Source: Deltaproteobacteria bacterium
Lineage (GTDB): Bacteria > Bdellovibrionota_B > Oligoflexia > Oligoflexales > Bog-1112
NCBI GenBank assembly: GCA_016186945.1
Contig: JACPKR010000005.1
Coordinates: 1 to 61,157, forward strand
Length of the DNA stretch: 61,157 nt
Direction: 5' to 3'
Shown: piece after piece, positions 1 through 61,157 of the stretch
Layout of the letters: every line of letters starts with the position of its first letter
Numbering within the stretch: position 1 is the first letter of the stretch
Program-made: the position numbers and the translations under genes
Notes under the pieces: generated by a model
What the model was told of the DNA's origin: nothing
Seen by the model: only the letters and a program-made list of their open reading frames with translations
Databases searched by the model: none

Positions 1-126
1 CATCTCATTGAAAACTTCTTCGCTAAACTGAAACAGTACAGAGCTATTGCAACCAGATATGACAAACTGTCTGGGGTTTTCTTGTCCGCAATTTATATGG
101 CAGGGGTCATGACATGGTTAATTTGA
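1..126 (+). CDS. IS5-like transposase, C-terminal fragment
   Basis: The window opens inside an open frame whose 41 visible residues begin HLIENFFAKLKQYRAIATRY and end GVMTWLI before a TGA. The block E-N-F-F-x-K-L-K-x-Y-R-x-I-A-T-R-Y-D-K is the familiar C-terminal signature of IS5-family (IS427/IS1031-like) DDE transposases, around the catalytic Glu region. The rest of the gene lies to the left of the window, so I cannot say whether the element is intact. It is a different subgroup from the transposase at the other end of the window. Confidence 0.8.
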   Translation, partial: HLIENFFAKLKQYRAIATRYDKLSGVFLSAIYMAGVMTWLI

Positions 127-149
127 CGACACGCCCTAGGGAATCCACA

Positions 150-237
150 GTCATCCCGCGGCTTGACCGCGGGAACCAACGGCAGCCTCTCTCGAAAAGT
201 TGGATCCCGCGGTCAAGCCGCGGGATGACAGACTCGT
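150..237. repeat. Palindromic repeat P, copy 1
   Basis: Two arms, 150-174 and 205-229, are near-perfect inverted copies (GTCATCCCGCGGCTTGACCG and its complement) separated by about 30 bases containing TCTCGAAAAGTTGGA. The arm is followed by AGACTCGTA. The same unit recurs at 58847, also followed by AGACTCGTA, and in split form near 39.8-40.1 kb. The RNA would fold into a long GC-rich hairpin. Confidence 0.85.
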
Positions 238-240
238 AGA

Positions 241-272
241 CTTTTTTTTTGATTATCTTGAACACACTATAT
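241..272 (+). repeat. R2 element, right-end remnant
   Basis: Following the P palindrome is TTTGATTATCTTGAACACAC then TATA, which matches the right terminal sequence of the R2 MITE-like family. The left part of R2 is missing here. The arrangement P then R2 right end repeats what is seen at 58847-58974. The TATAAT string at 270-275 belongs to this end and is not good evidence for a promoter. Confidence 0.6.
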
Positions 273-307
273 AATGGTAGGGAACGGTAAATTTCCGCAA
301 GAGTTAT

Positions 308-913
308 ATGCAGAAACACGTAACCCGTAGGCTGTTTGTGGCAAAGCGTCGCCTCCCCTGGATTTCTTGGAGGAACCAGCTGCGCAGTTTCCTCCAAACC
401 ACATCCTTGCCACAATCCCTCCAAACCACCTCCTTGCCACAAGCGGCGATCATCTTCCTTGTGGTGTGCTGCTGTCCACTGGCAGCACAAGCTTACCAAT
501 CCAAATGGCAAGTGAAAGGAGGAGTGAGTGCCTTCTTTTTCGGCACGGTCATGCCTCCTCAGGGTCTTCTCCTCGCAGGTTATCAATGGGATTTCGATAC
601 ATTCTTCCACGAAGTCAATATAGGCGGGTGGAGGGGCAATCGTGGGACAGATATAGCATACTGGCAAGTTGCTGGAGTTCAACCCTTACCCAAGGGAAGC
701 ATGAGTTTCGGAGCTGGGCTTGGTTGGATATCCCACGATGAAACGTCTGCTTTGGGAAGTCGTTGGCAATTCATCCTGGATATTCGCTATCGTTGGCAAG
801 ATCTCCCCTATTACTTTGGCATGAGCCATATATCAAATGGGGAGTTGTTTTTTCATCACGCCTATCTTCCGAACGTGGGTGAAAATTTCTTCGTTTTTGG
901 ATACGAGTTTTAG
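308..913 (+). CDS. PagL-like lipid A 3-O-deacylase (outer membrane)
   Basis: The C-terminal half looks like the PagL acyloxyacyl hydrolase family, outer-membrane beta-barrels that remove the 3-O acyl chain of lipid A. The C-terminal block has H174-I-S176-N-G, the His-x-Ser of the PagL catalytic pair, then P-N-x-G-E192-N and a final aromatic residue (F201), as in barrel proteins. A signal peptide is visible around residues 46-62 (hydrophobic run ending A-A-Q-A). The first about 45 residues of the longest frame are encoded by an R1 repeat (positions 320-441). The real start may therefore be the TTG at 434, directly before the signal peptide, or the ATG at 308 if the repeat is translated. The last 4 bases overlap the end of the convergent topA. 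The function is inferred from motifs only. Confidence 0.6.
320..441 (+). repeat. R1 repeat, copy a (partial second half duplicated)
   Basis: It begins with a variant terminal repeat (GTAACCCGTAGGCTGTTTGT then GGCAAA) and contains the R1 hairpin GGAGGAA, CTGCGCAG, TTCCTCC. The tail AAACCACATCCTTGCCACA is followed by a second short copy of the tail. It lies within the long open frame of the PagL-like gene. Confidence 0.8.
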
Positions 914-3501
914 CTTGTTTTTTCTGACCAGCTGTCGTCGCGCCACATGGCAATCCAACCCGTAGGTTTGCCTTCGTCGTCTTCACTCATGACATAATGC
1001 TGTTTGCTTTTCCGACTGAAGCGGATGATTGCGGGATTCCCCTGCGGGTCCTTGGTGGGAGCTTTCGTCAGGTAAAGATATTTCGGGTCAAGTTCATCCT
1101 TGTGGCGTATGAGGTCGGCGACCTGGGGCTTTTTTGTCTCCTTTGACCTCGGAAAATTGCTGGAAGCCAGGAAAACACCCCCTGCTCCGTCGCGTAGGAT
1201 GAAATAGCCGTCCGATTTTTCGCACTTCAATTCTGGCATGGGGACCGGTTCTGACCGAGGCGGTGCGGGTTCTCCATTCTTTAAGATTTTGCGTGTATTC
1301 TTGCACTTAGGTGCGTTGCTGCAGGCGAAATACTTACCGAAACGTCCCGATTTCAAAACCATGGTCGAAGCGCATTTGTCGCATTCTAATGTTGGGCCTT
1401 CGTAGCCTTTGATTCGGAACTTTCCAAGTTCTACCTCGTGCCCGTCGCATTCGGGGTTGTTCCCGCAAACGTGAAGTTTTCGTGTCTCGTCTATAAAATA
1501 GGCATCCATGAGAGTGTCGCACTTAGGACAGCGTTTCTTCGTCAGCATGGATCCCGCGTTGACAGAATGTTCGTCGGGGGCGGCCTCCATCTCATCTCCC
1601 GCAATGAGGTTAAGGGTTCCCTTACATCGTTCCTTGGGAGGGAGGGAGTAACCTTCGCAACTGAGAAACACGCCTGTCCGTGCGGTTCTGATGTTCATGT
1701 TTCTACCACACTCAGGACACTTAATAGCCGTTGGCGTGGGTGTATTACCTCGCATTTTTCGGGACGCTTCGTTCAACTTTTTGGTGAAGTCTTCCCAGAA
1801 AGTATCGAGTACCTTTCGCCACTCGATGTTACCGTTCGCGATCTTATCGAGGTCTTCCTCCATATTTGCTGTAAAACTATAGTCCATCAAGTCTTGGAAA
1901 TTCTCAACGAGTCGGTCAGTGACGATCTCTCCCATCTTCAGACAGTAGAAGCGCTTGTTTTGAAGTTTCACATATCCGCGTTCTTGTATCGTGGAAATAA
2001 TCGAAGCATAGGTTGAAGGACGTCCGATGCTTCGCTTTTCTAGTTCGCGCACTAAACTTGCTTCGGTAAAGCGTGCCGGTGGCTTTGTGAAATGTTGGCT
2101 GGGAAGAACTTCGAGAAGCTTCGGCTTTTCTCCAACTTCTATGGGCGGGAGAGAGGCTTCTTCCTCGGATGTTTTTTTCGCTTGAGGCTGCACCTTCAAA
2201 TATCCGTCGAAGCGAAGAACCCGTCCTCGTGCTTTCAATTCGTACGGACCATTTTCTATGAGAACTGTCGTGCTATCGTACAGAGCAGGAGCCATCTGAC
2301 ATGCGACAAATTGCCTCCAAATGAGGTCGTAAAGTTTCACCGCGTCCGGGTCGCGTTCCGGCAGTTGGGGAGCATTCATTTTCACATCCGTAGGGCGGAT
2401 AGCCTCGTGCGCTTCCTGAGCAGACTTCTTGCTTGCATACTTTATAGGTGTCGCGGGATGGTATTTCTCTCCGAAAGTTTGGGCGATATAGGACCGGCAA
2501 TCTTTCTCTGCGTCAGCACTGATGTTGGTCGAATCCGTACGCATGTAGGTGATATAGCCATTTTCGTATAGCCGCTGAGCAATCAACATGGTTTTCTTAA
2601 CACCGAAACCCAAGCGGACACTGGCACTTTGCTGTAGTGTTGAAGTTATAAAAGGAGCGGATGCTTTGGTGGTGGTTGGTTTCTTCTCGACATCCTTGAC
2701 GACGAACAAACCAGCTTTCAGGCCGTCAACTACTTTGTTTGCCTGCTCTGTGTTAGTGGCACTGAAAGGTTTGCCGTCCACCTTGGCAAGTTCGACAAGG
2801 AAGGGATCCTTTTGATCCGATTTCAGACGTGCGCGGACCTCCCAGTATTCCTCAGGCTTGAAAACGTGGATAGCACGTTCACGCTCCGAGATCAGCCTTA
2901 CCGCGACCGACTGCACCCGACCTGCCGAAAGTCCCCGTGCAATCTTCTGCCAGAGAAGGGGAGAAAGCATGTAACCAACCACCCTGTCGAGAAAACGTCT
3001 CGCCTGCTGAGCATAGACGCGGTCGTAGTTGAGCTTGCCTGGGGAAGCAAACGCATCTCTGATGGCTCGTTTCGTAATTTCTGTGAAGGTAACTCGCTTG
3101 TAACGACTTTTGTCCCCCCCGATAGCCTCCATAAGGTGCCAGGCAATCGCTTCCCCCTCTCGGTCGATATCAGTCGCCAGGAAAATTGTATCCACCTTCT
3201 GAGCCGCTTCCTGAAGTGATCGCAGAACTTTTTCTTTTCCAGGCAGTATTTCGTAGCTTGCATCCCAATTGTCGAAGGGGTTGACGCCAAGTTGTTTTAC
3301 AAGACGTTCTTTTTCTGTCGCTTTTTTGTCTTTGGCTGGCGATGTTTTTTTCTTCTTCTTAGTTTCGGACTCGGCTGATATCAGCTTGGAGAGATCGCGA
3401 ATGTGGCCGATGCTAGACTTGACCACATAGTCTTTTCCAAGAAATTTGTTGATCGTTTTGACTTTGGCAGGCGACTCGACAATAACTAAAGATTTTCCCA
3501 T
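910..3501 (-). CDS. topA: DNA topoisomerase I
   Basis: This type IA topoisomerase relaxes negative supercoils. Its 863 residues are close to the 865 of E. coli TopA. The TOPRIM domain starts at the N-terminus (V-I-V-E-S-P-A-K) and carries D111-I-D113-R-E-G-E for Mg2+ binding. The active-site tyrosine lies in G-Y-I-T-Y319-M-R321, which is the same numbering as E. coli. Three Cys4 zinc ribbons follow in the C-terminal third ([16 protein letters not shown] and CDKCASTM begin them), and then the C-terminal ssDNA-binding region. ATG start; a lysine-rich insert lies at residues 45-65. It is convergent with the PagL-like gene with a 4-base overlap and appears monocistronic. Confidence 0.97.
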
Positions 3502-3597
3502 GTATCTTACCTAAATCATTCGTCCGTTTGAAAAAGAGGGCATCTTCCACATTCTCTGTTTTATTATAAACATAAATCAACGGGAAATTATCGCAGC

Positions 3598-3620
3598 CTG
3601 CGCAGCGGGGTTCCTCCAAG
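3598..3620 (-). repeat. R1 remnant, copy b
   Basis: The reverse-orientation R1 fragment CTGCGCAGC, then GGGGTTCCTCCAAG, sits between topA and the end of the permease-ATPase gene. Only the central palindrome and one arm survive. Confidence 0.5.
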
Positions 3621-3629
3621 GGCTACGTA

Positions 3630-5396
3630 TTACGGGAATAAAATGTCTAGGGGACGACCGGGCCGTAATGTTCCGTTTGCCAAGACAAAGCAGTCACCCG
3701 CTAGTTCCTTGGCAAGAGACAGGTTGTGAAGGGTCATTAGGATGGTCCTACCTTTGTTAGTAAGCGTCCCTAGCTCGGCAAGAATAGTGCGAGCACAGCT
3801 ATAGTCCAAATGTGCTTCTGGTTCGTCGAGGAGGACAACGGGACTTTGCAGAGCGAGGGTTCTCGCAAGCATGACTTTTTTAAGTTCTCCACTGCTTAGG
3901 GTGAGAACGTTTCGCTGCCAAAGATCGGCGACCCCCATCAGTTCCAAAGCTTCATGGGCGGCGACGAAATCTCGGTTCCCAGGATAGCCTTGGTGATGGG
4001 GGTAACGCCCCATAACGACCACATCAATGACGGAAAAACAGAAGGCAAGCGAATGCTCAGCTGGACACCATGCGCATAGCCTTGCCCGTTCCCGAAGCTT
4101 TAGTGTCGATAATTTGGTAGAACCTGTGCCTTCTCTGTAGACTCGCACGTCTCCTCGGAAATCTGGCTCAAGCCCTGCCAGGCACCTCAGGAGTGTCGAT
4201 TTTCCAGCACCGTTTCGCCCAACGACAACAGACAGCTTCCCAGGAGGGATCGTGAATCTAAGCCCCCTCAAAATCATCTTTCCGCCTTTGCACACCTCTC
4301 CTTGGATATCGCAGGAAATGAACGTCGATGGAACGCGGGGATTCAACAAATCCGCCATCTTGGTTTGGTGGGTGTCGGCTTGTTTTGCTTGGTTCATTAC
4401 GTCTGGTTTTCTTGCCTTAAAAAGAATGGCGAAAAAAAAGGCAACGCCGAGCAGGGAGGTGAGGGAGCCGACTTCCAACTCTCTTGGGGATAGAACGATC
4501 TGGCACAGGAAATCAGCAGCGATGAGCAAGGTCATTCCATTGAGAATGGTGAAAGGGAGCAGGCGGCGATGCGAAGGACCAAGAATTTGCCGGGTAACAT
4601 GAGGGACAATGAGGCCAATGAATGGCAACGCTCCAGCGACACTTACGGCGGAGGCGACCAGCAAGGAAATGGCAGAAATACAAAGCACCTGGGTGGCACG
4701 AATGCTGACAGAAAGCGACTCGGCCACATCTTCCCCCAAAGCCAGAACATCGAGCCGACGCACCAGGAAAAAAGCCAGACCTAAGCCAAGCACCGCAGGG
4801 GGGCACGCTGTTGCCAGATGACTCCATCCGCTACCACTCAACCCACCTAGCATCCAGTGCATAAGCGATGACGCCTTTTCCCAATCCGGCAGCAGCAGAG
4901 AACTAAGAAGCGAGGTCAGTGAACCAAAGAGAATGGCTAGCGCAAATCCGCTTATCAAGAGATGGGACGTATCCCGACCCACTCCTGCCAATACCAAGCC
5001 AAGGACCAAACTCATTGACAGCAAGGTTCCCAAGAACGCACCGGCAGGCAGTAAGTACCAGTGCATCCAAGGTGAGCTGAAGAAAAACACAAGCACTGCT
5101 CCAAAAACTCCCCCAGCGCTTGCACCTAATACGGAAGGACTCGCTAGAGGATTGCGAAACACTCCCTGGCTCAACACACCAGCAGCCGATAAGACGCCCC
5201 CACACAAACCGGCAAGCAGAACCCTTGGAAGCCGTATGGACAGTAGGATCGTTTTTACCAAGTCCCCGTCTGCTTGATGGCCCTGAGAACATAAAAAGCT
5301 CCCAAGCTCTTCGACCGAAAGACTTCCAGACCCGTAGAGAAAAGCTAGGCAAAACGTTGTCAGTAAACAAAACAGACTGAACAGGAACTTACCCAT
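3630..5396 (-). CDS. FecCD-type permease fused to its ABC ATPase (metal/chelate uptake)
   Basis: One 588-residue chain joins two parts that are usually separate proteins. Residues 1-330 form a multi-spanning FecCD/BtuC permease (R-L-P-R at 55-58, R-N-P-L-A-S-P at 81-87, G-L-I-V-P-H-V-T-R at 261-269). Residues 355-588 form an ABC ATPase with Walker A G393-R-N-G-A-G-K-S-T, signature L-S-S-G-E, and Walker B V-V-L-L-D-E-P. A hydrophilic linker of about 25 residues (331-355) connects them. It would import ferric siderophore, heme, cobalamin or a similar chelate. The neighbouring binding-protein gene overlaps its start by 8 bases, indicating a two-gene operon. No frameshift or joining artefact is visible. 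The substrate is unknown. Confidence 0.9.
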   Translation of the reverse strand: MGKFLFSLFCLLTTFCLAFLYGSGSLSVEELGSFLCSQGHQADGDLVKTILLSIRLPRVLLAGLCGGVLSAAGVLSQGVFRNPLASPSVLGASAGGVFGAVLVFFFSSPWMHWYLLPAGAFLGTLLSMSLVLGLVLAGVGRDTSHLLISGFALAILFGSLTSLLSSLLLPDWEKASSLMHWMLGGLSGSGWSHLATACPPAVLGLGLAFFLVRRLDVLALGEDVAESLSVSIRATQVLCISAISLLVASAVSVAGALPFIGLIVPHVTRQILGPSHRRLLPFTILNGMTLLIAADFLCQIVLSPRELEVGSLTSLLGVAFFFAILFKARKPDVMNQAKQADTHQTKMADLLNPRVPSTFISCDIQGEVCKGGKMILRGLRFTIPPGKLSVVVGRNGAGKSTLLRCLAGLEPDFRGDVRVYREGTGSTKLSTLKLRERARLCAWCPAEHSLAFCFSVIDVVVMGRYPHHQGYPGNRDFVAAHEALELMGVADLWQRNVLTLSSGELKKVMLARTLALQSPVVLLDEPEAHLDYSCARTILAELGTLTNKGRTILMTLHNLSLAKELAGDCFVLANGTLRPGRPLDILFP

Positions 5397-6252
5397 TCGT
5401 AAGACCAGCCTTGCTTAAGACCATTTCCACTGCGCTCACGATCCTTGGGGAAAACGAACTAAAAAGATTCGTTGGCATCAAAATCAGACGTTTCTCCTTC
5501 CAAGCTTTCATCCTGCGCAAAGAAGGGGATTCACCCAGGATCTTTATAATCTTCTCTTTCTCCTTTTCTTCCCCAGGAACCAGGAGCCAGTCAGGCTCCA
5601 AGCGAGCGAGAACTTCTTCCGAGATCCTTTGCCAACCGTCAGCTCCTACGCTGGCTGCAAGGTTTTCGACCCCAACATATTGCAGAGCATCATGAATGAG
5701 CGTGTTTTTTCCCACCAAGCTTTTGTCGGGGGCCATGATGAGCACTTTGCAGGTTTTTTTGGAGTCCTTCAGTCTGCTTGCTTGTTTCCCCAAGGTCCCC
5801 CAGAGCTTGGCAATCAACTCATCTGCCTTTGCCTTTTCCTGCACAAGCTGACCTAGGTCGCGAATATGCCTTTGAAGATCGTTGAGAGAGCGAAACCCTT
5901 CCATAACATGGACTTGCCTCCCAGACGTCTTCAGTATCGAGATAAATTCAGGTTTATTAAAGGAAGCGGCTATTACCAAATCAGGACGCAGCGCGAGTAT
6001 GCTTTCCAGTTTTGCCTCCGCCCGATGGGGAATCCCTGCGATTGCGTCCCCCAAGTCTGCGTAAGTTGAGTTGTCCGCCAGCGATGAAACGGCCTGTATC
6101 CGTTTACGCTGCTCCTGGGTGGGCAATAATTGCAGGAGTATCTCGTCACTAGCAAGTGATGTGGACACGATCCTTTCAGCTTTTTGGGGAGCGCTAGAAC
6201 CCAGTACGGGAAGCGTCAGACACAATACCGATAAGAAAAAACTCTTCATCAT
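5389..6252 (-). CDS. Periplasmic binding protein of the metal-chelate ABC importer
   Basis: This 287-residue protein has a cleavable signal peptide (MMKSFFLSVLCLTLPVLGSS). The periplasmic-binding fold of the FepB/BtuF/FhuD type follows: R-I-V-S-T-S-L-A-S-D-E near the mature N-terminus, and A-L-R-P-D-L-V-I-A mid-domain. It should deliver the chelate to the fused permease-ATPase encoded immediately downstream with 8-base overlap. There is no conserved ligand residue from which I can name the substrate. An R2 element lies just upstream of the start. Confidence 0.88.
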   Translation of the reverse strand: MMKSFFLSVLCLTLPVLGSSAPQKAERIVSTSLASDEILLQLLPTQEQRKRIQAVSSLADNSTYADLGDAIAGIPHRAEAKLESILALRPDLVIAASFNKPEFISILKTSGRQVHVMEGFRSLNDLQRHIRDLGQLVQEKAKADELIAKLWGTLGKQASRLKDSKKTCKVLIMAPDKSLVGKNTLIHDALQYVGVENLAASVGADGWQRISEEVLARLEPDWLLVPGEEKEKEKIIKILGESPSLRRMKAWKEKRLILMPTNLFSSFSPRIVSAVEMVLSKAGLTNG

Positions 6253-6266
6253 AAGCCCATGAAAAT

Positions 6267-6346
6267 ATAGTATTTTGGAAAAAGAATTTGGGGAGAGGAC
6301 CTTTTTTCAAAAAGTTTTTCCCCAAATTGATTATCTTGAATACTAT
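6267..6346. repeat. R2 element, short copy B (internally deleted)
   Basis: An 80-bp copy keeps both R2 ends (ATAGTATTTTGGAAAAAGAA on the left, TTGATTATCTTGAATACTAT on the right) but lacks about 85 bp of the middle. It sits between two divergent genes. Confidence 0.85.
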
Positions 6347-6485
6347 AACAATGGTTGTAGATGCTACGAATTTTCATTTACTTCCTCACGTTCACACTTA
6401 GCTGACCTCTCCCAAAGGGAATTTGCCTAGTATCTTGTGTTAAGCCTGGTGAAAAGGTGCCGATCCTTTCATCAGAGGAAATTCG

Positions 6486-6818
6486 ATGCACCGACTACCC
6501 AGTTCTGAAACCCTGACAAGCTACCTCCATTATTACTTCGATGGGGAAGCTTTCGATGTCTCGGAAAAGGGAAGCCTCAGCGGTCGCTGGTTCCGTATCC
6601 ATAACGTGCAGGCAAAAATTCTAACCCTCCCAGAAGCGGAATTTGAACCCACTCTCAAGGCTATCGAAGCTTTAGTGGACAAAGCTCATGCCAAGCCACA
6701 GAAAGACGAAAAGGCGGCGAACAAAAAGAAAACCTTGGGTATAGCACTCTACGAGCAAGTTTCTGAATCGCGTGCCAACGTTTCAACTGACAAGAGGGTA
6801 GGGACGATACACGGATAG
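6486..6818 (+). CDS. Hypothetical protein, 110 aa
   Basis: I do not recognise the family. The first about 70 residues look like a small folded domain (F-D-V-S-E-K-G-S-L-S-G-R-W-F-R-I) and the tail is lysine-rich and probably disordered. A good ribosome site (AGAGGAA) precedes the ATG by 6 bases. The stop lies about 40 bases before the probable start of the RDD-like gene, so the two are probably co-transcribed. Confidence 0.6.
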   Translation: MHRLPSSETLTSYLHYYFDGEAFDVSEKGSLSGRWFRIHNVQAKILTLPEAEFEPTLKAIEALVDKAHAKPQKDEKAANKKKTLGIALYEQVSESRANVSTDKRVGTIHG

Positions 6819-6859
6819 GACCGATGGGTCGGTGTTATAATGAGAAAAAGGAGGAACGT

Positions 6860-7390
6860 GTGAAACATTGGGAAGACTTGGCTAAACTTGCAAAAACCTC
6901 CGGTACCCTAACATTTGAAGCCCTGTCCCCAGGTCTTGGCCTGTCGACGGGCCGCGTTGATCCGGAAGTGGAAAGCCGTCACGAGACCCGCGTTCGTAGG
7001 GAGACGATACCTCGGAGGGATAGCCTGACAATGGGGAGGCAAAAACCTTCTGAGACATTGAAGGCGGGGAAGGAAAGCTCCCAAAAACCGTGGTATGTTC
7101 GTCTTTCCCAATACGCAATTCTGTTCTTCTTTGCTCACCTGACAGACCTTGTTGTGGTTGGCATAAGTTTGTTCCTAGCCTTTTGGGCTGTGTCATTTTT
7201 CCTCTACGGGAAACCGTTGTCATCCTACTCCGAGCTTTTCTCCTGGCTTCATCGCTTCTCCATGGGGGAACATTTTGTCGTCCTCTACTCTGTGTTTGCT
7301 GTTTATTTCGTCATTTTCAAGCTCCTTGTCGGGAAAACTTTCGGACGTCATGTTTTTTCATCGAAGCGAAGACTTGCTTCCCGGGATTGA
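6860..7390 (+). CDS. RDD-like membrane protein
   Basis: About 75 hydrophilic, arginine-rich residues lead into two or three membrane helices. The first contains H-L-T-D-L-V-V-V-G and the last is followed by K-L-L-V-G-K-T-F-G-R, the pattern of RDD-domain proteins (conserved Arg, Asp, Asp). The start is taken at GTG 6860 because an AGGAGG lies about 6 bases upstream; the ATG at 6824 has no ribosome site. The C-terminus is short compared with full RDD domains. Its role is unknown; RDD proteins are often transporter-like. The stop codon overlaps the -35 box of the next gene's promoter. Confidence 0.55.
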   Translation: MKHWEDLAKLAKTSGTLTFEALSPGLGLSTGRVDPEVESRHETRVRRETIPRRDSLTMGRQKPSETLKAGKESSQKPWYVRLSQYAILFFFAHLTDLVVVGISLFLAFWAVSFFLYGKPLSSYSELFSWLHRFSMGEHFVVLYSVFAVYFVIFKLLVGKTFGRHVFSSKRRLASRD

Positions 7391-7415
7391 CCCCCTCCTA
7401 GCCGCCAGTTATAAT
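7387..7415 (+). promoter_or_regulatory. Sigma-70-type promoter of the HTH gene
   Basis: TTGACC at 7387-7392 and TATAAT at 7410-7415 are separated by exactly 17 bases. This is 11 of 12 consensus positions. It lies 63 bases upstream of the ATG of the HTH-protein gene. Confidence 0.75.
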
Positions 7416-7416
7416 T

Positions 7417-7433
7417 TATAAAAAGCTTTTATA
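7417..7433. promoter_or_regulatory. Operator-like inverted repeat at the predicted +1
   Basis: TATAAAA-AGC-TTTTATA is a perfect 7-bp inverted repeat immediately downstream of the -10 box. It covers the expected transcription start of the HTH gene. Placement is typical of an autorepression site; binding by the downstream protein is inference. Confidence 0.5.
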
Positions 7434-7477
7434 GTTTGTAAAAATCGTTAAACCGGCTCGTAACTCTCGGAGGAGTG

Positions 7478-8374
7478 ATGAAATCTGTGAAGTTTCCCAA
7501 CTCATCACAACTTTTTAAATTTTGCCAAAAAGTGCTGCATGAGAAAAAAGGAAAGAAAATCAACGATCAGGACATAGGCTCGATTTTGAACTTCAATCCC
7601 TCCGATTGCAGTCATTGGAAAAAAGGGGAGAAGAACGTCAAGTCGGTCTTTGCGCTCGATACACTCGCTCGTGAGTTGGGAGTCGAGGTAACCCTGATCC
7701 ATGACATTGCGAGCGGGGCGATTGGTCTGGAAGAAGCTTATTTCGAATATACAGAAGCGAGTCATTTTGGGTCCGCGTACCGACAAGCCCTTATTCTGGG
7801 GGAAAAGGTAGTAAACGAGCAAAGGCAGAGGGTAGAAAGGTTTGTGACATCCTTGCATCAGCGGACGGAATTTCGTACGCCTCCCCTCTATTTGCCGGAG
7901 ATTCTCCGCTTTTTCACGTTCATCACGGCACAGACGACGGATATGATGGATAAGCTCAGCCGTGTTTTAAGGACTCGACCCCAGCAATACGTGATTCAGT
8001 ACCGAAAAGGGGAACTTAAACCTCAAACGCGAATGAGCATTGCGTTTGACCTGGCTCGCATTCTCTTGGAAGGCGAGCGGGAGCGTTTCCAGTCTGAGTT
8101 GGGGAATCTGCGAGAGGAACTTAGCACGTTCGAACGCACAGTCTTTGTAGCCACCCTGCTTGTTCCCAAAACGATGTTGTCGGATGAACTGGCAAAAATC
8201 GACGCTCGCAAAAACGTCGTTGCCGAACTTGCAGTCGCTTTCTGGGTTCCCAAATCGCTTGTGAGCTTTCAGTTGCAGGACTCTTTCCGCGAAGGTAAGG
8301 AGGAGCTTCGACGACCGCAGGCTTCTGCTCCTCGTCCCGTTCTAAGTCACAGCCCAGCCACCCCCGCGTCCTGA
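7478..8374 (+). CDS. HTH (XRE-like) transcription regulator, 299-aa class
   Basis: The N-terminal about 80 residues resemble a Cro/C1-type helix-turn-helix (D-Q-D-I-G-S-I-L-N-F-N-P-S-D-C-S-H-W-K-K-G, then an L-A-R-E-L-G-V helix). The remaining about 200 residues are alpha-helical and unrecognised, with a proline-rich tail. ATG at 7478 follows GGAGGAG; the GTG at 7475 lies too close to the ribosome site. The preceding promoter and palindrome suggest autoregulation. It is convergent with the leucine-rich-repeat lipoprotein gene, with an 8-base gap. Confidence 0.6.
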   Translation: MKSVKFPNSSQLFKFCQKVLHEKKGKKINDQDIGSILNFNPSDCSHWKKGEKNVKSVFALDTLARELGVEVTLIHDIASGAIGLEEAYFEYTEASHFGSAYRQALILGEKVVNEQRQRVERFVTSLHQRTEFRTPPLYLPEILRFFTFITAQTTDMMDKLSRVLRTRPQQYVIQYRKGELKPQTRMSIAFDLARILLEGERERFQSELGNLREELSTFERTVFVATLLVPKTMLSDELAKIDARKNVVAELAVAFWVPKSLVSFQLQDSFREGKEELRRPQASAPRPVLSHSPATPAS

Positions 8375-8382
8375 AGACCGTC

Positions 8383-9684
8383 CTATGGATTCGAGACGCA
8401 CTTATTTTTTCCTTCTTCGCTAAAATCAACGGAGAGCGTACCGTCTTTGTAAGCGTCTTTGAACTTGGAGGGAACATTCTCTCGAATCATGGTGTCGCGT
8501 AGTCCGAGGACTTTGAGGTTGAGAAAATCCAAGTTGCTGATGTCGCTAATCCCGCAATTTCCTGAAACGTTGAGAGTATGAAGTTTTTTGAAGCCCCCGC
8601 CTAATATGACTTCAGGGCCCCCAAGAACGTTGATGTCGGTAATCTTGTTTTCATTGAGAAAGAGTGATTCCAGGTTGAGCAAGGTGGTGAGTGGTTGGAC
8701 ATCTACGATCGCATTCCTGCCCAGGGCTAAATATCGGAGCTTTTTCAACTCGCTGATCGGTACCAGGTTGGAAACAAGATTGCCGTTCAGATCCAAGCGA
8801 ACTAAATTTGTCATATTCACAAGAGGCGTGAGATCTTCGATTTTATTATTCGACACATTCAGACCGGTTAAAAGAGAATAGGAAGCGAGAGGGTAAAGGT
8901 TCTTAAGGTTGCCATTTATAAATGTAAGAGAACGAGCTGCGCTTAGATTCTGCTCCACGAACTCGCAAGTAATGGTTTTCATCTTGAAGGATTGTTTGAT
9001 GATGTTGACGGTTTCAAGATAATCAGGTGGGAGGGCATTGTCCGTGCAGTAGTCGATGAATTTCTTATAGGCACATGTCCCCGTTGCTTCCTGTCCCTCT
9101 CCGGGAGTGGGCGGGTACCAGCGCATGTAAAAACCGCGTTCCCAGCATTCCTGCTCGCCCACGGGTACGCACCTCCCCTTGATCCATTGGGAACCGTCGA
9201 GGCGATCGCGGCATACCTTCTCCGTATCTGTAATGCAGGTGTTTTCCACTGACCAATGCTTCCCGTTTCGGATACAGTCCACGCCCTCAGGGGGAATACA
9301 ACGCCCCTCAAGCCATAAATCTCCTTGCAGGGAACATTCCTGTGCGGGGGTTACTTCAGTTGTCGGGCTGACACATGCATCTGATCCTGTCTTGGGGTCG
9401 GGTCCCCAGAAGTAACCTTTTCCTCGCGCGCTGCATTCCTTTTGCAAATTCAGGATTTCGTCAAGGGAGATGCAGGTCTCACCAACCCAACGAGAAGCAT
9501 CTGAGCGGCTCTCGCATTCAACCTTGGACACGACTGCGGACCGTTTGCGAACACATTTACCTGCGAGCCAAACATAGTCCGTCTGGATGTTGCACTTCTC
9601 CTCTGTTGAAAGCAGTGGATCTTGAATGCGGCGGGCGCAGGAGCTTCCAAAGAATAAATAGATGAGGGCAATTGCTAGCTTCAT
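8383..9684 (-). CDS. Lipoprotein with Cys-Trp repeats and leucine-rich repeats
   Basis: This 433-residue protein has a lipoprotein signal (F-F-G-S-S-C, Cys16). Residues 30-215 hold about seven short units, each Cys, 6-12 residues including a Trp, then Cys (W-L-A-G-K-C, W-V-G-E-T-C, W-L-E-G-R-C, W-I-K-G-R-C), probably disulfide-bonded. Residues 245-400 hold leucine-rich repeats of the bacterial L-x-x-L-x-L-x-x-N-x-I type (L-T-G-L-N-V-S-N-N-K-I, L-V-R-L-D-L-N-G-N, L-E-S-L-F-L-N-E-N-K-I). This resembles internalin-like adhesion or recognition modules. It is probably surface- or periplasm-anchored; the binding partner is unknown. Confidence 0.75.
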   Translation of the reverse strand: MKLAIALIYLFFGSSCARRIQDPLLSTEEKCNIQTDYVWLAGKCVRKRSAVVSKVECESRSDASRWVGETCISLDEILNLQKECSARGKGYFWGPDPKTGSDACVSPTTEVTPAQECSLQGDLWLEGRCIPPEGVDCIRNGKHWSVENTCITDTEKVCRDRLDGSQWIKGRCVPVGEQECWERGFYMRWYPPTPGEGQEATGTCAYKKFIDYCTDNALPPDYLETVNIIKQSFKMKTITCEFVEQNLSAARSLTFINGNLKNLYPLASYSLLTGLNVSNNKIEDLTPLVNMTNLVRLDLNGNLVSNLVPISELKKLRYLALGRNAIVDVQPLTTLLNLESLFLNENKITDINVLGGPEVILGGGFKKLHTLNVSGNCGISDISNLDFLNLKVLGLRDTMIRENVPSKFKDAYKDGTLSVDFSEEGKNKCVSNP

Positions 9685-9771
9685 ATTCTACCTAGTCGTT
9701 TCCGTTTGGTTTATCGGTAGAGAGGGGACAAAAAAAAGGAAGCCAAGGGTATCCACCTTAATTTTCTTAGG

Positions 9772-9823
9772 AAAAACCCCACCCCCTACTCTCCCTTCTT
9801 GCCCCCAACGGCCTACGGGTTAC
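9772..9823. repeat. R1 half-element remnant
   Basis: The C-rich stretch CCCACCCCCTACTCTCCC, then TTGCCCCCAACGGCCTACGG and GTTAC, resembles the G-rich left half of R1 in inverted orientation with its terminal repeat. It ends 1 base before the start of the spermidine-synthase-like gene, which has no other visible ribosome site. Confidence 0.4.
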
Positions 9824-9824
9824 A

Positions 9825-11378
9825 ATGATTCTTATGCTTATGGTCATCACATTTGTCGGATCCTTGTGCAGTCTGCTGTATGAATTGAACCTCGCCAAGA
9901 GTGTTGCTCACCTGACAGGGAATGTCATCCTCTGGGAAGCCGTAACGGTCGGTAGTTTTCTGGGAGCGCTCGGACTAGGGGTTCTCGAACAAAGCAAGCG
10001 AGTGGCAAGCTGGCATGACCTGTTTCACCTGGAACTTAAATTGTCGCTTGGAGGGGCGTTTTCCATTCCCCTCATCTTGTTTTTTCATGTCGCCTACCGG
10101 ATCTACCTGGCAGATGTAGAGGAAAACTCTGGTGGTCTAAGTGCCTTGACGGTTTTCGGACTCTTGTGTCAAATTCCCTCGCTGGTACTTGGGTTTTACT
10201 CGGGACGAGAGCTGCCCATTTTTCTCTCCCTGGGGAAGGGAAAAACCCCGCAGCTTCTCTCTGCTTCTTACATGGGAGCACTCGCAGCCTCCTGTCTTTT
10301 TACCCTTGGGATGCAAAGCTGGGAATTTACACAAGTGGCCCTGGCAACAGGATTGGGAAACCTTCTACTCGCTGCTTTCATAAATTGGCAGAGGGGGTTT
10401 TTAAAAACTTCAATTGGCTGGTGGAGTTTAGGCGCCAGTCTCCTTGCTTTAGGTGCCTTCGCGTGGACTCAAGGCAAAATAAACGAATGGCACCTCAAAA
10501 ACTTCTACTACAACCACCTTCGATTTTCGCACGATGAAAAGGGGATTCAGTGGGAGGGACCCGTAGGACTTGGGGACATCCCCGAGTTTGCGTCGCACCA
10601 AGGCCCGCTAAGGAGGGTGCGAAGCCCATATCAATTCATAGATTATGTGTGGCAGCCAGCTTCCGAAGACCAAGAGTCCTTCTCTTTGTACCTCAACGGT
10701 CATTATCAGTTCAGCTCTGCGCGTGAGAAAAATTATCATCGTACGATGGTTCATGCCCCCCTTGCGCTAGTGGGGAAAATACCCGAGCAAGCCTTGGTTC
10801 TCGGAGCAGGAGATGGTCTCCTGGTGAGAGAACTTCTTAAGTACAACGACGCGTCCATAACCCTCGTCGAACTTGATTCTCTAATGTTGGAAGAGGCAAA
10901 AAAAGAGCCCTTGTCGCTTCTTAATCAGCAGTCGCTAAGCGATAAGCGTGTAGACATTGTTGTTGCGGATGCGTTTCGGTGGCTCCAGACGACGGACCGA
11001 AGCTTTGACGCAATCTTTGCGGATTTTCCGTATCCCTTTGATGGGGAGAGTTCTCGGCTTTTTACAGTTGAATTTTACAAATTGCTTGGAAAGGCATTAG
11101 CAGCAGGTGGGTTTGTGGTAGCGAATTACCCCTTGCTTGAGGCCTCTGGATCCCAGGCTTTTGCTATAGCGTCTCAAACCTTTCATGATGCTGGTTTTGT
11201 GAAGGTTTGGTGGTTTAGTGTTCCTGGTGAAAGTTTCATTCTTGCGACAAGGCACCCTGCGTCTTTGAAAAGCACGCCATCTGATCTTCAGGTAGTCGAA
11301 TTGCCTGGTGAGTCTGGTTACTTAGCCCATTCAATTTTAAAACCGCATCATTTGATTGCAACGGATCCGTTTTTCTGA
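9825..11378 (+). CDS. Membrane protein with spermidine-synthase-like domain
   Basis: The 517 residues split in two. An N-terminal membrane half (residues 1-220) has several hydrophobic helices. The C-terminal half has the polyamine-synthase/methyltransferase fold: L-Y-L-N-G-H-Y-Q-F-S, Y-H-R-T-M-V-H, the nucleotide-binding V-L-G-A-G-D-G-L-L-V-R-E, V-E-L-D, and A-D-A-F-R. Such multi-spanning SpeE-like proteins are widespread, and whether they make polyamines is uncertain. The acidic loop D-F-P-Y-P after I-F-A replaces the D-x-x-D-P usual in spermidine synthases. Alternative ATG starts at 9834 and 9840 are possible. It lies 25 bases upstream of folK. Confidence 0.75.
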   Translation: MILMLMVITFVGSLCSLLYELNLAKSVAHLTGNVILWEAVTVGSFLGALGLGVLEQSKRVASWHDLFHLELKLSLGGAFSIPLILFFHVAYRIYLADVEENSGGLSALTVFGLLCQIPSLVLGFYSGRELPIFLSLGKGKTPQLLSASYMGALAASCLFTLGMQSWEFTQVALATGLGNLLLAAFINWQRGFLKTSIGWWSLGASLLALGAFAWTQGKINEWHLKNFYYNHLRFSHDEKGIQWEGPVGLGDIPEFASHQGPLRRVRSPYQFIDYVWQPASEDQESFSLYLNGHYQFSSAREKNYHRTMVHAPLALVGKIPEQALVLGAGDGLLVRELLKYNDASITLVELDSLMLEEAKKEPLSLLNQQSLSDKRVDIVVADAFRWLQTTDRSFDAIFADFPYPFDGESSRLFTVEFYKLLGKALAAGGFVVANYPLLEASGSQAFAIASQTFHDAGFVKVWWFSVPGESFILATRHPASLKSTPSDLQVVELPGESGYLAHSILKPHHLIATDPFF

Positions 11379-11402
11379 GAATGAATTCGTCTTGAGGATC
11401 AA

Positions 11403-11900
11403 TTGAAAGGTTTCCGTTACATTTTAGCGCTTGGCTCCAACCTTGGTGATCGCGAGTATAACGCGTTACAGGCCGAGAGGGGGTTGAGCATGTTTGCCTC
11501 GATCCTCAGGACGTCTCGACACCTAACGACTGAACCTCTTCGCTCCCCGTTTTATGATACGTCTGACCATGGGGACTTCCTGAACTATATCCTAGAAGTC
11601 AGAGCAGCATTGCCACCTGCTTCCCTTTACAAGGACATTGCAAAAATTGAAGAGACGCTGGGTCACGACCGCACGCGACGTTGGGCACCCAGGGTCATTG
11701 ACATCGACATCCTGCTGGCCTGTCGTGATGAAGAGAAGCCGTTCCCCTTGTGCAAACCTATCATTGAATGTGGCGCGCTCAATATCCCTCATTCAGAGCT
11801 TGCCAATCGACCCTTTCTCCTTGATCTGCTTATGAGTGATTTTGCCTTTCCTGACAACTTTCTGACTGAACTCGTCAAACGGCAAGGTTCTTACGTATGA
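11403..11900 (+). CDS. folK: 2-amino-4-hydroxy-6-hydroxymethyldihydropteridine pyrophosphokinase (HPPK)
   Basis: It catalyses pyrophosphate transfer from ATP to hydroxymethyl-dihydropterin in folate synthesis. Diagnostic motifs are L-G-S-N-L-G-D at the N-terminus, R-R-W-A-P-R-V-I-D-I-D-I-L-L in the middle (the R-x-x-x-R-x-x-D-x-D-I-L signature), and I-P-H-S-E-L-A-N-R-P-F-L-L near the end. The 165 residues are normal for the family. It starts at TTG 11403 with GAGGA about 4-8 bases upstream. The last 26 bases overlap the convergent cmk gene. Confidence 0.93.
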   Translation: MKGFRYILALGSNLGDREYNALQAERGLSMFASILRTSRHLTTEPLRSPFYDTSDHGDFLNYILEVRAALPPASLYKDIAKIEETLGHDRTRRWAPRVIDIDILLACRDEEKPFPLCKPIIECGALNIPHSELANRPFLLDLLMSDFAFPDNFLTELVKRQGSYV

Positions 11901-12564
11901 GTTTATAAAGTTCTTCAGCGGTCTCTTCTATGCTCATACTGCTGGTGTCGAAATCAATAGCGTCGGCAGCCCTGCGCAGGGGAGCTACGGCACGGCCCGC
12001 GTCTTGTCGATCGCGTTCCCTCAGAACCTCGATCAGCTCTTTGATAGCCGGGAGAGGCTGAACGTTCTTCTCAACGAGCTGTTTGTATCGGCGTTCAGCC
12101 CTCGCTGTGAGGTCAGCCGTCATGAAAATTTTAAGATCGGCCTTGGGGAATACAACGGTTCCAATATCACGGCCATCAATGAGTACGCCCTTAGGTGCCT
12201 GGAGCGCTAGAGTGCGCTGTATGGGAAGAAGCAAGTCTCGCACCATAGGTAAGCCAGCGAGGGTACTTGCCTGATTTCCAATCACCTCACTATGGAGGTC
12301 CTCGGATACGTCTTGCCCTTTGTAGAAAAAACGTTCTTTCCGCCAGACGATATCATCCTTAGTTTGTCGGATAAGTTTTGCCAGTTCTTCCTCGTTTTTG
12401 AAGTCGATTGAGTGCTTTTGAGCGAGATAGGCAATGAGGCGGTAAAGGTTTCCCGTGTTGAGGTAAGTCCATCCTAATTTTTCACTGATAAGTTTTGAGA
12501 GAGATGATTTTCCCGAACCGGCGGGTCCATCAATGGCAACAATAAAAGGGATGCGTTGAGTCAT
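11875..12564 (-). CDS. cmk: Cytidylate kinase
   Basis: It phosphorylates CMP/dCMP with ATP. The P-loop G-P-A-G-S-G-K-S-S lies at about residues 14-22, Y-L-N-T-G-N-L-Y-R follows, then the substrate segment I-D-G-R-D-I-G-T-V-V-F-P and the lid R-A-E-R-R-Y. At 229 residues it is standard. Its ATG overlaps the accA stop by 4 bases (translational coupling). The conserved Y-R-A-x-T of many Cmk proteins is Y-R-L-I here. Confidence 0.95.
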   Translation of the reverse strand: MTQRIPFIVAIDGPAGSGKSSLSKLISEKLGWTYLNTGNLYRLIAYLAQKHSIDFKNEEELAKLIRQTKDDIVWRKERFFYKGQDVSEDLHSEVIGNQASTLAGLPMVRDLLLPIQRTLALQAPKGVLIDGRDIGTVVFPKADLKIFMTADLTARAERRYKQLVEKNVQPLPAIKELIEVLRERDRQDAGRAVAPLRRAADAIDFDTSSMSIEETAEELYKLIRKNLAV

Positions 12565-13550
12565 GCGATTCCTTCTTCAAAGGCGCCCATGTTAAGGAAT
12601 TTATTCATACGATGGGTGCTTAGCTCTTCGCCTGAAAGGGGAGACAGGGCCGAAAGATCATTCAAAAGGACTTTTTTGATGTTGGCGGCAGTCTGTTCCG
12701 GCGAGCGATGGGCACCTCCTTGAGGCTCTTCTATGATTGAATCTATAGCCTTGAGCTTCAAAGCGGACGACGCAGTAAGTTGAAGGGCGTTGGCCATGGC
12801 ATCTGCTTGCGACGGATCTTTCAACAGAATGGACGCACATCCTTCCGGGGAGATGACCGAGTAAATTGAGTATTGCAACATGTGTACGCGGTTCCCAATT
12901 CCCAACGCCAAGGCCCCACCACTTCCGCCTTCCCCCAGGACAATGCAGATGATGGGAACTTTCAGTCGAGACATGACCATAATATTCTTTCCGATAGCCT
13001 CCGACTGCCCACGTTCTTCTGCTCCAATGCCGGGGTAAGCTCCGGGGGTGTCGATAAAAGTGATGATAGGGAGGTGGAAACGCTCGGCTAGTGACATCAG
13101 GCGTAGCGCTTTCCGGTAACCCTCAGGTCGCGACATTCCAAAGTTGCGCGCAATATTATCCTTTGTGCCGCGGCCTTTTTGATGACCGATCAGGACGGCT
13201 GAATGGTTTTCCAGTTTGCCAAGGCCCCCCACAATCGCGGGGTCGTCGAAAAAATTGCGGTCACCGTGAAGCTCAATGAAAGAAGAACAAATATGCCCTA
13301 TGATTTCCTTGGTGTTGGGTCGTTTGGGATGGCGGGAAACTTGCGTGATTTCGTAGGGGGTGAGCTTGGAAAACATGGTGTTGCGAAGCGATAAAGCCTG
13401 AGTTTCCAGTTCCCCGATCTCGAAATTCAAGTTTATCGCCTGAGTTGAGGCGAGGCGCCTGAGTTCCTGAATGCGTATTTCCAAATCAGCAAGAGGTCTT
13501 TCAAACGGGATGTAATCCATGTGCTTGTCTTTACTAGCGGAATGTTTCAC
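12561..13550 (-). CDS. accA: Acetyl-CoA carboxylase carboxyltransferase subunit alpha
   Basis: This is the alpha subunit of the carboxyltransferase that makes malonyl-CoA for fatty-acid synthesis. Markers are R-H-P-x-R-P, I-G-H-Q-K-G-R-G-T-K, N-F-G-M-x-x-P-E-G-Y-R-K-A-L-R-L-M, F-I-D-T-P-G-A-Y-P-G and G-E-G-G-S-G-G-A-L-A. It is encoded as 329 residues from GTG 13550; an internal ATG at 13520 (M-D-Y-I-P-F-E-R-P) matches the usual family N-terminus and may be the real start. It forms an overlapping pair with cmk. Confidence 0.96.
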   Translation of the reverse strand: MKHSASKDKHMDYIPFERPLADLEIRIQELRRLASTQAINLNFEIGELETQALSLRNTMFSKLTPYEITQVSRHPKRPNTKEIIGHICSSFIELHGDRNFFDDPAIVGGLGKLENHSAVLIGHQKGRGTKDNIARNFGMSRPEGYRKALRLMSLAERFHLPIITFIDTPGAYPGIGAEERGQSEAIGKNIMVMSRLKVPIICIVLGEGGSGGALALGIGNRVHMLQYSIYSVISPEGCASILLKDPSQADAMANALQLTASSALKLKAIDSIIEEPQGGAHRSPEQTAANIKKVLLNDLSALSPLSGEELSTHRMNKFLNMGAFEEGIA

Positions 13551-13619
13551 TTCTTAAACTTAGCAAAGATAACTTAGCCCGATTTTTCTGTCAAAACATG
13601 TGGGACGGGAGGGTAAGCT

Positions 13620-14057
13620 CTATCCTTGGAGGAACCAGCTGCGCAGTTTCCTCCAAACCACCTCCTTGCCACGGGGAAAACGACTAAAAGACATCTTCTT
13701 GGTATCTTTTTTCGGAAGCCAAATGCGAAGGGTTTTATCTTCGTAAAGGTAGGAAATGTGATCTTCGTCCACCTTTCCCGCAATTTTTACTGATTTGTGG
13801 ATGTGGCGGCGCCCCAGGCTCCTTGCTGCTCTATAGGAAGGTCCTATTACGTAGGACGAAGCGTAGATATTCAAAATGCCCCTGGAAAAATTGATGTTAA
13901 TGTCATCCTTTATGAATCCAGGGAGATCCATAGACACAAGATAGTTTTGCCGGTCTTCCCGTACGGTCACCCTTCCTTCACGCTGTCGCTTGTGAAGAAA
14001 GTTGAAAAAGTCGGGAGATCCTAACGAAGGAGAAGGTACAACGGAAATGATGTTCAT
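13620..14057 (-). CDS. Small heat-shock protein (Hsp20 / alpha-crystallin) with repeat-encoded tail
   Basis: This ATP-independent holdase has its alpha-crystallin domain at about residues 28-115 (V-R-E-D-R-Q-N-Y-L-V-S-M-D-L-P-G-F, D-I-N-I-N, K-T-L-R-I-W-L-P-K-K). The conserved G-x-L of beta strand 5 is G-I-L-N-I. After P-K-K-D-T-K-K the frame runs into an R1 repeat, and the last about 15 residues ([15 protein letters not shown]) are encoded by the repeat before a TAG. The usual C-terminal I-x-I/V anchor motif is not seen, so the native tail was probably replaced. Confidence 0.85.
   Translation of the reverse strand: MNIISVVPSPSLGSPDFFNFLHKRQREGRVTVREDRQNYLVSMDLPGFIKDDININFSRGILNIYASSYVIGPSYRAARSLGRRHIHKSVKIAGKVDEDHISYLYEDKTLRIWLPKKDTKKMSFSRFPRGKEVVWRKLRSWFLQG
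13628..13672 (+). repeat. R1 core, copy c
   Basis: Core hairpin GGAGGAA, CTGCGCAG, TTCCTCC plus the tail AAACCACCTCCTTGCCAC. It lies inside the 3' end of the hsp20 reading frame and is translated on the opposite strand. No terminal repeats remain. Confidence 0.9.
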
Positions 14058-14229
14058 AGTCTTTGTCCTCTAAACGCCTTGATTCGCGAGGGTCACAGTT
14101 TCTCTTACCCCTTTATATTCAATCGATCAATTTACTAACCGTTTGAGATTTCTTCAAAAATGCGTCTAAGATGCTAACAATCAGGGTTTTTTGCTCACCA
14201 ACACTTTTATATATTAGGATTCTTTTCCC

Positions 14230-14247
14230 ATTTGCCAAGGGGCAAAT
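14230..14247. promoter_or_regulatory. Inverted repeat upstream of the integrase-repeat gene
   Basis: ATTTGCC-AAGG-GGCAAAT is a perfect 7-bp inverted repeat, followed 15-26 bases later by two overlapping TATAAT strings (14263 and 14269). No convincing -35 is present. It could be an operator or activator site for the gene starting at 14365. The 14058-14364 gap otherwise shows only AT-rich sequence. Confidence 0.3.
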
Positions 14248-14364
14248 ATTTCCGCCGAGCTGTATAATTATAATGCCATGTCTTGCATAGGGTGGCGATC
14301 TTTGTTATAGCTGACTGCTGAAGCTTCACGGACTAATTAGAGAGAATTCTTGAAAGGAACAAAG

Positions 14365-14712
14365 ATGTCAGAAGTACTTAAAAATGAAGGAAATTTGGAA
14401 GGATCCTCCATCCCAACCAATATTTCCAGTTATCGAAACGATAAAGAATCAGCTCCCGAATTTATTAAACCAAAAAAATATCTTTGTTTTGCAGATGCTC
14501 ACAAGTTTGCAAAATCATTGAATTTTAAGACACGCAAAGAGTGGCGCGTTTACGTAAAGCAAGGCATGGCTGGCCGACAAGCGAAGCCTGACAATGTCCC
14601 CGCTCATCCAGACGGAATTTATCGTCTCAAGGGTTGGCAAGGGTGGAAGTTCTGGTTGGGAACAGCTAACCAAGGACTCGGGCAGTCAAAGTCCCATCCA
14701 TCGCAACACTGA
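14365..14712 (+). CDS. Small protein with a single integrase-type repeat
   Basis: Residues about 40-110 match the repeat I know from phage-integrase-repeat proteins: F-A-D-A-H-K-F-A-K-S-L-N-F-K-T-R-K-E-W, then P-A-H-P-D-G-I-Y and G-W-Q-G-W-K-F-W-L-G-T. The N-terminal 35 residues are polar and disordered. The molecular role of these repeats is unclear; they are often linked to DNA-associated or mobile functions. ATG 14365 is preferred because AAAGGA lies 6-11 bases upstream; the TTG at 14350 has no site. The strong terminator at 14899 could serve this gene, after read-through of an R2 element. Confidence 0.65.
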   Translation: MSEVLKNEGNLEGSSIPTNISSYRNDKESAPEFIKPKKYLCFADAHKFAKSLNFKTRKEWRVYVKQGMAGRQAKPDNVPAHPDGIYRLKGWQGWKFWLGTANQGLGQSKSHPSQH

Positions 14713-14731
14713 TTCACATTCAGTTCAAACT

Positions 14732-14896
14732 ATAGTATTTGAGAAAAAGAATTTGTGGAGAGGACCTTTTTTGAAAAAAAGTTCCTCTCCACGCCTCCCC
14801 CCAAAAAACTTTAAATACTGAAGTTTTTGAAAAGGGGCTTGGGGAAATAACTTTTTTCAAAAAGTTTTTCCCCAAATTGATTGTCTTGAATACTAT
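14732..14896. repeat. R2 element, copy C (full length, 165 bp)
   Basis: The ends read T-ATAGTATTTGAGAAAAAGA and TTGTCTTGAATACTAT-A, imperfect terminal inverted repeats flanked by TA. About 50 bp at each end can pair, giving one large imperfect hairpin. A typical MITE layout; no open reading frame. Confidence 0.9.
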
Positions 14897-14898
14897 AA

Positions 14899-14932
14899 TA
14901 ACCGTCTGGTGAAAACCAAGGCGGTTTTTTTT
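14899..14932 (+). terminator. Rho-independent terminator
   Basis: AACCGTCTGG, then a TGAAAA loop, then CCAAGGCGGTT is followed by a run of T. The stem is imperfect, and the T-tract lies on the plus strand, so it ends transcription from the integrase-repeat gene side before the convergent hemN. Confidence 0.75.
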
Positions 14933-14935
14933 GAC

Positions 14936-16327
14936 TTAGCCTAGCTGCGAGAATTTGATGAGCGAGCCGGAACGTCTCAAGTGACGGTCAAATTGGGCAC
15001 CGACGAGGCGGGAGAGGAGCCTTCCCAAAAGCGGAGTCAAAGAGAAACCCCGAGCGTGAATGTCCACTAGCCCATCTTGTTCAAACGCTTTCAGAGCTTC
15101 CTTTTCTGAGGCGAAGTAACTATGCGCATCTACACCGACCATGTCTCCGAATGACGTCCAATCAATTGATCCCTGACAGTAAAGGAGTTCAAGGAACAAT
15201 TTTCTAATCTGATCATCTGAATCGAGTTCCATGCCTCGAAACTTCGGGCCCTCTTTCACATGTTTTTCCCAGGGACGTGTCTGCTTGGGTGTTTGCCAAT
15301 AGTGATCATCTGTCTGGCTGACAGCGGAAGGTCCTAGGCCGATGATAGGTAGATTGCCTCCTGTGTAGTAGCCTTGGAAATTGCGGCGCAGCGTTTTCTC
15401 TTCGAGTGCCTGGGTGAGTGCCTCATCTTTTTTCGCAAAATGATCGAAGCCTACGAACTCATAACCGTTGTCGGTAAATACGTTGAGAGCTAAGAGAAAC
15501 AGTTCCAAGTTTGTCTCTTCGCTCGGCAGATCCTTCTGTTTAAACAGTCTCTGCCATTTAAACATTTCGGGGATCATAGCGAGTCGGTAAAAAGCGATAC
15601 GATCGGGTGAAAGCGAGAGTGTCAATCTGAGCGTCTCTTCCATCGACCTTATCGTTTGAAACGGGAGTCCGTAGATGAGGTCGAAATTAACGGAGGAAAA
15701 CCCGAGGGATCTCGATGTTTCCACCGATTTTCTCACCAAGTCGTAGGACTGAACGCGATTGACAGCCTTCTGCACATGCTCGGAAAAGTCTTGTACACCG
15801 AGTGAAATACGGTTGAACCCTAGACGTCTCAAGGTTTTCAAATGTTCGTCAGTCGTAACACGAGGGTCGATTTCAATTGCAATTTCTGCATTTTGTTTAA
15901 CATCAAAATGTTTGTGTAGAGTTTCAAAAAGCGTTTCAAGGTTTTTCGGGTTTAGAAAGGTAGGTGTGCCTCCTCCCCAATGGATTTGCTGGACAGGATT
16001 GTGACGCAGTGGGCTGTAGAACGTTTTCACCTCTTCCTTCAAATTGTCTAGCAATCGGTCCCGTGGGTCGTCCATTTGCAAGCGCAAGTCGCCGTAAATC
16101 TCCTTATTGCAGGCGCAGTAGCTGCAAAGTTGCCGACAGTAGGGAATGTGAACATAAAGTGACAACGCATTCTTGCCCTGTGCAAGCTCGGAAACGGCTT
16201 TGCTGACATTTTCTGCCGGATACTCGTCCTTCCAAAAAGGAGCGGCGGGGTAGGACGTGTGCCGTGGCACACTTAATTTTGCATATTTCAGGTAAATTTC
16301 GCGCTGTTCTGGGGATAGTGCAAGCAT
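14936..16327 (-). CDS. hemN: Oxygen-independent coproporphyrinogen III oxidase
   Basis: This radical-SAM enzyme of heme synthesis converts coproporphyrinogen III to protoporphyrinogen IX without O2. The N-terminal P-R-H-T-S-Y-P and the cluster motif C64-R-Q-L-C68-S-Y-C71-A-C73-N-K-E match HemN spacing, followed by the SAM-binding W-G-G-G-T-P and later E-I-D-P-R and G-V-Q-D-F. The family C-terminal HemN domain is present (G-L-G-P-S-A). Its 463 residues are normal. ATG start. R1 repeats occupy the upstream region. Confidence 0.95.
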   Translation of the reverse strand: MLALSPEQREIYLKYAKLSVPRHTSYPAAPFWKDEYPAENVSKAVSELAQGKNALSLYVHIPYCRQLCSYCACNKEIYGDLRLQMDDPRDRLLDNLKEEVKTFYSPLRHNPVQQIHWGGGTPTFLNPKNLETLFETLHKHFDVKQNAEIAIEIDPRVTTDEHLKTLRRLGFNRISLGVQDFSEHVQKAVNRVQSYDLVRKSVETSRSLGFSSVNFDLIYGLPFQTIRSMEETLRLTLSLSPDRIAFYRLAMIPEMFKWQRLFKQKDLPSEETNLELFLLALNVFTDNGYEFVGFDHFAKKDEALTQALEEKTLRRNFQGYYTGGNLPIIGLGPSAVSQTDDHYWQTPKQTRPWEKHVKEGPKFRGMELDSDDQIRKLFLELLYCQGSIDWTSFGDMVGVDAHSYFASEKEALKAFEQDGLVDIHARGFSLTPLLGRLLSRLVGAQFDRHLRRSGSLIKFSQLG

Positions 16328-16373
16328 CGTGAGCTTTCCTTGACCAATGAGCGTCTAGGGGTTTCTAGCACGC

Positions 16374-16409
16374 GTAAGCCACTTGCGGCAAGGAGGTGGT
16401 TTGGAGGAA
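16374..16409 (-). repeat. R1 partial, copy d1
   Basis: GTAAGCCACTTGCGGCAAGG, then AGGTGGTTTGGAGG, is an R1 right end in reverse orientation, truncated before the central palindrome. It faces the full-length copy that begins 18 bases later. Confidence 0.75.
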
Positions 16410-16426
16410 TAATTTTGTTGTAATGG

Positions 16427-16556
16427 GTAAGCCACTTGGGGCAAATACGGAGAGGGGGGTTTGGGGGGGCGAGTGAAGCGTCGCCTCCCCCGGATTTCTT
16501 GGAGGAACCAGCTGCGCAGTTTCCTCCAAACCACCTCCTTGCCCCAAGTGGCTTAC
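16427..16556 (+). repeat. R1 element, copy d2 (full length, perfect terminal repeats)
   Basis: This is the reference copy. GTAAGCCACTTGGGGCAA at 16427-16444 is repeated exactly in inverted form at 16539-16556 (18 of 18). Inside are a G-rich left arm, a GCGTCGCCTCCCCC segment, then GGAGGAA, CTGCGCAG, TTCCTCC and AAACCACCTCC. The G-rich left arm is an imperfect complement of the right tail, so the whole 130 bp is one imperfect palindrome. It ends 23 bases before the ATG of the next gene. Confidence 0.95.
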
Positions 16557-16579
16557 ACATTACATTTAAGGGGGGCCGC

Positions 16580-17449
16580 ATGTCTAAGTGCCAAGTTGGG
16601 TTTTTCACTTTGCGAAAAATGTCCTTGCTCCTCTGCCTTATTTCATTTTCTCCTCAGTCGCTTGCCAGTGGCATGTTTGCCCATAGCATTATGGGAAAAT
16701 TTGCAGTCGCCAGGTTGAAAAGTTTTAAGCATAAGATGTTTTTGAAATTGAACTATACCGCCTACCAAAATGGAGTCATTTATCCAGATGTAGGCTACCA
16801 ATCTAAATTGAAGGTAGATTGGGGGGAGTGGAACCACTTTGCCACCTTTTTAAATGCATACATGCGTCACATACGCAATCGTTGTGCAGGAAATATGGGT
16901 TCTCTGCATTGTCACAAAATGCTAGCCCACTACATGGGAAGCTTTACTCACTCAGTTTCAGACTTCAATTTCGACCATTATTTTGTCACCGCAGTGGCGA
17001 AACATACCTTCGGTGGTGATATGACCAAGGCTCAGACATACACGGATTCCCACATGGATGTCATTGTGCTGACTGAGCATAGATTTCATATTATGCCTTT
17101 GAGGCCATGGGCACCTTATGCGGATCTCTTTGAAGTCTATAAATCCAGGAATAAGCCCGTGCCTTATGAAGAAATAAAAAGGTGTGTGAACAGTTGGGTT
17201 CTTACAAGAGAGGCTTTCACCAGTATGGCAGGAATTGTGGCTCATCCTTTGAAATTTGAATCTCCGTGGGCAGCCAAAAATTACATGACGGCAAAAGGGG
17301 GGGTGTACGACACTGCAAAGGTGGTCGCCGGGTTTTTGGACCAAATGTGGAAAATTCTGGAGGAGGAATCATTCTTCAAGTATTACCCAAAAGTTCGTTA
17401 CACAGGCCACTGGCCCCGTGTTTCCATCGAGGTTCTTAAGGCTGGTTGA
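16580..17449 (+). CDS. Secreted zinc-dependent phospholipase C-like protein
   Basis: A signal peptide ends near residues 28-30 (S-P-Q-S-L-A-S). The mature part shows features of the zinc phospholipase C / S1-P1 nuclease fold: an early A-H-S-I-M-G-K-F, then N-G-V-I-Y-P-D, then a helix H-K-M-L-A-H-Y-M-G-S-F-T-H-S-V-S-D-F-N-F-D rich in possible zinc ligands, and a later D-S-H-M-D. I infer a secreted metallo-hydrolase acting on phospholipid or phosphate esters; the match is by eye. The ATG at 16580 follows AAGGGGGG. The upstream frame is repeat sequence and not part of the gene. Confidence 0.55.
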   Translation: MSKCQVGFFTLRKMSLLLCLISFSPQSLASGMFAHSIMGKFAVARLKSFKHKMFLKLNYTAYQNGVIYPDVGYQSKLKVDWGEWNHFATFLNAYMRHIRNRCAGNMGSLHCHKMLAHYMGSFTHSVSDFNFDHYFVTAVAKHTFGGDMTKAQTYTDSHMDVIVLTEHRFHIMPLRPWAPYADLFEVYKSRNKPVPYEEIKRCVNSWVLTREAFTSMAGIVAHPLKFESPWAAKNYMTAKGGVYDTAKVVAGFLDQMWKILEEESFFKYYPKVRYTGHWPRVSIEVLKAG

Positions 17450-17455
17450 TGGAGG

Positions 17456-17610
17456 GAGCCACTTGGGGCAAATAGGGAGAGGGGGGGGGTTGGGGGGGCG
17501 AGGGAAAAGCCTGCCCTGAGCAAAGCGAAGGGTCGCTCCCCCAAGGGATTTCTTGGAGGAACCAGCTGCGCAGTTTCCTCCAAACCACCTCCTTGCCCCA
17601 AATGCCTTAC
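17456..17610 (+). repeat. R1 element, copy e (full length, 155 bp)
   Basis: The left end is AGCCACTTGGGGCAAATAGG and the right end TTGCCCCAAATGCCTTAC. Compared with d2 it carries an extra about 25 bp (CCTGCCCTGAGCAAAGCGAA, then GGGTCGC) between the G-rich arm and the hairpin. It starts 7 bases after the preceding stop codon. A further short fragment (GTGGTTTGGAGGAATTATT) follows at 17618-17636. Confidence 0.92.
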
Positions 17611-17722
17611 GGGTTACGTGGTTTGGAGGAATTATTATTGAAGTTTGGCAGCATTTTTACTACAGTCCACCGCAAATCTCTCAAGAGAGAATCTCCCGTT
17701 AACTTAACTTAAAGGTGATCAC

Positions 17723-18580
17723 ATGAAAAACATGAAATCTATTAGACTTAGACTCATTTCCGGCGCCCTCTCATTATCTCTCCTTGCGGGGCATGCCGAA
17801 ACTTCCCGAGCCACTCCAGGAGGCTCCCCGACAGATGGTATCGACCCCATGACGCTAGCAACGACAGTAGCAGCGGTGACACTTTTTACATGCTGGGCCT
17901 TTGGAAGACTGTGCGCGCGTCCTTCAAACCCTCAAGGTCCTCAACCTGCTGGGCCCACAAGGGCACTGACAACAACTTTGCTGATTCGAAATTTGCGGAC
18001 GAACATTCTCACACTTCACACGTTGGGCGGAGGTGGGGGAGCAGCTGGTGCTGCAGCGGCAGCCACCGGCGACATTTTTGATCCGCTCCTTGCCGCTTTG
18101 GCTAACGGTGGTGGTGCTGAAATCAACGTAGCAGCTGTTGAAGCCTGGGTTGAAGAGCATGGTAACGAACTTGTGGCAGCTGTTCGCCGTGAGGTGGGTC
18201 GCAAATATGCAACAAACGTTCAAAATTGGATCGATGTTACCAGGCAGCTTCTGGAAAACCTTTGCGCGCTGAGTTCGGAAAGAGTGGTTCCTGCTGCCGA
18301 TCTTCGAGGACTTATTCGAGGACTTATTGGGGAACTTAATCAGATTGAGCAAGCGTATAAAGCAGGTCCTGTCGTGACAGCGGATGGTGTGGTCACTAGG
18401 TTTCCTTTTCCTCGGCCGAGAGTAGTGGCAGGAGACTTGATTCCAGGACCAGTCGTCAGAAGTTATCTTGAAGACGACAGACTTCATCAAGATAATAGGC
18501 TGCTTAGGTGGTTCGAACGCGCTAATTTTTCTGCTGCTGATATCGAAAGAGCAAAAATTAGTGGAATACAATTCAAATAG
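17723..18580 (+). CDS. Secreted or membrane-anchored protein of unknown function
   Basis: These 285 residues match no family I know. Residues 1-30 are a signal peptide (S-G-A-L-S-L-S-L-L-A-G-H-A). A possible membrane helix (M-T-L-A-T-T-V-A-A-V-T-L-F-T-C-W-A-F-G) lies at about 43-61. A Gly/Ala-rich linker (about residues 101-115) leads into a predicted helical domain. AAGGTG lies 6-11 bases before the ATG. An inverted repeat TCTC-TCAA-GAGA is in the leader at about 17680. It is flanked by R1 upstream and R3 downstream. Confidence 0.6.
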   Translation: MKNMKSIRLRLISGALSLSLLAGHAETSRATPGGSPTDGIDPMTLATTVAAVTLFTCWAFGRLCARPSNPQGPQPAGPTRALTTTLLIRNLRTNILTLHTLGGGGGAAGAAAAATGDIFDPLLAALANGGGAEINVAAVEAWVEEHGNELVAAVRREVGRKYATNVQNWIDVTRQLLENLCALSSERVVPAADLRGLIRGLIGELNQIEQAYKAGPVVTADGVVTRFPFPRPRVVAGDLIPGPVVRSYLEDDRLHQDNRLLRWFERANFSAADIERAKISGIQFK

Positions 18581-18622
18581 CTAGAGGCTGCGATTGTCTC
18601 GACTCCATCCCCCAAGGGGGCA

Positions 18623-18775
18623 AGGGCCTGTTCATATGAGAAAAGGTTAAGAGAATTTCCGTCATTGCGAGCGAATGCGAGGCAATCCAGGTTGAAATTT
18701 GCCCACCTTGTAAGCGGCAGACAGTTTGGATTGCTTCGTCGGGCTTCGCCCTTCTCGCAATGACGTTATTTTTTA
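18623..18775. repeat. R3 palindromic element, copy 1 (right end lost)
   Basis: It starts AGGGCCTGTTCATATGAG and contains the long imperfect inverted repeat CGTCATTGCGAGC ... GCAATCCAGG and TTTGGATTGCTTCG ... CTCGCAATGACG. The right terminal repeat seen in the copy at 39911-40096 is missing; the M23 gene stop lies at the break. Of the 18581-18775 gap, only 18581-18622 is not repeat. Confidence 0.85.
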
Positions 18776-19798
18776 TCACTGCCAGTAGTGAATTGCGGAT
18801 TGTTTGGTGGGAGGATGTTTTCTCTGCTGAGTGAGGGAGTAGTGTTTGCTTAGTGCTCGCAGGAAACGGACTTTCTTATGAAGGAGCAGGAGGATGAGGA
18901 CTAGAAAGCAGATGATGCCGGCTATAAGACTCAATTTGATAAGAAAGGGAGTTTCTGGGTTTTCGTTTGTGAAGAAGGTTGGGTTCTGAATATTGAGCTT
19001 GGGGTGGAAGCTTTGAGTTAGCGGGGCCTCGGCTTCTGCGAAGTGAGCTTCCTTCACGAACGGAAGTGGGTTCAGGTGATGATTGAAGAGCAGGACTTCA
19101 TAGTGAAGATGAGGTCCGGTGACCCGCCCTGTGTTACCGACGGCTGCGATGAGTTCCCCTCGTTTTACTTTCTGACCGGACGTTACATAGAACTTGTTGA
19201 GGTGTGCGTATCTTGTTTTGAAGCCAAACTCGTGTCCGATGGAGACCATTTTCCCGTAGGGGCCTTTGCGCGTGGCGTAGTTAATCGTCCCCGCAGCGGC
19301 GGCATAGATTGGGGTTCCTATATTGGCTACGATGTCCAACCCTTTGTGAAACTGCTTTCCACCTGTAATAGGGGAAATCCGGATACCAAAGTCGCTATTG
19401 ATTGCCCCATGTGTGGGGAGGAGAGAGGGGATGGAATTGGCTCTTCTATGGCTGAGTTGGATGATGTCACGCATGTGATCCAGATGGCCAAGGATGCTGT
19501 TCATATTTTGCAGGGGGTGGGGCAAGGGGGAAAGGCCTGGCGCTTCGAAGGGATCGAATGTTGGAAACTCCTCGTTGTTGAAGGCCAAGCTTTCCGAGCC
19601 AAGTGCTTCCAAAGACAAGCGTGCCATCTCTAAGCGTCTGGCTAGCAAAGACAGCTCGGACGTCATCATTTGATTCACACTCAATATCTGATTTTTGTTT
19701 TGCTGAAGCGAAACGACATAGAGAGAAAGATGGAACAGTAAAGCTCCGAGGCAAAATACGGAAAGGTAGGTGATGAGTGCTTTTGTCTTTTCCACCAA
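18776..19798 (-). CDS. M23 (LytM-type) peptidase with two membrane segments
   Basis: This is a zinc metallo-endopeptidase or amidase activator acting on peptidoglycan. The 340 residues begin with an N-terminal membrane helix (about residues 10-30), followed by a coiled stretch, then the LytM domain at about 130-250 with F-H-K-G-L-D (zinc ligands H and D) and G-P-H-L-H-Y-E (H-x-H). All ligands are present, so it should be active. Unusually, a second hydrophobic helix (L-I-A-G-I-I-C-F-L-V-L-I-L-L-L-L) follows the domain near residue 300 and a basic tail ends the chain, so the domain is tethered at both ends. Confidence 0.88.
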   Translation of the reverse strand: MVEKTKALITYLSVFCLGALLFHLSLYVVSLQQNKNQILSVNQMMTSELSLLARRLEMARLSLEALGSESLAFNNEEFPTFDPFEAPGLSPLPHPLQNMNSILGHLDHMRDIIQLSHRRANSIPSLLPTHGAINSDFGIRISPITGGKQFHKGLDIVANIGTPIYAAAAGTINYATRKGPYGKMVSIGHEFGFKTRYAHLNKFYVTSGQKVKRGELIAAVGNTGRVTGPHLHYEVLLFNHHLNPLPFVKEAHFAEAEAPLTQSFHPKLNIQNPTFFTNENPETPFLIKLSLIAGIICFLVLILLLLHKKVRFLRALSKHYSLTQQRKHPPTKQSAIHYWQ

Positions 19799-19827
19799 CG
19801 AACCTATGCTTTAACCTTTTCAAGCAT

Positions 19828-19994
19828 ATAGTATTTAGGAAAAAAGAATTTGTGGAGAGGACCTTTTTTGAAAAAAAGTTCCCCTCCACGCCTCCCCCCA
19901 AAAAACTTTAGATATTGAAGTTTTTGAAAAGGGGCTTGGGGAAATAACTTTTTTCAAAAAGTTTGTCCCCAAATTGATTATCTTGAACACTATA
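19828..19994. repeat. R2 element, copy D (full length)
   Basis: ATAGTATTTAGGAAAAAAGA at the left and TTGATTATCTTGAACACTAT at the right, TA-flanked. The middle contains GGACC, the T-rich and A-rich arms, and CCCCTCCACGCCTCCCCCCA. It fills most of the gap between the M23 and SCO1 genes. Confidence 0.92.
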
Positions 19995-20053
19995 GTTGTC
20001 GGCACTTACGATTTTTTATTTAGGAGTGGAATAGGATTCTTTTGTCTGCCAAT

Positions 20054-20647
20054 TTAGGACAGGGGGGGATTATGACGCAGTCGTTGGACGTCTTTCTTTA
20101 ATTTTGTCATATCCTTGTCGTTATGGCTGTCATAGTAGCCACGAATTGTCATTTTTTGATCAATCAGTATCAATTTAGTGGAATGCAAATCAGCGTGTTC
20201 CCCCATACCGACTTTCAGTTGGTCTTGGGCGAACGCTACGATGTTTGCTTCATCACCGGTGAGAAACGACCATTTGTCGGGGAGAGCATGGTAGTTTTCC
20301 GCATATTGGAGAAGGACTTCAGGGGAATCGGTATCGGGGTCGACCGTAATGGAGATGAGGTTTACTTCTGATGCATTTACGAAGCTTTCCTGCAGTTCCG
20401 CCATTTTTTGGCTCATGATAGGACAGGGACCTTGGCAGCTTGTGAAGAAGAAGTTAATGACGAGGATTTTGTCACGCATGTTTTCCAGGTTGAAAGGCTC
20501 GCCTTTTTGATTCACGAGAGAGAGGGAAGAAATCTTACCATGTTCGCCCAATTCAACCGGTTGAATGCCATCTTCCTGTTCTGAGAAAAAATAAAGCAGA
20601 CCGGCGATACCAGCGATGATGAATAGATAAAATAGACTTCGTTTCAT
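20054..20647 (-). CDS. SCO1/SenC family copper chaperone
   Basis: This membrane-anchored thioredoxin-fold protein assembles the CuA site of cytochrome c oxidase. From the ATG at 20647 (preceded by GAGGG) the chain is 197 residues. It has an N-terminal helix (Y-L-F-I-I-A-G-I-A-G-L-L-Y-F), then F-F-F-T-S-C71-Q-G-P-C75-P and a downstream H155 in A-D-L-H-S-T-K: the C-x3-C plus His copper ligands of the family. The longer frame up to 20797 overlaps the upstream gene and is not used. It is the last gene of an lptG / binding protein / SCO1 operon. It implies an aerobic terminal oxidase elsewhere. Confidence 0.93.
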   Translation of the reverse strand: MKRSLFYLFIIAGIAGLLYFFSEQEDGIQPVELGEHGKISSLSLVNQKGEPFNLENMRDKILVINFFFTSCQGPCPIMSQKMAELQESFVNASEVNLISITVDPDTDSPEVLLQYAENYHALPDKWSFLTGDEANIVAFAQDQLKVGMGEHADLHSTKLILIDQKMTIRGYYDSHNDKDMTKLKKDVQRLRHNPPLS

Positions 20648-20663
20648 ATGACCCTCGTGTTGG

Positions 20664-22448
20664 CTAAAAATAGGGGACCTGTTCAATTTGTCCTGTCCCC
20701 GTTTTCGAGGGCATGATCGTATAATTTTTAAACTCCTTGCGCAACAGGGCTGCGCGCACTCTAAAAAAAAGCGGGAGAGAGGGAAGCTCGGCGGCATATT
20801 TTATTTGAAGAGAAGCATGGAGTTTCTTCCTTTTGTCGAAAGGCAGCGTTGTATCCAGTTGGGAGATAAGGTTATCCACCTCGGTGTCATTCCAAGCGCT
20901 TGTGTTGAGGCCACTATAGCTATTTCTCACGGACGGGATGGCAGAGGAGTGGAACGTTTCGCGCATGGATTGATAGGGGCTGAGGTGCCAAGCGTAAAGA
21001 GCCATACCGGGGAACTGGCGCTTTCCTACCGCGTCTCGAAATCGGTTCAAGGGCAGGAGTACAACGGAAACTTTCACGCCAAGTTCGCCCCACGTCTTTG
21101 CCAGGTAGTGGGCGAAGGATTCACGGAGCTTGTCTTGGATCGTCCACAATTCAAATGTGAGTTTACGGCCGTTTTTTTCCCTGATGCCATCCTGCCCTGG
21201 TACCCAGTGGGAGGCTGACAGTAAGGTTCGAGCCTTGGGCAGGGAAAATTCATAGAAGGCGGCATTTTCATCAAAATAGGGGCTTTGCGGATGGCAAAAG
21301 GACAAGGCGGGAATGGCCCACTCTTCAAGGATTTGGGAAATCAACACATCCTTGTCAATTGCAAAAGCAAGGGCACGTCTAACTTGCACGTCTCGAAAGA
21401 CAGGGTTTTGTAAATTGAAGTCTATGTGTTCGAAGAATTGAGTCTCTCCTACTGTAATGTCGTGCTGTATGTCTTTTGAAGTTTCCAAAGATCGGAAGAA
21501 CTCCAGGTTGTCATCCCAAACGACATGGGAGGGGATGAGATCAAACCCGCCCAAAAGGGACTTACTCAAAAACGGAGCAGAGCTGGGAAACATGTGTACG
21601 TCGATCTGTTGAAAGGGAAAGGGGCTGCGTCCATGCTCATTGGCAGACAGCGTAAGTGTTTTGCTTGCATGTCTGAGGGAGTAGGGGCCGTTGTAAAGAC
21701 CGGGAAGAGTTGGGTCAGTGACAAAAAAGCTCTGGGTGAGGTAAGAATGCCAGGAGTTTGCCTTATCCCAGAGAACCTTTTCCAGGTGCCGAGGGACAAG
21801 GAATAGTTCTGTGACATTCCGAAGAGGTTCACCGCTTACGTTCATCATAATCTTAAAGGTGCGTTTGTCTTCGACGACAATATCCTCGATAGCATCAGGA
21901 AAGCGTGAGGGCCTGTTTTCCTTGCGAGCTTGCCTGGCAAGGTCCCATGTCAAGAGAAGGTCATCGGTAGTAACGGGAGTGCCATCGTCCCAGAAGGAGT
22001 TCGGGGAAAGGTTGAAGCTAAGCTCGAGGGCTTCACTGTCTCCCTTCTCGACGATCTTAAGTCGTTTATTTGCAAGTGAAGGAACTTCAGAGCAAAGACC
22101 GCACTTCCACTGCCATTTTGCGTTGAGGAACAGAAGGGGTGTGTGGAGGAGATCGTCAACGAAGGAGGCAGCTTCTTCCTTTTCCTGGAGAGGGTGAGAA
22201 GCTTGAAAGGTGCCCTGAAGGCCAATCGTCAGGGAGCGACTTTGTCCAAGCGAAGATATGGCTATCAGACAGATTAAGCCACTCAGGGCAAGGAGGTGGT
22301 TTGGAGGAACCTGCGCAGCTCGTTCCTCCAAGAAATTCCTGGGGAGCGACCCTTCGCTTTGCTCAGGGCAGGCTTTTCCCTCGCCCCTCCAAACCCCCGT
22401 CTCCCTATTTGCCCCAAGTGGCTTACGCATTATAGGAAACGATTTCAT
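20664..22448 (-). CDS. Extracellular solute-binding protein (family 5, peptide type) with R1-encoded N-terminus
   Basis: This is an SBP_bac_5 protein of the OppA/DppA/NikA kind: A-F-A-I-D-K-D-V-L-I, a long two-lobed layout and a C-terminal A-A-E-L-P-S-L-P-L-F-F-R. The ATG at 22448 overlaps the lptG stop by 4 bases (ATGA), which strongly supports this start. After seven codons (M-K-S-F-P-I-M) the frame enters an R1 element, reads through it for about 51 codons (including G-E-G-K-A-C-P-E-Q-S-E-G), and leaves into a hydrophobic signal segment (S-G-L-I-C-L-I-A-I-S-S-L-G-Q-S). No ATG, GTG or TTG is available between the repeat and that segment. No permease genes are adjacent. Confidence 0.88.
   Translation of the reverse strand: MKSFPIMRKPLGANRETGVWRGEGKACPEQSEGSLPRNFLEERAAQVPPNHLLALSGLICLIAISSLGQSRSLTIGLQGTFQASHPLQEKEEAASFVDDLLHTPLLFLNAKWQWKCGLCSEVPSLANKRLKIVEKGDSEALELSFNLSPNSFWDDGTPVTTDDLLLTWDLARQARKENRPSRFPDAIEDIVVEDKRTFKIMMNVSGEPLRNVTELFLVPRHLEKVLWDKANSWHSYLTQSFFVTDPTLPGLYNGPYSLRHASKTLTLSANEHGRSPFPFQQIDVHMFPSSAPFLSKSLLGGFDLIPSHVVWDDNLEFFRSLETSKDIQHDITVGETQFFEHIDFNLQNPVFRDVQVRRALAFAIDKDVLISQILEEWAIPALSFCHPQSPYFDENAAFYEFSLPKARTLLSASHWVPGQDGIREKNGRKLTFELWTIQDKLRESFAHYLAKTWGELGVKVSVVLLPLNRFRDAVGKRQFPGMALYAWHLSPYQSMRETFHSSAIPSVRNSYSGLNTSAWNDTEVDNLISQLDTTLPFDKRKKLHASLQIKYAAELPSLPLFFRVRAALLRKEFKNYTIMPSKTGTGQIEQVPYF
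22275..22426 (-). repeat. R1 element, copy f (full length, inside a reading frame)
   Basis: This reverse-orientation R1 has ends TAAGCCACTCAGGGCAAGG and TTGCCCCAAGTGGCTTAC, the same inner hairpin (with TCG in place of TGG) and the GAGCGACCCTTCGCTTTGCT insert seen in copy e. It lies wholly within the first 60 codons of the solute-binding protein, with the frame open throughout. Confidence 0.95.
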
Positions 22449-23539
22449 GATTGCTCACGGTGAAGGCCACGAAGTTGCCATGCGACGACTGCTGCTAGCC
22501 AGAAGTTCGCCAGCCAACCTGAGAAAAACGGGTGAAGGTGACCCATGCTGCTAAGTGCTTTACATATGCTGAGAAGGAACCAATAGCTAATTCCAATTGT
22601 AAATGCAATGAGAAGGCTTTTGATTGTTTCTGTCGTACGCTCATGCCGGTATCCGAAGGACAAGCCCAAAAGGCTGATCAGCAAGGCGGCGAGGTGATAG
22701 GCGAGTTTCATGTGCCAGGAAATGCGGTAGTCAAGAACATCAACGCCTGATCGGATTCCGGAGCGAATGAGCTGGGAAATTTCAACTAGGCTCATTTCCA
22801 GGGGGATACGCCTTTCCACTGTAAGTTTCTGTGGCTCGATAGGAAGAGCGAGGCTAAGTTCTTCCAGCTTTTCGACCTTTTCGATCTGTTTGTTGGGATC
22901 GAAGTCAAGAATCTTGACTTCTTTAAGCTTCCAGAGTTTCTGATCGGGAAGGTACTGGGCAAAGCGTGCGTAGGTTGTTTTTGCCGGGGCAAATTGCTCC
23001 GTGAGATCGACAAGCTTAACCCCCTCGAGAGTTCCTGTCTCCTTGTGGAAGGTCTGGAAATTCACAGCCTGGCGTTCCGATCGGACCCAGTGAGCCTCAT
23101 TGCTTAGCCCGATATCTTTCTCCCCTTCAATGAGAACTTGGGTGATATAGCGCGTACGACGAGCAGAGTAGGGGACAACGAATTCCGCGATCCCGTAAGA
23201 GAAAAGGCTCAATGTCAGGCCACCGAGAGCAAGGGGAAGTCCGACTTGCGTAGGACTCATTCCCGCAGCCCTCATTGCGGTAACTTCACCACTCCGGTTT
23301 AACAGGACCATGACGATGACAGATGCGATAAGGGAAGCGATGGGAAGCGCTTGGAAAGTCTCGAAGGGAACCTGTAGTAAATAGTAGCGAAAGACCAGGC
23401 CGGGGTCGGGATTGTAACGATTAAAATATGTCGTAGTTTTGTGGATAAAGTCGAAGAGGATGAACAGAAAAAGGCTTAAGCACAGCGTTGTTGCTGCGAA
23501 TTTATAGTATTCTCTTAAAACATAGCGAAAAAGGATCAT
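22445..23539 (-). CDS. lptG: LPS export ABC permease (LptG/LptF family)
   Basis: This is an inner-membrane component of the Lpt machine that moves LPS to the outer membrane. The 364 residues show three N-terminal helices with the coupling region R-S-G-E-V-T-A-M-R-A-A-G-M-S, a periplasmic beta-jellyroll domain in the middle, and three C-terminal helices. The N-terminal L-F-R-Y-V-L-R-E-Y is typical. LptG is preferred over LptF mainly on length and the single-gene context. It is first in the operon with the solute-binding protein and SCO1. Confidence 0.9.
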   Translation of the reverse strand: MILFRYVLREYYKFAATTLCLSLFLFILFDFIHKTTTYFNRYNPDPGLVFRYYLLQVPFETFQALPIASLIASVIVMVLLNRSGEVTAMRAAGMSPTQVGLPLALGGLTLSLFSYGIAEFVVPYSARRTRYITQVLIEGEKDIGLSNEAHWVRSERQAVNFQTFHKETGTLEGVKLVDLTEQFAPAKTTYARFAQYLPDQKLWKLKEVKILDFDPNKQIEKVEKLEELSLALPIEPQKLTVERRIPLEMSLVEISQLIRSGIRSGVDVLDYRISWHMKLAYHLAALLISLLGLSFGYRHERTTETIKSLLIAFTIGISYWFLLSICKALSSMGHLHPFFSGWLANFWLAAVVAWQLRGLHREQS

Positions 23540-23560
23540 CGAATTATTCTAAGTAGGGAA

Positions 23561-23605
23561 TTGGAGGAACCAGCTGCGCAGTTTCCTCCAAACCACCTCC
23601 TTGCC
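23561..23605 (+). repeat. R1 core, copy g
   Basis: Hairpin GGAGGAA, CTGCGCAG, TTCCTCC with the tail AAACCACCTCCTTGCC, without terminal repeats. It lies between the HU and lptG genes, in the probable leader of lptG. Confidence 0.92.
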
Positions 23606-23627
23606 GAGGTTTTTCGCCCCAGAGGGG

Positions 23628-23912
23628 TTAAACGCGTTGTTTGCCGATGGTGTCTTTTAAAGCAGCTCCGGCTCTGAAGACGGGGACTGTGCGAGAAGGG
23701 ATCTTTATGGATGCACCCGTTTGGGGGTTGCGGCCTGTTCGAGCTTTTCGTTTTGCTGTGGCAAACGTTCCAAATCCAACAATCTTTACGCCTTCTTTTT
23801 TTCTCATGTTTTTTGTAACAGTGGAGAGGAAAGCAGAGAGCCAGCGCTCGCTATCCGCCTTGGTTTGACCCGTAGATTTGGCAAGAGTGTCGATGAGTTC
23901 AGCTCGATTCAT
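23628..23912 (-). CDS. HU/IHF-family DNA-bending protein
   Basis: This 94-residue dimeric nucleoid protein has an M-N-R-A-E-L-I-D-T-L-A N-terminal helix, G-F-G-T-F in the saddle, the DNA-binding arm R-T-G-R-N-P-Q-T-G and the terminal F-R-A-G-A-A-L-K-D. HU and IHF cannot be told apart safely here. AGGAG lies 8 bases before the ATG. Confidence 0.96.
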   Translation of the reverse strand: MNRAELIDTLAKSTGQTKADSERWLSAFLSTVTKNMRKKEGVKIVGFGTFATAKRKARTGRNPQTGASIKIPSRTVPVFRAGAALKDTIGKQRV

Positions 23913-24126
23913 TTGGTGACTCCTAAAAAAATTAACTGTACGCAGGTGGGCCTAACCCCAACCCTTTCAACCGAAACAAGGCACAATATAAAAAAGTTAT
24001 CACGAAAAACACCAACTGCAAGCAAATTTATCAGACGTTATACGAATTTGTCCGTCAGCTTGTCTTGCTTAGTCCCTTTCCCCCCTTTCCCCTCACCTGG
24101 GGCGAAATGACAGAGGTGTTAATCCT

Positions 24127-24435
24127 ATGGTATTCTTTAGGAAGAAGAAACTCCTCATTGGTGCGTTGCTCCCTGCCTTCAACTTTAATTTTGAGAGTAT
24201 TAAAGTGAAAATTGTAAAAATCATCAAAGCACATCGTAATGCCTCAGAGGACGAAATCAAAAGTTTTATCTATCGTAATCTCTCACAGGAGATGATCAAT
24301 GGCTTGGAATATGACGATCCCAAGACAATTTCAAGGGCCTTGAAATTATTTGGGATCGATCCAAAGGCGGTGAATCCAGAAGAAAAAGAAGCTAAGAATC
24401 TGGACCTCAGGAGTTCTTCGAGCAAAGAGACTTAG
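24127..24435 (+). CDS. Hypothetical protein, 102 aa
   Basis: I recognise no family. A basic, hydrophobic N-terminus (F-F-R-K-K-K-L-L-I-G-A-L-L) is followed by a helical region that may hold two short helical motifs (S-E-D-E-I-K-S-F-I-Y-R-N-L and D-P-K-T-I-S-R-A-L-K-L-F-G-I), then a polar tail. AGAGGTG precedes the ATG. It is convergent with fadA, leaving 2 bases between stop codons. Confidence 0.5.
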   Translation: MVFFRKKKLLIGALLPAFNFNFESIKVKIVKIIKAHRNASEDEIKSFIYRNLSQEMINGLEYDDPKTISRALKLFGIDPKAVNPEEKEAKNLDLRSSSSKET

Positions 24436-24437
24436 GC

Positions 24438-27768
<3,331 letters not shown>

Positions 27769-27870
27769 AAATATACCTCGCGTCGATTCTGATCTTTCCA
27801 ACATTTTCGGAAAGAAGCATTCTACCTAAAATGGTATTAATGGACAATCCTTTGTCTGAGGGGGAAGGGG

Positions 27871-28701
27871 ATGAGCGAACATTTGATAGGGGCCGTTGGT
27901 TACGGATTGGCTGTACTTTCTACCGTGGGGGGCATCATTTTCTGGTTTCGCCAGCAGTCTTTTCTGAGAGCGTATCAAAGTCTGTCGAAAAAGTGGGAAG
28001 ACAAGAAGACTGAAGATCAGAACTTGTTAAAGGCTATGCAGACGTTGCAACTTGCGAATCGAGAGTACGAAAAAATCTTTCCCCAGTTGGAGAGAGGGAG
28101 AGACGAACTCCATAAAGTTGCGGAAGGCTTACGATCGGAGCTTTTCGGTCTAAAGAAGGAATTTGCAGAGGAGCGAGCTTCCCTTGCTAATCAGCTGGAG
28201 CATGTTCAGAGCCAGGCAGACGCCCTCATGGTGCAGGCGAAGGAGCTTGATCGGGAGAAAGCGGAGTTAAAGCTGAAAGCCGAGGCGGAGCTGAGGGAGA
28301 GCAAAGCAAGCTCGGAAATGAAAATCAACTCCCTCACAAGAGACATCAACCAAACTCAGAAGCGTCTGGAATATTTGGAAAGGGAGAAAGAACAACTCAG
28401 CCGTCAGGCAGGAGAGAGCGGGGATAAAAACAAAGGCTTGGAGGAGGAAGTCCACCGCCTTCGAAGGAAGCTTTCCCACTACAGTCATTTTTTCAAAGTC
28501 ATGCGTGGTCAAAAGGAAATGCTTGAGGAGCGTTTGGAAAACTGGGAGCGTGCCTTACAACTTTTGTCCGCATGGATCGTCAAAGAAAAAGGCGGAGGAG
28601 AAGCACAGACTTTAGGAGAGCTTGTGGCTTCAGCTCTACATTTAACGATGCAGGGGTCTTTGGTTGACGACCAGGGAGAAAGTGAGGATCTGGGTGGCTG
28701 A
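27871..28701 (+). CDS. Membrane-anchored coiled-coil protein
   Basis: One N-terminal membrane helix (A-V-G-Y-G-L-A-V-L-S-T-V-G-G-I-I-F-W-F) is followed by about 200 residues of heptad-rich, charged coiled coil, and a short C-terminal domain. This is an RmuC/LapB-like silhouette but without the RmuC nuclease motifs. The function is unknown. A strong GGGGGAAGGGG ribosome site precedes the ATG. Its 3' end overlaps the trmH start region, so the two genes are coupled. The start region is divergent from fadB. Confidence 0.65.
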   Translation: MSEHLIGAVGYGLAVLSTVGGIIFWFRQQSFLRAYQSLSKKWEDKKTEDQNLLKAMQTLQLANREYEKIFPQLERGRDELHKVAEGLRSELFGLKKEFAEERASLANQLEHVQSQADALMVQAKELDREKAELKLKAEAELRESKASSEMKINSLTRDINQTQKRLEYLEREKEQLSRQAGESGDKNKGLEEEVHRLRRKLSHYSHFFKVMRGQKEMLEERLENWERALQLLSAWIVKEKGGGEAQTLGELVASALHLTMQGSLVDDQGESEDLGG

Positions 28702-29299
28702 TACTGACCTCTGGGCACAAGTGTCTCCTCGACTGACGGACGCTAGGCGTCAACGCATGATCAAGACCGCCGGCCAGCGTACGAAACATGTGCGTCTTAT
28801 CATGCAGGATGTACACAATCCTCACAATGTTGCCGCCTGCTTGCGTTCGGCAGAGGCGTTTGGTCTGCAGGATGTGCATGTTGTCACTTTGGGTGAGACC
28901 TTTCGGGCCAGTTCGGTTGCGAAGGGAGTGGGGCATTGGATACACATACACAAGCATGCAAGCATAGCCTCATGCGTTGAGGACTTGCGTCAATCTGGGT
29001 TTAGAATTGTTTCTGCTATGCCGGACCCTAACGTTCACAGTCTGTCGCAAGTTCCTGTGGATCATCCTCTTGCCGTGCTCTTTGGTAATGAACATGCGGG
29101 CATATCAGAGGAGTGGAAGCCTTATGTCGACAGTTTTTTTACGATTCCCATGGTCGGGATGGTAGAAAGTCTGAATATTTCGGTCAGTGCTGCCATCACT
29201 CTCTATACTCTTACGCAGCGGTGTCGCGAAGTGTTGGCTCCCGACGCCTATTTTTTTTCTCCCTCTGAGCAACGGGCTTTACTTTCGGAGTGGGTCTAA
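28682..29299 (+). CDS. trmH: tRNA (guanosine-2'-O-)-methyltransferase (SpoU/TrmH)
   Basis: This SPOUT-fold enzyme methylates the ribose of G18 in tRNA. Motif 1 is D-V-H-N-P-H-N-V-A-A-C-L-R-S-A-E-A-F-G, motif 2 L-F-G-N-E-H-A-G-I-S, and motif 3 I-P-M-V-G-M-V-E-S-L-N-I-S-V-S. Length and motif spacing favour TrmH over RlmB. The start is uncertain: GTG 28682 (AGGGAG just upstream), GTG 28694 and TTG 28664 are all in frame. The start overlaps the upstream coiled-coil gene. The TAA stop lies in the terminal repeat of an R1 element. Confidence 0.9.
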   Translation: MRIWVADTDLWAQVSPRLTDARRQRMIKTAGQRTKHVRLIMQDVHNPHNVAACLRSAEAFGLQDVHVVTLGETFRASSVAKGVGHWIHIHKHASIASCVEDLRQSGFRIVSAMPDPNVHSLSQVPVDHPLAVLFGNEHAGISEEWKPYVDSFFTIPMVGMVESLNISVSAAITLYTLTQRCREVLAPDAYFFSPSEQRALLSEWV

Positions 29300-29358
29300 G
29301 CCACTTAGCAAGGAGGTGGTTTGGAGGAAACTGCGCAGCTGGTTCCTCCAAGAAATCC
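29297..29358 (-). repeat. R1 element, copy h (partial)
   Basis: Reverse-orientation TAAGCCACTTAGCAAGGAGG, then GTGGTTTGGAGGAA, CTGCGCAG and TTCCTCCAAGAAATCC. The first three bases are the trmH stop codon. The element separates trmH from the convergent subtilase gene, 10 bases away. Confidence 0.92.
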
Positions 29359-29368
29359 TGTTGCTGGG

Positions 29369-32300
29369 TTATTTGTATAGCCAAACTTCTTCTGCCACTT
29401 GAGACTGGTCATCCTTCACCACGGTACGAGAGCTTTTATTGAAGGGAAAGTAGGCAATCAAGCGCCCGTCGTTTTCTCCGTGGGTGAGGGAAAGCTTTAC
29501 ATTTTCGAAAGGTTTGAGTTCCACTTTTTCCGGCATTCCGTAGTAGGGGTTCGCAGTTTCAAAAGGATCGACGGAGTGCCATTGTTTTTTCTGTGTAGCG
29601 AGGAAGTCGTCACGCCCCCCAACAAGATCGTTTGCGACAAGTGACGCGAGTTTCAAACGCAGGAGGCCGAAGCGGGCTTTTTGCAGTTTCGCTATGGGAA
29701 AACTTAAGACCATGAGCGAACCGTGTGCATATGTTGTCATTTCGTCGACTCCTAGGATAGCGCCTGCGTAGTTTGCTGTGCCAAGTCCACTTTCATATTC
29801 GCGGCGGATGCGTCGCATCGCATCAGCGTCTGTCAGGACAGTGACCAGTGCCAAGGGTGAGGCGTAAGGTACGAGGGAACTTAAGCTACCTCCGATCAGT
29901 TCCTGATCGGTTTCCCCATCACCATCTCCGTCGATTTGGACGGAAAGTTCGCAATGAAGCCAGCTTGTCAAGGGACTGAATAACTTGGCAGCAATCTGTA
30001 AGTGTTTTTCGGTCCCATCTTTAGTCGTTTTCTCGACGATACGATAGCCGCTTGACTCCAGATCGCAGATATCGGTGAGCCTTTTTGCCGGACCCACAGG
30101 ATCTTGCTGCTCGTCTTCTGCGAAAAGGTTGAAGAGCAGGGCGTGGCCTTTTGTCGGGCCATTGTTTTTCAAAGTCACTTCCGAAACCACTCCGAGGGCA
30201 TCTTCAGGACCAGAGGCATGAACGTTGAGTTCCGTAAGTCTGACGTGGCTCAGTGGTTTGACTATGGCCAGCATGGCAACTTTGCCGACGGGCTGTCCCT
30301 GGTCGTTCTGGATATCAAGGAAGCCGGACACTTCTTTCCACGTTGTGTCAGGCGCGGTTACCGTGATGTTCAGCGACACGGTTTCACTGCTATGCGGGTT
30401 GACAAACAATGAGCTGGGGGCTTCGATAGCCAGCCCGTCTGAGGATGCTGCCCTTATGTTGAGGAAAAGCGGTTCGTCAGACACGTTATGGATGGTGATG
30501 TTTCTGCGCAACATTTTCTTCTTTGTAACTTCCAGCGCCCCCAGTGACAGAGCAGAGGGAGATAGGGAAACTGGGCTTGTCAAGGCACGGAAGACGTCCA
30601 AGCGGCCTGCCCCCTGGTAGGCAACCGAGTAGGGGACCCCCTTCTTCGTGAGCGTCTTGCTCGTGGAAAGGAACAGGTCTTTGAGGGCCTCCTCTGAAAT
30701 CCCTTTCCGGTATTGTTTCATCAAAGCGGCTGCTCCTGCCATATGGGGTGAAGACATGGAGGTGCCGCTCAGGGCTATCCCTTTGTCTCCTCCGCCCATC
30801 TGTGCAGAGATGATATTTTGGCCTGGTGCAGTGATTTCTGGTTTGATAGCGGAATCAATGGAGCGTGGTCCTCTGGACGAGAAACTCGTCAATTGGTCGA
30901 TTAATTCGGGAGTCTCGATTCGTTGGTCGATCTCAAAATCAATGGTGACTTCAGCTCCTGTGGCCAAAGCTTCTTTGACTTTCTTCCCCAGGTCCTGGGT
31001 TATCATGATAGCGGGAAAATTGAAGGATCCTGTTCCTCCCATATTGAGGGGTTCCCCTTCTCTATCATTGGCAACGACTACACCTATGGCCCCGGCGTCA
31101 GCCGCTCTTTGAAGTTTATCCGAGAAGGAAACAAGGCCACGGTCGATCAAGGCAATGTTACCTTTGACAGCCTCTTTTTGATCAGGGCTGAGGTCTCCAT
31201 CCGCATGTCCTATAAAAACTAGCTTGCCTTTCACATCTCCGGCCTCTTCGATAGGTTTGCTTATTCCCGCTTCGACTGCTTTTGTGGTGACCTCTTCCTC
31301 AGGCAATTTAAAGAGAACAGCACGGAATTTCCAGTTGTGATCCATGTTGTCGACGGAGGCCGCGACCGAGATAGCCTCATTGCTTGCTCCAGGTGAGCCT
31401 ACGATGTAGGGCACATTTCCCGAGTTTCCCGCAGACATTGCTGCTGTAATACTAGCGTTGCGAAGGTTAGACACAGCTTCATCATAAAGTTGGTAGGGAA
31501 GGCCAAAGGAACTTCCCAACGATAGGTTGACCACGTCGAGACGATCTTCAGGGTCAAGATCATGGTTGGGGTCAACAGCGTATTCTAAAGCCGCTATGAC
31601 AACTGCATCTGAGGTGGAACCGTCCTTTCCAAAAACCTTGATGGCGTATAGATCAGCCCCGGGAGCCACTCCCGTGTACGTCTGCTTTCCATCGCCTACG
31701 CCTGCGACAGTTCCTGCGACATGGGTTCCATGTCCGGCTTCGTCAAGCGGATCGGAGTCTGGTCGAGGGATGTGTGCCGCGAAATCACGTGAAGCCTCGT
31801 TGTAGTCTGTTCCGACGAGGTCGATTCCCCCCGCAACTTTCGCTGTTGGAAAAGACCCGTCCTCAACGAGGGACGGATTGTTTCCTTTATAAACGTCCTC
31901 AGTCCCCTCTCCTCCGAACATTTTATGGGTGTAGTCGATTCCCGTGTCGATGATCCCCACTTTAATCCCACGGCCATCGACAGGAACGGTTTCTCCGTTC
32001 GGGGACTGGATCTTTAACTTCGTGCGTACATCCTCGGCCCCGATAAACCTCACTGACGTGTTTTCCCCCAGCGTCCCCTTGTCGGAGGAGGCAAGTTTAG
32101 GTTGAAGGAACGGCTGCCCGTTGTGGACTTCCAACACACTGTTGTGGGCTTTCACCTTTTCAATCAAGGGACTTGGGACAAGGATCGAAAGTCCATTCAG
32201 TACAAAGCGGTATGGGAAAAGGATTTTAATGTCGGGGGAAAGGGATTCTAAGTATTCAATAGTGCTTTGTTGTTCACGCAGAAGCGATAGTTTCTGTTGT

Positions 32301-32509
32301 TCGTCGATGTTGATGCGTCCCTCGACGGACTTACTTGTTTCCAGGAGAGAGGGAGTCCGAAGTTTCAAGAGAAGAAGTTGAAAAAGTTCTTCATGTTGAG
32401 GACGGTTGGTGATTGCTTTTGTTGCCGAATCGTTTTCACTAAGGTCATTGCGGCATGCCAAAACTGACAGAAGGCAGAGCAATGACAGAGCTGTACGTGC
32501 AGCGTTCAT
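29369..32509 (-). CDS. Subtilisin-like serine protease lipoprotein with PA domain
   Basis: This 1046-residue S8 protease has a lipoprotein signal (L-L-S-V-L-A-C19). The catalytic triad is complete: D188 in V-G-I-I-D-T-G-I-D, H260 in A-G-H-G-T-H-V-A-G, S584 in S-G-T-S-M-S-S-P-H, with oxyanion N362. A protease-associated (PA) domain is inserted between His and Ser at about residues 425-525, as in Vpr/lactocepin-type enzymes. About 430 residues of beta-rich C-terminal sequence follow, probably Fn3-like. ATG 32509 has AAGGAG upstream; the frame further upstream is repeat and leader. It is divergent from the M36 protease gene. Confidence 0.92.
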   Translation of the reverse strand: MNAARTALSLLCLLSVLACRNDLSENDSATKAITNRPQHEELFQLLLLKLRTPSLLETSKSVEGRINIDEQQKLSLLREQQSTIEYLESLSPDIKILFPYRFVLNGLSILVPSPLIEKVKAHNSVLEVHNGQPFLQPKLASSDKGTLGENTSVRFIGAEDVRTKLKIQSPNGETVPVDGRGIKVGIIDTGIDYTHKMFGGEGTEDVYKGNNPSLVEDGSFPTAKVAGGIDLVGTDYNEASRDFAAHIPRPDSDPLDEAGHGTHVAGTVAGVGDGKQTYTGVAPGADLYAIKVFGKDGSTSDAVVIAALEYAVDPNHDLDPEDRLDVVNLSLGSSFGLPYQLYDEAVSNLRNASITAAMSAGNSGNVPYIVGSPGASNEAISVAASVDNMDHNWKFRAVLFKLPEEEVTTKAVEAGISKPIEEAGDVKGKLVFIGHADGDLSPDQKEAVKGNIALIDRGLVSFSDKLQRAADAGAIGVVVANDREGEPLNMGGTGSFNFPAIMITQDLGKKVKEALATGAEVTIDFEIDQRIETPELIDQLTSFSSRGPRSIDSAIKPEITAPGQNIISAQMGGGDKGIALSGTSMSSPHMAGAAALMKQYRKGISEEALKDLFLSTSKTLTKKGVPYSVAYQGAGRLDVFRALTSPVSLSPSALSLGALEVTKKKMLRRNITIHNVSDEPLFLNIRAASSDGLAIEAPSSLFVNPHSSETVSLNITVTAPDTTWKEVSGFLDIQNDQGQPVGKVAMLAIVKPLSHVRLTELNVHASGPEDALGVVSEVTLKNNGPTKGHALLFNLFAEDEQQDPVGPAKRLTDICDLESSGYRIVEKTTKDGTEKHLQIAAKLFSPLTSWLHCELSVQIDGDGDGETDQELIGGSLSSLVPYASPLALVTVLTDADAMRRIRREYESGLGTANYAGAILGVDEMTTYAHGSLMVLSFPIAKLQKARFGLLRLKLASLVANDLVGGRDDFLATQKKQWHSVDPFETANPYYGMPEKVELKPFENVKLSLTHGENDGRLIAYFPFNKSSRTVVKDDQSQVAEEVWLYK

Positions 32510-32599
32510 CAGCGGCTCCTTGTATACATATGGGAATTTAATTTCAATATAGAGTGAAAATACGGAATTTGAAAGCGAATGTTTTCCCCATGAAAATCT

Positions 32600-32644
32600 T
32601 TGGAGGAACCAGCTGCGCAGTTTCCTCCAAACCACCTCCTTGCC
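32600..32644 (+). repeat. R1 core, copy i
   Basis: Hairpin core and tail, without terminal repeats, in the 333-bp region between the divergent protease genes. It lies about 90 bases upstream of the subtilase start and 200 upstream of the M36 start. No clear promoter was found in the rest of this gap. Confidence 0.92.
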
Positions 32645-32842
32645 AAATGTCGAAACTATCGCCATGTGTACTGTCGTTCTTAACTTGCACGAAAAATGGT
32701 CAAGCTGTGCGGTTCTTGGTAAAATAGTAAGCAGTGATCCTGGATAATCAGAATAGCCAAAACGACGTGCAGTCACGCACTTGACTTGACACGACCGGCT
32801 CGTTTTGCGTGAGTCAAAACCATTCGGTGCAAGGGAGGGGCC

Positions 32843-35296
32843 ATGAAGCATCGGCAGCAAAGACGTGTGGTTCGTTTCTTTTTCGTGTTCATGCTCGCGA
32901 CAAACGTGCAGGCGTTCGTGGAGGACGACAGGAAGCCTTTGATTGTCCGTGAGCGTGATGACATTGTCGTCCGGCAAAATGTCATTCGAACTGTTTACGA
33001 GATGAAGAAAGGGGACGTATCTTCGCTGCTAAGCAAGGACGAGCCGCTGATGGTTCGTGACAGGGAATCGGGTGCTGTTCGCTTGTTATGGGGCCGTTTC
33101 CCGGGGGTGAAAAGCATACGGGGTAAGAATCCTAAGACCTTCGTGAATTTTGCCAAGAAGTATATTGATGAACACCAGGAGTGGTTTGGAGTTGAGTCAA
33201 AGGATGTAGAAGAAGTTACCGATGCTTTGTATATGGGAAAAACCGAGCAGTTTATCAAATTCCACATACGGCGTGGTAATGTTCCGATTCAAGATGCATC
33301 CATTGATTTTCGATTCAAAAAAGGTAAGCTTGTTCAGATTGCCAACCAAAGTTTCTCAGAAGCTAAGTCTGAAGATGGGGAAACAGTCACCGATCTGGAT
33401 GACAGAGCGCTTGGCTATGTCGATGCTCAGCGTGTAACTCCCAAAGGTCCTGTCTATCGCGTCATTGCGGAGAAAGGAGCTTACCGTCTGGCGCAGGTGA
33501 TGAGTTATGAAGTCGTTGCCACCGACAACCGAAGGTACAAACTCGAACTAGACATGATGACAGGTAAAGTTCACGAACTGAGCAATCAGTTTTTCTACCT
33601 TCGGGGAGAGGCAAAGGCTGATCTTTACCCACGTTGGTACAACCAGCCCATGCAGGCCGCTCCTCTGTCTTTCCTTGACATTCAGACGCGGGGAGCTTCG
33701 GTCCGTTCGACGCTCGAAGGTCTTTTTAGCGCGCCTGAAAATGACCAACCTAAAGTGGATGGTCTGAATGGCCTCTATGTCTCGGTAAAAGATATCAACG
33801 GAAATGATGTGCAGAAACAAGCGACACGAGAAACAGACGTCTGGCGTCTTTATGCCATGAAGGGTGGACAGTCAAATTGGCTGGACAAATCGGTCGCACA
33901 GCACATGATTTTCGACAAGGTTACGGAGATTGTTCATTATGCCAAGAAATTTGTCGACACGCCTTGGTTTGCAAGACCTCTGATCGCCAACGCCAACTTG
34001 AACAGTACCTGCAATGCTCACTGGGATGGGCGCACGATTAACTTGTATTCCGGAAGCAACCAATGTGCGAACACGGGTCTTATTTCCGACGTCATCTACC
34101 ATGAGTGGGGGCACGGGCTTGATGCCAATACCGGGGGGATCGAGGACGGGGCGTTTTCCGAAGGATATGGCGACATCATGTCGTTGGTCATGACCCGTTC
34201 GCACATTCTTGGTATTGGCTTCCGAGTCCCGGATCATTCCCCCGTTCGGGACCTTGAGCCTGACTTTGTTTACCCGCGTGATAGAGGAGAAGTTCACTCA
34301 GAAGGTCTTATCATAGGTTCCACTTTCTGGGATCTTTACGAGGCTCTGCGTGAACAGTACGATGACAACCGTGCGATTGAGATGCTTTCCAACTTTGCTT
34401 TCAAGATGGTTTTTACTGCACGCAGCTATCTTGATGTCTACGATGCATTGCTGGTGATTGACGATAACGATCAGGATTTGAGCAACGGTACGCCTCATAT
34501 GTGCCTTTTAAACGAAGTGTTTGAAAAGCACGGCATTGCGCAACACGAAGTCGCCTGTGATTTGGCGGCGGTGGAAGCTTGGGAAGTGAGCGATACGGAC
34601 AGGGATGGTGTGATGGAGCCTGGGGAGGAAGTGGATTTACGTTTCATCGCACGAAATGCGTCTAATAAGACTTTGGAAGCTTTGAAGGGGGAACTTTCGG
34701 TCAGCCAGCGCGGAGTTGTTGTCGAGCAGGCTTCCCTGAACTGGGATTCTATTCCGCAGGCATCTTCTAAGCCCAGCCGGGACCAGGCCCGACTTCAAAT
34801 TGGCGAGGATGTTCGCTGCGGGACGATTTTCCCAGGGAAAATGAAGCTCAGCTCCGGACAAAGAGAAATAAGTATCGTGAAGGACTTCGCCATTGGGCGT
34901 AACCAGGGGACCCCGCAAGCTTTCGTAGCCTCTGGCCTTCCCATTCCCATTGTCGATCACCAGACTGTCATTGCCAAAGTTCGCGTTCAAAACGACGAGT
35001 GGGAAGACGGGGTGACGGTTTATAACGCCGCACTGAAATTCGACATCCGCCATTCGTACGTGGGCGACCTGACGGTCCATCTTCGAGGCCCGGGCGGGGA
35101 GAGTGCCCAGGTTTTCAAAGGACAGGGCAGTGGGGACGACGTACACTTTGATCAAGATGTAACAGTCTTAGCCAAAGGGAAGAAAGCTGTCGGTGAGTGG
35201 CGCTTGGAAGTCAACGACTCGGCCTCTCAGGACCAGGGGTACCTGGATTCCTTCTCTTTGAAGCTTACCCCTGCGCGATTCCTTTGTAATACGTAA
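32843..35296 (+). CDS. Secreted fungalysin/thermolysin-like metalloprotease with P-domain
   Basis: Architecture of 817 residues: signal peptide (to about A24), an FTP-type propeptide at 60-240, then a zinc peptidase with H420-E421-W-G-H424 and the third ligand E440 in F-S-E-G-Y-G-D-I, the pattern of M36/M4-like enzymes. A C-terminal proprotein-convertase P-domain follows (S-Y-V-G-D-L-T-V-H-L-R-G-P and G-E-W-R-L-E-V-N-D-S). A stretch D-T-D-R-D-G-V-M-E-P-G-E-E-V looks calcium-binding. GGGAGGGG precedes the ATG. The TAA stop lies in an R1 terminal repeat. It is likely activated by autocleavage of the propeptide. Confidence 0.85.
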   Translation: MKHRQQRRVVRFFFVFMLATNVQAFVEDDRKPLIVRERDDIVVRQNVIRTVYEMKKGDVSSLLSKDEPLMVRDRESGAVRLLWGRFPGVKSIRGKNPKTFVNFAKKYIDEHQEWFGVESKDVEEVTDALYMGKTEQFIKFHIRRGNVPIQDASIDFRFKKGKLVQIANQSFSEAKSEDGETVTDLDDRALGYVDAQRVTPKGPVYRVIAEKGAYRLAQVMSYEVVATDNRRYKLELDMMTGKVHELSNQFFYLRGEAKADLYPRWYNQPMQAAPLSFLDIQTRGASVRSTLEGLFSAPENDQPKVDGLNGLYVSVKDINGNDVQKQATRETDVWRLYAMKGGQSNWLDKSVAQHMIFDKVTEIVHYAKKFVDTPWFARPLIANANLNSTCNAHWDGRTINLYSGSNQCANTGLISDVIYHEWGHGLDANTGGIEDGAFSEGYGDIMSLVMTRSHILGIGFRVPDHSPVRDLEPDFVYPRDRGEVHSEGLIIGSTFWDLYEALREQYDDNRAIEMLSNFAFKMVFTARSYLDVYDALLVIDDNDQDLSNGTPHMCLLNEVFEKHGIAQHEVACDLAAVEAWEVSDTDRDGVMEPGEEVDLRFIARNASNKTLEALKGELSVSQRGVVVEQASLNWDSIPQASSKPSRDQARLQIGEDVRCGTIFPGKMKLSSGQREISIVKDFAIGRNQGTPQAFVASGLPIPIVDHQTVIAKVRVQNDEWEDGVTVYNAALKFDIRHSYVGDLTVHLRGPGGESAQVFKGQGSGDDVHFDQDVTVLAKGKKAVGEWRLEVNDSASQDQGYLDSFSLKLTPARFLCNT

Positions 35297-35359
35297 CCCG
35301 CTCTCAGAGCAAGGAGGTGGTTTGGAGGAAACTGCGCAGCTGGTTCCTCCAAGAAATCC
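35293..35359 (-). repeat. R1 element, copy j (partial)
   Basis: It begins with the variant terminal repeat CGTAACCCGCT, whose TAA is the stop codon of the M36 protease. GCAAGGAGGTGGTTTGGAGG follows, then AA, CTGCGCAG, and TTCCTCCAAGAAATCC in reverse orientation. Confidence 0.88.
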
Positions 35360-35463
35360 CTTGTGATTAGGAATTGTCTACGAGCGTCATCTGTGCTATT
35401 TCTTTTCGGCTGCTGCGAACCTTAATAGCTAATAGCTTGAACTGTTTAAAGGAATCTCTTTTT

Positions 35464-36084
35464 ATGTCTCGATACTTAGGCCCAAGAATCAGGTTAATGC
35501 GTGCGGTTGGTATGAACCTCCCCGGACTTTCTCGTAAGACCATCGAAAGAAAGCCTTTTCCCCCTGGAATGCGCGAAGGTCAGTTTAAGAAGAAGAAAAG
35601 TGAGTATGGCGTTCAACTTATGGAAAAGCAGAAGTTGAGGTTCAACTACGGATTGACCGAACGATACTTCCGCCGCCTCATGGCTGAGGCCTTCAAGTCT
35701 CGCGAACACTCAGGTAATAAGCTTCTGGAATTGCTCGAACGCCGCTTGGATAACGTAGTCTTCCGTGCGGGGCTTGCCCCCACGATTGCTGCGGCCCGTC
35801 AGTTGGTCAATCACAAGCATGTCCTTATCGATGGGAAAAAGATCAACATTCCGTCCTACACTGTTGACCCCGGCCAAGTCATTTCCCTGACTCCGAAGGG
35901 GTATAAAAACCCGACCGTAGTCTATGCTATGGAAAATCCCTCTTTAGCTCGCCCCGCATGGCTGTCTTACGACGAGAGCAGCCAATCTGTTAAGATGATT
36001 ACGGTTCCTGACCGTGAATCATTTCCTTTTGCGATCGATATACATTTGGTGATTGAATACTATGCACGTAGGGTAAGCCGCTAA
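35464..36084 (+). CDS. rpsD: 30S ribosomal protein S4 (atypical)
   Basis: S4 binds 16S rRNA early in 30S assembly. The S4 RNA-binding motif is clear (L-L-E-R-R-L-D-N-V-V-F-R-A-G, A-R-Q-L-V-N-H-K-H-V-L-I-D-G-K) and the chain begins M-S-R-Y-L-G-P-R. The 206 residues are normal. The N-terminal segment (R-K-P-F-P-P-G-M) is unlike the common zinc or zinc-free S4 forms. The gene stands alone, outside the usual alpha operon with rpsK, rpoA and rplQ, so it may be a second S4 copy. ATG 35464 is chosen; the frame upstream lacks S4 similarity. Confidence 0.92.
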   Translation: MSRYLGPRIRLMRAVGMNLPGLSRKTIERKPFPPGMREGQFKKKKSEYGVQLMEKQKLRFNYGLTERYFRRLMAEAFKSREHSGNKLLELLERRLDNVVFRAGLAPTIAAARQLVNHKHVLIDGKKINIPSYTVDPGQVISLTPKGYKNPTVVYAMENPSLARPAWLSYDESSQSVKMITVPDRESFPFAIDIHLVIEYYARRVSR

Positions 36085-36107
36085 TCGCGTTGCGACCTAG
36101 TGGAAGC

Positions 36108-36138
36108 AGGAAGGAACTGGCGCAGCTGTTTCCTTCCT
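36108..36138. terminator. Stem-loop after rpsD
   Basis: AGGAAGGAA, a CTGGCGCAGCTG loop region, then TTCCTTCCT form a strong 9-bp stem with no T-tract. Its plan (purine arm, CTG-rich centre, pyrimidine arm) copies the R1 hairpin with a different arm sequence. It may act as a terminator or mRNA-stabilising structure. Confidence 0.5.
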
Positions 36139-36139
36139 A

Positions 36140-36304
36140 ATAGTATTTGGGAAAAAGAATTTGTGGAGAGGACCTTTTTTGAAAAAAGGTTCCCCTCCAC
36201 GCCTCCCCCCAAAAAACTTTAAATACTGAAGTTTTTGAAAAGGGGGTTGGGGAAATAACTTTTTTCAAAAAGTTTGTCCCCAAATTGATTATCTTGAACA
36301 CTAT
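36140..36304. repeat. R2 element, copy E (full length, 165 bp)
   Basis: ATAGTATTTGGGAAAAAGAA at the left, TTGATTATCTTGAACACTAT at the right, TA-flanked. It occupies the gap between the post-rpsD stem-loop and the DnaC-like gene. Confidence 0.93.
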
Positions 36305-36336
36305 ATTACATCCTTTGCAAAGTGGGTTGAGAAACT

Positions 36337-37221
36337 ATGGAGCCACCTACAGACAGGAACAGTCTGAGAGGACTTTTGTCAGCCGAGCCAGGGTCGTTTC
36401 CTGAGGCTCCTTGTGCGTTGACAGACCTATCTGACTGTTGCCGAGGGAACGGTTATCTTTTTCGCCCTGTTGGGGCCTTCACAAAGGCGGAACTTTGCCC
36501 ATGCGTGCTCAAGTGTCGGCGCTGTTTCGGCACCGCACAACAGACCAGCAAGGGAGTCGCCAGATCCTGCCGAACCCCCTCGCCTCGAAAAGTTGTCAGT
36601 CTTTTCAACAATGCTGCCATCCCTTCTCGCTATGCAGACGCTCATCTAGGTGTGTTTGAAAACATGAGCGGCAATTGTTTGAAGGTGGTTCACGATGTAA
36701 GACAATGGCAGCGTCATTTTTTATCATCGCCGAAAAGGAAAGGGCTTATCATAAGCGGAACGGTTGGCGTCGGGAAGACTTACCTGATCACAGCTCTGGC
36801 GCGTGCTGTGGCTGAGAAGGGCGTGAGTGTACGCTTTGTAGATTTCTTCCAACTTCTTTCGCAGATACGTGCTTGCTATTCAGAGAACAAGTCGGACCAT
36901 ACAATCTTGCGCCCTCTTTACAAAGCGGATGTTCTTTTCGTCGACGAATTGGGAAAGGGTAGGAACACTGAGTTTGAAGCTGTTGTCCTCGATCAGTTGA
37001 TTATGAACCGTTATAATGAGAACAAAATACTCGTGGCATCCACCAACCTTTACCTCGGAAAGAAGCGGGCAAAGGCGGCGGACAAAGAAGACCAGCCGGC
37101 CTTCAATCAAATTGGTTCTCTTGAGGAACGTGTGGGGGAACGGGTGTTTTCTCGTTTGAAGGAAACGACAGAATTCTTGGAAATTCAGGGCAAAGATTTT
37201 CGCCAGTTGGATAAACTTTGA
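36337..37221 (+). CDS. DnaC/IstB-like AAA+ ATPase with N-terminal Cys cluster
   Basis: These 294 residues carry Walker A G141-T-V-G-V-G-K-T-Y and Walker B V-L-F-V-D-E-L-G, followed by sensor-like L-V-A-S-T-N-L, the layout of DnaC/DnaI helicase loaders and IstB. Ahead of it, C34-C35-R-G-N-G-Y and C54-P-C56-V-L-K-C60-R-R-C63-F-G resemble a zinc-binding knuckle. A helicase-loader role is plausible; IstB is less likely, because no IstA or IS ends are adjacent. The stop overlaps the next gene's TTG start (TTGA), so the pair is translationally coupled. Confidence 0.75.
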   Translation: MEPPTDRNSLRGLLSAEPGSFPEAPCALTDLSDCCRGNGYLFRPVGAFTKAELCPCVLKCRRCFGTAQQTSKGVARSCRTPSPRKVVSLFNNAAIPSRYADAHLGVFENMSGNCLKVVHDVRQWQRHFLSSPKRKGLIISGTVGVGKTYLITALARAVAEKGVSVRFVDFFQLLSQIRACYSENKSDHTILRPLYKADVLFVDELGKGRNTEFEAVVLDQLIMNRYNENKILVASTNLYLGKKRAKAADKEDQPAFNQIGSLEERVGERVFSRLKETTEFLEIQGKDFRQLDKL

Positions 37222-37946
37222 AGTGTGCAATTGCTCGCTGGGAAGACTACCGCCTGATGGCAGTTCTACCTGGTGTAAACATTCATGACAAAGAACTCTC
37301 CTTTGACTCCAGTGAATTTCCGTGTTGTGGGGGACGGTCTTTCCGTTGGGACGACAGTGAGCAAGTCATTTACAAATGCAAACTCAGCAAGCGCAAAACT
37401 GCTCTCAAAAAACTCTGGCAACACTACAATCGTCTCTGGGAAGGCTATCATCCTCCCCTGGAAGGCGATCTGGCACAGAAGCGTTATTTCGTGACATGGT
37501 TAGGGAAAATGCGAGCAGGGCAACTGAGTCCTGGTTTTGTCATCCGAAAAAGGGGAGAAACGACAAGTCCGAGTTTGTTGTGGACCCTTGCGTTTATAGC
37601 GACTTGGAGGTTTGGCTTCTCCTGTCATCTGTTCTGCCAGGCCCGTTCTCAGGCAAGTCAACTGCTGCCTCCGGAGGGAAACGCTCCTCAGTTATATTTC
37701 ATGGAGAATGTGCGGGAGCTTTGGAAGCCTGAACATGCAGAGCAGGTCAACGTCGTGGCGAATTGGTGCGAACAGAGCCGTGTTCCCCTCTGGATGGAGA
37801 TCTATGAAGGGGCGGAAGTCAAACAAGATTCGTTCGATGCAACGAAGGCATTTGCTCAGCGCATTGCTTCCATGAAGAGCAAACCTGCGATGTCGTGGTT
37901 GGGGAAAGATTGTCTATCTCGGTTGAAGGAACTTTTTCCGAGGTGA
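37218..37946 (+). CDS. Unknown protein coupled to the DnaC-like ATPase
   Basis: The 242 residues match no family I recognise. The start codon TTG at 37218 shares bases with the upstream TGA. The middle has one hydrophobic stretch (S-L-L-W-T-L-A-F-I-A-T-W-R-F-G-F), which could be a buried strand/helix or a membrane segment. The C-terminal part (V-N-V-V-A-N-W-C-E-Q-S-R-V-P-L-W-M-E-I-Y) looks like an alpha/beta fold. Context suggests a partner of the ATPase, perhaps in replication initiation. Confidence 0.55.
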   Translation: MKCAIARWEDYRLMAVLPGVNIHDKELSFDSSEFPCCGGRSFRWDDSEQVIYKCKLSKRKTALKKLWQHYNRLWEGYHPPLEGDLAQKRYFVTWLGKMRAGQLSPGFVIRKRGETTSPSLLWTLAFIATWRFGFSCHLFCQARSQASQLLPPEGNAPQLYFMENVRELWKPEHAEQVNVVANWCEQSRVPLWMEIYEGAEVKQDSFDATKAFAQRIASMKSKPAMSWLGKDCLSRLKELFPR

Positions 37947-38146
37947 GGGGGGGCGAGTGAAGCACCGCCTTCCCCATGGGATTTCTTGGAGGAACCAGCT
38001 GCGCAGTTTCCTCCAAACCACCTCCTTGCAGCGCGATCTTGGAGGAAGGCGTTGCGCAGTTTCCTCCAAACCACATCCTTGCAGCGCGATCTTGGAGGAA
38101 GGCGTTGCGCAGTTTCCTCCAAACCACCTCCTTGCAGCGCGATCTT
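37947..38146 (+). repeat. R1 element with three tandem 53-bp hairpin units, copy k
   Basis: After a G-rich arm (GGGGGGGCGAGTGAAGCACC), units lie at 37984-38036, 38037-38089 and 38090-38142. Each is TCTTGGAGGAA ... TGCGCAG ... TTTCCTCCAAACCACMTCCT (M = A or C) followed by TGCAGCGCGA. Unit 1 has the usual CCAGC before TGCGCAG; units 2 and 3 have GGCGT. The stem arms are unchanged. The array starts directly after the stop of the unknown gene and ends 20 bases before the ahcY stop. Confidence 0.95.
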
Positions 38147-38166
38147 GACTTGCAGAGTGATCTTGA

Positions 38167-39480
38167 TCAGTATCTATACAATTCTGGTTTGAAGGGACCG
38201 TCAACGTCTACGTGTAGATACTCTGCTTGTTTGGGTGTCAGTTTCGTAAGCTTGGCATTGAGTTTGGGAAGGTGTAGGCTCGCTACTTTTTCATCGAGTC
38301 TTTTGGGAAGTGTATAGATTTGCGTCTTATATTGGGTTGTGTTGGTCCATAGTTCCATTTGGGCTAGGACCTGGTTTGTGAATGAGTTCGACATGACAAA
38401 GCTCGGGTGGCCTGTCGCGCAACCGAGGTTAACCAGGCGTCCACGTGCGAGGACGATAAGGGCACGGCCATTGGGGAGTATGAATTTGTCGACCTGTGGT
38501 TTTATGTTGACTTCTTTCACTTCCGGATTTTTTTCCAACCAGGCGATTTGAATTTCCGAGTCGAAGTGGCCGATGTTGCAGAGGATGACTTCGTTTTTCA
38601 TGACCTTGAAATGTTGTTCTGTGATCACATCGCAGCACCCTGTTGCTGTGACAAAGATATCTCCTCGGGGGGCTGCTTCATCCATCGTAACGACTTCGAA
38701 TCCTTCCATGGCTGCCTGAAGGGCACAGATGGGATCGATCTCCGTGATGAGGACGCGGGCTCCCAGACCGCACATGGATTGTGCGCAACCTTTTCCCACA
38801 TCACCGTAGCCTGCGACGACGACTACTTTGCCTGCGATCATAATATCGGTGGCTCTCTTTATACCGTCAGCGAGAGATTCTCGGCAGCCGTAGAGGTTGT
38901 CAAATTTCGACTTGGTGACGGAGTCGTTGACGTTGATCGTAGGAGCTCCGAGTTTCCCCGTTTTGAGGAGTTTGTTGAGCCGGACGATTCCCGTTGTGGT
39001 TTCTTCGCTGATGCCGCGGATTCCCTTCAGGTATTGGGGAAAGCGGTCGTGGACCATGGCTGTCAAGTCGCCGCCATCATCGAGGATCATATTGAGCGGT
39101 TGGCCGTCGTCGAAGACGAGGGTTTGTTCGATACACCAGTCGAATTCCTCCTCCGTCATTCCTTTCCACGCAAAGACGGGAATCCCTTTAGCAGCAATTG
39201 CCGCAGCTGCGTGGTCTTGCGTCGAGAAGATATTGCAGCTTGACCAGCGGATTTTAGCACCGAGGGCGATGAGGGTTTCGATCAGCACCGCGGTTTGAAT
39301 CGTCATGTGCAGGCAACCGGCGATGCGTGCTCCGGAGAGCGGTTTCTTGGCGGCGTATTCTTTCCTCAGGGCCATGAGGCCGGGCATTTCATTTTCAGCC
39401 AGTTCGATTTCCTTACGGCCCCAGCTTACCGTTCCCGCACTCATATCCGCCACCCGGTAGTTTGGCCCTTGTGCTGTCAT
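38167..39480 (-). CDS. ahcY: S-adenosylhomocysteine hydrolase
   Basis: This NAD-dependent enzyme splits S-adenosylhomocysteine to adenosine and homocysteine, relieving product inhibition of methyltransferases. The 437 residues include [30 protein letters not shown], the NAD motif [10 protein letters not shown] and V-T-E/I-T-E-I-D-P-type loop, and the C-terminal Y-R-Y. ATG 39480 has AAGGAAG upstream; the frame to 39702 is not homologous. Confidence 0.97.
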
Positions 39481-39544
39481 CGAATCTTCCTTTCTGGTAA
39501 ACAATTTCTTGGTGAGATCTTTTTCTAATCTTGTACCTTCAAGC

Positions 39545-39790
39545 ATGTTCATGAGTCCTTTAAAAAAGAAATACCATCTTATCTTCTTCGAAACTTTTTC
39601 CGAAGCCAAAACATCTTTAGGAAAGATAGCATCCCTTTTGCAGGAATGCGAGCAAGTCAACGTTGTGATTCGAGAAGAGGGAAGCATGGATGACAAGGAC
39701 ATTCTGGGACTTGATCCAAAGATTAGACTTTATGCAGGAAAAGCGTGGACGACGATTCACGAACGAAGGAAAGAGGAAGGTTTTTACTAA
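39545..39790 (+). CDS. Hypothetical small protein
   Basis: About 81 residues from the ATG at 39545 (another ATG at 39551). [11 protein letters not shown] and [11 protein letters not shown] suggest a small alpha/beta protein; no family recognised. No strong ribosome site. Divergent from ahcY. The stop TAA immediately precedes the P-repeat region. Confidence 0.4.
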
Positions 39791-39816
39791 AGTTGGCTCC
39801 CGCGGTCAAGCCGCGG
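39791..39816 (+). repeat. Palindromic repeat P, right half (copy 2)
   Basis: AGTTGGCTCCCGCGGTCAAG, then CCGCGG, matches the second half of P copy 1. The left arm is absent. It leads directly into the 24-bp tandem repeat, whose first unit reuses the P end GATGAC. Confidence 0.8.
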
Positions 39817-39910
39817 GATGACGTAGAGAGATTGACCGGGGATGACGTAGAGAGATTGACCGGGGATGACGTAGAGAGATTGACCGGGGATGACGTAGAG
39901 AGATTGACCC
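39817..39910 (+). repeat. Tandem repeat, four 24-bp units
   Basis: The unit is GATGACGTAGAGAGATTGAC then CGGG, exactly repeated at 39817, 39841 and 39865, with a fourth copy at 39889 cut after ATTGACC by R3. Since 24 bases equal 8 codons, every frame would give an octapeptide repeat. It probably grew by slippage from the P end. Confidence 0.95.
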
Positions 39911-40096
39911 AGGGCCTGTTCATATGAATAAAGGTTAAGAGAATTTCCGTCATTGCGAGCGAATGCGAAGCAATCCAGGCTGAAATTTACCCACCATGTA
40001 AGCGCCGCGGCAGACAACCTGGATTGCTTCGTCGGGCTTCGCCCTTCTCGCAATGACGTTATTTTTTCTCATTCCATTCTCATATGAACATACCCT
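39911..40096. repeat. R3 palindromic element, copy 2 (complete, nested)
   Basis: The terminal inverted repeats are AGGGCCTGTTCATATGA (left) and TCATATGAACATACCCT (right). Inside is the CGTCATTGCGAGC ... CTCGCAATGACG inverted repeat as in copy 1. It interrupts the P / 24-bp tandem block, whose sequence resumes on both sides. Confidence 0.92.
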
Positions 40097-40158
40097 GGGT
40101 CAAGCCGCGGGATGACTTAGAGAGATTGACCGGAGAAGACTTAGAGAGATTGACCGTC
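40097..40158 (+). repeat. P fragment plus two further 24-bp units
   Basis: GGGTCAAGCCGCGGGATGAC continues the P arm after R3. Two diverged units follow (GATGACTTAGAGAGATTGAC and GAAGACTTAGAGAGATTGAC). The last one overlaps the stop codon of the DUF1554 lipoprotein on the other strand. Confidence 0.85.
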
Positions 40159-43100
40159 GATGCAGTAAAGGGGTTGAGTTTTATGGCAACTTGCTTTGGC
40201 GTTGCTAAGCCAATTATAGGTTTTGTCGGACGCTTTTCCTACGTGGCCAGACCGATCGCTAGATTGGGAGACCCATTCGTCGTCACAGGCTTGTCCTGAG
40301 AGAATGTCTATGCTTTGTGGGCCATCGTCTCCGGGTCCTGTATTGGTTCCCGTCCAAGGCTTAATGAGATAGTTAAAGTCACCTGATTCGCTGTAACCTA
40401 AGGGATTGTCGATACTTCCATCCCAAAGATCCTGCTCGTTAGAGGCTACCATCTGTGGGCCACCCCAGGCTGTTTTCCTGTTATTGACAACTGAAGAAAC
40501 AATCGCAACGCTTTCATCAACTACGATGGATTTGGTGGACAAGATCGCTTTCCAAATACCGCCCAACTTAGCTGTGTCGGCTCTAGATTGACATTTATCA
40601 AAGGCACCTGCTAGGCCGCTCGTTTCGCTTGACTGCTTGCGAAGGTCACCGGTAAAAAGCGTAGAGGTCACGAAGATACGGTGTGATGCACTCATGTTTG
40701 ATTTGGTAGCAGCGGCTTGGAAACTTCTGTTGTCAGCTCGGTCGGCGATACAGATAGTGAACGCGTAGTCTCTACCCGGTGCTCCCAACTCCGCAATGCT
40801 TAGTAACTTATTAGCTTCAATCCCACTTATGACGTTTCCTTGTGAGCAGTCTATGGGGGGATTTGTTCCTTCTACTTTCTTATATGAGAGGGAGGCATAG
40901 TCTTCGACTGAACTTGGGAATTGTATGCTTAAGTTCATTTGACCAAGGAAATTAGAGCCTGACGAAGCTGAAAGCCAAGCGAGAGCAGGAGGTGCCTGTT
41001 TATCCCTTGCAGCGACTGCGACGCTTTGGTCTGAAGAGGTCAGGTTCCCGCTGGAGTCCTCGATACAAACTCTATAGCTGAATAATCCAGGTGGGTTTGC
41101 ATCACTTGCGCTATGTGTGAAAGCAATCACCTGGTTTGCGTATACGTTGACAAAACTTTTCGTTGTTGTGCCGTCACTGCGGCAATCTGCACTGGGTGCC
41201 CTGTCACCAGCGTTATGACGTACTGTGAGCAAAGTGTAGTCGCTGACGTCTGATGGCAAGACCATGCTTATGTCGATCTCCCCATGGTTTCTGCCAGAGA
41301 CAGCTGCAAAAGACTCCAATACGGGGGGAGCGATCGAGTCGAACGCCTGACTGGAAGCGGTTCGGTCGCCTTTTACAATACTTACACTATCCGTGATGCA
41401 AGCGCGGTAGCTAAAGGTTTCCCCAGAGTGGGACTCAGTCTGATCTACGAAGGATTCCTGACCGTTGCCAGTGAAACTTGCAAAGCTTGCGATGATCACA
41501 CCGTCATCGCATTTAGAAGATGGCGCCGAGGATCCCAATGTGCGACGGATCTCAACTTTTTGATACAGCGACACATCGCTTGGCCAAACTAGAGTAAGCT
41601 TCACATCTCCGTCCGTATCACCAGGCTCAGCATGGAAACTGGTGAGAGGAGGAGCCACTTTGCCCTCTCCTCCCCCACTACCACTGTCTCCGCTGCCCAG
41701 CGACCAGATTCCAGCCACTGTGTTGGAAGACGTTAAGTTGCCAGCACGGTCCTGTATACAGACGCGGAAGCTAAACTCCTCACCTCTAGTAGAGCCAGTC
41801 GCGAACGTATACTGTGTAGGGAAAGGAGACGTGAGCCGTGCAGCGATGTCTCCACTTGAACAGTCTGCGCCAGGAGCCTGGGAGCCTGCTTTAGCTAGGA
41901 CTCTGATGCTGAAGTAGTCGGAAAGATCCAATGGTAGTTTCCATGAAAGGTCAATGTCACCGACATTGCTAACTCCGGTTGCTGCGGAAAATGCTAGCAA
42001 AGGAATCGGTGCAATATTATCGAGGGCACGCGCACTCGCTTCGCTGCTGCTGAAGTTTCCGAAAGTGTCATAGATGCAAAGTCGGTAAGAGAAGATTTCA
42101 CCCAGGGACGAATCCGTCTTGTGAGCGGATGAATATCGAGAGATTGCGAAATTGGACAGGGAAGCAACTGTTCTTCCTCGCTTCGTATCTTCCTTTCGGC
42201 AGAGAGACTCAGGTGCAGAAGGGCCTTGCACCTCTATGATTTCCGCTCTTGCGTAGTCAGAAACATCGCTCGCCCATTGAGCTGCCAGGAAGACCTCTCC
42301 CAATTTGCCACCTGTCCTTGCCTGGAATACGTCCGCGACAGGGGGAGGAGTCGTGTCATAAGCCCTCGATCTACTGATGTTGGAAACGGTAGCCTGTCCG
42401 TTTTGCCCAACGATGCAAGCTCGGTAGCTAAATACCTCACCGATGCGTGAACCCGTTTGATCTATAAACGTGAACGCCTTCAGGGGGAACTCATCCCATG
42501 CAGCGATCAATTCCCCATCGGAACGACAGTCAGCACTTGGGGCTTCTGCACCTTTAAGACGTAGGATGCTTAGCTTCTCGTAAGTAATCGTATAGTGGTC
42601 ACCCAACTCGATGTCCAAGCGGATTTCGCCCTGTTCAAGGTTGCGAGAAAGCGACGCCGTGAAAACTCCCAGCGGAGCAGGTGGCGTGTTGGCATCGAAG
42701 ACGGAATCAGGCAAGAAGTCTTTTTGCGATTCGAGTGGGTTGTCTACAATCGTTTCGTTTTTCTTACTTTTAATACCACTCTGAGCAACAGCTTCCATAC
42801 TCTTCTCAAGAAGGTCTATGGTGATGACCGTTTGGAACGAACCAAGGTAAAGGGTTTTGAGGATGACCTGATCCCCTGAAATTTCGAACTTGTCTCGAGT
42901 CAGGTAACCAGCCTTGATAATTGGCGTTCCTTCATAGTTTATGGTCTTATACACAACAATAAGGTGTTTCAAGGGGTCTTCGACAACTCCCGTTAAGCCT
43001 AGTCGTAGGGCTGCTTCAGGGATAGGGAGGCGAACTTCGATCGCCTGCGATGGGTTTTCCCGCTTTGAGTTCGATATAATAACCGCAGGAGCACGCGAAA

Positions 43101-43419
43101 AGACAGACGAAACAACAAGCTTTCCAACATCATGGTCCTGGTCAACCAACGAAGATCCTTCCTGCACTGTAATGATGGAGTTCGCGGAAAACGCCTTTGC
43201 AGGAATAATGACAGCAGTATCTTTCCTTTGCAGGGATGTGGTAATAATCAAGTCACCTTGATCCTGGGGAACTTCCTTGGAAACCGTTCCATCATTGGTT
43301 AACGCTGTTTCTCTTGCTACCTTAAATGACGTCGTGCTTACAGGAGAATCACACGCCGTCAAAAGCGCAAGACCAGCAGAAAAACATAGACTTAAGATTG
43401 ATGAAGTTCTTGTAATCAT
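40141..43419 (-). CDS. DUF1554 lipoprotein A with six Fn3-like repeats
   Basis: This 1092-residue lipoprotein (L-L-T-A-C-D-S) has an about 220-residue ZU5-like N-terminal domain (V-I-I-P-A-K-A-F, S-I-I-T-V-Q-E-G). Six repeats of 90-105 residues follow, each with D-V-S-D-Y in the first half and F-S-Y-R-x-C-I-x-D plus G-N-L-T-S-S in the second. A C-terminal DUF1554 domain (S-H-R-I-F-V-T-S, W-K-A-I-L-S, L-Y-C-I-D-G) ends the chain. DUF1554 is found in many Leptospira lipoproteins and looks lectin-like; binding is unproven. The last residues Q-S-L and TAA come from the 24-bp repeat. It is a tandem paralogue of gene B. Confidence 0.88.
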   Translation of the reverse strand: MITRTSSILSLCFSAGLALLTACDSPVSTTSFKVARETALTNDGTVSKEVPQDQGDLIITTSLQRKDTAVIIPAKAFSANSIITVQEGSSLVDQDHDVGKLVVSSVFSRAPAVIISNSKRENPSQAIEVRLPIPEAALRLGLTGVVEDPLKHLIVVYKTINYEGTPIIKAGYLTRDKFEISGDQVILKTLYLGSFQTVITIDLLEKSMEAVAQSGIKSKKNETIVDNPLESQKDFLPDSVFDANTPPAPLGVFTASLSRNLEQGEIRLDIELGDHYTITYEKLSILRLKGAEAPSADCRSDGELIAAWDEFPLKAFTFIDQTGSRIGEVFSYRACIVGQNGQATVSNISRSRAYDTTPPPVADVFQARTGGKLGEVFLAAQWASDVSDYARAEIIEVQGPSAPESLCRKEDTKRGRTVASLSNFAISRYSSAHKTDSSLGEIFSYRLCIYDTFGNFSSSEASARALDNIAPIPLLAFSAATGVSNVGDIDLSWKLPLDLSDYFSIRVLAKAGSQAPGADCSSGDIAARLTSPFPTQYTFATGSTRGEEFSFRVCIQDRAGNLTSSNTVAGIWSLGSGDSGSGGGEGKVAPPLTSFHAEPGDTDGDVKLTLVWPSDVSLYQKVEIRRTLGSSAPSSKCDDGVIIASFASFTGNGQESFVDQTESHSGETFSYRACITDSVSIVKGDRTASSQAFDSIAPPVLESFAAVSGRNHGEIDISMVLPSDVSDYTLLTVRHNAGDRAPSADCRSDGTTTKSFVNVYANQVIAFTHSASDANPPGLFSYRVCIEDSSGNLTSSDQSVAVAARDKQAPPALAWLSASSGSNFLGQMNLSIQFPSSVEDYASLSYKKVEGTNPPIDCSQGNVISGIEANKLLSIAELGAPGRDYAFTICIADRADNRSFQAAATKSNMSASHRIFVTSTLFTGDLRKQSSETSGLAGAFDKCQSRADTAKLGGIWKAILSTKSIVVDESVAIVSSVVNNRKTAWGGPQMVASNEQDLWDGSIDNPLGYSESGDFNYLIKPWTGTNTGPGDDGPQSIDILSGQACDDEWVSQSSDRSGHVGKASDKTYNWLSNAKASCHKTQPLYCIDGQSL

Positions 43420-43522
43420 ACCTAATTCTTTTATTTGTTACTCTCCCTACATTTACTATTACGGCAGCAATCGGTTTGTACTTGAGGAGTTCTTTAAAAA
43501 TTATTGCAAGCCCAAGGGAATC

Positions 43523-43596
43523 GGCTGCTTGTGGCAAGGGATTTCTTGGAGGAACCAGCTGCGCAGTTTCCTCCAAACCACCTCCTTGCCACAAGG
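43523..43596 (+). repeat. R1 element, copy l
   Basis: Variant left end GGCTGCTTGTGGCAAGGGAT, then the hairpin, then CCACCTCCTTGCCACAAGG. It lies between the tandem DUF1554 genes, 17 bases from the stop of gene B. The rest of this gap (43420-43522) is the leader of gene A and shares TCCCTACATT ... TTACGG with the leader of gene B. Confidence 0.92.
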
Positions 43597-43612
43597 TGTG
43601 CCACAAGTAGCA

Positions 43613-46600
43613 CTACGGTGCCAACTGGCCGTCGATGCAGTAAAGGGCGCGGACGCCGTCGCATGCCCGGGATCTGAAAGATACCCAGTCGTCATTGGCT
43701 GTAATACTGGAATCCCCTGTTCTTCCGGTGATGGAGCCGCCGGACGATGATGTCCAGCTTGAACAAGTGGCTGCGTGAAAAGTCCCATCGCCATTGCTCC
43801 CCGTCCAAACTTCGGTGGCGAAAGAAGCGCCAGTCTCCGTACGATTAATAGCAGCTGAAAGGGTATTGTCCCAAAGGTCCGTACTGTTTATCGCAACTGT
43901 AGCGCCTGCCATGTTCTTAATACCTCCCGTTAGAACCTGAATGCGAGTGCTCGCTGAAGTGGCTGAGTCGGAAAGGACCGCTTTCCACTTGCCTCCCAGT
44001 GCAGAACCAAGACCCTGACAAGAGGTATCCGCACCGGAGAGGCCTCCCAAGTTACCGTTGTATGTGTTCGAAGTCACAAATATCCGATGAGAGGCCGTAT
44101 TGTTAGCAGTTGCTGCGACGGTCATAGTAGTTTGCAGACCGACCAAGTCCAGGATACAGGCGGTGAAGTTATAGATTGCGCCTGGACTTACATACTGAGT
44201 GATCGTTTGGTTCACTGAAAAACTTGTATACGTTGCAAGTAGCGTTCCTGAGGAGCAGTTCGGGGCAGGATCAGATGCGTTTGTCCCACGCCTGACACTT
44301 ACCGAGGCGTAGTCCGCGCGGTCGGTGGGGAAGTCTACTGTAATCTTAATCTCCCCAAGAATCGTTGTGGATGCAGTCGAAAAGCTAGCCAGAGACGGTG
44401 GGGCGGTGGCATCTTTCGCTGCTATGTTTTCGGCGATATTCGATGTCAGATTCCCGGACGTATCTTGGATACAGGCTCGGTAACTGAACGAGCCGGGAGG
44501 GTTAACGCTCGTCGCTGTGTCAGTGTAAACGATCGGATCGGTGGCAAATTCTCCGTTCGCTTTCGTATAGGTTTTGACAGCAGTCCCGCTGGTGCAATTC
44601 GCTGGTGCGGAAGCTCCGCTCACTCGCCGTAGCGTCAACTGTGAATAGTCAGATACATTTCCAGGAAGATCGAGTGTAAGGGTGATCTGCCCATGGTTCG
44701 TTCCCGCAAGTCCGGAGAATCTGTCGAGGCTGGCGGGGACCGTCGTATCGAGTGCTTGGATACCAACCGCAGTGTTACTCGAGGTGAGGTTGCTTACGCG
44801 ATCTGTAATACACACTCTATAGCTGAACAGATCACCGATCGTGGATCCTGTTGCATCGGTGAATGTGAGGGTAGTGGAGGCTGTGAAGGTGGTGTACGAC
44901 GTTACGACACTGCCCACTGTGCAGGAACTTGGTGCTTCAGACCCGCTGGTACGACGGACGTCAACTCGGGCGTAGTCAGAGACATCGCTAGGCAATGTCA
45001 AGCTCAGGATGATATCACCGTCATTAACTGTCCCCTTAGCTGCTGAGAATGTTTGCAGCGCAGGAGGTGCTGTGGTGTCAGGAGGAGGGGTCTCTCCACC
45101 TCCCCCTCCCGTGCCACCACCACCACCACCACCACCGCTCGATCCACCGCCACCCTCGCCTCCTCCGCTTGAACTTGTAGACTTGGCTTTGACACTGGAC
45201 GCGGTGTTTGACGCGGTTAAATTGCCGGTTCTGTCCTGGATGCAAACTCGGAAGCTGTATTCAGCTCCGCTCGTGGAACCTGTAGCGTAGGTGTAGCTGG
45301 TCGGGAAGGGTGCAGACACCTGTGCAGCTTCAAGTCCGTTGGAGCAATCTTCCTTCGGTAATGTCGAGCCTGCCAGAGCTAGAATCCTTATTACATAGTA
45401 ATCAGAAACGTCTGAGGGAAGGGTCCATGCAAAGTCGATGTCTCCAACCTTGTTCGTGCCTGTACTTGCGGAAAAGGTCAGCAAGGGTGCAGGTGCCTGA
45501 TTATCGAAAGCACGAGCTGTGCTTGTATTGCTCGCGGTCAGATTACCAAATCTATCGTAGATACAGAGTCGATAGCTGAAGCGTTCCCCGATAGTGGAAT
45601 TCGTAATTCTCGACGCGGAATAAGCGCTTTTACTGAAGTCTGTAATACTTGCCACAATTGTACCCGCTTCTTTTCCACAAGCGGCGTCTGGGGGCAAATC
45701 GCTCTTGATTTCTCGAACCTCTGCTTTTGCGTAGTCGCTTCTGTCATCGGGCCATCCGATTGACAAGATGATTTCGCCCGAAAGGTTACCTGTCCTAGCT
45801 GTGAAGGAAGTGGCTGGTGGTGGTGCTTTGGTATCCAGGGCCTGGGCGCCTACGATTGTGTTGCTTGAAGTCAGAAGTTGACCGGTTTTCCCTGTAATGC
45901 ATGCTCGGTAGCTGAAAGCTTCGCCGATTATTGAGCCTGTTTGGTCGATGTAGCTGAAGGACTTAATAGGGAAGGACTTCCATTCTGCCACAAATTCGCC
46001 ATCCGTTTTGCAGTCGGGGTGGGGAGGGGTATTCCCTTTTGATCGCAAGACAACCATATAATCGTAAGTGTAGTCGTAAAATTCGCCTAATTGGAAATTC
46101 AAGCGAATTTCCCCCTCTGCAAGGGAGCTGGCGAGAGAGGCTCGGAATTCCTCCAGTGGGGCGGGTGCTTGGTTGATTTTAAAGACTTCATCAGGAAGTT
46201 CCTCTCCTTTTTCCTCGATTGGATTGGAGATGATGACCTCATTGCCTTTGCTAGCGATACCAGTTTTTGCGATCCGTTCAGATGCAGTTTCCAGTAAGTC
46301 AACGGTCAAGACCAATTGAAAGGCACCGAAGTACATCGTTCGGTAAACAACCTCATCTTTTTCCACTGTGAATTGATTTCTCGTTTGGAAACCAGCTTTG
46401 ACGACCGTATTGCCACTGAAATCGATCACTTTGTAGACAACGATCAAGTGTGAAAGAGGGTCTTCGATAACGCTGCTACCGGTGAGTTCGAGGTTTTTTA
46501 ATACTTGGAACGCTTCTTCGGGGATCGGGAGGCGAACTTCTATCGGCTTTTTAGGGTTCTCTTTCTTGGATGAGGAAAGAATGACTGCGGAAGACTGGGA

Positions 46601-46915
46601 GAAGACGGGAGATATCACCAATTTTCCTACATCCAGGTCTTTGCCGATGAGAGACCGTCCTTCTTGAAGCGTGACGATCGTGCTGGGAGAAAGGGCATTA
46701 GACGGGACTGTAAATTCGAAGCTTCTCTCGCCGATTTTCGTAGAGAGAATCAGGTCGCCTTGGTCGACAGGAACTTCCCTGGAGACGCTTCCTTCTGTCG
46801 TTAGATTGCCTTCCTCAGTCTTGAAAGATTCGGTCAACGGTACAGGGCTTTCGCAGGCGCTGAAGGAGAGCGCAGCGAAGAACATGGTTACAATTGAGCC
46901 CCGTACCACTTTCAT
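43613..46915 (-). CDS. DUF1554 lipoprotein B with six Fn3-like repeats and Gly-rich linker
   Basis: This paralogue of gene A has 1100 residues and the same order: lipoprotein signal (A-L-S-F-S-A-C-E-S), ZU5-like domain, six repeats, DUF1554 domain ending Y-C-I-D-G-Q-L-A-P. Between repeats 3 and 4 lies a Gly/Ser-rich linker of about 35 residues, where gene A has only a short one. The repeats carry paired Cys (A-C-I-x-D and a Cys near S-C-T), suggesting one disulfide per unit. The two genes likely arose by tandem duplication including the leader. They are presumably surface-exposed adhesins. Confidence 0.88.
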   Translation of the reverse strand: MKVVRGSIVTMFFAALSFSACESPVPLTESFKTEEGNLTTEGSVSREVPVDQGDLILSTKIGERSFEFTVPSNALSPSTIVTLQEGRSLIGKDLDVGKLVISPVFSQSSAVILSSSKKENPKKPIEVRLPIPEEAFQVLKNLELTGSSVIEDPLSHLIVVYKVIDFSGNTVVKAGFQTRNQFTVEKDEVVYRTMYFGAFQLVLTVDLLETASERIAKTGIASKGNEVIISNPIEEKGEELPDEVFKINQAPAPLEEFRASLASSLAEGEIRLNFQLGEFYDYTYDYMVVLRSKGNTPPHPDCKTDGEFVAEWKSFPIKSFSYIDQTGSIIGEAFSYRACITGKTGQLLTSSNTIVGAQALDTKAPPPATSFTARTGNLSGEIILSIGWPDDRSDYAKAEVREIKSDLPPDAACGKEAGTIVASITDFSKSAYSASRITNSTIGERFSYRLCIYDRFGNLTASNTSTARAFDNQAPAPLLTFSASTGTNKVGDIDFAWTLPSDVSDYYVIRILALAGSTLPKEDCSNGLEAAQVSAPFPTSYTYATGSTSGAEYSFRVCIQDRTGNLTASNTASSVKAKSTSSSGGGEGGGGSSGGGGGGGGTGGGGGETPPPDTTAPPALQTFSAAKGTVNDGDIILSLTLPSDVSDYARVDVRRTSGSEAPSSCTVGSVVTSYTTFTASTTLTFTDATGSTIGDLFSYRVCITDRVSNLTSSNTAVGIQALDTTVPASLDRFSGLAGTNHGQITLTLDLPGNVSDYSQLTLRRVSGASAPANCTSGTAVKTYTKANGEFATDPIVYTDTATSVNPPGSFSYRACIQDTSGNLTSNIAENIAAKDATAPPSLASFSTASTTILGEIKITVDFPTDRADYASVSVRRGTNASDPAPNCSSGTLLATYTSFSVNQTITQYVSPGAIYNFTACILDLVGLQTTMTVAATANNTASHRIFVTSNTYNGNLGGLSGADTSCQGLGSALGGKWKAVLSDSATSASTRIQVLTGGIKNMAGATVAINSTDLWDNTLSAAINRTETGASFATEVWTGSNGDGTFHAATCSSWTSSSGGSITGRTGDSSITANDDWVSFRSRACDGVRALYCIDGQLAP

Positions 46916-47033
46916 ACACCAATCTTTCTAATTTTTGAGGTTTCCCTACATTCTTTATTACGGAATCTGGGGGAAAAACTTTAAGAACCGCTGTAAAGTA
47001 CAGGGATTCAGACGGCTTAGCTCGCCAAGTCAT

Positions 47034-47127
47034 GTAACCCGTAAGCTGTTTGTGGCAAAAATGGATTTCTTGGAGGAACCAGCTGCGCAGTTTCCTCCAA
47101 ACCACCTCCTTGCCCCAAGCGGCTTAT
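47034..47127 (+). repeat. R1 element, copy m
   Basis: Variant left end GTAACCCGTAAGCTGTTTGT, then GGCAAAA; hairpin; right end TTGCCCCAAGCGGCTTAT. It ends 14 bases before the pyc ATG. The remaining part of the gap (46916-47033) is the leader of DUF1554 gene B on the other strand. Confidence 0.92.
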
Positions 47128-47141
47128 AACTAGGAGAAACA

Positions 47142-50100
47142 ATGGACAGGATTCCTTTTAGTCGCCTGCTTATTGCCAACCGCGGGGAGATCGCCATCCG
47201 CATAGCTCGTGCGGCAACGGAGTTGGGGATACGAACGATCAGCATCTATTCCTACGAAGACCGCTTCGCTTTGCACCGTTATAAAACTGACGAATCGTAC
47301 TGTTTGGGAGAGGTCGGTAAGCCTCTCTCGGCCTACCTTGACCCTGAGAAAATCGTCACGAAAGCTAAAGAGCTTGCGATTGACGCCATTCACCCGGGCT
47401 ATGGCTTTCTCTCAGAAAATGAGCACTTTGCCAGTTTGTGCGAAAAGGAGGGGATCAAGTTTATCGGCCCTTCACCGTCGGTTCTCGCCATGTTCGGCGA
47501 TAAGACAAAAGCTAGGTCCGTTGCCAAGAAAGCCGGCTTGACGCCGATTCCAGGCAGTGAAAGCTCACTAGCTTCCGTGGCAGACGCGAAGGTTTTCGCA
47601 CGATCGCTTGGCTATCCCGTTACCTTGAAGGCTGTCGCGGGGGGTGGGGGCAAGGGAATACGGATGCTAAGCAACGAGTCGGAATTGGAGGCAGCTTTTG
47701 AAAGGGCAAAGTCCGAGGCGCTGACCAGCTTTGGGAGGTCTGATGTGTACTTGGAAAAGACAATCGTCTCCCCCAAGCATATTGAAGTGCAGATCCTTGG
47801 TGGCCCCAAAGGGGAGATTGTTCACCTTTTTGAGCGTGACTGTTCGATTCAACGGCGCCATCAAAAAGTCATCGAAATTGCTCCCGCGTTAGGGACCAGT
47901 GAACAGGTTCGAGGGGAAATTAGGCGCCAGTCACTTGCTCTTGCCAAAAGTGCTCAGTACGAGGGTTTGGGAACAGTTGAGTTCCTGGTCGACAAGAAGG
48001 AAATTATCTATTTCTTGGAAGTTAACCCGAGGATCCAGGTTGAACATACTGTGACGGAGATGATCACGGGTATTGACCTCGTGCAAGCTTCCATTCTTGT
48101 CGCTGCTGGCGTTCCCCTGAAACACCCTTTGATTGGAATTGCGTCGCAGGAGAGCATTCGCATGAACGGGGCAGCCATTCAATGCCGGATAACTACGGAA
48201 GATCCCCGCAAAGACTTCGCCCCCGACACGGGTCGTATCATTGCCTATCGTCCTGCTGCTGGGTTTGGCATCCGCTTTGATGAGGGACACGGGACCTCAG
48301 GTGGGTTAGTGACACCTTACTACGACTCGCTTCTTGTAAAGGTCACCTCGTGGGGGAGGAATTTACAGGAAGCTGCTTCCAAGATGCATCGAAGTTTATC
48401 GGAGTTTCGAATCCGTGGTATCAAGCACAACATCTCGCTTTTGAAGAATGTAATGAGGCACCCAGATTTCCTGAGCGGTGCTTATGACACGGACTTTCTG
48501 GAGATACATAAAGAGGTCTACCAGTACCCGACTCCGAAAGACAGGGCGACGCGCTTGCTTCGTTTCCTGGCAGAGCTTACCGTTAATGACCCCCATAAAC
48601 TGGGTGACAAATTGAGAGGTCCCGAGCGCGATGCTCCTAGCGTTAGCCTTGAGCAGGAAGATTTGCAGGCTTTCGCTCGCGAAGCCTCTTCTGAAACGGC
48701 AAAATCGGTGTTCGACAAGAAAGGTGCGGAAGGGCTGGTGAATTGGATCAAAGCGCAGAAGCCGCGCCTTCTGCTTACCGACACAACCATGCGTGATGCT
48801 CACCAGTCTCTTTTTGCAACACGTCTTCGTACGCATGATATTTTGCGCATAGCGCCGTTTTACGACAAATTTGCTCATCATTTTTTTTCACTGGAAGTCT
48901 GGGGTGGCGCTACCTTTGATACGGCCCTGCGTTTTCTGAGAGAAGATCCTTGGGAAAGGCTGGTTAAAATTCGCGAGAAAATTCCCAACATTCTCCTGCA
49001 AATGCTACTACGAGGAGACAACGCGGTTGGCTACACGAATTACCCGGAATGGGTCATTCGCGATTTTATCAAGGAGGCATGCCGGAGCGGCTTGGACATC
49101 TTCCGTATTTTTGATTGTTTCAACCAGCCGGACAAAATGGAAATCGCAATCGACGAAGTCAGGAAACATGGTGCGATTGCCGAAGTCTGTCTTTGTTACT
49201 CAGGCGACCTGAGCGACCCCAGAAAGACAAAGTACACCCTTAAATACTATCTGGACTTGGCTAAGACCCTGGAGCAAATGGGCGCCCACATCCTTTGCAT
49301 TAAAGATATGGCTGGTTTGCTTCGTCCCCAGGCAGCAGTTAGCCTGGTCAAGGCCCTATCGCAGCAAAGTGATATCCCCATCCACCTTCATACGCATGAC
49401 ACATCCGGGGCGCAGGTGGCGACACTGTTGCAAGCAAGAGAGGCGGGTTGCCACATCGTTGACGGTGCGGTGAGTTCCATGGCTGGTCTGACGTCTCAGC
49501 CCAGTTTGAATGCGCTGATCGCCTCCTTGGAACGCAGTCCGCAGAGTCCGGGCTTGCCACTTCCCGTGGTCGATGAGTTGGCACGCTATTGGGGACGGGT
49601 GCGGAGTATGTACCAGGCGTTCGACCCTGGTATTAAGGCTACATCGACGGATGTTTATGTGCATGAAATTCCTGGTGGTCAATATTCCAACTTCTACGAG
49701 CAAGCGAAGAAGGTAGGATTATCTGCCGAGGAATTTTTCGACCTGACCTTACGTTACAAGGAAGTGAATGATTTGCTGGGGGATATCATCAAAGTCACAC
49801 CCTCGTCGAAGGTAGTGGGGGATATGGCGCTCCTGTTACAGAAGAAAGGATTGAAAGGGCCGGACATTCTCAGCAAGCGACCCCAGCTTGACTACCCCGA
49901 CTCGCTGCTAAGTTTCATGAAAGGCCATCTCGGCACTCCCACCGGAGGTTTTCCAGAGGACTTTCGCAAGCTGGTTCTGGGTGAAGATGCACCTTCGCCT
50001 GAAAAAGAACCCCTGGACGAAGGCGATTCAATCGAGACTGTTCGAGAACGGCTTCACAAAAAGCTCCATAGAAATCCGACGACGGCTGAAATTCTAAGTT

Positions 50101-50612
50101 CGCGCCTGTATCCAAAAGTCTTTGATGAATACCTTGTGCAATCTGAGAAATATGGGCGTGTTACAGAACTTCCCACGCCCGTATTCTTCTATGGGATGAA
50201 TCAGAAGGAGGAGATCGCAATCGAACTGGAACCAGGCAAGACCCTCTACATTTCTCTGGAAGGGAAGTCGGATCTTGACGAAAATGGCCGACGCTCTGTC
50301 TTCTTCAAATTGAACGGCTTCAACAGGGTGATCGAACTCATGGACGAGTCAGTGCAGGCGAAAGTCAGCAAGCGCCCCAAGGCAGAAGTCGGTAATGACA
50401 GGCAGATTGCTGCAGCCATGCCAGGGAAGATTCTTGAAGTCAGGGTTAAGGAAGGAGACAAGGTAAATTCCGGGGACGTCTTGCTGGTAACTGAGTCGAT
50501 GAAAATGGAATACACCCTGACTGCTAAATCTGCGGGTTTTGTTGCTTCGCTAAATGTAAAGGCTGGTGATCTTGTCGAGAGTGAGGACCTTCTCATCACG
50601 TTGGATGCGTAA
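47142..50612 (+). CDS. pyc: Pyruvate carboxylase
   Basis: This single-chain biotin enzyme makes oxaloacetate from pyruvate and bicarbonate. It has 1156 residues, the full family length. The N-terminal biotin carboxylase domain has G-G-G-G-K-G-I-R-M and later E-V-N-P-R-I-Q-V-E-H. The carboxyltransferase domain begins D-T-T-M-R-D-A-H-Q-S-L-F-A-T-R-L-R-T. A PC tetramerisation region follows, and the C-terminal biotinyl domain carries the lysine K1121 in E-S-M-K-M. It starts at ATG 47142 after AGGAGA. The TAA stop is within an R1 terminal repeat. Its role is anaplerosis or gluconeogenesis. Confidence 0.97.
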   Translation: MDRIPFSRLLIANRGEIAIRIARAATELGIRTISIYSYEDRFALHRYKTDESYCLGEVGKPLSAYLDPEKIVTKAKELAIDAIHPGYGFLSENEHFASLCEKEGIKFIGPSPSVLAMFGDKTKARSVAKKAGLTPIPGSESSLASVADAKVFARSLGYPVTLKAVAGGGGKGIRMLSNESELEAAFERAKSEALTSFGRSDVYLEKTIVSPKHIEVQILGGPKGEIVHLFERDCSIQRRHQKVIEIAPALGTSEQVRGEIRRQSLALAKSAQYEGLGTVEFLVDKKEIIYFLEVNPRIQVEHTVTEMITGIDLVQASILVAAGVPLKHPLIGIASQESIRMNGAAIQCRITTEDPRKDFAPDTGRIIAYRPAAGFGIRFDEGHGTSGGLVTPYYDSLLVKVTSWGRNLQEAASKMHRSLSEFRIRGIKHNISLLKNVMRHPDFLSGAYDTDFLEIHKEVYQYPTPKDRATRLLRFLAELTVNDPHKLGDKLRGPERDAPSVSLEQEDLQAFAREASSETAKSVFDKKGAEGLVNWIKAQKPRLLLTDTTMRDAHQSLFATRLRTHDILRIAPFYDKFAHHFFSLEVWGGATFDTALRFLREDPWERLVKIREKIPNILLQMLLRGDNAVGYTNYPEWVIRDFIKEACRSGLDIFRIFDCFNQPDKMEIAIDEVRKHGAIAEVCLCYSGDLSDPRKTKYTLKYYLDLAKTLEQMGAHILCIKDMAGLLRPQAAVSLVKALSQQSDIPIHLHTHDTSGAQVATLLQAREAGCHIVDGAVSSMAGLTSQPSLNALIASLERSPQSPGLPLPVVDELARYWGRVRSMYQAFDPGIKATSTDVYVHEIPGGQYSNFYEQAKKVGLSAEEFFDLTLRYKEVNDLLGDIIKVTPSSKVVGDMALLLQKKGLKGPDILSKRPQLDYPDSLLSFMKGHLGTPTGGFPEDFRKLVLGEDAPSPEKEPLDEGDSIETVRERLHKKLHRNPTTAEILSSRLYPKVFDEYLVQSEKYGRVTELPTPVFFYGMNQKEEIAIELEPGKTLYISLEGKSDLDENGRRSVFFKLNGFNRVIELMDESVQAKVSKRPKAEVGNDRQIAAAMPGKILEVRVKEGDKVNSGDVLLVTESMKMEYTLTAKSAGFVASLNVKAGDLVESEDLLITLDA

Positions 50613-50669
50613 GCTCCTTGTATTGGAGGAACCAGCTGCGCAGTTTCCTCCAAACCACCTCCTTGCTCC
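50609..50669 (+). repeat. R1 element, copy n (partial)
   Basis: GTAAGCTCCTTGTATTGGAG starts it; the TAA is the pyc stop codon. The hairpin and CCACCTCCTTGCTCC tail follow. It separates pyc from a convergent unknown gene 8 bases later. Confidence 0.9.
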
Positions 50670-50676
50670 GAGGACG

Positions 50677-51315
50677 CTACTGTTCGCAAAGCTGCAAGAG
50701 CTTGACCATGATTTGTTCTCCGGGAATCCGTTGTCCGTCGAGGTCGCAAGACATGGACTTTAACCGGACAGAGTTGTTGCAAACGGTTTGGATTTCGTCC
50801 CAGATGGACCCAAGTAAGTGTTCATAGCACCAACCGTGAGTATTTCTGCCAAAGCGGTTCTCATGGATAAAGCTCATGAAGACGATTTCAATCGCGTCCA
50901 GACCCTTGAATTCTGCGACAGCCACACGAAGGTCCAGCCAGCGTTCATCCTCCAGAAAGGCATACCAGTCGAGTGAGTCCTGAAATTTGTGATAATGGCT
51001 CACAGCAAATTCCAACGACTTCAGGTCAACACCGCAAAAGATGTCAAATTCCTCGATAAAGGCGGCGTAACGATTCAGGAAGGAATGGACGTGTTCTTTC
51101 CCTCTGTGGGAAAGCTTGTATTCGCGTGTGTCGTCAAGATAGATATATCCCATTTCTCTCAACCAGTTGAGGACAGGTTCCAGGACAAGTTCATCATCTT
51201 CCAGGTCTGGGGTAAAAATATGTTGCTCTTCCTCCATTTCTTTCAAAACATAAAGGCCGGTGTATTGAAGTCGTGAATCAGAATTGACGATGAAGGTACT
51301 GATTGAGTCACCCAT
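50677..51315 (-). CDS. Hypothetical protein, 212 aa
   Basis: I do not recognise the family. The N-terminal 75 residues read like a winged-helix domain (L-Q-Y-T-G-L-Y-V-L-K-E-M, V-L-N-W-L-R-E-M-G-Y-I-Y-L-D-D, K-L-S-H-R-G-K-E), with the Y-K-L-S-x-x-G-K-E pattern typical of its wing. The rest is acidic and aromatic-rich, unassigned. A DNA-binding role is possible. ATG start; convergent with pyc. Confidence 0.5.
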   Translation of the reverse strand: MGDSISTFIVNSDSRLQYTGLYVLKEMEEEQHIFTPDLEDDELVLEPVLNWLREMGYIYLDDTREYKLSHRGKEHVHSFLNRYAAFIEEFDIFCGVDLKSLEFAVSHYHKFQDSLDWYAFLEDERWLDLRVAVAEFKGLDAIEIVFMSFIHENRFGRNTHGWCYEHLLGSIWDEIQTVCNNSVRLKSMSCDLDGQRIPGEQIMVKLLQLCEQ

Positions 51316-51474
51316 AGATAAATTCCTAAATGGTTACCCTATTTTATTTTACTTCATTCACCATGTGGTGGGGAGCCAGGGGATCACCGGAAAAACATTG
51401 TCAGCAGCTAGACTTAAGAAAATTGGTCAAAGCGCCGAATTGATTTTTGTCTGAGATTAGGAGGGGTGACGACT

Positions 51475-51696
51475 ATGCTTCGAAGCAGGAACCTAATGTT
51501 CCTCTTAACTTCTGTGGTATTCAAGGTAATCAATTTTGGGAAAAACTTTTTGAAAAAAGTTATTTCCCCAAGCCCCTTTTCAAAAACTTCAATATCTAAA
51601 GTTTTTTGGGGGGAGGCGTGGAGGGGAACTTTTTTTCAAAAAAGGTCCTCTCCACAAATTCTTTTTCATATTATAGTACGTTATTTTTCTTTTTGA
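51475..51696 (+). pseudogene. Stranded N-terminal signal sequence upstream of the Cys-repeat lipoprotein
   Basis: A very good ribosome site (AGGAGGGG) precedes an ATG at 51475. It is followed by M-L-R-S-R-N-L-M-F-L-L-T-S-V-V-F, which looks like the start of a signal peptide. The frame then enters R2 copy F and stops at 51694-51696. The lipoprotein frame downstream is in a different phase. I infer that R2 insertion split the original gene start; a short independent ORF is the alternative. Confidence 0.4.
51513..51677 (-). repeat. R2 element, copy F (reverse, more diverged)
   Basis: Reverse-orientation R2 with a degenerate right end (GTGGTATTCAAGGTAATCAA) and left end (AAATTCTTTTTCATATTATA). 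The middle reads GTTTTTTGGGGGGAGGCGTG. It overlaps the N-terminal coding region of the Cys-repeat lipoprotein. Confidence 0.85.
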
Positions 51697-54600
51697 CATT
51701 CTTCCTCTACACCTGCGGTGGGGGTGGTGGGGGAGGAGGGGACTCTGCAAGCACTACGGGAAGTCTAGCGATCGGCTCCTCAAAAGGGGAGCAGATCCTT
51801 GCTGATGTGAACACGGCCCTTGTTTCAGAGGGGGGCTTAACACAGAGTCAGGCAGATGTAGTGACCAGTTCAGCAACGGGGACTCTGATCATCGGGACGG
51901 CTCTGCATCTTTCCGCCGACAAGATTGATCCGAACGACATGACGAAAGTTCCTCAAACCTTGATCGAAGCCCTTGTAAAGGCGCTTGCTTTGGCAGAGGC
52001 AGCTATTAGCGAAAGTTCCATCAAATTAAAAGCTGTCAAGACGATGTCCAAATCCATCATCAAATCTTCCAAAGACAAGGTGGGCGATTTGACGACATCT
52101 CAGAAACGATCCCTTCCTTCCAACATGGCAGAATTTGGGGTCGGCGCTTTGAAGAAGGCCGGTCTTAATGACGACGACCTTTATAATGGTGCGGGTGACC
52201 TCATGGACGGTCTGATTGCAAACCTGGAAGGAGGGGGGTTTGGAAAAGACGACTTCGGCACAATCTTCATTGCGTTGTCACAAAATGCTATGAAAGGGTT
52301 GAAAGCCTCCGAGGTGGGAGCCGATTATGTTTCCTTTGCTCTCGAAATTATGATGAAGAAGTCTCTTGGAGCCTTTTCGGGGCTTAGCCTTTCAAGGGAG
52401 GAAATGGTTGAGTTTGTCGACCCATTTATCGGGGGGGCGGTCATCGGGTTGAAAGATGTAGGGATTGCAAGCGTTGGGAAAATGCAGGGGGCCGTCCGTA
52501 AGATGATGTCAGGATCGGTCTCAGGTTTCCAAACAGCAGGGTTCGGCTCTTCAGCACTTTTAAATTCCGCACTCGATAGAATGATTGACGGAGGTATGCG
52601 CGGATTTCGGGGTGTGGAACTGCAAACCAAGGAACTGAGTTTCGTATTCGACGACGTGACAGCAGGTGCGGTTGATGCGTTCGCGAAATTGAGCTTTTCC
52701 GCTGACATTTACCGGAGCGCGTCTACTCGGATGGGTGAATATGCGATCGGCCGCTTTGCTGATATGGGGTTAACCGACGAAACGCTGTTCAAGGAAAGCT
52801 CCCGAGCTATAGCCAGTGGTATGATGGACGGCTACAGTCGTCTGTCCCGTGATTTGATTTCCCTTGATGAGTTGAAAGCTGTTACAAAAGCAGTCACTGA
52901 GTCCGCGGTGAAGCAAATATTCAATTTTCAACAGACTTACTTCGGATCTTCAGACTTCGGTGCCATCTCAGCAGACTTTACGGGTGGGCTTATGCAAGGG
53001 ATGGCCGTCGGTGGCTTCGACCAGAGTACGCTGACCGGCTTCCGCTCCTACATCGCAGATGGTTACAATGCCCTTGCCGATGTCGGTGTGGCAGCTGGAC
53101 AATTAAGTGCCTACAAAACAACGGCATCAAGTGGTTTCGACAGTTTCATACGGGAGATGCAAAGCTTCTGCGAAAAGAATAGCGGGAAATGGAATTCTTC
53201 GACCGCATCTTGCAGCTATCCACTTGACCCTGCTTTCATCGACCGTTCCTTGTACACAGGGATTGACCCTGCCAAGCAGGCAAGTTGCGAAAGTGTCGGG
53301 GGCGTTTTAATTTACATCAACGGGAAATTTGAATGTGATAACCGTACGATTATAGCCACCAGTAGTGCGTTCCAGCAGCAGTGCATCGACAGCGGGTTCA
53401 TCTGGACGGGAGCTTTTTGCGAAACGGCTTCGACTTATTCCTCCTGTTATAGCCAAGTTACTGAAGCGACCTGTAAGGCGAAAACTGGCTGTACCTGGCG
53501 ATCCACCTATTGCGAGGAAAAAACACAGGTCGATTGCTGGAGTGCTTTCCAGAGAGACTCGTGTAGTGCCCTCAAAGACTATGGTTGTTCTTGGAACGGT
53601 AGTTACTGCTACAACGCGGCCTATGCGAGTTGTTTAGACTACCTGACACAGGCTACATGTCCGGCAAGTGGGGCTTTGACGTGCTCCTGGGATGGTGTCA
53701 GCTGTACCCCCACTATTCAATCTTATACAAGCTCCGGGTGTAGCGCCTTTGTGACGGATGCGACGTGTAACACAAGTCCAGGTTGCCTTTGGAACTGGGC
53801 GTTTTTTCGCTGTGAGCCGTTCACGTCAACAACGTCAACATCAACAAGTACAAGTGCTTCGTATGCAACGTGTGAAGAAATCCCAAGAGAGTATGATTGC
53901 TATAATAAATCAGGTTGCTACTGGGATTATGCCAGCATCTCTTGCCGAACCTCGTCTGCCCCAGGGACGACATCCACAAACACGGCAACGTCGGCAACAT
54001 GCAGTACAAATGTGACCGGACCGACTTGTAGCATTTACTCGAACTGTCTGTGGAATGCCTGCACAGGACTGTGTTCTGAGCGACCCTCAACAGCAACATC
54101 GTGCAGTAGCTTTGTTACAGATGCGACCTGCAATACCTCCTCCGGCTGTTCCTGGGATTTTTGTACATATACTTGTAAACTCAGCACCAGTACCTCAACA
54201 TCGACAAGCACGAGTACCAGCACTTCTTGCAGCAGTTACATCACTGATGCGACCTGTAACACAACTTCAGGGTGCTATTGGGACACGGCGACACGCACAT
54301 GTTTGACATCGACGTCGTCATCATGCAGCTCTTGGATTACAATGCCAGACTGCGACACTCACGGTTGTTACTGGAACGGTGCGACGTGTCAATCAAGTTC
54401 TACCTCAACTAGTACAAGCACGAGCACAAATACGAGCTATTGCAGTTCCTATTACACGGATGTAACTTGTAACCCTGTAGGAGGCTGCACGTGGGATTCG
54501 GCAACCTATACATGCAAAACATCCACAAGTGGGGGAGGAACATGTAGTGCCGGCACCACAGACGCGACTTGTAATATTTACTACGGTTGTGTTTGGACGG

Positions 54601-54707
54601 GAACAGGGTGTAAGTCGTGTAGTTATTTTGGTACGCAACCTACCTGTATTGCTTACCCGACGAGATGCAGTTGGAGTGATGCAAACTACTCCTGCGTACC
54701 GTACTAA
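51606..54707 (+). CDS. Lipoprotein with helical body and twelve Cys/Trp repeats on Thr/Ser linkers
   Basis: The lipobox is F-F-L-Y-T-C37 followed by a Gly8 run. Residues 50-510 are a helical, Gly-containing body of repeating about 40-residue units with no recognised family. Residues about 600-1033 hold twelve units of the plan C-x(4-6)-T/D-x-T-C-x(4-6)-G-C-x-W-x(4-8)-C, for example A-T-C-N-T-S-S-G-C-S-W-D, several joined by (Ser-Thr)n linkers. Four Cys per unit suggest two disulfides, PSI/plexin-like in size. The start is uncertain: TTG 51606 lies inside R2, and GTG 51618 and TTG 51693 are in frame. The R2-derived residues supply the positively charged part of the signal peptide. Confidence 0.75.
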   Translation: MGGGVEGNFFSKKVLSTNSFSYYSTLFFFLTFFLYTCGGGGGGGGDSASTTGSLAIGSSKGEQILADVNTALVSEGGLTQSQADVVTSSATGTLIIGTALHLSADKIDPNDMTKVPQTLIEALVKALALAEAAISESSIKLKAVKTMSKSIIKSSKDKVGDLTTSQKRSLPSNMAEFGVGALKKAGLNDDDLYNGAGDLMDGLIANLEGGGFGKDDFGTIFIALSQNAMKGLKASEVGADYVSFALEIMMKKSLGAFSGLSLSREEMVEFVDPFIGGAVIGLKDVGIASVGKMQGAVRKMMSGSVSGFQTAGFGSSALLNSALDRMIDGGMRGFRGVELQTKELSFVFDDVTAGAVDAFAKLSFSADIYRSASTRMGEYAIGRFADMGLTDETLFKESSRAIASGMMDGYSRLSRDLISLDELKAVTKAVTESAVKQIFNFQQTYFGSSDFGAISADFTGGLMQGMAVGGFDQSTLTGFRSYIADGYNALADVGVAAGQLSAYKTTASSGFDSFIREMQSFCEKNSGKWNSSTASCSYPLDPAFIDRSLYTGIDPAKQASCESVGGVLIYINGKFECDNRTIIATSSAFQQQCIDSGFIWTGAFCETASTYSSCYSQVTEATCKAKTGCTWRSTYCEEKTQVDCWSAFQRDSCSALKDYGCSWNGSYCYNAAYASCLDYLTQATCPASGALTCSWDGVSCTPTIQSYTSSGCSAFVTDATCNTSPGCLWNWAFFRCEPFTSTTSTSTSTSASYATCEEIPREYDCYNKSGCYWDYASISCRTSSAPGTTSTNTATSATCSTNVTGPTCSIYSNCLWNACTGLCSERPSTATSCSSFVTDATCNTSSGCSWDFCTYTCKLSTSTSTSTSTSTSTSCSSYITDATCNTTSGCYWDTATRTCLTSTSSSCSSWITMPDCDTHGCYWNGATCQSSSTSTSTSTSTNTSYCSSYYTDVTCNPVGGCTWDSATYTCKTSTSGGGTCSAGTTDATCNIYYGCVWTGTGCKSCSYFGTQPTCIAYPTRCSWSDANYSCVPY

Positions 54708-54710
54708 ATC

Positions 54711-54776
54711 CCTTGGGGGAGGCGACGCTTCACTCGCCCCCCCAAACCCCCCTCTCCCTTTTGCCTCAAAGCAGCA
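54711..54776 (-). repeat. R1 half-element, copy o (G-rich arm only)
   Basis: CCTTGGGGGAGGCGACGCTT, CACTCGCCCCCCCAAACCCC and CCTCTCCC correspond to the left half of R1 in reverse, without the GGAGGAA hairpin. The terminal region TTGCCTCAAAG contains the stop codon (TGA on the minus strand) of the DedA-flavoprotein gene. Confidence 0.7.
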
Positions 54777-56886
54777 GCCTCAGCCACGAGGGCATGTGGG
54801 CCTTGCGCCATTCCCCTGCTGCATATTTATTGGCTTCTCCCATGGTGGGGTAAGCGTGGGTTGTACGGAGAATGTTTCGCAGTCCGATTTTATTCTTGAT
54901 AGCCGTTACAAATTCCAGGAGCATTTCGCTGGCGTGATTGCTTACAATCGTTGCACCGAGGATTTTGTCACTTCCGGGAGCTGTGAGGATTTTGACAAAG
55001 CCGTGGGCCTCGTTGTCTGCAAGGGCGCGGTCAAGGTCGTTGATGCTGTACTTTGTAAGTTCGTAGGGAATATGCCCGTGTTGGGCGAGTGTCTCGTTAA
55101 GTCCGACGGTGGCCACTTCCGGATCAGTGAAGGTTGTCCAGGGAAGAGCGTCGTAGTTCGCCTTGAACTTCCATACCTTGCCAAAAAGTCCGTTGAGGGC
55201 GCAAAGTTCTCCCTGATACCCTGAAGCATGGGTGAGTTGATAGGGACCGGTGACATCCCCGCAAGCGAAGATATTGGGGAATTTCGTCTGCATGAACGCA
55301 TTTGTTTCGATGGTGTGATCATGGCGCAGCGCGATCCCTAATTCCTCAAGTCCGTAACCGCTTACGTTGGGCTTGCGTCCGATGGCTATTAGAACTTTGT
55401 CAAATTCGAGCGCGATTGTTTTTTCACGGTATTCGCAAAGAAGGGTTTGCGTTCCGTTTCTCTTGTGAAACTTCACTGCTCTGTGCTTGGTGAGGATTTT
55501 CACTCCTTCGGAGCTTAGCTTCTCTTTCACAAATGCCGAGACGTCTTCATCTTCGATGGTCAAGACCCGCGGAAGCATTTCGACCATCGTAACTTCCGAG
55601 CCAAGACGTGTGAAGGCTTGCGCCATCTCGCAACCTATCGGGCCAGCTCCCAGAACAAGGAGGCGTTGCGGGAGTTCTTGCAAGTTCCACAGTGTGTCGG
55701 AACTCAGGTAGTCAATTTCTTCCAGGCCGGGAAAGGGAGGAACGAGGGGGCTTGCTCCCGCGGCTATGGTGATGTTGCGCGTGCTGATACGTTTTCCGTC
55801 GATGTCGATTTCCCATGGGGAGACGATGCGAGCTTGCCCATGGATACAGTCGACGCCTAGTTTTGTGTAACGTTCGACGGAATCGTGAGGAGCTATTTTG
55901 CGGATGGTCTGTTGGACGTGTTCCATGACGTCGGCAAAATCGAAAGTCAGCGCGGAGCCTTTTAGTCCGAACTCTTCAGCCCGTTTTGCATCGTAGACGA
56001 GTTTGGCGACCTTCAAGAGAGCCTTGCTGGGGACACAGCCGGTGTTCAGGCATTCGCCTCCCATTTTATCCTTCTCTATAAGAGCAACTTTTGCTTTGGC
56101 AGCAGCACAGATGTAGGACGTCACCAAGCCTCCCGCCCCTGCTCCGATGACGACCATGTTGTAGTCGAACTTGCGAGGTTTTTTGTAAGGGCGGAACACT
56201 TTCACGGCGTTCAGCATTTGTATCCCCTTCTTGGCGATCAGGGGAAAAATTCCCAGGAGGGTGAACGACAGGATAAGCTCTGGGGAGAAAATATCCCGGA
56301 CGGATTCAATCTTGCTAAGTTGCAAGCCAGCATTGACATAGACAATCGTCCCAGGCAGCATGCCGAGTTGCGAAATCCAGTAGAAGGTCCAAGAACGAAT
56401 GGGGGTTACACCTAGAATGAGATTGATGATGAAGAAGGGAAAAATGGGGATCAGGCGTAAAGTGAAAAGGTAGAAAGCGCCGTCCTTCCTGATCCCGTCG
56501 TTGATGCCCTTCAAACGGCGTCGGAAGCGGTTTTGGATCCAGTCTCGAAAGAGGAAGCGCGCGAAAAGAAACGATAAAAAAGCTCCGATCGAGCTGGCAA
56601 AAGAGACGACGACCGTACCCCAGAGCAGACCAAAAAGAACTCCCCCGGCCAGGGTCATAATCCCAGCACCGGGGATAGCTGTCGCGGTAATTAGCACGTA
56701 AAGTGTAAAATACAAGGTTATGGTTTCGAGAAAGTGTTGGTCAAAATAGAGGAGAATCTCGTCGATATTGCTTTTTAGGTAGGAAAGACTTAGATAATTC
56801 GCAAATGGCGAGTAAAGCAAGGGTACAAACATGACGGCAAGTAGGAGGATGAGCAGAATTTTTAATACATTCTTTTTGAGCTTCAA
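54766..56886 (-). CDS. Fusion of DedA/TVP38-type membrane domain and FAD-dependent disulfide oxidoreductase
   Basis: Residues 1-235 are a TVP38/TMEM64 (SNARE-associated, DedA-like) membrane domain with the G-x-x-x-G-x-x-F/W-G-T and F-x-x-R-L-I-P-I-F-P-F motifs. Residues 240-706 are a group I pyridine nucleotide-disulfide oxidoreductase. Its FAD motif is G-A-G-A-G-G-L, the redox pair G-G-E-C-L-N-T-G-C-V-P-S-K, and its NAD(P) motif L-G-A-G-P-I-G-C-E. The C-terminal H-A-Y-P-T-M-G-E of the interface domain is present. This resembles MerA/Lpd-like proteins, but the N-terminal heavy-metal domain and C-terminal Cys pair of MerA are absent. The substrate is unknown. Its start is 30 bases from the divergent LtaS-like gene. 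Confidence 0.88.
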   Translation of the reverse strand: MKLKKNVLKILLILLLAVMFVPLLYSPFANYLSLSYLKSNIDEILLYFDQHFLETITLYFTLYVLITATAIPGAGIMTLAGGVLFGLLWGTVVVSFASSIGAFLSFLFARFLFRDWIQNRFRRRLKGINDGIRKDGAFYLFTLRLIPIFPFFIINLILGVTPIRSWTFYWISQLGMLPGTIVYVNAGLQLSKIESVRDIFSPELILSFTLLGIFPLIAKKGIQMLNAVKVFRPYKKPRKFDYNMVVIGAGAGGLVTSYICAAAKAKVALIEKDKMGGECLNTGCVPSKALLKVAKLVYDAKRAEEFGLKGSALTFDFADVMEHVQQTIRKIAPHDSVERYTKLGVDCIHGQARIVSPWEIDIDGKRISTRNITIAAGASPLVPPFPGLEEIDYLSSDTLWNLQELPQRLLVLGAGPIGCEMAQAFTRLGSEVTMVEMLPRVLTIEDEDVSAFVKEKLSSEGVKILTKHRAVKFHKRNGTQTLLCEYREKTIALEFDKVLIAIGRKPNVSGYGLEELGIALRHDHTIETNAFMQTKFPNIFACGDVTGPYQLTHASGYQGELCALNGLFGKVWKFKANYDALPWTTFTDPEVATVGLNETLAQHGHIPYELTKYSINDLDRALADNEAHGFVKILTAPGSDKILGATIVSNHASEMLLEFVTAIKNKIGLRNILRTTHAYPTMGEANKYAAGEWRKAHMPSWLRLLL

Positions 56887-56916
56887 TGTTTGTAAGTCCT
56901 TGAAATCGGGGTTTGG

Positions 56917-58788
56917 ATGAATTCCAATAGGCTTTCAATATCATTGCATATTTCCTGGTGCCAGCTTAGTGTTTTTTTCGGCTTCCTGATCCATCGCATC
57001 TTATTGTCGAGTCACCCGCTTTTTTCTTGGGCGCTGGAGAAAAATTTCCCTTTGCATAGTACGGTCGGGCTTAGCTCGGACTTGTTTTTCGTGTGTCTTA
57101 TCGTGGCAGTCCTCGAATGGGCACGACTGGTAAAAGGCTTTGTCCCTCAGACTCTTGCGTTGGTCGCGAGTTGGGGTGCGACCATTTACTTGCTGCTGTT
57201 TCTTGCGGGCAATTTGCGGCTTGCGCAGCATTTTGGGATTCAGACGCGCTGGGAGCACTTCCAGTTTGTGGGAACCTTCGCAGACATCAAAGGAGGGTCA
57301 GTCTTCCTGTTGATGGCGAAGGGGACTTGGTGGATCACTTTGCTCGCGACCGCTCTTGGTTTTGCAACGACTCAGTTTTCCCGAAGGTCGCGTTACTCAC
57401 GATTCTTTGCGTTAGGAACTCCTTGGAAACGCTTTGTTGCCTGGCTGCTCTTGGCTGGACTTTTTGAGGTGGGACACGTTCAAATGCGCAAGCATTTTGG
57501 CGTTTATGCCGAGTTGGAGAACAACGTCTTTGCCAATATTTATTATTCATTCCTGGAAGACCGTAAAACGCGGACTTACTATGATGAAATCTCGTCTGGG
57601 GAGGTTACGCGCTACCGAGCACGTTATGCACCTCAACGGAGCTGGGACGCTCAAACTATGGAAGCCCCTCTAGCTCAGAACGCGATAGCCACAGGTGACT
57701 CAGAATTCCAGACTGAACTGACGGCCTTTATACGTGAAAAGGCGAAACAGGAGGGTCCCTGGAACGTCATCATTGTCATTCAGGAAAGTTTGCGAGCGGA
57801 TCGTCTTTCCTCCTTCGGACCAGTGTCGGAGCGTTTTGCCAAGCTGACTCCTCATTTCTCCGAGACACTGACGGAGTCCATCACTTTTCAGGAAACGATT
57901 GCAACGGGAACGACTACACCGGAAGGGCAGTCAGCAATCCTTTGTTCTCTCTATTCACTTCCTGTTATTCAAATGATCGACAAGCCCCAGCTCGGCAACG
58001 TCTGTCTCGGTGATTACTTTGCAAAAAAGGGGTACGAGACCTTTTTCTTCGTAGGCCAAAACGGAGCCATTCATAACCAGCGTCTTTTCCACGAGGCTCA
58101 CAATACAAAAACGATCGTTGAGGAGAAGGACTTTGACCACACGATCCCCCGTGGAGCATGGGGGGTGAACGACCACTCGTTATTTCAAAAAACCGTTGAG
58201 ACGCTACAAGGAGCCGAGCAGCCATTTTTCGCAACGGTACTGACCATTTCTTATCACGGGCCTTACACTTTACCTTCCGATTCCCCGTTTCCCATTGATC
58301 CTTCTCTGGATGACGAACAGAAGGTCCTTTCCTACGTTGATGCAGCGTGGGGTGACTTTTTCGATAAGATTCGGGCGAGCTTCCCCCACACCCTCGTAGT
58401 GATGGTAAGTGACCACGGGATCATCAACGAAGGAGATCTTTTCACCAGCCGCCCCTTCGACTATGAGAACATCAGGCAAGTTTATCGCATTCCGTTCGCC
58501 ATTTTTGTTCCCGAGCTGCCGGAGCATTTGCAAGGTCATGCTATGTCTCGGCTGACATCCAACGCCGACATTCCCCCTACGCTCCTGTCGCTTTTGGGAG
58601 ACAAGAAAGTAATGAACAACTTCATGGGCATGGATGCTTTTTCGAGGGATGAGTGGATTGGGATCCGCTGGTTGGGTGAACTTTACCGTCTCTATCCAGG
58701 GCAATCACCACGCCTGGAATCGTTACCTGATGCCGAGAAACAGTTTCTTGTCTATTTGATTGAGAATAACTTATTTAAGAGGCTATAG
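56917..58788 (+). CDS. LtaS-like sulfatase-fold membrane enzyme (phosphoglycerol or phosphoethanolamine transferase)
   Basis: Five or so N-terminal membrane helices (residues 15-200) precede an extracytoplasmic alkaline-phosphatase/sulfatase domain. Likely metal ligands are E289 (I-V-I-Q-E-S-L-R) and D-H near 497 (V-S-D-H-G). The nucleophile Thr lies in A-T-G-T-T-T-P-E-G near 329-335. In Gram-negatives, relatives modify periplasmic glucans or lipids with phosphoglycerol or phosphoethanolamine; which one cannot be read here. The stop TAG (58786-58788) is formed by the left end of an R2 element, so the final residues may be truncated or extended relative to the ancestor. Confidence 0.8.
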   Translation: MNSNRLSISLHISWCQLSVFFGFLIHRILLSSHPLFSWALEKNFPLHSTVGLSSDLFFVCLIVAVLEWARLVKGFVPQTLALVASWGATIYLLLFLAGNLRLAQHFGIQTRWEHFQFVGTFADIKGGSVFLLMAKGTWWITLLATALGFATTQFSRRSRYSRFFALGTPWKRFVAWLLLAGLFEVGHVQMRKHFGVYAELENNVFANIYYSFLEDRKTRTYYDEISSGEVTRYRARYAPQRSWDAQTMEAPLAQNAIATGDSEFQTELTAFIREKAKQEGPWNVIIVIQESLRADRLSSFGPVSERFAKLTPHFSETLTESITFQETIATGTTTPEGQSAILCSLYSLPVIQMIDKPQLGNVCLGDYFAKKGYETFFFVGQNGAIHNQRLFHEAHNTKTIVEEKDFDHTIPRGAWGVNDHSLFQKTVETLQGAEQPFFATVLTISYHGPYTLPSDSPFPIDPSLDDEQKVLSYVDAAWGDFFDKIRASFPHTLVVMVSDHGIINEGDLFTSRPFDYENIRQVYRIPFAIFVPELPEHLQGHAMSRLTSNADIPPTLLSLLGDKKVMNNFMGMDAFSRDEWIGIRWLGELYRLYPGQSPRLESLPDAEKQFLVYLIENNLFKRL

Positions 58789-58974
58789 TATTTGGGAAAA
58801 AGAATTTGTGGAGAGGACCTTTTTTGAAAAAAAGTTCCCCTCCACTGTCATCCCGCGGCTTGACCGCGGGATCCAACCGGGCAGCCTTCCTCGAAAAGTT
58901 GGATCCCGCGGTCAAGCCGCGGGATGACAGACTCGTAAAAGTTTGTCCCCAAATTGATTATCTTGAACACTATA
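58785..58974. repeat. R2 element, copy G (interrupted by P)
   Basis: The left end ATAGTATTTGGGAAAAAGAA and the right end TTGATTATCTTGAACACTAT are intact and TA-flanked. The middle is replaced from 58847 by a P palindrome. The left end supplies TAG for the LtaS-like gene, and the right end supplies TAG (minus strand) for the lipoprotein gene on the other side. Confidence 0.92.
58847..58937. repeat. Palindromic repeat P, copy 4 (nested in R2)
   Basis: GTCATCCCGCGGCTTGACCG ... CGGTCAAGCCGCGGGATGAC with a spacer containing CTCGAAAAGTTGGATC, followed by AGACTCGTA, as in copy 1. It sits between R2 sequences CCCCTCCAC and AAAGTTTGTCCCC. Confidence 0.92.
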
Positions 58975-60349
58975 GAAGGCTTCTTAACCCCGTAAAGAAC
59001 TTCTGCAGTTCCGTTTCAAGAAAGTCGTTCGCGGCATTCTTCGGCTTTTGGGCAAGGCGGATGCTTTCCTCAGCGTGGGCCATAAGGGTGATGCCGATGA
59101 TGGCAAGACCAACCGCGACGCCACCCCCGATGAGTGCTGTGCGGCCCTTGATCCACGAAGCAGACGTTGAGTTGTATATGTCAACAGCGCCGGAAATATA
59201 ACGTCCTTCCGATATATTATGGATACCCCAAATTGCCCGAAATGTAGGGGAATAAGCGTAAAGAGAAATGAATCCCACAATTAAACCTGCACCGAGGACC
59301 AAAGATCCTGTTACATAGGACGTGCTGCTTTGCACTCGTTCTTCTCGAGCCGTTTCCGCTGCTATTCTTTCACGATCCGCTTTGGGGGGAATCTTGTCGA
59401 TACACTCAATCATGCGAAGTTTATTGTACTCTTCGTTGTACTTATCGACGAGGGGGCCTTCCTCAGTCTTCCAGCGCATGTGTCCACATGTTTGGGGATG
59501 AGCCATCGCATAGTCGAATTTGTCTTTGCGGGCGGAGTCAAATCCGTCGTAGTCGGATACCCACAGCCATTTTTCGTTGCGCACCCGAGACGCGGTCAGG
59601 GCAAGCCCTGTTTGCGCTGGCAAAATGCTTCGAAGATCACTTAACAAGATGTCTCTATGTCGCGACACCGATACAGCGAGGGTGAGGCGCCCTGCCGAAA
59701 GCGCATTGTCAGTTGCCTGGTGGGACAAGGTCAGATCGGCATCGGGAAGGTCCTTGGCAAGCTGTTTGTATTGAACGAGCATGTCGTAGAATTTCCTGCT
59801 GTAGTGGATGGCCTTCTGTTGTTTTGCGAGGGTTTCTAAATGAGCATCACTGGCATCCCCCCGAGGAAAGTCTTTCAAGTCTACTGTGGTCGTCCCCGTT
59901 GGCGTGCAGTGTGCTTGGGCTGTTTCTTCGTCGGCACAAATTTTCACGTGTAGGGAGGCGGTCTTTCCCTCCCAAGCTTTCGGATAGCCAGGGTAGGAGG
60001 TCATGTGGCCCAGCGTTAGTTGTGTAATGCAATCATCTGCCAGGCACAGAGCTACGAGCGAGTATGTTTTGACAAGATCGGGAGCTGACCACTGGACGCC
60101 TAACTCATGCTCACCCTCTCTCGGTGTCGGCATGGGGAAAGTGCTGACGAGGGGAGCTTCCCAGGTTTCGATCTTACTTAGGTCGGGGGTTACCAGTTTA
60201 AATTGTGCCCCCTCGACTTGTTCCATCTGCACACGTTCCACTTCCCGCAGCTCGGGGGTTTCTGTCTTAGGTGCCGTGTCTTCAGGTTTTTGTTGTTTGC
60301 AGGATGCAAATGGCAACAAAAGAGCAAGACATATAGCTTCTTTTTTCAT
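58970..60349 (-). CDS. Lipoprotein of unknown function with C-terminal membrane helices
   Basis: The chain of 459 residues starts at ATG 60349 (GGAAG 4-8 bases upstream). Lipobox L-P-F-A-S-C-K. The periplasmic part (residues 20-340) has several Cys that may pair and no known domain. Two hydrophobic segments (S-L-V-L-G-A-G-L-I-V-G-F-I-S-L-Y and I-G-G-G-V-A-V-G-L-A-I-I-G-I) lie near 350-430, unusual for a lipoprotein. The stop TAG is formed by the right end of R2 copy G. Confidence 0.6.
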   Translation of the reverse strand: MKKEAICLALLLPFASCKQQKPEDTAPKTETPELREVERVQMEQVEGAQFKLVTPDLSKIETWEAPLVSTFPMPTPREGEHELGVQWSAPDLVKTYSLVALCLADDCITQLTLGHMTSYPGYPKAWEGKTASLHVKICADEETAQAHCTPTGTTTVDLKDFPRGDASDAHLETLAKQQKAIHYSRKFYDMLVQYKQLAKDLPDADLTLSHQATDNALSAGRLTLAVSVSRHRDILLSDLRSILPAQTGLALTASRVRNEKWLWVSDYDGFDSARKDKFDYAMAHPQTCGHMRWKTEEGPLVDKYNEEYNKLRMIECIDKIPPKADRERIAAETAREERVQSSTSYVTGSLVLGAGLIVGFISLYAYSPTFRAIWGIHNISEGRYISGAVDIYNSTSASWIKGRTALIGGGVAVGLAIIGITLMAHAEESIRLAQKPKNAANDFLETELQKFFTGLRSLL

Positions 60350-60469
60350 CTTTCTTCCATCGTGTTGTTCAAAACGATATTTTACCAAAAAAACGGGAAA
60401 TCGTTCCTAAAGAAACTACTGGGAAGATACGATAATAAATAAAAGTGGTGTTTTATAGGGAACACAATT

Positions 60470-61060
60470 ATGGCGATAGCGAGAGAATGGAATATCGCGA
60501 TACTATTGACGTTTCTTATGTCTTGTGGGGGAGGGGACTCCGGAGGTGGGGAAGCAGAAACTTCGGCCGCTGTCGAGACGGAACTGACGACTACGACCAG
60601 CGTTATCATAACCGGTCAACTTGCTCTGGAAAATCGAGATGAGTCTGCAACTCAAACATTGTTTGAAAACCAGCTTGTTGAGTTGGAAGATGGCAAAGGT
60701 CAAGTTGTAGGCCAGGGTTACTCGGATAAGAGCGGAAAATATGCGGTCAATGCAGGAAGCCTTGTGCTCCCAGTCGTGCGAAGTTCGTTAGCTCTTTCAG
60801 GAACATCTTACACAATTGTGAGTCTCCTTGATCTGGATGATGAGGGTAAGATCTTCGGTGTAAAGAAGGAAATCGAACTTGACACTTCAAAGGTTGTCGA
60901 TGGGAAGTATGAGGCGGGTTCAACTCTTTTTGCTGAGGTTGCTGCCATCAAGGGTCGAGTCAAGTTTATCAACCCGGACGGGACCGAAAACACGAAGATT
61001 GCAAAAATTGGAACAGATGAACCTATCTCACTAAACAGATTTTTCCGATCCAAAGCATGA
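60470..61060 (+). CDS. Lipoprotein with carboxypeptidase-regulatory-like domain, truncated by IS
   Basis: Lipobox F-L-M-S-C-G-G-G-D (Cys19) followed by a Thr/Ser linker. The segment Q-L-V-E-L-E-D-G-K-G-Q-V-V-G-Q-G-Y-S-D-K-S-G-K-Y resembles the beta-sandwich unit of carboxypeptidase-regulatory-like domains in cell-surface proteins. The reading frame ends about 35 bases into sequence that, on the other strand, is transposase coding. The protein is therefore probably the N-terminal stump of a longer one, ending around residues 180-185 of the native sequence. Confidence 0.6.
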   Translation: MAIAREWNIAILLTFLMSCGGGDSGGGEAETSAAVETELTTTTSVIITGQLALENRDESATQTLFENQLVELEDGKGQVVGQGYSDKSGKYAVNAGSLVLPVVRSSLALSGTSYTIVSLLDLDDEGKIFGVKKEIELDTSKVVDGKYEAGSTLFAEVAAIKGRVKFINPDGTENTKIAKIGTDEPISLNRFFRSKA

Positions 61061-61157
61061 TGATTGCCAAGGCAACAAATCCGTCAAAGCAGCTCGGAAG
61101 TCTTTCCCAACGAACAGCAATTCGTCGAAATTTTCTCTGCAACCATGAAAAGGTTCT
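61023..61157 (-). CDS. IS5-like transposase, C-terminal fragment (second type)
   Basis: On the minus strand from the window edge, 44 residues read R-T-F-S-W-L-Q-R-K-F-R-R, then R-W-E-R-L-P, and A-L-A-I-I-M-L-W-I-G-K-I before TAG. This E/R-T-F-x-W-L ... R-L-x-x-R-W-E-R block is the C-terminus of a different IS5/IS4-like transposase subgroup from that at position 1. The gene continues beyond the window. The element's outer end should lie just upstream of 61023. Confidence 0.8.
   Translation of the reverse strand, partial: RTFSWLQRKFRRIAVRWERLPSCFDGFVALAIIMLWIGKICLVR

Follow-up and report, generated by a model that had tools for sequence, protein, structure and literature searches.

A MITE open in frame through the predicted signal peptide of a solute-binding protein gene in a deltaproteobacterium

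The window, the whole 61,157-nucleotide stretch analysed here (Deltaproteobacteria bacterium, assembly GCA_016186945.1, contig JACPKR010000005.1), carries two adjoining genes on its reverse strand. The upstream gene, lptG (22445..23539), belongs to the LptF_LptG family (Pfam E 7.6e-63), and its TGA stop codon overlaps the start of the second gene as ATGA. The second gene (20664..22448) encodes a family-5 extracellular solute-binding protein (SBP) of 594 residues, with the repeat R1 at its N-terminus. Residues 138-492 match Pfam SBP_bac_5 (E 1.4e-37), and the mature part of the protein is matched by solved oligopeptide-binding proteins (PDB 2d5w, 1b05 and others). The congener G001 has the same lptG-SBP neighbours with the same ATGA overlap. 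The SBP start at ATG 22448, which the initial annotation had set by its 4-base overlap with lptG, is well supported because the overlap and the neighbours are both kept in G001.

The R1 copy (22275..22432, reverse strand) encodes residues 7-58. It is of the long form, measures 158 bp and aligns to positions 2-161 of the 169-bp consensus with 94.4% identity; it differs from the consensus by seven substitutions and one internal 2-nt deletion. The copy had been described as a complete R1 of 152 bp. It is indeed near-complete; it starts 5 bases upstream of the left edge drawn earlier, the right terminal repeat lacks its final 8 bp, and there is no target-site duplication. The SBP frame runs without a stop through R1 into a hydrophobic core, as had been stated. 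The comparison with an orthologue proposed at that stage yields an R1-free gene in G001, with the N-terminus MSKARISIAALAMSLVCVFFLTAVGFAGDELRIGV, reading MSKARISIAALAMSLVCVFFLTAVGFA. Misassembly is judged unlikely: the two genes that flank R1, lptG and SBP, adjoin directly in G001, and the window copy carries private variants.

R1 exists in two forms of 146 bp and 169 bp (consensus from the fetched copies), with long terminal inverted repeats, GTAATGCGTAAGCCACTTGGGGCAA at both ends. The 2.66-Mb genome contains 221 terminal repeats and 390 central hairpin cores, an abundance that is not due to chance, since reversed control patterns give 0. When 94 copies of at least 110 bp were examined, exact target duplications of 8-10 bp were found around 29 of 43 two-ended copies. 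Copies missing one or both ends are flanked by a duplication in 1 case of 51, though several of them match the consensus at 100% identity. Many R1 insertions seem to have come with a truncation on one side and no duplication. By its sequence R1 is a non-autonomous MITE, because it has inverted ends and target duplications in the two-ended copies; it is short, is without a transposase gene and is present in many copies. No autonomous relative was seen at the two pairs of closely spaced R1 ends that were examined (C16 and C23), which enclose ordinary host genes and no transposase. Seven copies (L066, L074, L076, L082, L100, L111 and L123) are 100% identical to the consensus, 3-8 bp short at one end and free of target duplications.

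A search of the 42 further genomes in the order did not find the full R1. Two genomes of the same family contain a 46-bp R1 hairpin core alone, in many copies and with no R1 ends. Among the genomes searched, R1 is specific to this one. The core copies are represented by L202 and L203 (G005 and G007), and in G007 they often form inverted pairs some 250-470 bp apart. The window also holds a second interspersed repeat, unrelated to R1, of about 155-169 bp and 90-96% identity (14732-14901, 19829-19998, 36140-36309 and 51512-51667), and, at 39799-39931, a 24-bp tandem repeat (GGATGACGTAGAGAGATTGACCGG) adjoining the palindrome CCCGCGGTCAAGCCGCGGGATGAC.

A two-ended short R1 with its duplication (146+8 or 146+9) is never in frame, and a long R1 with an 8-bp duplication can be (169+8=177). 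Five of the seven substitutions in the window copy, and the deletion, are absent from all other R1 copies fetched (the private variants include CAGGTT and CCCTGAG), and for this reason the variants probably postdate the insertion. The deletion, at 22340..22341, changes CCCCCAAGGG to CCCCAGGA and brings the end of the repeat into the frame HLLALSGL; the ATG frame then reads ...NHLLALSGL/ICLIAISSLG, where the slash marks the junction. Without the deletion the same frame, read from the sequence, would end in GCT TAA at the junction. Another private change, CTG (Leu55) for consensus CCA (Pro) at 22284..22286, lies in the hydrophobic core. The deletion and the Pro-to-Leu change are consistent with selection for a working signal peptide, with the caveat that a single indel restores the frame by chance in one case of three.

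The 1,602 bp of the SBP gene downstream of R1 contain no stop and no frameshift, and their coding score is the highest in the survey. In a neutral simulation limited to substitutions, 1,602 bp stays open with P 0.19 at 3% and 0.087 at 4.5%. The chance of no indel is 4e-5 if indels arise at the rate of the element, a rate that represents one event in a homopolymer. The SBP gene was probably functional and under selection after the insertion, because R1 gained private mutations while the 1.6-kb gene stayed intact. The same observation, together with the coding score and the matches of the mature domain to Pfam and PDB entries, makes it quite improbable that the insertion broke SBP export and left an early pseudogene still open by chance, even though part of the native signal peptide seems to have given way to R1 and the genome has further family-5 solute-binding genes elsewhere, so that a loss could be tolerated.

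The hydrophobic core of the predicted signal peptide (LLALSGLICLIAISSL, 22248..22295, reverse strand) takes its first 7 residues from the repeat, the end of R1 encoding LLALSGL, the first half of the core. The mean hydropathy of this best 16-mer is 2.48, versus 2.66 in G001. Joining the host-encoded parts only (MKSFPI + CLIAISSLGQ) gives a best value of just 1.14, and R1 therefore forms part of the core and does not simply lie ahead of it. R1 appears to take the place of part of the native n-region and early hydrophobic core, supplying half of the core; from an alignment at 38% identity, the loss at insertion would be about nine host codons. Some 51 repeat-encoded residues had been placed in front of the signal sequence. 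The repeat-encoded stretch is borne out, at 52 codons (M7-L58), but it does not lie only in front, for LLALSGL is within the core.

The n-region comprises 51 residues with a net charge of +2 (+3 at the extreme N-terminus). The 20 residues preceding the core have a net charge of about -1, which is poor for a signal peptide. A possible cleavage site is SLG before Q69. A long n-region with a 16-residue core can serve as a signal anchor. If the segment were uncleaved, R1 would have made the SBP a membrane-anchored protein with a 51-residue cytoplasmic tail, and the low positive charge beside the core would suit such an arrangement. We give this little probability, as a plausible SLG/Q site follows the core and a cysteine in the lipobox position is kept after the core in two other R1-bearing proteins described below (L110 and L178), suggesting processing there.

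Possible starts within R1 bear on how much of the repeat would be translated. No start codon had been recognized between the repeat and the hydrophobic segment. This is correct for the host part, which has no ATG, GTG or TTG; two in-frame codons within R1 had been missed, namely its own ATG (22428..22430, residue M7) and a TTG (22329..22331, residue 40), both on the reverse strand. A fold of -83.8 kcal/mol (z -5.0) is predicted for the first 180 nt of the RNA. Its stem encloses the TTG and leaves the two ATGs (22448 and 22430) just outside, ATG 22448 being unpaired. It is unlikely that translation begins at TTG 22331 (MEERAAQVPPNHLLALSGLICLIAISSLG...), so that about 19 repeat residues would precede or begin the core and the upstream ATG would be unused for the SBP. 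The codon is in frame, has AGGA 5 nt upstream, and would give a signal peptide of normal length for which the 2-nt deletion is not needed. Against this, ATG 22448 is unpaired whereas the TTG is buried in a stem predicted at about -84 kcal/mol, G001 retains the ATGA overlap with lptG, and a frame-setting deletion upstream of the TTG would be pointless.

Such a very stable predicted stem in the coding region could lower SBP expression. R1 might then act mainly at the RNA level, its hairpin in the lptG-SBP mRNA being a site of processing or attenuation that lowers SBP relative to lptG. The energy and z-score of the predicted stem favour this role, and a similar one has been reported for the NEMIS of Neisseria (PMC2229807); we consider it somewhat unlikely as the main role, and it would be compatible with translation through R1.

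R1 was surveyed in stretches around part of all its copies, and 120 elements of at least 60 bp were included. There are 49 element-ORF pairs with coding signal, and most of the elements lie just 5' of a gene having its own start. In four cases, the window SBP, L110, L126 and L178, R1 runs into the core of a signal peptide. L110 is a LEA_2 lipoprotein, in which GGAGGAGAAGGTA is followed by the ATG of R1 and the repeat exits as NHLLAPSGL into IKLLPVILFTSSILGC; its relative in G001 reads MRRPLRSILLCTLLPFMTGGC. L126 is FlgA, encoded behind flgG, in which the frame from the R1 ATG exits as NHLLAPS into TLVFLLLSIRAWG; one in-frame GTG three codons beyond R1 is an alternative start. L178 is a lipoprotein beginning VLKKTRRG, followed by R1 in reversed orientation and by ISPLILPLLLLFTLAPAGC; its relatives have a GTG or TTG start at a similar place. 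In both L110 and L178 a cysteine occupies the lipobox position directly after the core. The orthologues or relatives checked for the R1-bearing exported proteins, those of L110 and L178 included, are without R1. The orientation and exit frame of R1 are the same in three of the four cases, and all four copies have lost 8 to 15 bp at the end that faces the signal core.

Elsewhere R1 extends the reading frames of C-termini, in HemA (L130, 1018-1164), alanine racemase (L074, 982-1124), Maf (L123, 966-1104) and a methyltransferase (L062, 265-403). An interior in-frame insertion in a mature domain was found in none of the 120 elements examined. By a rough estimate, n-regions amount to ~9 kb and intergenic DNA to ~400 kb, so that ~2 of 94 copies would be expected in n-regions at intergenic-like tolerance. 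Four are compatible with this expectation, and targeting to signal peptides need therefore not be invoked; tolerance is enough. Near one end of the window, an ORF at 308-910 (forward strand) has an R1-like fragment (341-415, with variant ends GTAACCCGTAGGCTGTTTGTGGCAAAG) between ATG CAG AAA CAC and a signal core. This is a candidate fifth signal-peptide case. It has no Pfam match and no match in seven relatives; we take it to resemble a PagL-type outer-membrane protein (HISNG).

A more speculative proposal, which we regard as decidedly unlikely, is that R1 is a start module. At each end, 4 nt from the tip and outside the stem, is an ATG with a stop-free frame beginning MRK. An element landing after a ribosome-binding site would capture that site and would supply a start, a basic n-region and part of a core, so that a single step would repair insertions at gene starts; L110, L126 and L075 are candidates. 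As a general trait of R1, capture of a Shine-Dalgarno (SD) sequence was rejected: an SD-like motif precedes 15 of 114 R1 ATGs versus 6-9 in control windows, which is too weak. At L075, R1 (971-1107) separates the start of an exonuclease III-like gene from an SD-like AGAAGGAAAAA; the R1 ATG is in frame with this gene, whose product may be longer by about 46 residues.

From the anatomy of the DNA, the open frame, the recurrence and the R1-free orthologues, we infer with a probability of about 0.7 that R1 entered a live SBP gene and is translated from ATG 22448 within a cleaved signal peptide, the mature protein being unchanged. R1 would have inserted between the first six SBP codons and the hydrophobic core of a Sec signal peptide, with its own final 8 bp lost and probably a few host codons as well. 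The product would be a signal peptide with an unusually long n-region of about 51 residues and a core to which repeat and host each contribute half. Translation from ATG 22448 would be coupled to that of lptG, and signal peptidase would cut off the whole repeat-encoded part, releasing an unchanged mature SBP. Because the repeat-encoded part would be cleaved away, the site would tolerate R1, and R1 would recur in the signal peptides of other exported proteins.

The type of event is already known. The Rickettsia palindromic elements (RPE; Ogata 2000, 2002), as described in PMC10969869 and PMC2229807, are short and palindromic, occur in many copies both between genes and in frame in protein genes, and in the first report lay within ORFs in nearly half of the cases; for one product, guanylate kinase, both translation and activity were shown. 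The similarity in principle to RPE proposed by the initial annotation is supported: compared by description, R1 resembles RPE in its in-frame insertion in protein genes (the four signal-peptide and four C-terminal cases above). By the same accounts it differs in two ways: the R1 copies found in genes are confined to signal peptides and gene ends, with none of 120 elements in a mature domain, and R1 has clear 8-10 bp target duplications.

In YPAL/RU-2 of Yersinia, a MITE reading frame contributes to predicted signal peptides, as R1 does, and in YPO1552 it provides residues 1-30 of a 41-residue signal (Delihas 2007, PMC2759123). YPAL/RU-2 was proposed to create new exported proteins, whereas the exported proteins that contain R1 have relatives with ordinary signal peptides, and R1 occurs in such proteins repeatedly in one genome. 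The Correia/NEMIS elements of Neisseria are small MITEs that have terminal inverted repeats and form a strong RNA stem, and those of one size class are open and fused to ORFs (PMC2229807); R1, compared by description, shares the small size, the inverted ends and a strong predicted stem. What appears to be new, in the literature searched, is the family itself (R1), the organism it inhabits and its recurrence in exported proteins that have ordinary relatives.

At genes that bear R1, start-codon calls and signal-peptide predictions can go wrong, and their results there should be read with this in mind. The genome offers several natural cases for probing what length and what degree of foreign sequence an n-region can bear. 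The findings point to cleaved signal peptides as a refuge in which mobile elements can be translated while the mature protein is left untouched.
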